Of a DNA stretch of 22,504 nucleotides, positions 1 through 22,504 are shown piece after piece. The DNA comes from a virus, in the IMG/VR virus record IMGVR_UViG_3300024346_000559, positions 1 through 22,504 of that record. One strand, 5' to 3'. The notes beneath the pieces were generated by a model. That model did no database searches. It was not told where the DNA came from and saw nothing but the letters and a program-made list of their open reading frames with translations. Position numbers and translations under genes: made by a program. How positions within the stretch are numbered: position 1 is the stretch's first letter; every line of letters begins with the position of its first letter.

Positions 1-14
1 AATAAGGACTTATA

Positions 15-881
15 ATGCTAGGCTTTGCAGCATTTTCAGAAACAACTCTTTCACAGTCAGTTACGTCTGTACAGGCCTTAGCTTTTTTGAGTTCTTCTTT
101 AGGTCAGTCTACTGCAGGTGGACTGCTCTTTGATGCCAAAGCATTCTTTACGTTACCTAATGTTTCAGCAGTTGGTGCTAATACTATACTGTTTGACGCT
201 CAAGCATCTACTGCTATTGTAGGATTACTATCTACTACCAGTATTAATGATGTTGTATCTAACGGTGCAGCCAATATAACACAGCCCCCTGTTACGGCTA
301 CCTTTACAGCAAGTACGTTGGACTATCAAGGCATAGCAAACATAACAATCACAGGTGCTTTCGTAACAGGTATAGCTAGTGACTTTGGTGATGTAGATGC
401 ACAAGCAAATATTACTACAGTAGGTACTAGCAGCAGTACTGTAGTAAATGACTTTGCTGATGTAATAGGTAGGGCTAATGTAACGCCTTCTAGTGCTACT
501 GCTTTCCTTACTATTTACATTGGTGACTTTGCTGATGAGGACGCACAAGCTACAGCGTTTATGCCTCCTGCTGTATCTGTAACAAGCGTAGCAAGTGTTG
601 ATTTCTCAGCCCAATCTAATATAACTACAGGTAGTACATCTGCTATCTTTAGCATTTCTACATTAGAAGGTTACGGACAAGCTACTGCTACTTTCTCTGG
701 TACACTAGCTAATATTTATAATAGCCTAGCAGATCCTACTGCTGTAAAGTTTCCATACCAAAATTTTTCTAATGACTACAATAGAGCCAGGACTACCTAC
801 TTAGTAGGTTACGAAAGAAATAGAACTGTGCATATAACAGAAGAAAACAGAACAGTTTATATATTAAAGAACGAGGGTTAA
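15..881 (+). CDS. Repetitive beta-rich phage structural protein (unknown role)
   Basis: I do not recognise a named family. The 288-residue product is rich in Ala, Thr, Ser, Val and Ile and nearly devoid of Lys and Arg until the end. It contains degenerate units of roughly 30-40 residues carrying DFxDxDAQAxxT-like segments (for example around residues 124-134 and 172-180), which suggests stacked beta structure. The last 40 residues change character and become polar and basic, with three RT(V/T)(Y/H)-type motifs. An AAGGA Shine-Dalgarno about 7 nt upstream supports the ATG. It lies directly before the adaptor and tail genes, where marine podoviruses commonly carry similar low-complexity virion proteins, so a minor capsid, decoration or tail-associated role is plausible. 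The start of this gene cluster lies outside the window. Confidence 0.7.
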   Translation: MLGFAAFSETTLSQSVTSVQALAFLSSSLGQSTAGGLLFDAKAFFTLPNVSAVGANTILFDAQASTAIVGLLSTTSINDVVSNGAANITQPPVTATFTASTLDYQGIANITITGAFVTGIASDFGDVDAQANITTVGTSSSTVVNDFADVIGRANVTPSSATAFLTIYIGDFADEDAQATAFMPPAVSVTSVASVDFSAQSNITTGSTSAIFSISTLEGYGQATATFSGTLANIYNSLADPTAVKFPYQNFSNDYNRARTTYLVGYERNRTVHITEENRTVYILKNEG

Positions 882-883
882 GC

Positions 884-1228
884 ATGTCGTATAAGTGGCC
901 TGACAAAGATAAAGATGAGTTGTTGGACTATAGCATTGACTGGTCTCGTTTTCTTAGTAGTTCTACTCTTGCGGGTAATGATACTATTGGGTCAGTAGAT
1001 TGGTACATTTATGATGCAGATGGTACTAAAACTGAGGTGTCTGATTCTCAGGTCGTTGATGGATTACAATTTGTAACAGGTACAATTGATGAGGAGACAG
1101 ATACTATTGCAACTATACGTCTATCCTTAGGTACAAATAATAAGAGATACAAAATTGCGTGTCGTATTACTACAGGGTCTAACCTAAAGTATGAGCGTAG
1201 TGTATTCATACGCATTAAGGAGAAGTAG
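884..1228 (+). CDS. Small Ig-like / fibre-tail-adaptor-type structural protein
   Basis: The 114-residue product begins with a KWPDKDKDELLDYSIDW segment. This opening (KDPDE-x-LDYxIDW) recurs in small phage structural proteins that are often annotated as fibre-tail adaptor or hypothetical. The rest alternates hydrophobic and polar residues (SVDWYIYDADG, TIATIRLSLG, YKIACRITTGS), as expected for a single Ig-like beta sandwich. It begins 2 nt after the preceding stop codon, with a GAGG Shine-Dalgarno inside the end of that gene, and ends 2 nt before the tail adaptor gene. A virion joining or decoration role is inferred from family resemblance and position. No catalytic motif is visible. Confidence 0.7.
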   Translation: MSYKWPDKDKDELLDYSIDWSRFLSSSTLAGNDTIGSVDWYIYDADGTKTEVSDSQVVDGLQFVTGTIDEETDTIATIRLSLGTNNKRYKIACRITTGSNLKYERSVFIRIKEK

Positions 1229-1230
1229 AG

Positions 1231-1920
1231 ATGGCATATAACTACATAGAATTAGTTAATGACGTTAATCGTAGACTTAACGAAGTAGAACTAGATGCTA
1301 ATAACTTTGGTACTGCTACGGGGTATTATAGTTTTGCTAAAAACTCCGTTAACGCAGCTATCCGTCATGTTAATCAAGAAGAAGTTGAGTGGCCCTGGAA
1401 TCATGCAGAGGAAATAGAAGTTCTTTCTGTAGGTGAAGTACGTTACAGTATGCCTTACGATAGTAAAACTATCAACATGAACACCTTTCGTGTCAAACGC
1501 AATGAGAGTTTTAATGTAAATACTGTGAAGTTAAAAGTACTAACTTATGAAGAATGGCTTGACAAACATGCCGATTCTGAGTATAACTCTACAACAAGTA
1601 CATTTGGTACACCTGAGTATGTTGTACGTACACCTAGCAGAGAACTTATCTTTTATCCTGCACCTGATAAAGAGTACGAAGTGGTGTATGAGTACTTCCG
1701 AACAGGGTTTGAATTAGAAAACAGTACGGACGTACCCACTCTCCCTGAGCAATACAGATACGCCATTGTAGATGGTGCTATGTACTATGTCTACCAGTTT
1801 CGTGGTGACACACAGGCCGCACAATTATCACTACAGAAGTTTGAACAAGGTATCAAACAACTACGTAGCTTACACATCAATCGCACAGAATACTTGCGAG
1901 ATACACGAGTACATTTCTAA
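1231..1920 (+). CDS. Head-tail adaptor, tail tubular protein A-like
   Basis: The 229-residue protein resembles the podovirus adaptor family (T7 gp11-type), which forms the ring between portal and nozzle. It opens with a helical segment (YIELVNDVNRRLNEVEL), followed by a WPW motif around residues 53-55, a beta-rich middle, and a C-terminal helical part with LPEQYRYAIVDGAMYYVYQF and a long amphipathic helix. This matches the helix-bundle plus beta layout of the family, and the length is close to the usual 190-230 residues. An AGGAG Shine-Dalgarno precedes the ATG. The TAA stop overlaps the next ATG by one base (TAATG), coupling it to the tail nozzle gene, its expected structural partner. The family call rests on pattern and context, not alignment. 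Confidence 0.75.
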   Translation: MAYNYIELVNDVNRRLNEVELDANNFGTATGYYSFAKNSVNAAIRHVNQEEVEWPWNHAEEIEVLSVGEVRYSMPYDSKTINMNTFRVKRNESFNVNTVKLKVLTYEEWLDKHADSEYNSTTSTFGTPEYVVRTPSRELIFYPAPDKEYEVVYEYFRTGFELENSTDVPTLPEQYRYAIVDGAMYYVYQFRGDTQAAQLSLQKFEQGIKQLRSLHINRTEYLRDTRVHF

Positions 1921-3602
1921 TGGCTACACAGTGGCAGACATTTCCTATAGAGTTTAATGGTGGGTTAATATCCAACCTAAGCCCTTTGCAGCAGGGTAGT
2001 AATGCCGTGGGTTCTGCTACTATACTACAGAACTTTGAAGCATCTAAGTTGGGTGGCTACGCTAAGCTAAAAGGTTACGAGAAGTACAGTACCACCCAAG
2101 TACCCGGCACTGGTCCCATACTAGGACTAAAGGTTATAAGCTCAGGACGTATTGTCGCCTCCCGTAAAAATGCTTCTAATAAAACTGAGTACTACTATAG
2201 TACAGGTAGTACATGGACAAGTATGGGTGAGTCTGCTCTTACTAATGGACTAAAAGCTAGAAGTGCTTTATACAATTTAGGGGTATCTGATAAAGTAATA
2301 TTTGTGGACGGTGTAAATTTTCCTATTATTTATAATACAGCAGGTAATACACTTTTAAAACTACAGAATACAGATTCAAATGCTGATGGTTATACAGGTA
2401 CAAATGATCCTCTGGGAGCAGAGCATGTAGTTATGTTTAAGAATAAAGCTTTTTATTCTAAGGGCAACACTCTATTTTATACTGTAACATCTAGTGTAGA
2501 CGATTTTAACACAGGTCTTGGTGCAGGTTTTATAGGTGTATCAGCAGATATTACAGGTCTAGCAGTATTTCGTAATCAACTTATTATATTTACGACCAAC
2601 ACTGTACAGAGTTTAACAGGAGAGACTTCTTCAAACTTTAAAGTTTCCCCTATTACAGAACGTATTGGTTGCATTAACGGTGACACTATCCAAGAATTTG
2701 GTGGTGACATTATGTACTTAGCTCCTGATGGTATCAGACTTTTAAGTGCAACAGATCGTATAGGTGACTTTGGTCTAGATATTGCATCAGATAAAATAGC
2801 TAAGGATAGTATACCTTTTCTAGGCAGTACTCCCATATTCTCCTCTGTAATTTTAAGGGAGAAGGGGCAGTATCGAATATTTGCATACGTAGAATCAGAA
2901 AAGACCAGTGTATCTAAAGGTCTCATAGCTACAAAATTTATATCTCAAGGTGGTTCTGGTGTTAATTGGTCTACTACCAAAGGCATAAAATCTTACATCT
3001 CTGATAGTCATTACACCAATACAGAAGAAACTGTCTCCTTTGCTAATAGTGATGGATATGTTTATATAATGGAAACAGGTGCTAGCTTCGACGGTGAAGC
3101 TATTGAGGCTATATACGAATCACCCTTTATGCCTGTAACAGATCCGCAAGTTCGTAAGTCTTTCTACAAGATGACTCTTTATGCCCAGCCTTCAGGTAAC
3201 ATGAGTCTAGATTTAAACGTAAAGTATAACTTTGCTTCTTCTTCGGACCTTACAACAGTGCAGCCTGAGACACAACAAATTGTTGGCACAGGTACCTCAG
3301 TGTTTATATATGGAGATTCGGAATCTTTATTTGCATCTTCAGATAGAGTAGCAGATAACTCAATTTTAGTATCACCTGCAGGGCCGTGGCTAACTTACCC
3401 AAACCAAGCTGGACCTTTTTATAATGAAGTTGGTGAAACATTTTCCCCCGCAACCTACGGTGGTGAACTAGATAGTATATACAATACAAATATTATTGGA
3501 TCAGGTAAGACAATAGCTATACGTATTGAAGATAATTCTACTAACCCCACATTTACTTTAGACACAGCCCTAATAGAGTTCGCTCAAGAAGACAGGCAAT
3601 AA
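1920..3602 (+). CDS. Tail nozzle protein, tail tubular protein B-like
   Basis: This 560-residue beta-rich protein starts with the pattern typical of podovirus nozzle proteins: a GGL segment, a loop, then LQNFEASKLGGYAKLKGYE (residues 37-55). Repeated beta-blade-like segments follow (for example GRIVASRKN, KVIFVDGVNF, VVMFKNKAFY, GLAVFRNQLIIFT), consistent with the beta-propeller and platform architecture of the T7 gp12 class. In the virion it would extend the tail below the adaptor and carry the fibres. It is coupled to the adaptor by a one-base TAATG overlap and followed after 9 nt by the tail fibre gene. There is no sign of enzymatic residues. Low similarity to T7 itself is normal for this class, so the assignment relies on fold pattern plus gene order. 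Confidence 0.75.
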   Translation: MATQWQTFPIEFNGGLISNLSPLQQGSNAVGSATILQNFEASKLGGYAKLKGYEKYSTTQVPGTGPILGLKVISSGRIVASRKNASNKTEYYYSTGSTWTSMGESALTNGLKARSALYNLGVSDKVIFVDGVNFPIIYNTAGNTLLKLQNTDSNADGYTGTNDPLGAEHVVMFKNKAFYSKGNTLFYTVTSSVDDFNTGLGAGFIGVSADITGLAVFRNQLIIFTTNTVQSLTGETSSNFKVSPITERIGCINGDTIQEFGGDIMYLAPDGIRLLSATDRIGDFGLDIASDKIAKDSIPFLGSTPIFSSVILREKGQYRIFAYVESEKTSVSKGLIATKFISQGGSGVNWSTTKGIKSYISDSHYTNTEETVSFANSDGYVYIMETGASFDGEAIEAIYESPFMPVTDPQVRKSFYKMTLYAQPSGNMSLDLNVKYNFASSSDLTTVQPETQQIVGTGTSVFIYGDSESLFASSDRVADNSILVSPAGPWLTYPNQAGPFYNEVGETFSPATYGGELDSIYNTNIIGSGKTIAIRIEDNSTNPTFTLDTALIEFAQEDRQ

Positions 3603-3611
3603 GGAAACATC

Positions 3612-5675
3612 ATGGCAGGTTATACACGTCAAGATACAACAGGTAACATAGCTAACGGCAACGTCATTGATGCTGATGACTTTGACCTAGAGTATAATGC
3701 TATTGAAGCGGCATTCAACGCTTCCTCAGGTCACTCGCATGACGGTACTGCAGGAGAAGGTTCTTCTATATCTGTAATAGGTAGTAGTCAAGAGGTCACT
3801 GTTTCTTCTGGATCTTTACGGCCTACTACGGCAGCAGTTACAGTAGACTTAGGTACAACAGGAGTACCTTACAAGGAAGCTTTTATTAAGAAGGCTGTTC
3901 TTTCTGGTCCTACAGATGCCAATCTAGTAACATTAGCCGTAACAGGTAAGACAACTATATCTGGCTTGACTACCCTAGCTTCTGATCTACAGGTTGCAGG
4001 TAGTACCATTCTTACAGGTGACTTCACATTAGATGACGACACAGGTACAGCAGGTAGTAAGTTTCTTGTAGAATACGCTACAGGTAATACCTCCTTGGCT
4101 GGTACTTTAACTGTAGATGGTAACACTACTCTATCGGGTACTCTAGATGTAGCTGGGTCTATAACTGGATCTGGAAATTTTACTATTGATAACGGCGCAG
4201 ACCCAGAGGTAAACAAATTCACTGTCGCAGCAGCCAGTGGTAATACTGTAGCAGAGGGTACCCTAGCCGTTACAGGAGCGGTAACAGCTAAGGCAGGCAT
4301 TACCACAGGGATATCTAATGATAATGGTGATTCTAGTATAGGCGGTACACTAGTTGTACATGACACTCTTACAGCTGATGCAGGTATTAATGTAGATAAT
4401 ATTAGTATTGATGGCACTACTATAGCCCTAACTACAGGTGACTTACTCTTTGACATAGCAGGGGATGCAATTGTAGACGTTAATGGAAGTGACATTATCT
4501 ATAAGAAGGGTGGTACAGAACGCTTTAAGCACAGGATAGCCACAGACAATACAATAGAACAGTACGTGTGGGACACGGCAGCATCAGGCGGTGCTGCTTG
4601 GGTTAAAACAAGTACTACTACTAAGACAGGTACGACAGTACACGGTACGTTGGCGACAGGTGGTAATGCTACTGTCGATGGTACACTAGCTGCTACAGGA
4701 GCGGTCAGTACTACAGACACTACAGCCTCAAGTAGCAATACTACAGGGGCATTAACTGTTGCTGGTGGTGCCGGTATTGTTGGGGCAGTAAATATTGGTG
4801 GTGCTGTAGATATGGATGGCGCTTTAACAGTAGCAGCTGCCTCTACATTCAGCAACAACCTCACTATAGCAGGGAACCTGACTGTATCAGGAACTACTAC
4901 AACGGTAAATTCTACTACTGTATCTATAGCAGATCCTCAGTTTAAACTAGCTTCTAATAATAGCACTGCAGACGGAACTGATTTTGGTACTTATGGTACT
5001 TTTAAACCAACAAATGAAGTTCAACAATATGCAGGTTGGTTTAGAGATGCAAATGATTCTGGTAAAATTAAATTCTACAAAGCTACTGAAGAGCCTGGTA
5101 CTACTACTATCGACACTTCTAACGGGGGGTTCTCGTTAGTTGACGTAGAAGCAGCAACATTTACAGGTGCATTATCAGGAAATGCTACTACCGCTACTAA
5201 CCTGGCTGCTACAGCTAACATAGCTCTTACAGGTACGGTAGTTGGTAATGTAGACTTTGATGGCTCAGGTGATGTGTCCATATCTACCACACTTGGAACA
5301 GATGCTGTTACTTTGGGTACTAATACTACAGGTAACTATGCAGCTTCCATAGCGGGTACAACTAACGAAGTAGAGGTTACGGGTACTGCAGGAGAGGGTA
5401 CAGCATTTACTGTAGGTTTGCCAGATGACGTAACTGTAGGTAATAACCTAACTGTTACTAATAATCTGGCCGTAACTGGCACTTCTACTCTTACAGGTGA
5501 CGTTACTACATCAGGAGCGGTGGCCCTTAATGGTGCAGCACAGGCATTTGAGATAGAAGCAACCGCTACAGGCAATAAACTACTATTTAAATATAATGGT
5601 GCAACGGTAATGTCGCTAGACTCTACTGGAAACCTTGTAGTATCAGGCAACATAACTGGCTTTGGTACACCTTAA
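3612..5675 (+). CDS. Tail fibre protein with repetitive beta shaft
   Basis: The 687-residue protein begins MAGYTRQDTTGNIANGNV and continues with DADDFDLEYNAIEAAFNASSGHSHDGTAG (residues 20-48), an N-terminal module I recognise from tail fibres of many marine podoviruses; it probably docks to the tail. The shaft (about residues 100-660) is made of short Thr/Gly/Ala/Val repeats of the T(L/I)xVxGxxTxxG type, which suggests a trimeric beta-helix or beta-prism. A duplicated 40-50-residue module is visible at about residues 136-226. A distinct island at about residues 440-490 (FKLASNNSTADGTDFGTYGTF, then YAGWFRDANDSGKIKFYKA) looks like a globular insertion. The C terminus, NLVVSGNITGFGTP, is a short cap. 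AAGGAA precedes the ATG. Host receptor contact is the expected role, and the real receptor-binding part may lie in the next gene. Confidence 0.85.
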   Translation: MAGYTRQDTTGNIANGNVIDADDFDLEYNAIEAAFNASSGHSHDGTAGEGSSISVIGSSQEVTVSSGSLRPTTAAVTVDLGTTGVPYKEAFIKKAVLSGPTDANLVTLAVTGKTTISGLTTLASDLQVAGSTILTGDFTLDDDTGTAGSKFLVEYATGNTSLAGTLTVDGNTTLSGTLDVAGSITGSGNFTIDNGADPEVNKFTVAAASGNTVAEGTLAVTGAVTAKAGITTGISNDNGDSSIGGTLVVHDTLTADAGINVDNISIDGTTIALTTGDLLFDIAGDAIVDVNGSDIIYKKGGTERFKHRIATDNTIEQYVWDTAASGGAAWVKTSTTTKTGTTVHGTLATGGNATVDGTLAATGAVSTTDTTASSSNTTGALTVAGGAGIVGAVNIGGAVDMDGALTVAAASTFSNNLTIAGNLTVSGTTTTVNSTTVSIADPQFKLASNNSTADGTDFGTYGTFKPTNEVQQYAGWFRDANDSGKIKFYKATEEPGTTTIDTSNGGFSLVDVEAATFTGALSGNATTATNLAATANIALTGTVVGNVDFDGSGDVSISTTLGTDAVTLGTNTTGNYAASIAGTTNEVEVTGTAGEGTAFTVGLPDDVTVGNNLTVTNNLAVTGTSTLTGDVTTSGAVALNGAAQAFEIEATATGNKLLFKYNGATVMSLDSTGNLVVSGNITGFGTP
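4017..4289 (+). repeat. Duplicated shaft module within the tail fibre gene
   Basis: Two diverged copies of a 40-50-residue module sit in tandem. One begins GDFTLDDDTG (residue 136) and continues KFLVEYATGNTSLAGTLTV; the other begins GNFTIDNGAD (residue 188) and continues KFTVAAASGNTVAEGTLAV. The match is at protein level and the DNA copies have diverged, so this is an old internal duplication of the beta shaft and not a mobile or recombining repeat. Confidence 0.6.
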
Positions 5676-5687
5676 GGAGCTACTAGT

Positions 5688-6863
5688 ATGATAAGTTTTG
5701 TAGAACATACTAAGCTAGGTAAAGTAAATAGTCGTGAATATATGTATGGGCAGGATGTACTTTATATCATAAATAATATTACCCCTAATTATTTTCCATC
5801 AGCACCCACAACTACTTTATCAGATGGTTATCTCTGGGGAGATATAGATTTAAACAATAGCATAAATCTTTCTGACCAACTAGATATTATTAAACACCAG
5901 ACAAACCTTCGTGTATATCAACCTGTAGATATAGACGGTAATACTGATACAGAAGGCCAGCACTTATTAGAGGCTATGCAAGTTGCAGGATCTACCTATG
6001 ATTGGCCCAGTAGCGCAGACAATGTTACTGGAGCATCTCCTGTTGATCTAGCTTATATCAAAAACACTCTAGGCATATCTGGAGAAATAGAATTTGCTAA
6101 GTTTTACTCTGGTCATAATAGTAGCTATGATACTATTGTTAATACTAAGGGAGGTAGTATAGCTGCCTTTCCTTCAACGTCTGCTTCTGAAGAGTTAAGT
6201 CTTAGGCATTTCTATGGTAAGCTTGCAGATAGTGGTTTAACTTATCTAGAAGATGATGGTCAGTTTAGTGGTAGTGTCACCTTAAATCCTGTAACAACAA
6301 TAACAAGTGACACAACGTGGTCTCCTACTACAGCAGGTACTTATGTATTTTTAATCTTTGATGGCGGTAGTTCTGGAAATATAAAACAAGATCCATCGTC
6401 ACCAAACTACACATATTGTGGTGGATCTGCAGGTAGCATGAAAGTAGCCTTCTCTAAACTAACCACAAACCAGACTTTTACAGTCACTATAGGAACAGGT
6501 GGTGCGGGTGTAAGTAGTAACGCACATGAGGTAGTAGAAGGTAACAAAGGTTCAATTAGCTCTATAGAGATTGTTAATTCCGTAGAGACAGGTATAGACT
6601 ATTTATCAGGTATGCAATTTGCTAAACACTCTGGTGTAGTAGGTGGAAATAGTAGCTCTTCTACTTATAATGGTACGTACTACGCTGGTGCTAAAGGTGA
6701 AGGTGTTACTGTAACTAATGGTGTAGCTAATGCATTCTTTTCTGGGGTAAATGGAAACTACGGGGATGGGTCTGAGGGTAAGGTATACGTAAATGCCACA
6801 CCAATAAGTGTTTCTACTAGTGCAGGGCAGGACGGTGCTGTAAAAATATATAAGGTAATATAA
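5688..6863 (+). CDS. Glycine-rich tail fibre/tip protein with dockerin-like loop
   Basis: The 391-residue protein has three visible parts. Residues 50-100 hold a dockerin-like calcium loop: D52-x-D54-x-N56-xxx-N60-xx-D63 followed by a helix (QLDIIKHQ), then a second partial loop D81-x-D83-x-N85-x-D87. The middle has SASEELSLRHFYGKLADSG. The C-terminal 180 residues form a glycine-rich beta region with FTVTIGTGGAG and repeated GxxG segments (GGSAG, GAKGEG, GVNGNYGDGSEG), like phage fibre-tip and glycine-rich domain proteins. It follows the long fibre after 12 nt with an AAGGAG Shine-Dalgarno, and its stop overlaps the next start (TAATG). Receptor recognition or fibre-tip adhesion is the likely role. 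Three hand-counted 60-nt samples give about 33% GC, less than the adjacent fibre shaft appears to have, which fits fast-evolving receptor-binding modules. Confidence 0.7.
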   Translation: MISFVEHTKLGKVNSREYMYGQDVLYIINNITPNYFPSAPTTTLSDGYLWGDIDLNNSINLSDQLDIIKHQTNLRVYQPVDIDGNTDTEGQHLLEAMQVAGSTYDWPSSADNVTGASPVDLAYIKNTLGISGEIEFAKFYSGHNSSYDTIVNTKGGSIAAFPSTSASEELSLRHFYGKLADSGLTYLEDDGQFSGSVTLNPVTTITSDTTWSPTTAGTYVFLIFDGGSSGNIKQDPSSPNYTYCGGSAGSMKVAFSKLTTNQTFTVTIGTGGAGVSSNAHEVVEGNKGSISSIEIVNSVETGIDYLSGMQFAKHSGVVGGNSSSSTYNGTYYAGAKGEGVTVTNGVANAFFSGVNGNYGDGSEGKVYVNATPISVSTSAGQDGAVKIYKVI

Positions 6864-7120
6864 TGTCTAACATAACATTAACAGCAGAAGAATTAGAATC
6901 TATGTTAGACCGTGCAGCTAAGCGTGGTGCTAAACAAGCTCTGTCATCTATTGGGTTGCACGATGAGACAGCTGCTAAAGATATTAATGAGATGAGAGAT
7001 TTACTTGATGTATGGCGTGATACTCGTAAGGGTATCTGGTCCACCTTTGTTAAGTTTACAACACTTGCCATCATAACATTTATTGCTGGTGCTGTCTGGA
7101 TGCAGCTGGGGAATAAGTAG
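6863..7120 (+). CDS. Small single-TM protein, DUF6127-like
   Basis: The 85-residue protein starts with MSNITLTAEELESMLDRAAKRG, then ALSSIGLHDETAAKDINEMRDLLDVWRD, and ends in one hydrophobic segment (about residues 60-81) followed by a short basic tail. This layout is that of short phage proteins I associate with DUF6127: an acidic/basic helix, a conserved GLHDExAAxDIxExRDLLxxWR block and a C-terminal membrane span. The function of that family is not established. A holin-like or accessory lysis role is possible because no other obvious holin is visible and the next gene also has one TM segment. It overlaps the upstream fibre gene by one base and is followed after 5 nt by the next gene. Confidence 0.7.
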   Translation: MSNITLTAEELESMLDRAAKRGAKQALSSIGLHDETAAKDINEMRDLLDVWRDTRKGIWSTFVKFTTLAIITFIAGAVWMQLGNK

Positions 7121-7125
7121 CTAAA

Positions 7126-7599
7126 GTGATTGATCCTTTTACAGCTATGGCTGCGGCTACTACAGCCTACAATGGTATCAAGAAAGCTGTATCTGTAGGT
7201 CGTGAAATCAGTGGTATGGCAGGGGCAGTATCTCAGTGGTCTAAGGCTGTTAGTGATCTAGACTTCTTGGAGGATAAAGCTAAGAACCCCCCTATGTACA
7301 AGATGTTTAGTGACAACCAATCTAACGCATTGGAAATATGGTCACAGAAACAGAAGCTCAAAGAAATGCGAGAGGAGCTTAAGAGCCACATTTCTTGGAC
7401 GTATGGCCCTAGCGCATGGGATGAGATAGTACGAATAGAAGCACAGCAACGTAAAGAACAACGTGAGCTAGTCTACAAGAAACAAGAGTTCATAGATAAC
7501 TGTATTAACTGGACTGTAGGTATTGCTGTAGCACTAGCAGGTATTGGGGCTTTAATAATAGTGATGTACTTCTTGGGTGTAAAGCAGGGTAAGTGGTAA
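7126..7599 (+). CDS. Coiled-coil protein with C-terminal TM (holin/spanin-like context), GTG start
   Basis: The 157-residue protein begins with a GTG codon 5 nt after the preceding TAG. The first residues, (M)IDPFTAMAAATTAYNGIKKA, are a familiar opening of a conserved marine-phage protein of unknown function. The middle is helical and charged, with a conserved-looking SWTYGPSAWDEIVRIEAQQRKEQ stretch (residues 90-112). A single strong membrane segment spans about residues 130-151, then a short positively charged tail GVKQGKW. The topology, a large soluble helical domain with a C-terminal anchor, suits a lysis-related or membrane-remodelling protein, but no family function is proven. The Shine-Dalgarno is weak, so coupling to the upstream gene probably drives translation. 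After it comes a 40-nt AT-rich gap. Confidence 0.7.
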   Translation: MIDPFTAMAAATTAYNGIKKAVSVGREISGMAGAVSQWSKAVSDLDFLEDKAKNPPMYKMFSDNQSNALEIWSQKQKLKEMREELKSHISWTYGPSAWDEIVRIEAQQRKEQRELVYKKQEFIDNCINWTVGIAVALAGIGALIIVMYFLGVKQGKW

Positions 7600-7604
7600 T
7601 TAAC

Positions 7605-7640
7605 TTGACTTTTTAACTTTTTTCAGTTAAACTATAGTAA
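7605..7640 (+). promoter_or_regulatory. Candidate promoter / leaderless start before the acyltransferase gene
   Basis: A TTGACT hexamer (7605-7610) is followed 18 nt later by TAAACT (7629-7634), with TATAGT just downstream at 7633-7638. Transcription from the first pair would begin at about 7640, on the ATG itself. The next gene has no purine-rich Shine-Dalgarno, which fits a leaderless message. TTTAACT (7612-7618) and AGTTAAA (7625-7631) could also form a weak AT-only hairpin. The hexamers are imperfect and the region is AT-rich, so chance matches are quite possible. Confidence 0.35.
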
Positions 7641-8062
7641 TGGAAATAGATAAGTATAAAGCACTTTCAGATAGTTTAGAACTTTTAAAGCAGAGTTATT
7701 GGCATAGAGTATACAATGTAGACGACATATATAGGTATATTATAGCACCTATAAAATACAACAAGATACGTCTTTACTATCAAGATCAAGTTCCAGTCGG
7801 CTTAGTTACTTGGTGCTGGCTCAATGAAAAGAACGGAAATAAATTTTTAAGTGGTGACTACTATATTACGGAGCAAGACTATACATCAGATTTAAATGAT
7901 GAGCTTTGGGGTATAGAATTTATTGCCCCCTATGGAAATGCCAGAGAAGTAATGAGACTAGTCCGTAAAGAACACACAAATGTATACAGTAAAAATAAAA
8001 AAATACATTGGCGAAGATTGCAAAAACCTAGTAAAAGACATACAAGAGAGTTTAAAAAATGA
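7640..8062 (+). CDS. HlyC-like toxin-activating lysine acyltransferase
   Basis: The 140-residue protein matches the RTX-toxin acyltransferase family (HlyC/ApxC), which moves a fatty acyl group from acyl carrier protein to internal lysines. Against E. coli HlyC recalled from memory, SYWHRVYNVDDI aligns with SPLHRNWPVSLF, VPVGLVTWCWLN with YPVAYCSWANLS, QDYTS with EDWTS, and WGIEFIAPYGN with WFIDWIAPFGD. His22 occupies the place of catalytic His23. The catalytic Asp92 of HlyC is replaced by Glu93. It is about 30 residues shorter than HlyC at the C terminus, which ends basic (KRHTREFKK). No Shine-Dalgarno precedes the ATG and no other in-frame start is available. Its TGA overlaps the next ATG (ATGA), coupling it to the 675-aa virion protein. 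No RTX toxin is visible in the window, so the substrate is unknown; a co-encoded virion or membrane protein is the natural candidate. Confidence 0.8.
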   Translation: MEIDKYKALSDSLELLKQSYWHRVYNVDDIYRYIIAPIKYNKIRLYYQDQVPVGLVTWCWLNEKNGNKFLSGDYYITEQDYTSDLNDELWGIEFIAPYGNAREVMRLVRKEHTNVYSKNKKIHWRRLQKPSKRHTREFKK

Positions 8063-10086
8063 TCTATAACCCCTTCATGATTGATCGGCATCTAAATCCT
8101 AGAGCATCTGGGCTTATAGTCTTTGGTGGTGGTGATGGGGGTAGTGCTCCGTATCAGTACTCGGAGGGTGGTACTGTAGATGCAGGCAATGAACCGCAAA
8201 GTAATCAGGACAAGTTTTCTGTTTTTACAAATGCTATTAACGCAGCTAACAATCAAGCGGATGAGGGATCTGCAGATAAAATTGGTCAGCTGGGAATAAA
8301 ACTACAGGCTTTACAGGCAGTAGCTATACCAGCATTTGATGGTGCCGATGCTGCATCTTTCGTACAAAGAGCCGAAGAATACAAAGCGTCTAAGGTAAAA
8401 ACAGTAAGCGACAATTTAGCTAAAGCTCAGAGCCAGCGTTCAGCAGAGATGTCCTCTGGTGCACGAGAGGTGACTGGTGCTGCTGTGACAGACCCAGGTT
8501 CACAGGCTAAAAAGTCTGATGTTGTTGATATTGAAGCAGGTACTGAAGGTACATCTGTTTCGCAAGACACCGGGCAAGTAACAGGTCCAGCACCCTCTGT
8601 AGATGCCACCAAAGTAGATTCAGTTTCTACAGTCGAGACACCCAAAGAGATAACTGCAAGTGGAGTAACTGCTTCTACAACAGGGTCTAAGGTAACTGAC
8701 GCTGTTCAGGATCTTGATGCTCAAGAAGGTGAAGTGTCTGCAGATTCTATAGCCAAGGGTGCTACGAAAGACCCAGCTTCCACGGGTGTAAGTGATCTTA
8801 AAGAAGCTCAGGGTACCGCCACTATGGTGGATAACCCGGCACAGCGTAAGATCCAAGAGGGTGAACTTATTTCCGGTGTCGCTGATGCTGAAACAGCCAG
8901 TAAGTTTACTGAGCAAATACAAGCGGCTACTGCAACTCCATCTGAAAAAGCTACAGTTAGAGGGCAGCTGACAGACCTCATGCAGGACTTTGAAGGGGGC
9001 AACACTCCATCTTGGGCTGCGGGTGCTATGAGGGCTGCTATGTCACAGATGGCTTCCCGTGGCCTTAGTGCATCCTCAATGGCTGGACAGGCTATTGTAC
9101 AGGCTACCATGGAATCTGCACTTCCTATTGCTATGGCAGATGCTCAAACTCAATCCCAGTTTGAATCTCAGAACTTGTCAAACAGACAGCAACGTGCTAT
9201 GCTTGCCGCACAACAACGTGCTACCTTTATGGGTATGGAGTTTGATCAAGCCTTCCAAGCAAGAGTTCAAAATGCATCTAAGATTTCTGATGTAGCTAAT
9301 ATGAACTTTACTGCTGAACAACAAATTGCACTTGAGAACTCTCGTGCTTCAAATACTATGAGCTTAGCTAATTTATCTAACAGTCAGGCAATGGTGATGG
9401 CCCAAGCTGCAGCTATCTCCCAGCTAGAATCGCAAAACTTATCCAATCAGCAGCAAGCTGCAATTCAAAATGCACAAGCATTCTTGCAAATGGATATGGC
9501 TAATCTTAGTAATAGGCAACAAACAGAAATGTTTAAGGCTCAGACTATCGCTCAGTCTATCTTTACAGATTCAGCTGCTGAGAATGCTGCAAGACAATTT
9601 AATGCTTCGTCAGAAAATCAAACCAAACAATTTATGGCTAGTCTCTTTACGCAAGTTAGTCAATTTAATTCGTCACAGATTAATGCAACGAATCAGTTTA
9701 ATGCTGGTCAAGACAATGCTGCACAACAATTTAACGCCAGTATTGAAAATCAACGTCAGCAATTTAATGCACAAAACTCTTTGGTAATTGCTCAGGCTAA
9801 TGCTCAGTGGAGACAAAACGTATCTACAATTAATACAGCTGCACAGAATGAGTCTAACGCTAATGTAGCAATGGCGTCTAATGCGTTTACCCAGTCTATT
9901 ATGGATCAACTGTGGCAACGTGAAAGAGACATCATGGATTACGTTTACAAGTCTTCCGAGTCAAGTAAAGATCGTTCACTTAGTATTCTCCTTGCGGATA
10001 AAAAATATGATGAGTATCAAACAGCCAGAGATGATGCAGAAGAAACTTCCAAATGGGCAGCGTTTACACGGATACTCTTCTCTTAA
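8059..10086 (+). CDS. Internal virion-type protein with 11-residue (hendecad) repeats
   Basis: The 675-residue protein has an N-terminal glycine-rich patch (GLIVFGGGDGG, residues 19-29), an acidic and disordered-looking Thr/Ser/Ala/Val region (about 130-270), a helical region with LMQDFEGGNTPSWAAGAMRAA (about 308-328), and a Gln/Asn/Ala-rich half made of 11-residue repeats (372-602). It ends with a charged segment (about 610-675). I do not recognise a named family, though Q/N/A-rich virion proteins are frequent in marine phages. The absence of enzyme motifs and the position between fibre and large internal proteins suggest a virion core or ejection protein. Translation is coupled to the acyltransferase by a 4-nt ATGA overlap. 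Met7 is an alternative start, but the overlap favours 8059. Confidence 0.7.
   Translation: MIYNPFMIDRHLNPRASGLIVFGGGDGGSAPYQYSEGGTVDAGNEPQSNQDKFSVFTNAINAANNQADEGSADKIGQLGIKLQALQAVAIPAFDGADAASFVQRAEEYKASKVKTVSDNLAKAQSQRSAEMSSGAREVTGAAVTDPGSQAKKSDVVDIEAGTEGTSVSQDTGQVTGPAPSVDATKVDSVSTVETPKEITASGVTASTTGSKVTDAVQDLDAQEGEVSADSIAKGATKDPASTGVSDLKEAQGTATMVDNPAQRKIQEGELISGVADAETASKFTEQIQAATATPSEKATVRGQLTDLMQDFEGGNTPSWAAGAMRAAMSQMASRGLSASSMAGQAIVQATMESALPIAMADAQTQSQFESQNLSNRQQRAMLAAQQRATFMGMEFDQAFQARVQNASKISDVANMNFTAEQQIALENSRASNTMSLANLSNSQAMVMAQAAAISQLESQNLSNQQQAAIQNAQAFLQMDMANLSNRQQTEMFKAQTIAQSIFTDSAAENAARQFNASSENQTKQFMASLFTQVSQFNSSQINATNQFNAGQDNAAQQFNASIENQRQQFNAQNSLVIAQANAQWRQNVSTINTAAQNESNANVAMASNAFTQSIMDQLWQRERDIMDYVYKSSESSKDRSLSILLADKKYDEYQTARDDAEETSKWAAFTRILFS
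9172..9864 (+). repeat. 21 in-register 11-residue repeats (33-nt periodicity)
   Basis: Residues 372-602 of the 675-aa protein divide, without a single insertion or deletion, into 21 units of 11 residues. Examples are NLSNRQQRAML, NFTAEQQIALE, NLSNSQAMVMA, NLSNQQQAAIQ, NLSNRQQTEMF, NASSENQTKQF, NSSQINATNQF, NAGQDNAAQQF and NASIENQRQQF. Asn is favoured at position 1, and hydrophobic or aromatic residues recur at positions 10-11 of each unit. This is the hendecad period of three helical turns. The DNA copies are diverged, so the repeat is a protein-level architecture, not a recent tandem expansion. Confidence 0.85.
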
Positions 10087-10101
10087 GTTAGGAAAAATAA
10101 A

Positions 10102-10857
10102 ATGGCAGCAAACTATACAAACCTATTACTTACAGCTAGGCAACAGGCTGATCAGAGATTAGCTTCTAAGGGACTAGCTGGTAGTTCTTTTCAAAGCGTT
10201 GATGAAAATGATTCCGATAGACTTTTGCCTAAATCTCTTGTAAGTAAAAGACCTGAGGTGCTACAAGCTAGTGCTGAAGAAGATGATTTTATGACAAAAT
10301 ATTTTACACGGCTACGAGAGCAAAACAAAAACCTTGTAGAGGAAGGTAGTTCTACCAGGGCTTTGACTGATGAGTCTGGGGAGACTGTAGATATTCTAAA
10401 TGAGGGTGACGATGTAGATAGTCCCTCTGTTCAATCTGCTGAAGACTTCATTGCTGGTTTTGAAAATGTAAAGAATCAAAAAACTTTTAAAGCTTACTGG
10501 GATGTAGATCACTGGGCAATCGGATTTGGAAGCAAGGCCAGTGGAGAAAATGAAACTATAACCTTACAGCAAGCAAGGGATAGACTCAGTAGAGATACCT
10601 CTAAGTTTAGAGATATTGTAGTATCTGCAGCAAAGCAGTATGGATACGACTGGGACTCCAATCAGATCACAGCACTTACCAGCTTTACATACAACCTAGG
10701 TGCAGGGAACCTAAATAAACTGCTGGATGGCGGTAGTCGTGGTGATGAAGAGATATCTAATATGATTCTTGAATACAATAAAGCTTCTGGTAAAGTTTTG
10801 CCAGGGCTTGTAAAAAGACGTAAAGCCGAGGCTGCTTTATTTTCTAGTGTGAATTAA
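10102..10857 (+). CDS. GH24-type lysozyme (muramidase) with N-terminal extension
   Basis: The C-terminal 140 residues of this 251-aa protein fit phage muramidases (GH24), which cleave the glycan strands of peptidoglycan. Visible blocks are DFIAGFE (residues 115-121), KAYWDVDHWAIGFGS (130-144), QITALTSFTYNLGAGNL (188-204) and the typical C-terminal LPGLVKRRKAEAALF (233-247). Glu121 and Asp134 would be the catalytic acids, but they are 13 apart instead of the usual 9, and the expected Thr before IG(F)G is Ala139. The first 110 residues are acidic, with no signal peptide or SAR segment. The N-terminal extension and the position among internal virion genes suggest a virion-associated enzyme used at entry, although it is also the only lysozyme in the window and could serve as endolysin. 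AGGAAA precedes the ATG. Confidence 0.8.
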   Translation: MAANYTNLLLTARQQADQRLASKGLAGSSFQSVDENDSDRLLPKSLVSKRPEVLQASAEEDDFMTKYFTRLREQNKNLVEEGSSTRALTDESGETVDILNEGDDVDSPSVQSAEDFIAGFENVKNQKTFKAYWDVDHWAIGFGSKASGENETITLQQARDRLSRDTSKFRDIVVSAAKQYGYDWDSNQITALTSFTYNLGAGNLNKLLDGGSRGDEEISNMILEYNKASGKVLPGLVKRRKAEAALFSSVN

Positions 10858-10867
10858 GGAGTAGGCT

Positions 10868-11398
10868 ATGTTTAGTGCACCAATACCGGGACAGTCCCTA
10901 ACATCAGAACCCAAGAACTCTCCTTGGGAAAATCCATCTCAGTTTGCAGACCCTGAGTCAGCACTACTTTGGCACATGGATAGGCTAGAAAAGCCTGAAA
11001 AAATTAAGGCTGTGGCGGGGTTACTTAAACTGGGGATAGATGTAGTAACTCTTACAGAGGGATTACTCAGGTCAGCTGTAATTGAAGGTCGTCACTCTGT
11101 TGATGTCTCTCTCATTATTGGTCCAATTATACATGAGTATATTGTAGGCACTGCGGATGCGGCTGGACTAGAGTATAAGGAAGGTTTAGATGAAGATTCT
11201 GCAGAGGAAATTGATGTAAATTATACTATAAGATCTAGGGAAGCGGCTAAAATTTTAAAAGAACTTAAGGATACTGGAGAAGTAGATTTTGATATGGAGC
11301 CAGAAGAGAGCTTAAAAGAACCTATCAAAATACCAGAAGAAGTTGAAGCTCCTGTTGAAGATAAACCTATGGGCTTGATGTCAAGAGGAGAAGTATAA
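10868..11398 (+). CDS. Conserved phage virion-type protein of unknown function
   Basis: The 176-residue protein opens with MFSAPIPGQSLTSEPKNSPWENP, a motif I recognise from conserved proteins of unknown function in many marine podo- and myoviruses. Two helical, hydrophobic blocks follow (KIKAVAGLLKLGIDVVTLTEGLL and HSVDVSLIIGPIIHEYIVGTADAAGLEYKEGL). The C-terminal third is acidic and probably disordered, rich in Glu, Pro and Lys. An AAGGAG Shine-Dalgarno sits 10 nt after the lysozyme stop. The TAA overlaps the next ATG by one base, linking it to the 346-aa protein. Its place in the internal-protein block suggests a virion or assembly role; no reaction can be proposed. Confidence 0.7.
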   Translation: MFSAPIPGQSLTSEPKNSPWENPSQFADPESALLWHMDRLEKPEKIKAVAGLLKLGIDVVTLTEGLLRSAVIEGRHSVDVSLIIGPIIHEYIVGTADAAGLEYKEGLDEDSAEEIDVNYTIRSREAAKILKELKDTGEVDFDMEPEESLKEPIKIPEEVEAPVEDKPMGLMSRGEV

Positions 11399-12438
11399 TG
11401 GGTATGTGGCAAGGAATAAATCAAGGCCTGGCGGCTGCTGAAGAAGCAAAACTTAGTAAAGAACAGCTTGAGTTAAGAAAGAAGGCTGAGGAAAGAGCTG
11501 AGGAAACTTTTAAATTAACAAGATTTACGACAAGGGCTACGTTAGCCGCACAGTTAAAAGAACTGTATGGCCCAGGTTCCAGTGGTAGCACTGGAAGTGG
11601 TACATCTAAATCTAGTAAAATCCCTGCCTCTGAAAATAAAAATAATTTTTTAATACTGACTCAAAGATTTCAAATAGATCCAGAACAAGTCAGTAAAGTT
11701 TATGCTACTGGTGGGGCTGAAGCTGTTGCAAGAGCTGTAGAGTTGGCTACTGACTACAGTGAAAAATTTAAAACTGGAGGTTATGCCGGATCTGAACCTA
11801 ATGTGGTAATTGGTCAGATGTTAGAAGGTGCGCTTTACACTGACTCTGAGACTCTTGAGTATGACTGGGACAAAATAAGTTCTGAAATTGGAGTACCTTT
11901 GGATGATGCAATGCGTACAATGATGGGCAGTGAATACACTGTACCTGGTACTGTCTCTTTTGAGACACCAGCACTGATTGAAAAGCCAACACTTACAGAT
12001 CTTGCTGATGTAGAAAAACGTGCTGTATCTAACTCTCTTCAGATGGCTAAAAAAGAAAATAGGTTACTAGCAAATAGGAAAAATCAACTTGCAAAGATTC
12101 AAGAAACTCGTGACTTAACTAGCCTAGAAGAGCAAGAAGTAAACTGGCTCATTGAAAGATCTATTCAAGTTAACTCAGCTGTTAAGTCTCATAAGGATGA
12201 GGTGTATGATCCGTTAATAGTACTCTATGGATCTTCTATGGGAGATTTGTTGGATTACTATGATCAATTTCAAGATGCCGAACAGATACTTGGGCCATCC
12301 TTCTTTGAATCCTCTCAGATAATACAAACTGTGCCGAGTAGGGCAGTTGCATTTAACTTGATGAGGGCGGGCATACTTCAACCCCCAATGACTGTAAGAA
12401 GTTTAGAAACAGGTAAGTTAATTAGTTTGGAAGAGTAG
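11398..12438 (+). CDS. Helical virion-type protein, unknown function
   Basis: No family is recognised for this 346-residue protein. The first 55 residues form a strongly predicted coiled coil (AAEEAKLSKEQLELRKKAEE and onward). A Ser/Gly/Thr-rich linker follows at about residues 58-78 (PGSSGSTGSGTSKSS). Helical segments follow, including VYATGGAEAVARAVELATDYSEK, and a second long charged helix at about 210-265. The coiled coil plus flexible linker layout resembles small internal core proteins of podoviruses. AGAGGAG lies upstream, and the start codon overlaps the previous stop (TAATG). The stop is one base away from the start of the large internal protein, so these three genes probably form one translational unit and their products may assemble together in the virion. 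Confidence 0.65.
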   Translation: MGMWQGINQGLAAAEEAKLSKEQLELRKKAEERAEETFKLTRFTTRATLAAQLKELYGPGSSGSTGSGTSKSSKIPASENKNNFLILTQRFQIDPEQVSKVYATGGAEAVARAVELATDYSEKFKTGGYAGSEPNVVIGQMLEGALYTDSETLEYDWDKISSEIGVPLDDAMRTMMGSEYTVPGTVSFETPALIEKPTLTDLADVEKRAVSNSLQMAKKENRLLANRKNQLAKIQETRDLTSLEEQEVNWLIERSIQVNSAVKSHKDEVYDPLIVLYGSSMGDLLDYYDQFQDAEQILGPSFFESSQIIQTVPSRAVAFNLMRAGILQPPMTVRSLETGKLISLEE

Positions 12439-12439
12439 C

Positions 12440-15400
12440 ATGGAAGAAGAATACGAAGATGTGCTCAGTCTTAGTGATGGTAGTCCCGAGATAACAGTCC
12501 CTTTAGGTACAGAGGAATATGAAGATCCTCTTTCACTGAGTGGGCAGGCTGATTCAATGACAGAGCTACCACTTTCGAAATCTTCTGCAAATTCTTTGGA
12601 AGTTTCCTTAGGTGCAGACGTAGTAGATTTAGACTCTGTTTTTCAGGAGTACGGTCGCTCATTAATTAAAGAAGATTTTCTTAAAGACGACAGGCTTATG
12701 GAGGTTGTCTATCAAAACCTAGAGGCTAGGTATCAACCTTCTGGTGTAGTTGGAACAGTCTATAGTGGAGTATCCGGTATAGCAGGTGGTGACACTGGTG
12801 GTGGCGCATTTGGTCCAAGAGACTATAGGGCTATGGGTAGGGAGGATGCCTTTGAGATATGGCAGAATTATCAGAGATCATTTGCTGGTGGTCAAAGTGT
12901 AACTACGGCTAACGAAATTGCTTTTGGGATATCTGCAGACCAAACTACTAAAAATAAATTGGGTGCAGGTTATCTGCTATTTGATCAGATGGGTAACGCC
13001 TTTACAGGAGAAGGTTCTTGGTCTGAAATGGGCGATGCTATTTACGACTATGGTAAAGCGGCCATCTACGATCCGACAACAATTCTTTCTTTTGGTTTAG
13101 GTAAGATCCTTACCTTTGGTGCAACTAAGGCGTCAAGTATTACTGCTAGGTCTTTGTTAATAAAAGGTTTTCAAGAGTATGTAAAGCAGGGTATGTCTAA
13201 GACAGCTGCACGTATTGCAGTGGGTAAGGCTGTGACAAAAGCAGCACCTGTTGTTGCTGCTGAAGCTGTATTTAACGTGGGTTTTGACGCACTTTATCAG
13301 GCGCAGTTAATTAATACTGATGCACAGGAAGAGTTTAGTTTTACTCAGTCTGCAGTAAATGCTGCAGGTTCTATTCTTATGCCAGCAGTATTGTTTGGCA
13401 CGAGTGCAACTGTTAAAGGACTTAGACGTTCTGATTTTTTAAAAGATACTTGGATAGGTTCAAAAGAATTAGACGTAGCTGCGCTCAAGATGGATGCAGC
13501 CACTGCTTTAGCTGAGTCTAAAAAACGTATCAAGAATAAACAACTTATTGATATTGTAGATGAAAACTTTAGTCGAATTGCTGGCGGTGATTCCGGTTTC
13601 TTGGCTTGGCAAACTGTTAAAGCTAAAGCAAAATCTGCCATTGCTAGGAAGCAAGAGGTAGACACAGACACAGAAACCATGAATATTTTTATGAAAAATT
13701 TTTGGTTTGGTGCTAAAGATGGTAGCACTAAGGGGTATTATCAGGCACTAAAAGATGCTGGGTTTGTTACAACTCCTGCCATGATAGATGAGTATAAAGT
13801 TACAGGTACTTTTGCTCAGACTATTATGTTCTTAAAACCAAACACAGTAAAAAACATGATGACTTCTTTTGAAAAAGAGACAGGGCGTAAGTTAAAAATT
13901 AAAAAAACACCAGCAGGTCTAAGAGATCATATGATTAAGGGAACTTCTGTTGGTGCAGAAACCCTTCAGATTTCTTCACAACTATCTCGATTAGAGAAAT
14001 TAGGTGGGGCAGATCTTTCCAAAGCGCTGAAGAATATGGGCAAAGGTAAGATGCCCGATGACCCTAAGAAATTGCAGTTTGCTTTGTCTGTATACAAGAG
14101 ACTGATAACCTCACACCTATCTACAACTGGTGCTAACATCAAAGGTTTTGGACAGCTTGTAAGTTTAAACACTGCAGCTGACATATTTACAAGTGCAATT
14201 AACTATACCATAGCTGGTGGTGCAAAATTAACAGGTAAATCTGACACTGCAGAAATGTATGCCAATAGGGGCTATGGCTCTCTACTTGGTGCGCTTCGTC
14301 GTGGTGCATCCGTACTATCACCAGAGTTAGATTACAAGTATGCACAAAAGATTTTAGAGTTAAACCCCAAGACAGCTGAAACTTTATTTAGGGATGTCAG
14401 TGGTGATGGTGGTGTAAGAGATAGTCTAGAGCACTTTAACCTTGATGCTAAAGGTAAGGTAAATTCTGAAGGTGAGGTAATAAATCCTGATGCAACATTA
14501 GATCCCAGAAGTCCTACATATGTTATTGCTAAGGGTGCAGATACTGTAACCAAGGGTGCTCAAACAATAACACTTGTAAGAATGCAAGACGAAGTTACTA
14601 AAACTTGGTCATTCGGTACAAATGTAAATCAAGCTATTATGAGAGAGTATGGAACACCCCCACAGAAATTTTTTGATAGGCCTGATGCTGCACTTGAAAT
14701 GGCAACAGACAGGTTTAAAAATAACGTGCTTGAGAAAGCTGCCTTTAGAACTATGCGAGAGACTGCTTCAGTAAACTGGTCTACACTACCAGCTAACAAT
14801 GCTTTCAGAGCAGCGGCAAGATTTATTGAAACAATAACAAACAAAACTCCGGTCGGTTTTATTGTGCCTTTCGGTAGTTTTTTAAATACAACCGTGGCTA
14901 CTATGGGAGATCTATCTGGTTTTAATGCCATAAGATTTACTCTTGAAAGATACCGAGGTAAAAAACTTGACTTCGCAACTCAGGAAGTTGCTGAATCTTA
15001 TGGTCGTATGGCCGCTGGTTGGACTGCTGTAGCTCTGGGTACGTACACCGCAGGTGGTGCAATAGATAGAGTTAAAGAAGGTCTTGCTTGGAATCAAGAA
15101 AGAAAAGATGATGGCTCTGTTCAAGATAACAGATTTGATTGGCCCTTCTCTACCATAAGAGTTGTTGAGCAAATGTTAGCTCATGGTACAAAGGGTAACC
15201 CAGAGATTTTAAAAGGACTTAAAGGATTTTCTTGGGATGAAGTTCCAGATGACCTTTGGGAAGAACTTAGAAACCAGCTTGGAGGCCAATCAGTACGTGA
15301 TCTAAAAGATTTTGAAAGAAACTTATTTGAATATGGCAATGCACTTCTTGAAGTAAAGGAGTCTAAACTTATAACAGGTGATTGGGTTGGGTCTGGTTTA

Positions 15401-16159
15401 AGCAAAGTCGTAGAGTTTACGGAGGATCTAATATTTCCACCTACATCTAGAATACTGCAGGGTGCGACGAGACCTCTTGATCCTGTGAATCAGATGTGGG
15501 GTTTAGTAACTGATAAAAATATGTCTCCCGATCTTAGGCAAGGGCCAGAAAAATATAACAGTGCTATTAAATACGTAAATAATTTATTCGATAGTATGGG
15601 GTTACCCTCTTCAACCGACCTGCCCAGAAGAGCTATGCCTACACGAGCGACAGACTTACAGGTAGATTCGGGTAAACAGATATTAGGTGTACGTGGTTCC
15701 CGTGAACCTAACACAATAGAAGCAATGTTAAACTCTGCTGGTATGTCTGCTTGGAGGTCTATTAAATTTGATGGTCCTGCTGAAGTAAAAAACTACATGG
15801 ATACTATGGTTGCACCATATCTAGAAAATGCAGCACGTAAATACCTAAAGGGAAACCCTGAGTTTTTTAAACTTAATCAGGGTGAGAAAGAAAGAATCAT
15901 TCAATCTATAATAGAAACGGCAAAAGATGGCGTAACAAATGCAATTCAAAGCAGTCCAATCCCTCGTAACTTAGAGATGGTACGTGTACTCTCCGGTAAA
16001 AACAAAGATAAAGTAAAACGTGTTATGGAATTTATGGGGATTGAAGGAGAGTTAGAGGACATACTAAAAAAGGAGGATGCATTAAACACCCTCCGTAAAA
16101 TTGACATGCTTGTAGAAAACTACGACAAGATATTCTTTGGAGACTTGGAGTTAGACTAA
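12440..16159 (+). CDS. Large internal virion (DNA-ejection type) protein
   Basis: At 1239 residues this is the largest gene, and it is the last of the virion arm, the place occupied by the large T7 gp16-like ejection protein in many podoviruses. The N terminus is acidic. Ala/Gly-rich and amphipathic helical stretches follow (for example ILSFGLGKILTFGATKASSI near residues 215-235), then a segment ETITNKTPVGFIVPFGSFLN (about 796-815) typical of large internal proteins in marine podoviruses, and a mildly hydrophobic AAGWTAVALGTYTAGGAI near 855-875. No lytic transglycosylase motif is visible, which fits the separate lysozyme gene upstream. GGAAG precedes the ATG. It would be expelled at infection to form a conduit through the envelope. 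Function is inferred from size, position and composition. Confidence 0.75.
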   Translation: MEEEYEDVLSLSDGSPEITVPLGTEEYEDPLSLSGQADSMTELPLSKSSANSLEVSLGADVVDLDSVFQEYGRSLIKEDFLKDDRLMEVVYQNLEARYQPSGVVGTVYSGVSGIAGGDTGGGAFGPRDYRAMGREDAFEIWQNYQRSFAGGQSVTTANEIAFGISADQTTKNKLGAGYLLFDQMGNAFTGEGSWSEMGDAIYDYGKAAIYDPTTILSFGLGKILTFGATKASSITARSLLIKGFQEYVKQGMSKTAARIAVGKAVTKAAPVVAAEAVFNVGFDALYQAQLINTDAQEEFSFTQSAVNAAGSILMPAVLFGTSATVKGLRRSDFLKDTWIGSKELDVAALKMDAATALAESKKRIKNKQLIDIVDENFSRIAGGDSGFLAWQTVKAKAKSAIARKQEVDTDTETMNIFMKNFWFGAKDGSTKGYYQALKDAGFVTTPAMIDEYKVTGTFAQTIMFLKPNTVKNMMTSFEKETGRKLKIKKTPAGLRDHMIKGTSVGAETLQISSQLSRLEKLGGADLSKALKNMGKGKMPDDPKKLQFALSVYKRLITSHLSTTGANIKGFGQLVSLNTAADIFTSAINYTIAGGAKLTGKSDTAEMYANRGYGSLLGALRRGASVLSPELDYKYAQKILELNPKTAETLFRDVSGDGGVRDSLEHFNLDAKGKVNSEGEVINPDATLDPRSPTYVIAKGADTVTKGAQTITLVRMQDEVTKTWSFGTNVNQAIMREYGTPPQKFFDRPDAALEMATDRFKNNVLEKAAFRTMRETASVNWSTLPANNAFRAAARFIETITNKTPVGFIVPFGSFLNTTVATMGDLSGFNAIRFTLERYRGKKLDFATQEVAESYGRMAAGWTAVALGTYTAGGAIDRVKEGLAWNQERKDDGSVQDNRFDWPFSTIRVVEQMLAHGTKGNPEILKGLKGFSWDEVPDDLWEELRNQLGGQSVRDLKDFERNLFEYGNALLEVKESKLITGDWVGSGLSKVVEFTEDLIFPPTSRILQGATRPLDPVNQMWGLVTDKNMSPDLRQGPEKYNSAIKYVNNLFDSMGLPSSTDLPRRAMPTRATDLQVDSGKQILGVRGSREPNTIEAMLNSAGMSAWRSIKFDGPAEVKNYMDTMVAPYLENAARKYLKGNPEFFKLNQGEKERIIQSIIETAKDGVTNAIQSSPIPRNLEMVRVLSGKNKDKVKRVMEFMGIEGELEDILKKEDALNTLRKIDMLVENYDKIFFGDLELD

Positions 16160-16389
16160 TCCTCTTCTAACATCCTGTCTGCCCAATCATAGGCCTCACG
16201 CCTAATCTCCTCTGACCTACTGAACCCTTGACGATTAGAAAGTAATCCCGCAAGTGCCTGACCTGCGAGATATATTCTAGCTGTCAGGGGTTTATCTTTT
16301 GGGAGCTTTGATTTTTTAAAATCTCTGGCCTCTTGTAGTAACTTGTTCTCTTTCTTGGGCCTACCCCGTGGCTTACCAGTACTGTTCAT
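16156..16389 (-). CDS. Small basic protein with AT-hook-like motif
   Basis: The 77-residue protein begins MNSTGKPRGRPKKENKL. Residues 7-13, PRGRPKK, match the AT-hook core that binds the minor groove of AT-rich DNA. The remainder is helical, with basic then acidic segments (AGQALAGLLSNRQGFSRSEEI, then AYDWADRMLEED). I have seen similar small phage proteins of unknown function; a DNA-binding or regulatory role is only suggested by the motif. It is the last gene of the leftward operon. Its ATG overlaps the PhoH stop (ATGA), and its TAG stop shares two bases with the TAA stop of the convergent large internal protein gene. Confidence 0.7.
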   Translation of the reverse strand: MNSTGKPRGRPKKENKLLQEARDFKKSKLPKDKPLTARIYLAGQALAGLLSNRQGFSRSEEIRREAYDWADRMLEED

Positions 16390-17099
16390 ATCCCCTCCTT
16401 TAGAAAGACTTTAACCCACTGCGCACAGATGTCACTACGTATGATGTCATCTACATTAAACTCAATTACTGGTACGGGTAGAATGTGCTTCTTCGCTAGG
16501 TGAATAACTTTAGATAAACCATCCCCAGAAGAGAGGTCACTCTGCTGTATGTCCCCATTCAAAACAATCTTACTGCCTTCACCTACTCTGGTAAGTAGCA
16601 TCTTAAGCTCATGAGTTGTTATGTTTTGGGTTTCATCCACAATAATAAAAGAGTTATCAAAGCTACGACCACGCATAAGGGCCAGAGGTGCCATCTCAAT
16701 ATTGTTATTCTTAATTCCAGTCTCTACCACACCCTTGCCAAGGTGTTTAATTAGGACATCAAGTACAGGCAATGCCCAAGGGTAAGTCTTCTCCTCCAGA
16801 GTCCCAGGGAGATACCCAATATCTTTACCCACAGTTACATGGGGTCTGGTAATAACAATCTTATCAACTTCCTTCGTCGTGTACAGATCAGCCGCATAAG
16901 TAGCAGTGACGTAAGTCTTACCAGTACCAGCTGGGCCTAGTATAAAGACCTGGTTGCTACTAGTTAAGGCATTTAATAACTCCCTTTGTGTCTCTGTCTT
17001 TGGCACTATACCTGACGTTTCTTTTTTCGTAGCGCCCTTGTAGTTAGTCTTTCGACGTGATCGTGTGTGCTTCTTAGGTGGCTCAAGGGTATCAATCAT
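16386..17099 (-). CDS. phoH: PhoH-like P-loop ATPase
   Basis: The 237-residue protein has the complete PhoH-type ATPase core: Walker A GPAGTGKT (55-62), an ITRP motif (83-86) typical of the family, GYLPGTLEEK (95-104), Walker B FIIVDETQN (151-159), and a sensor-like LNGDIQQSD (180-188). The N-terminal 30 residues are basic. PhoH proteins bind and hydrolyse ATP and relate to superfamily I helicases and RNA-metabolism factors; their role in phages is still debated. Marine phages, including roseophage SIO1, often carry phoH. It overlaps both neighbours by 4 nt (ATGA), so its level is tied to the upstream 148-aa gene. No phosphate-response site can be seen because there is no intergenic DNA. Confidence 0.93.
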   Translation of the reverse strand: MIDTLEPPKKHTRSRRKTNYKGATKKETSGIVPKTETQRELLNALTSSNQVFILGPAGTGKTYVTATYAADLYTTKEVDKIVITRPHVTVGKDIGYLPGTLEEKTYPWALPVLDVLIKHLGKGVVETGIKNNNIEMAPLALMRGRSFDNSFIIVDETQNITTHELKMLLTRVGEGSKIVLNGDIQQSDLSSGDGLSKVIHLAKKHILPVPVIEFNVDDIIRSDICAQWVKVFLKEGI

Positions 17100-17542
17100 A
17101 ATTTAACTAACTCTGCTTTTGTATACGGTATGTGGAAGAACAACTCTCCAGGTTTTATGTATCTACCCTTAGCTTCCTTGAGACTGTCCTTGGTAAGTAG
17201 TGTATCCTTAATACGCCAAGCTTGTTTAAGATCCTTGCGAAAGACATAGAAGTTAAGGACTCCATCGTCACCTTCGTACTTATCGAGTAGCCTTTGCTTA
17301 CGCTCTGGAATACGTATCTCATCCCAGTGGGCAGGCCAGTCTTCCTCCCAAGCTACCTTTACCTCAGCCTCATTTAGAAATGTTAAGCCGTGCTTCTGTG
17401 ACACTACGTCCACAAAATAATTTTCCTCTGTGTTTACAATGACATGATCCTTAGATTCCAAGTGTGATACAAGGGCATCTTTAGCTTGTTTATCGTAAGC
17501 TTCGTATAAAGCCCTACTAAAATTCTTTCTCACTGCTGCCAT
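17096..17542 (-). CDS. Putative PD-(D/E)XK-like protein, unknown function
   Basis: The 148-residue protein is not confidently assigned. Residues 42-62 read YFVDV, then EAEVKVAW: Asp45 followed by Glu60-x-Lys62, the arrangement of a PD-(D/E)XK nuclease core of two beta strands. After it come conserved-looking WPAHWDEIRIPERKQRLLDKY (69-89) and a strand NFYVFRKDLKQAW, where a nuclease fold would present its next strand and helix. The ATG is preceded by AAGGAAC about 8 nt upstream, located inside the end of the glutaredoxin gene, which it overlaps by 26 nt. The TGA overlaps the PhoH ATG. A small nuclease, or a degenerate non-catalytic relative, is the best guess. Confidence 0.65.
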   Translation of the reverse strand: MAAVRKNFSRALYEAYDKQAKDALVSHLESKDHVIVNTEENYFVDVVSQKHGLTFLNEAEVKVAWEEDWPAHWDEIRIPERKQRLLDKYEGDDGVLNFYVFRKDLKQAWRIKDTLLTKDSLKEAKGRYIKPGELFFHIPYTKAELVKL

Positions 17543-17762
17543 CTAGAAGTTCCTTTAGCTCTGTGTAACCACCTATGTGATCACCTTGGGGGTTGAAGAT
17601 CTGAGGTACTGTAGTCATACCTGCATTTTTAATCAGTGTTAATAACCATCGGCTACTAGAGGAGTCGAGAGAATACGATGTGTACGTATACCCTCGACCC
17701 TTTAGCAATTCCTTAGCTGAGTCACAGAAGTTGCACTGTGTTCTACCTAGGACTATCCACAT
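17517..17762 (-). CDS. grx: Glutaredoxin
   Basis: The 81-residue protein has a glutaredoxin/thioredoxin fold signature: N-terminal strand WIVLGRTQ, redox pair C10-N-F-C13 at the start of helix 1, the cis-proline motif TTVPQIF (Pro53), and the GGYTELKELL glutathione-side motif (64-73). The length is typical for short phage glutaredoxins. Cys10-x-x-Cys13 would shuttle electrons to disulphides. It begins one base inside the NrdJ stop (TGATG), strongly suggesting that it re-reduces the C-terminal cysteine pair of the co-encoded ribonucleotide reductase. The 3' end overlaps the 148-aa gene by 26 nt. Function is confident; the partner assignment is inferred from coupling. Confidence 0.92.
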   Translation of the reverse strand: MWIVLGRTQCNFCDSAKELLKGRGYTYTSYSLDSSSSRWLLTLIKNAGMTTVPQIFNPQGDHIGGYTELKELLDGSSEKEF

Positions 17763-19657
17763 CAGGTAAGATCTACGATCTCACAAGAGTCACCTGAGCA
17801 TGCAAGAGTCTGACTACCTGCGGTATTATCTTCACTCTCATAATCAGAAAGCTTAGACCAATCAATCGACTTAGGCATGAGTGAAAGCAACTCTTTATAG
17901 TCTGACTTACCAACCTCTTGATATGGGGCTTGTTGATATGTATGCTCATTAAAGGGTAGGAATGACACACCTGACATCTCATCAAAGTGTTTATAAACAA
18001 AGGCACCTACTTCAAACCACTCCCCTTTCTTCACGTTAATTGTAACCGATGGCTTGTGTTCGCACCACGATCTCTGATAAGCTAACCACATTTCAAGTTG
18101 CTCAATGGCTGTCATATCTGTTGTACAAACTGCATCGTTAGGAGCTTTCATTGGAAAACTAAACACTGTAGTCTGGTCTGGTTTGAATGCCTCAGGCTCG
18201 TTAGGTATACCTTGATCCTTCATAAACTGTGTTAGTGGATCTTTATTGTCACCACGCACAGTACGAATATAATAGGGGCTGTGGCGAGCATGAATACCAG
18301 AGGCGGAATCAACCAACTGTGATACTGTTCCCGAAGGTTTAACGCAGCTGATAGCAGTAGCAGCAGGGATGCCAAGGTGCTTAGACCACTTAGCGTTAGT
18401 ATCAACAGCGATAGACTTAAGGTGCTCAAGAGTCTTCTCCAATCCTTTATTCTTTAGAGTCATGAATGGGTTGTCCATGATACCTGTCATAGATACACCA
18501 AGCAGTCTTTCTTCTTCTGTATTGTTAGACCAGACCTTGCGTAAATATGGAAACTTAGTATAACTAGACTGGATAGTACCTAGTATGGTAGCAAGTCTAA
18601 CCTTTTCTGATAGTGTATCTAGTGTATCAGTAGCACGTACAACAACCTCGGTCAGGTTACAAAACTGGTTTGGACGGAGGATAATTTCGCTACACGGGTT
18701 GGTCCCAAAGTCGTAGTTAGGATCACGCCTACCATTTTTAGCTGCTTGTTTCTTAGATGCTTGACGATTAAAGATACCACGTTCGCCTGAGCCTGATTCA
18801 ACAAGAGCCATCCACTCACGCATGAAAGATAGACTGTCAGGTTTTTCTGTGTAGCTTACAGAGTTGTTAGCGAGTGCTCGTTGTGGATCATTCTCCCACC
18901 ATGAGCCTGACTTAGCATGACGCATACGATCATCTGATAGGTTACTTAGTGAAATCATTGCAGATCTACGTACACCACCAACTACTACAACCTCACCGAT
19001 CTTACACATGATGTCATGACATTCCATTGAGGAAAGCTTACGTCCCTCTGAATCCTTGAATGCCTTGATAGTAAAGTTAAACAAGTCCACCAAAGGTGCT
19101 GGACCTGAAGCTCTTCCACCAAATGTTTTAAGGGGTGCACCTGCAGGTCTTACCTTAGATACATCCCACTTAGCAATCTCACCACTGTAAAGGAGTGCAA
19201 TCAATTGACGGAAAGCTTTAGCCCAACCTTCCTTACTATCCTTAACGACAATGATCGTTTCACTCTCGAACAACTGCGGCACTTCTGGGAGTTGGCTGAT
19301 GAACTGTCGCTCGACACTGAAGCCCACGCCTGTACCACACAAGAGAATAAACATAGCCTCATCGAAGGACTTAAGGTCATCTACGGGTAGATAACTGCAG
19401 TTATACATGCAGGTATTGTCACGGGCTGCAGCAGGACCAGCTGTCATCAAGGCTCTCATAGATGGCATAACATCGAGACCAAGTATTGCTTGCTCAAGAT
19501 CTTTCTTTGTGTGGGCATCAACTAGGTTACTGATTATGTTATCGGTAAACCTAGATACCGTATCACCCCAAGACTCACGTCCAGCGCCATCGTAGTACTT
19601 GGCGTAACGAGACTTGTGAATAAATGCTTGATAGTCAGTGGGTAGTTGATTGTTCAT
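17762..19657 (-). CDS. nrdJ: Adenosylcobalamin-dependent (class II) ribonucleotide reductase
   Basis: The 631-residue protein reduces ribonucleotides to deoxyribonucleotides using coenzyme B12. The active-site loop N320-P-C322-S-E324 gives the thiyl-radical cysteine with its Asn and Glu partners, and Cys333 (+11) pairs with Cys87 as the reducible disulphide. These match C408, N406, E410, C419 and C119 of the Lactobacillus leichmannii enzyme as I recall it. PSGT (441-444) is the phosphate-binding motif. The C-terminal tail has the shuttle pair C620-x4-C625. No NrdB-type subunit gene follows, consistent with class II. It is shorter than the 739-aa L. leichmannii enzyme. The start is coupled to the upstream 70-aa gene (TAATG), and its stop to glutaredoxin (TGATG). 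The enzyme requires a B12-producing or B12-importing host. Confidence 0.95.
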   Translation of the reverse strand: MNNQLPTDYQAFIHKSRYAKYYDGAGRESWGDTVSRFTDNIISNLVDAHTKKDLEQAILGLDVMPSMRALMTAGPAAARDNTCMYNCSYLPVDDLKSFDEAMFILLCGTGVGFSVERQFISQLPEVPQLFESETIIVVKDSKEGWAKAFRQLIALLYSGEIAKWDVSKVRPAGAPLKTFGGRASGPAPLVDLFNFTIKAFKDSEGRKLSSMECHDIMCKIGEVVVVGGVRRSAMISLSNLSDDRMRHAKSGSWWENDPQRALANNSVSYTEKPDSLSFMREWMALVESGSGERGIFNRQASKKQAAKNGRRDPNYDFGTNPCSEIILRPNQFCNLTEVVVRATDTLDTLSEKVRLATILGTIQSSYTKFPYLRKVWSNNTEEERLLGVSMTGIMDNPFMTLKNKGLEKTLEHLKSIAVDTNAKWSKHLGIPAATAISCVKPSGTVSQLVDSASGIHARHSPYYIRTVRGDNKDPLTQFMKDQGIPNEPEAFKPDQTTVFSFPMKAPNDAVCTTDMTAIEQLEMWLAYQRSWCEHKPSVTINVKKGEWFEVGAFVYKHFDEMSGVSFLPFNEHTYQQAPYQEVGKSDYKELLSLMPKSIDWSKLSDYESEDNTAGSQTLACSGDSCEIVDLT

Positions 19658-19869
19658 TATGATTTAGTCTCCGTCTGATCTCCATCACTGTCCAACGAAT
19701 CTTGCAAGAGTTTAGTAAGACTCTGAGCACGTTCGTTGTGCAGTTTAAAAGTGTATTCGGCACGAGCAGACTCGTTGAAATTCATCTGAGCTTCGTTCAA
19801 CATTTTTATTTGATCCTCAGTAAAATTTTCTGTGTCGTAGTCTTTGTCATCAATTGTAATCTTAGGCAT
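19657..19869 (-). CDS. Small acidic phage protein of unknown function
   Basis: The 70-residue product begins MPKITIDDKDYDTENFTEDQIK, a recognisable opening shared by short phage proteins of unknown function: a small beta hairpin followed by an amphipathic helix (MLNEAQMNFNESARAEYTFKLHNERAQSLTKLLQDSL). A longer reading starting at 19923 is possible, but it would overlap MazG. The inner ATG has a good AAGGAAA Shine-Dalgarno about 8 nt upstream and gives the family-like N terminus, so I chose 19869. The TAA overlaps the nrdJ ATG by one base, so it may act as a translational lead gene for NrdJ. No enzymatic motif is seen. Confidence 0.75.
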   Translation of the reverse strand: MPKITIDDKDYDTENFTEDQIKMLNEAQMNFNESARAEYTFKLHNERAQSLTKLLQDSLDSDGDQTETKS

Positions 19870-19874
19870 CTTGG

Positions 19875-19881
19875 TTTCCTT
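19875..19881 (-). promoter_or_regulatory. Shine-Dalgarno deciding the start of the 70-aa gene
   Basis: On the minus strand AAGGAAA lies in the 19-nt gap between the MazG stop (19889) and the ATG at 19869, with about 5-8 nt spacing depending on which base is counted. It supports the short start over the upstream ATG at 19923. Confidence 0.6.
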
Positions 19882-19888
19882 TTCTAAG

Positions 19889-20263
19889 TTATCTTTTATC
19901 TCCACTGCCTTGCAGTGTACCACGTTGTTTGCGTCCGTATAATTTTTCTAGGTTACTCTTTGCTAAGTCACCCATGTCTAAGTTTAGATCACGGCACAAG
20001 GCTGCAATATACCAAAGGCAATCACCTACTTCTGCTGCAAGTGCAGACTTGTCCATCTTACCATCACGTAAGATCTTCTTAACTTTGTTTGCTACCTCAC
20101 CAGCTTCTCCCGCTAGACCCAAAGCTGGGTAGATAATAGAGTGCTGGGTTCCATAGATTGCAGTACCAGCAGCAGCTTTTTGATAGGAGCTAAGTGTCAT
20201 ATCTTTGTACACAGTGCTGTCTTTATAGTACCCCCAAGCTTCTAGGTCTGTTTCATTAATCAT
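19889..20263 (-). CDS. mazG: MazG-like nucleotide pyrophosphohydrolase
   Basis: The 124-residue protein has the all-alpha NTP pyrophosphohydrolase motif: E53-A-G-E56 in LGLAGEAGEVANKVKKILRDG and E78-V-G-D81 in LAAEVGDCLWYIAALC, spaced as ExxE(21)ExxD, which coordinates the magnesium ions. The C terminus, NLEKLYGRKQRGTLQGSGDKR, is typical of phage MazG proteins. The enzyme hydrolyses (d)NTPs to monophosphates and pyrophosphate. In marine phages roles in altering nucleotide or alarmone pools have been proposed, and the substrate is unsettled. A GAGGTGAT sequence matching the anti-Shine-Dalgarno lies just before the ATG, inside the end of the 52-aa gene, which overlaps by 8 nt. It sits upstream of nrdJ in the same operon. 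Confidence 0.93.
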   Translation of the reverse strand: MINETDLEAWGYYKDSTVYKDMTLSSYQKAAAGTAIYGTQHSIIYPALGLAGEAGEVANKVKKILRDGKMDKSALAAEVGDCLWYIAALCRDLNLDMGDLAKSNLEKLYGRKQRGTLQGSGDKR

Positions 20264-20414
20264 TCATCACCTCACATTCTATTACACGTATGTCGTCAAT
20301 GTCATACAAAGCATATTGTATTTGCTCTGCTATAACCTCTGCATTATTTCCAAAGGCTTCTAGGAAGTTAGCTGCTTCATCTACAACCACTGTTAAGTTC
20401 ACTTGAAATATCAC
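20256..20414 (-). CDS. 52-aa acidic protein with GTG start (easily missed)
   Basis: Between the 80-aa gene and mazG the minus strand holds an open frame of 52 codons starting at GTG (20412-20414) and ending in TAA (20256-20258). The product reads (M)IFQVNLTVVVDEAAN, then FLEAFGNNAEVIAEQIQYAL and YDIDDIRVIECEVMND. This is a coherent beta-alpha-beta pattern: a strand, a helix rich in Ala and Glu, then YDIDDIRVIECEV. Similar very short phage proteins ending in a DIDDIxV-type strand are known to me only as hypotheticals. AGGAG lies 8 nt before the GTG, overlapping the TAG stop of the upstream gene (TAGGAG). It overlaps the mazG start by 8 nt. The Shine-Dalgarno, spacing and protein pattern make this a real gene despite its size. 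Confidence 0.75.
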   Translation of the reverse strand: MIFQVNLTVVVDEAANFLEAFGNNAEVIAEQIQYALYDIDDIRVIECEVMND

Positions 20415-20422
20415 GGCGTAAG

Positions 20423-20427
20423 CTCCT
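20423..20427 (-). promoter_or_regulatory. Shine-Dalgarno for the GTG-start 52-aa gene
   Basis: AGGAG on the minus strand lies 8 nt before the GTG at 20414 and shares bases with the TAG stop of the upstream 80-aa gene, giving TAGGAG. It is the main support for the non-ATG start. Confidence 0.7.
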
Positions 20428-20668
20428 AGTTATATCCAGAGGTACTACCCATGTCAAGTAGTAGTGGTTCCGCAGTCTTACTAAAATACTTAACCCACTC
20501 ATATGCATCACTGAAGTCCTCAAACCAAAAATTATCTTCCTCTAGCGCACCATCTACTTCAACCGTGCAGACCATGTAATGTGTGGATCCTTCTGGAATA
20601 TCGTAGTCTTCATCAAAGTCTTCCACAGCAATTGGGCCAGCTGTAATACCCCAAATTTTAATCTCCAT
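20426..20668 (-). CDS. Small acidic protein, unknown function
   Basis: I do not recognise this 80-residue protein. It is strongly acidic and aromatic-rich. An N-terminal strand (MEIKIWGITAGPIAVEDF) leads into an acidic loop (DEDYDIPEGS), a strand THYMVCTVEVDG, and a helical DFSDAYEWVKYFSKTAEPLL. The overall pattern suggests a small alpha/beta protein; the high acidity could mean DNA mimicry, but nothing specific supports that. A GGAAAG Shine-Dalgarno lies inside the upstream endonuclease gene, which it overlaps by 11 nt. Its TAG stop overlaps the Shine-Dalgarno of the 52-aa gene, so the three genes are tightly linked in translation. Confidence 0.65.
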   Translation of the reverse strand: MEIKIWGITAGPIAVEDFDEDYDIPEGSTHYMVCTVEVDGALEEDNFWFEDFSDAYEWVKYFSKTAEPLLLDMGSTSGYN

Positions 20669-21014
20669 CTGTGTCTTTCCAATTCCTCAAGAGTTCCATG
20701 TAGTGATCCATACCAACCATAACTACCCAAGGCATTCGATCAGACCTAAAGAATACTACTGGCTCACCTTTAGCATGATTGCTTGCCTGTTCCAAGTACC
20801 CATACACAGTTTTTAAAGAAGATTTTCTACGCTTAACCTCTATGGTAATTGGTAGTTTCTTCCTAGCTGCGGGTGACAATTGGATATCTTCACCAGTGTC
20901 ACCCATAGTCGTAGACTTGATATCATCAGGCTCAAACTCAGGGAATGTTTCTAGTAGTTTATCCCTGACCTCTTGTTGTCCTGTCCTACCCTTGGCCTTA
21001 GCTGCCCTAGTCAT
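20658..21014 (-). CDS. PD-(D/E)XK endonuclease, Hjc/resolvase-like
   Basis: The 118-residue protein has the layout of a small PD-(D/E)XK nuclease of the Holliday-junction-resolvase type. Glu15 lies in a helix (GRTGQQEVRDKLL), Asp43 in GEDIQLS, and Glu59-x-Lys61 in ITIEVKRRKS. A basic helix with YLEQASNHAKGE follows, and then two strands, PVVFFRSDRMPWVVMVG. This gives the E, D, ExK set of archaeal Hjc and T7 endonuclease I-like enzymes. It would cut branched DNA during recombination or before packaging. It overlaps the upstream exonuclease gene by 8 nt, with GGAGATGG before its ATG. The family fold is well supported by motifs; the junction specificity is inferred from length and neighbourhood. 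Confidence 0.75.
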   Translation of the reverse strand: MTRAAKAKGRTGQQEVRDKLLETFPEFEPDDIKSTTMGDTGEDIQLSPAARKKLPITIEVKRRKSSLKTVYGYLEQASNHAKGEPVVFFRSDRMPWVVMVGMDHYMELLRNWKDTDGD

Positions 21015-21861
21015 CTACCATCTCCGGTACTTGCGGCACCTTTTCTACATGAGTTAGATACTCAATACCGTAAGAGTATTTAAACATACGTACAGTGGGC
21101 CAGCATTCTTTTTTGTAGTCGCAGAAAGTACAAGACTTGTCTAGCTTCATATTAGGACTAGACTTGCTGGCAGGTACGGGTGGTATTCGATTAACTGGTA
21201 TATCCCCTGCAACCATAGTCTTTGCTGAAAGCATCTCTTGTTCTTTAGTCTTAAGTTCTTCAGTAAAGTCATAGACATCCAAGCAAACCTCTCCGCTTAC
21301 TTTATCAATAACTAAGAATGCCCCGGTTGTTTTATTGGTTACAAGCGGATCATCCTTAGCTGCATAAACATAGGACGAGAGTTGAGAGATATAACCAAAG
21401 GGATCATTTTCTCTAAGCTCACCGTTCTTAAACTTTTTGAATGAGTATGGGCTAGCTGACTTAACATCAACTGTCATACCATCAATGACAGCATCTCTGT
21501 GACCACGGATACCATGAACATGCATACGTTCTTGCATACCCTCTACTGAATGTCCTGATGCCATGGCCATATGAAGAATCAACTCTTCTATCATGTCACC
21601 ATAGAAAAATCTAAGCAACATGCTAGCACTAAGGGGTTCACTGGTGGTAGGTTTATTTATTCTGTACCATAGTTTTCTCTTGCATGGTGTGCCAATGGAC
21701 GACAAAGAAAGATAGCCCCTTGGTTCTTGGGGCTTGCTAAATCGTGCGTTAGCAGAGCTAGCAATAGCTTCACCCATCATTGTACCCAGAGCGGAATTCC
21801 AACCGCCTCTACCGTAGATAACTTCCTCTAGGTCTGGGATTAGCGTATCAATCTTTTTCAT
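21007..21861 (-). CDS. Cas4/RecB-like exonuclease with Fe-S cysteines
   Basis: The 284-residue protein is a PD-(D/E)XK nuclease of the Cas4/RecB-C family. Nuclease motifs are GHRD (H121, D123), a D132-V-K134 (D/E)xK motif in MTVDVKSAS, and a Q160-xxx-Y164 motif in YISQLSSY. Four cysteines, C60 (GTPCKRKLWYRI) and C244-x2-C247-x5-C253 near the C terminus, match the iron-sulphur staple of Cas4 and AddB nucleases. The enzyme should degrade DNA ends, perhaps host DNA or replication intermediates, in place of the T7 gp6 exonuclease. It is the first gene after the terminator that follows ssb, with AAGGAGAG close to the ATG. No cas genes or CRISPR repeats are nearby, so a CRISPR adaptation role is not indicated. 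Confidence 0.85.
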   Translation of the reverse strand: MKKIDTLIPDLEEVIYGRGGWNSALGTMMGEAIASSANARFSKPQEPRGYLSLSSIGTPCKRKLWYRINKPTTSEPLSASMLLRFFYGDMIEELILHMAMASGHSVEGMQERMHVHGIRGHRDAVIDGMTVDVKSASPYSFKKFKNGELRENDPFGYISQLSSYVYAAKDDPLVTNKTTGAFLVIDKVSGEVCLDVYDFTEELKTKEQEMLSAKTMVAGDIPVNRIPPVPASKSSPNMKLDKSCTFCDYKKECWPTVRMFKYSYGIEYLTHVEKVPQVPEMVDD

Positions 21862-21870
21862 ATTCTCTCC

Positions 21871-21897
21871 TTAAAAAGTAGCCCCCCGAAGGGGGCC
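21871..21897 (-). terminator. Rho-independent terminator with UUCG tetraloop between ssb and exonuclease
   Basis: On the minus strand GCCCCC pairs with GGGGGC around a TTCG tetraloop (21881-21896), followed by TACTTTTT. On the plus strand the same hairpin is not followed by a U-tract, so it acts leftward. It lies 6 nt after the ssb stop. The AAGGAGAG Shine-Dalgarno of the exonuclease begins at the end of the U-tract. Confidence 0.85.
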
Positions 21898-21902
21898 ATA
21901 GT

Positions 21903-22448
21903 TTAGAACATTACTTCGTCTTCTGTTTGTTGTACGCTAACGGGTGACGAAACTGCCGTAGGTTTATTTGATGCGGAGAATACTTCTACATCATCTACTG
22001 GTGAACTAACATGGTCGAGTACTTTAACTACGTCAAGTCGAGTACCAACCTTGCCATATCTAGGGATGTCGTAGACAGTAGCAAGAATCTCTACAGTAGA
22101 GCCATTGCCAATGAGACCATCTACATCTGGATCCCAAGGGGTACCGTCAGCATGAGTCACGAGAGGTGCACCACTAGAGTACGCCTGACCTGTATCAAAC
22201 TTACGGTCAAACTTGACAACCGTTCCCCTACCTTCTGCATCCTTTTTCGTTGGCTTCTGTGCGCCTGATGATTGGAGTGCCTCTAGGTTAGGGTCGTCAA
22301 GAATTACGTTAAGGGTGCAAGCACCGTTGAATTTTTCGTAGTTGCCTTCGGCAGCTGGTGTTGGTTTGTAACCATACATATCACGATTGCTTGCAAATAC
22401 CTTTGCCCATTCTGCAATCCCAACAAGTTGAACTTTACGTGTAGCCAT
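21903..22448 (-). CDS. ssb: Single-stranded DNA-binding protein, T7 gp2.5-like
   Basis: The 181-residue protein shows the T7 gp2.5-type layout: an N-terminal strand-rich region, an OB-fold core with charged and aromatic residues (GRGTVVKFDRKFDTG, around 73-87; STVEILATVYDIPRYGKVGTRLDVVKVLDHV, around 117-147), and a disordered Ser/Pro/Val-rich tail ending in the acidic QTEDEVMF with a terminal Phe, as in gp2.5. The tail mediates contacts with polymerase and helicase in T7. It would protect single-stranded DNA in replication and recombination. An AGGAGA Shine-Dalgarno lies 7 nt before the ATG. It opens the leftward operon in this window and is followed by a strong terminator, consistent with a higher level of ssb than of downstream genes. 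Confidence 0.75.
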   Translation of the reverse strand: MATRKVQLVGIAEWAKVFASNRDMYGYKPTPAAEGNYEKFNGACTLNVILDDPNLEALQSSGAQKPTKKDAEGRGTVVKFDRKFDTGQAYSSGAPLVTHADGTPWDPDVDGLIGNGSTVEILATVYDIPRYGKVGTRLDVVKVLDHVSSPVDDVEVFSASNKPTAVSSPVSVQQTEDEVMF

Positions 22449-22471
22449 ATTTATATCTCCTAATGGACGTC

Positions 22472-22500
22472 ACTGTATTTTTGACCATACTGTACATCAA
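22472..22500 (-). promoter_or_regulatory. Candidate promoter upstream of ssb
   Basis: On the minus strand TTGATG (22495-22500) and TACAGT (22472-22477) are separated by 17 nt, and each matches 4 of 6 bases of the sigma-70 consensus. A second TACAGT lies within the spacer, making a direct repeat. The ssb Shine-Dalgarno follows about 11 nt later. The window ends at 22504, so a stronger element further upstream cannot be excluded. Confidence 0.35.
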
Positions 22501-22504
22501 TACC

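Follow-up and report, generated by a model that had tools for sequence, protein, structure and literature searches.

Internal virion or ejection proteins of the T7 gp16 type carry a murein-cutting domain, and in modular endolysins the catalytic domains are exchanged in nature. Phages of the HMO-2011 type form a group that is present in many marine data sets. The modular domain organisation of endolysins has been described, e.g., for phages of bacilli in a passage of PMC11674121, and a passage of PMC2976769 unites the families GH19, GH23, and GH24 in one lysozyme superfamily. For the endolysin family, the motif Glu(X)8(Asp/Cys)(X)5Thr, with spacings of 9 and 6, is given for all published structures in a passage of PMC8228626, which also names Glu64, Asp73, and Thr79 as the catalytic set of AcLys. 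The lysozyme-like endolysin of the Burkholderia phage AP3 departs from this set, as it is without the catalytic Asp according to an excerpt of PMC5674055.

The locus described here lies on a stretch of viral DNA of 22,504 nucleotides (the window), which matched CRP-345, CRP-13, CRP-9, CRP-207, and CRP-603 with a like gene order. CRP-13 in turn matched HMO-2011, and the gene order of the window is thus of the HMO-2011 type, a name that is also applied to the module of CRP-9 and CRP-13 in a passage of PMC8528129. The gene under study is an intact open reading frame with an ATG start, and its place between two bordering genes is called the slot. The following features were assigned:

8059-10086 (+): Ala/Gln/Asn-rich protein of 675 aa, left border of the slot, resembling internal virion proteins in position and composition
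10102-10857 (+): slot protein of 251 aa, N-terminal handle plus predicted GH24-fold domain (open reading frame, Pfam, PHROG)
10102-10386 (+): conserved handle, residues 1-95, end approximate (phmmer with the N-terminal 105 aa, shuffled control, AF2)
10387-10437 (+): linker, residues 96-112 (low confidence in the AF2 model)
10438-10854 (+): predicted GH24-fold domain, residues 113-251, start approximate (Pfam, PHROG, AF2, structural alignment)
10868-11398 (+): 'PIPGQSLT' protein of 176 aa, right border of the slot (alignment A4, anchor of the survey)
12440-16159 (+): protein of 1239 aa, ejection-protein-like by position only (homologues in CRP-9, CRP-207, and CRP-603)

The slot protein is probably the variable wall-cutter of the HMO-2011-type morphogenesis module, which would combine a conserved handle with a GH24-fold muramidase for entry and whose catalytic domain would be swapped. 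The 675-aa protein at the left border had no match in Pfam or PHROG, and by eye a similar gene was found left of the slot in the related loci L002, L003, L004, L005, L058, L059, and L244. Further upstream, an open reading frame of 140 aa in the late-gene block (7640-8062, +) belongs to the HlyC/RTX toxin acyltransferase family (PF02794, 7.5e-20) and also matched phrog_20210, a family of unknown function; by title or start of the abstract, the literature searched reported no phage-encoded HlyC/RTX acyltransferase genes. A DUF6127 protein (6863-7120, +), also present in CRP-603, and a protein of 157 aa (7126-7599, +; phrog_32327) each have by eye a C-terminal hydrophobic stretch and are possibly membrane or lysis-related. 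The product of 1920-3602 (+) matched phrog_5107 'amidase' (1.8e-36) over most of its length, together with structural-protein families, and the amidase label is doubtful.

The C-terminal part of the slot protein belongs to a well-known family. PF00959 (Phage_lysozyme) matched residues 130-243 with 4.5e-19 and 69.5 bits, the curated cut-off being 22.3 bits, and the endolysin family PHROG_7 matched residues 112-248 with 9.6e-28. The homology to GH24 lysozymes is far above chance. In the AF2 model (16 sequences) residues 113-248 were mostly confident, residues 121-130 were weaker, and residues 1-110 were poor except for two helices. The comparison with the lysozymes of T4 and P22, which the preliminary description had proposed, was performed with the domain model, and VIA-align Z values of 17.0 with PHAb11 (9kbs), 16.8 with SpmX (6h9d), 14.7 with P22 lysozyme (2anv), and 11.8 with T4 lysozyme were obtained. 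A GH24 lysozyme fold is thus predicted, and the view that the fold signature is otherwise intact is in line with Pfam, PHROG, and the structural scores; the placement of Glu121, Asp134, and Ala139 comes from sequence alignment.

In fold (Z 16.3-17.0, 37-41% identity in the structural alignment) and in the catalytic Glu and Asp, the domain is similar to GH24 lysozymes of Acinetobacter phages and prophages (PHAb10, 9kbq; PHAb11, 9kbs; AcLys, 6et6). In contrast to these enzymes, which have the standard spacing and the Thr, the window protein has an insert, a shorter hairpin, an Ala, and the handle. A second likeness concerns GH24 domains in tape measure proteins (Caulobacter phage C1, Agrobacterium phage JP1, Ruegeria phage V18) and in ejection-type proteins (Vibrio phage D530, Shewanella phage phiY2), which share a virion-type context by annotation, a hairpin shorter by one residue, and a replaced Thr (by Arg or Ser in their case). 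Their domain forms part of a long protein, whereas the window has a separate, exchangeable gene. With the T7 gp16 type the slot protein shares the place among internal virion genes and a probable role in entry; however, the cutter is a separate protein of about 250 aa, and the 1239-aa neighbour had no match in Pfam or PHROG and hence no cutting domain by either.

The N-terminal extension of 110 residues, which had merely been listed in the preliminary description, is indeed present ahead of the GH24-fold domain, and it is more informative than the active site. By eye it contains neither a signal nor an anchor sequence. The handle has no known fold, and its AF2 model is poor (pTM 0.28), with helices predicted for residues 2-22 and about 58-86, the second including EEDDFMTKYFTRLREQNK. 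A phmmer search with the N-terminal 105 aa of the window protein matched L222, L220, L217, L230, and others that have other C-terminal classes, and the best match was L222 (8.1e-17), the C-terminus of which is an SLT domain (2.5e-11). Of 76 N-terminal parts, 47 were joined in a single cluster (E<1e-3), and of the 192 links, 125 connected different C-terminal classes; shuffled N-termini (73 shuffled queries against the 76 sequences) yielded 2, 1, 0, 1, and 0 hits. The 29 N-termini outside the main cluster include those of the GH24 slot proteins L003, L274, and L005 and of the isolates CRP-9, CRP-13, and CRP-345. Among related marine phages, the cutting half of this modular protein is swapped, and the extension is the half that stays constant.

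For a survey of the slot the PIPGQSLT protein was used as anchor, and the best 80 of 584 loci were taken, 77 of which had an open reading frame left of the anchor (69 distinct). The C-terminal parts of these 69 sequences fell into 10 classes at E<1e-5. The Pfam set comprised 68 rows, i.e., 64 of the 77 survey rows (63 of the 69 distinct ones and one duplicate) as well as the window, L002, L003, and L005; left out were L267, L268, L269, L280, L289, and L293. In L269, L289, and L293 the open reading frame of the survey encodes a membrane protein, and a further protein lies left of each. A small membrane protein of phrog_38283, a family of unknown function, which is possibly a holin, is encoded directly left of the PIPGQSLT gene in L269 (2112-2552), L289, and L293 and as CRP-2 gp47, CRP-603 gp47, and CRP-207 gp42. 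Within the 68 rows, in which one protein can count twice, PF18013 (tail lysozyme) was found 24 times, PF00959 (GH24) 12 times, SLT 10 times, GH19 5 times, Hydrolase_2 (cell wall hydrolase) and Transglycosylas 2 times each, and SLT_4 once. Because GH19, GH23, and GH24 have a common superfamily, the slot enzymes are different rather than wholly unrelated. The named phages differ as well: the slot of CRP-13 holds a tail-lysozyme/SLT-type domain near the cut-offs, that of CRP-9 an endolysin-like domain of another class, and that of CRP-603 a cell wall hydrolase. No recognisable cutting domain was present in the slots of CRP-345 (68 aa), HMO-2011 (no annotated gene), and L244-246, where a handle-only protein of 100 aa is encoded, indicating that the enzyme is dispensable in some lineages. 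CRP-2 gp48 (L300:4975-5898) is a slot protein of 307 aa without a Pfam match, and its C-terminal half may be another wall-cutting domain.

The exchange could be followed at the DNA level in pairs of closely related loci. L262, which has a PF18013 domain (7.2e-20), and L266, which has a GH24 domain (2.2e-23), are 80.6% identical up to base 308 of the slot gene, do not match in the catalytic part, and are 86.7% identical from about the stop codon onwards. L231 and L232 share 94.1% over 1784 bases up to base 283 and then 94.0% from about the stop codon; L231 has a GH19 domain (1.5e-11), and the domain of L232 is below the cut-offs (PF18013 5.5e-5, SLT 0.0011). The same pattern was found for L285/L295 and L264/L270 (PF18013 versus GH24), and the window and L222 share 69.5% up to base 50 and then 70.9% behind the gene. 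An assembly error is an unlikely source of these differences, because the paired contigs are named for different data sets and the isolates differ likewise. The catalytic domain is thus an exchangeable cassette, bordered on one side within the handle or linker and on the other near the stop codon.

It is somewhat probable that HMO-2011-type phages possess a dedicated exchange locus for virion wall-cutting enzymes, in which the constant handle and the flanks would serve as homology arms and at least six kinds of domain (10 sequence classes) would be swapped between close relatives, presumably matching changing peptidoglycan or envelope defences of the hosts; the GH24 domain of the window would be a Thr-less variant that has arisen more than once. 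The combination of catalytic domains with other domains is a likeness to modular endolysins, but the part that is kept here is a handle without a known wall-binding domain, encoded in a virion gene block. Modular lysins are already known, and the slot is a new variant within them. By title or start of the abstract, no description of the slot was found in literature on virion lysozymes with Thr26, on domain exchange of virion lysins, or on HMO-2011 lysis, and it is absent from the text passages of PMC8528129, PMC10149686, PMC12629253, and PMC9038755. A passage of PMC12629253 mentions holin and endolysin genes in CRP-822-type phages, which are another group.

At which end of the infection cycle the enzyme acts was approached through the other wall-cutting genes of 19 related records. 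Outside the slot, Peptidase_M15_4 matched in 11 of the 19 at E<=0.001, five of the matches being over the cut-off, and one of the 11 records (G013) has a GH24 slot; an M15 gene is present in CRP-13, too. The five were read as open reading frames of 144-156 aa with SxHxxGxAvDL and HFE, a pattern that we take to be that of M15 endolysins, so that a separate M15-type peptidase gene is probably the endolysin in five related genomes. When GH24, PF18013, SLT, and Hydrolase_2 were searched in the whole records, these families occurred once per record and at the slot, except that G004 has a further GH24 gene far away from its slot and CRP-345 a free Hydrolase_2. Amidase_2 was found in 0 of the 19 records, and a search of the 19 for GH108 gave no match, with the controls likewise silent.

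These data bear on the alternative that the slot protein is itself the endolysin, which would be released via a holin at the end of infection and would act outside the particle. We consider this unlikely for the window. M15-type genes lie far from the slot in the 11 records mentioned, including one with a GH24 slot, and by eye one of the five M15 open reading frames has a holin-like and another a spanin-like open reading frame nearby; G004 has its second GH24 gene; and the handle is encoded among virion genes and is kept without a cutting domain in L244-246. On the other side, several slot proteins match PHROG families labelled endolysin, the two window genes at 6863-7120 and 7126-7599 have the hydrophobic C-terminal stretches seen by eye, and in CRP-2, CRP-207, CRP-603, L269, L289, and L293 the genes of the slot protein and the PIPGQSLT protein are separated by one for a holin-like membrane protein, which in at least CRP-603 directly adjoins the gene of the protein with the cutting domain. 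Among the 53 of 77 annotated CRP-603 proteins that were scanned, the slot protein carries the sole wall-cutting Pfam domain, and a PHROG scan of the same 53 proteins revealed one labelled 'amidase', a doubtful label. M15 gave no match in 8 of the 19 records, among them CRP-207 and CRP-603. Because of the holin-like neighbour and the missing M15 match, the slot enzyme in the branch of CRP-207 and CRP-603 may be the endolysin or may serve both ends. That no endolysin of its own was seen in the window is due to the window being a fragment.

With the M15 genes elsewhere and the handle-only proteins of L244-246 set against the holin-like neighbours of the slot, we infer, as the favoured reading rather than as a result, that the window's protein is borne by the particle. 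The handle of about 95 residues would tie it to the particle or to the internal or ejection proteins encoded around it, and the protein would be delivered on infection. The GH24-fold domain would then cut the peptidoglycan locally and thereby allow DNA entry. The glycan strand would most likely be cut with Glu121 as the acid and Asp134 as the base, which would position and activate a water molecule, and Ala139 would remove a helper hydroxyl, a change that, judged by the sequences, has arisen more than once.

The active site was read directly in the open reading frame as F-E121-NVKNQKTFKAYW-D134-VDHW-A139-I-GFG. The distance of 13 residues between Glu121 and Asp134, instead of 9, had been noted before and is found here; Asp134 and Ala139 are 5 residues apart, so that the motif is Glu(X)12Asp(X)4Ala, which differs from the canonical GH24 motif. 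The hairpin from Asp to Ala is thus also one residue short, a feature absent from the preliminary description. The positions are:

10462-10464 (+): Glu121, general acid by alignment (invariant in alignments A1 and A2)
10465-10491 (+): stretch 122-130, which holds the 4-residue insert between Glu and hairpin (alignment with L003, L004, and L005; insert also in L002)
10501-10503 (+): Asp134, catalytic Asp by alignment (invariant in alignments A1 and A2)
10516-10518 (+): Ala139, at the GH24 Thr position by alignment (the slot relatives L266 and L270 read TIGFG here)

In the AF2 model Glu121 lies just behind the helix of residues 113-118 (local mean pLDDT 73), i.e., where the first helix of the domain ends. 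The Pfam match starts behind Glu121, which agrees with an insertion at that point. L002 (73%) keeps Glu, Asp, and Ala and shares the insert; L003 and L004 read FEGYREKAYWDVDHWAIGYG, which has the standard Glu-Asp spacing and the same Ala as the window; and in L005, which reads DVDHWRVGYG, Arg takes the Thr position. As standard spacing and Ala occur together in L003 and L004, the insert behind Glu and the short hairpin with the loss of Thr are two separate changes. Judged by the alignments, the odd Glu-Asp spacing is a loop insertion of four residues, Glu121 and Asp134 are at the positions of the catalytic pair, and Ala139 is at the position of the GH24 Thr, as had been proposed. The preliminary description had offered either a divergent virion-borne muramidase or an enzyme with other residues. 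The former is the favoured reading, based on the gene context, the conserved handle, and the M15-type genes of several relatives; the latter finds no support, since Glu121 and Asp134 align with the catalytic pair and only Thr is replaced, as in several lineages. The AP3 endolysin also departs from the catalytic set, but it loses the Asp, whereas the window protein keeps the Asp and loses the Thr.

To judge how unusual this variant is, relatives were fetched with bait A3, which consists only of the part behind the active site and therefore did not select for the motif itself (at least 80 viral and at least 80 cellular loci). The canonical span with Thr was present in 121 of 157 parsed GH24-type loci among the 160 matches listed, as counted with a motif parser that tests length and Thr, not Asp/Cys, and that anchored a wrong Glu in L061, L091, L124, L159, and L191 and missed L070, L095, and L146. 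Among the matches listed, Glu and Asp are by eye 17 residues apart in seven (L156, L182, L183, L189, L197, L207, L214), and different insertions are seen in L105 and L200. Of the proteins encoded in the slot, L295 also has a spacing of 13 and L229 one of 12 (inserts of 4 and 3 residues). The 13-residue spacing is thus uncommon, not singular.

The short hairpin occurs with Thr in L058, L059, L065, L066, L068, L163, and L211; with Ser in L060, L062, L063, L064, L075, and L191 as well as in the ejection-type proteins L012 and L013; with Ala in L076 and the group of the window; and with Arg in a number of tape measure proteins from named phages. Among the slot proteins, the third position is occupied by Thr in L263, L265, L266, L270, and L273, Ser in L229 and L295, Ala in the window, L002, L003, and L274 (the contig of L004), and Arg in L005. 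In a quick tree of 69 rows with SH-aLRT support only and two long branches, Ala needs 4 changes and the Arg group 2, indicating that Thr was replaced repeatedly while Glu and Asp stayed. An Ala unique to the window was therefore rejected, and the active site represents a mild variant that has recurred. The Arg-bearing sequences (D-V-N-A-[YWF]-R) form a GH24 subgroup in tape measure and other long phage proteins (L045-L051, L053), which clusters together with L005 and its relatives; a literature search on GH24 in tape measure proteins combined with Thr found no papers. It was also considered whether an Asp or Asn two residues behind Asp134 substitutes for Thr, as nearly all Ala and Arg types read D-V-[DN], yet exceptions exist: L263 and L265 combine D-[VI]-N with Thr, D-V-D goes with Ser in L019, and the Ala of L076 is accompanied by D-Q-R.

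The loss of Thr could also have changed the chemistry, turning the protein into a retaining enzyme or a lytic transglycosylase with Glu121 as the main catalyst. The exchange Thr26His converts T4 lysozyme from an inverting into a retaining enzyme (passage of PMC2976769), Ala has arisen more than once, and a separate Arg-bearing clade exists in tape measure proteins. However, Asp is kept in every member of A1 and A2, lambda-type enzymes are listed without a general base in a table of that paper, and Ser and Thr serve in the same slot, which makes such a change rather improbable. A degenerate GH24 fold that binds peptidoglycan without cutting is more improbable still: the SpmX muramidase domain, which is re-used with weakened activity, is among the closest structures (6h9d, Z 16.8), but Glu and Asp are conserved here, and the other domains found in the slot come from various wall-cutting families. 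A canonical Glu-Asp-Thr set elsewhere in the fold, to which the failure of the Glu-Asp spacing to fit the motif might point, is barely conceivable, as Glu121 and Asp134 align with invariant residues of relatives that keep the 9-residue spacing. That the unusual spacing marks another catalytic set was rejected, because other GH24 proteins have inserts there as well.

Since the GH24 members of the slot have Thr, Ser, Ala, or Arg at the third catalytic position, what this residue contributes can be tested on natural proteins. If the reading as an exchangeable, virion-borne wall-cutter is true, names could be given to 'hypothetical proteins' encoded at this place in marine phage genomes. One slot would then provide matched natural phages whose main difference is the wall-cutting enzyme, and the effects on entry, lysis, and host range would be directly testable.
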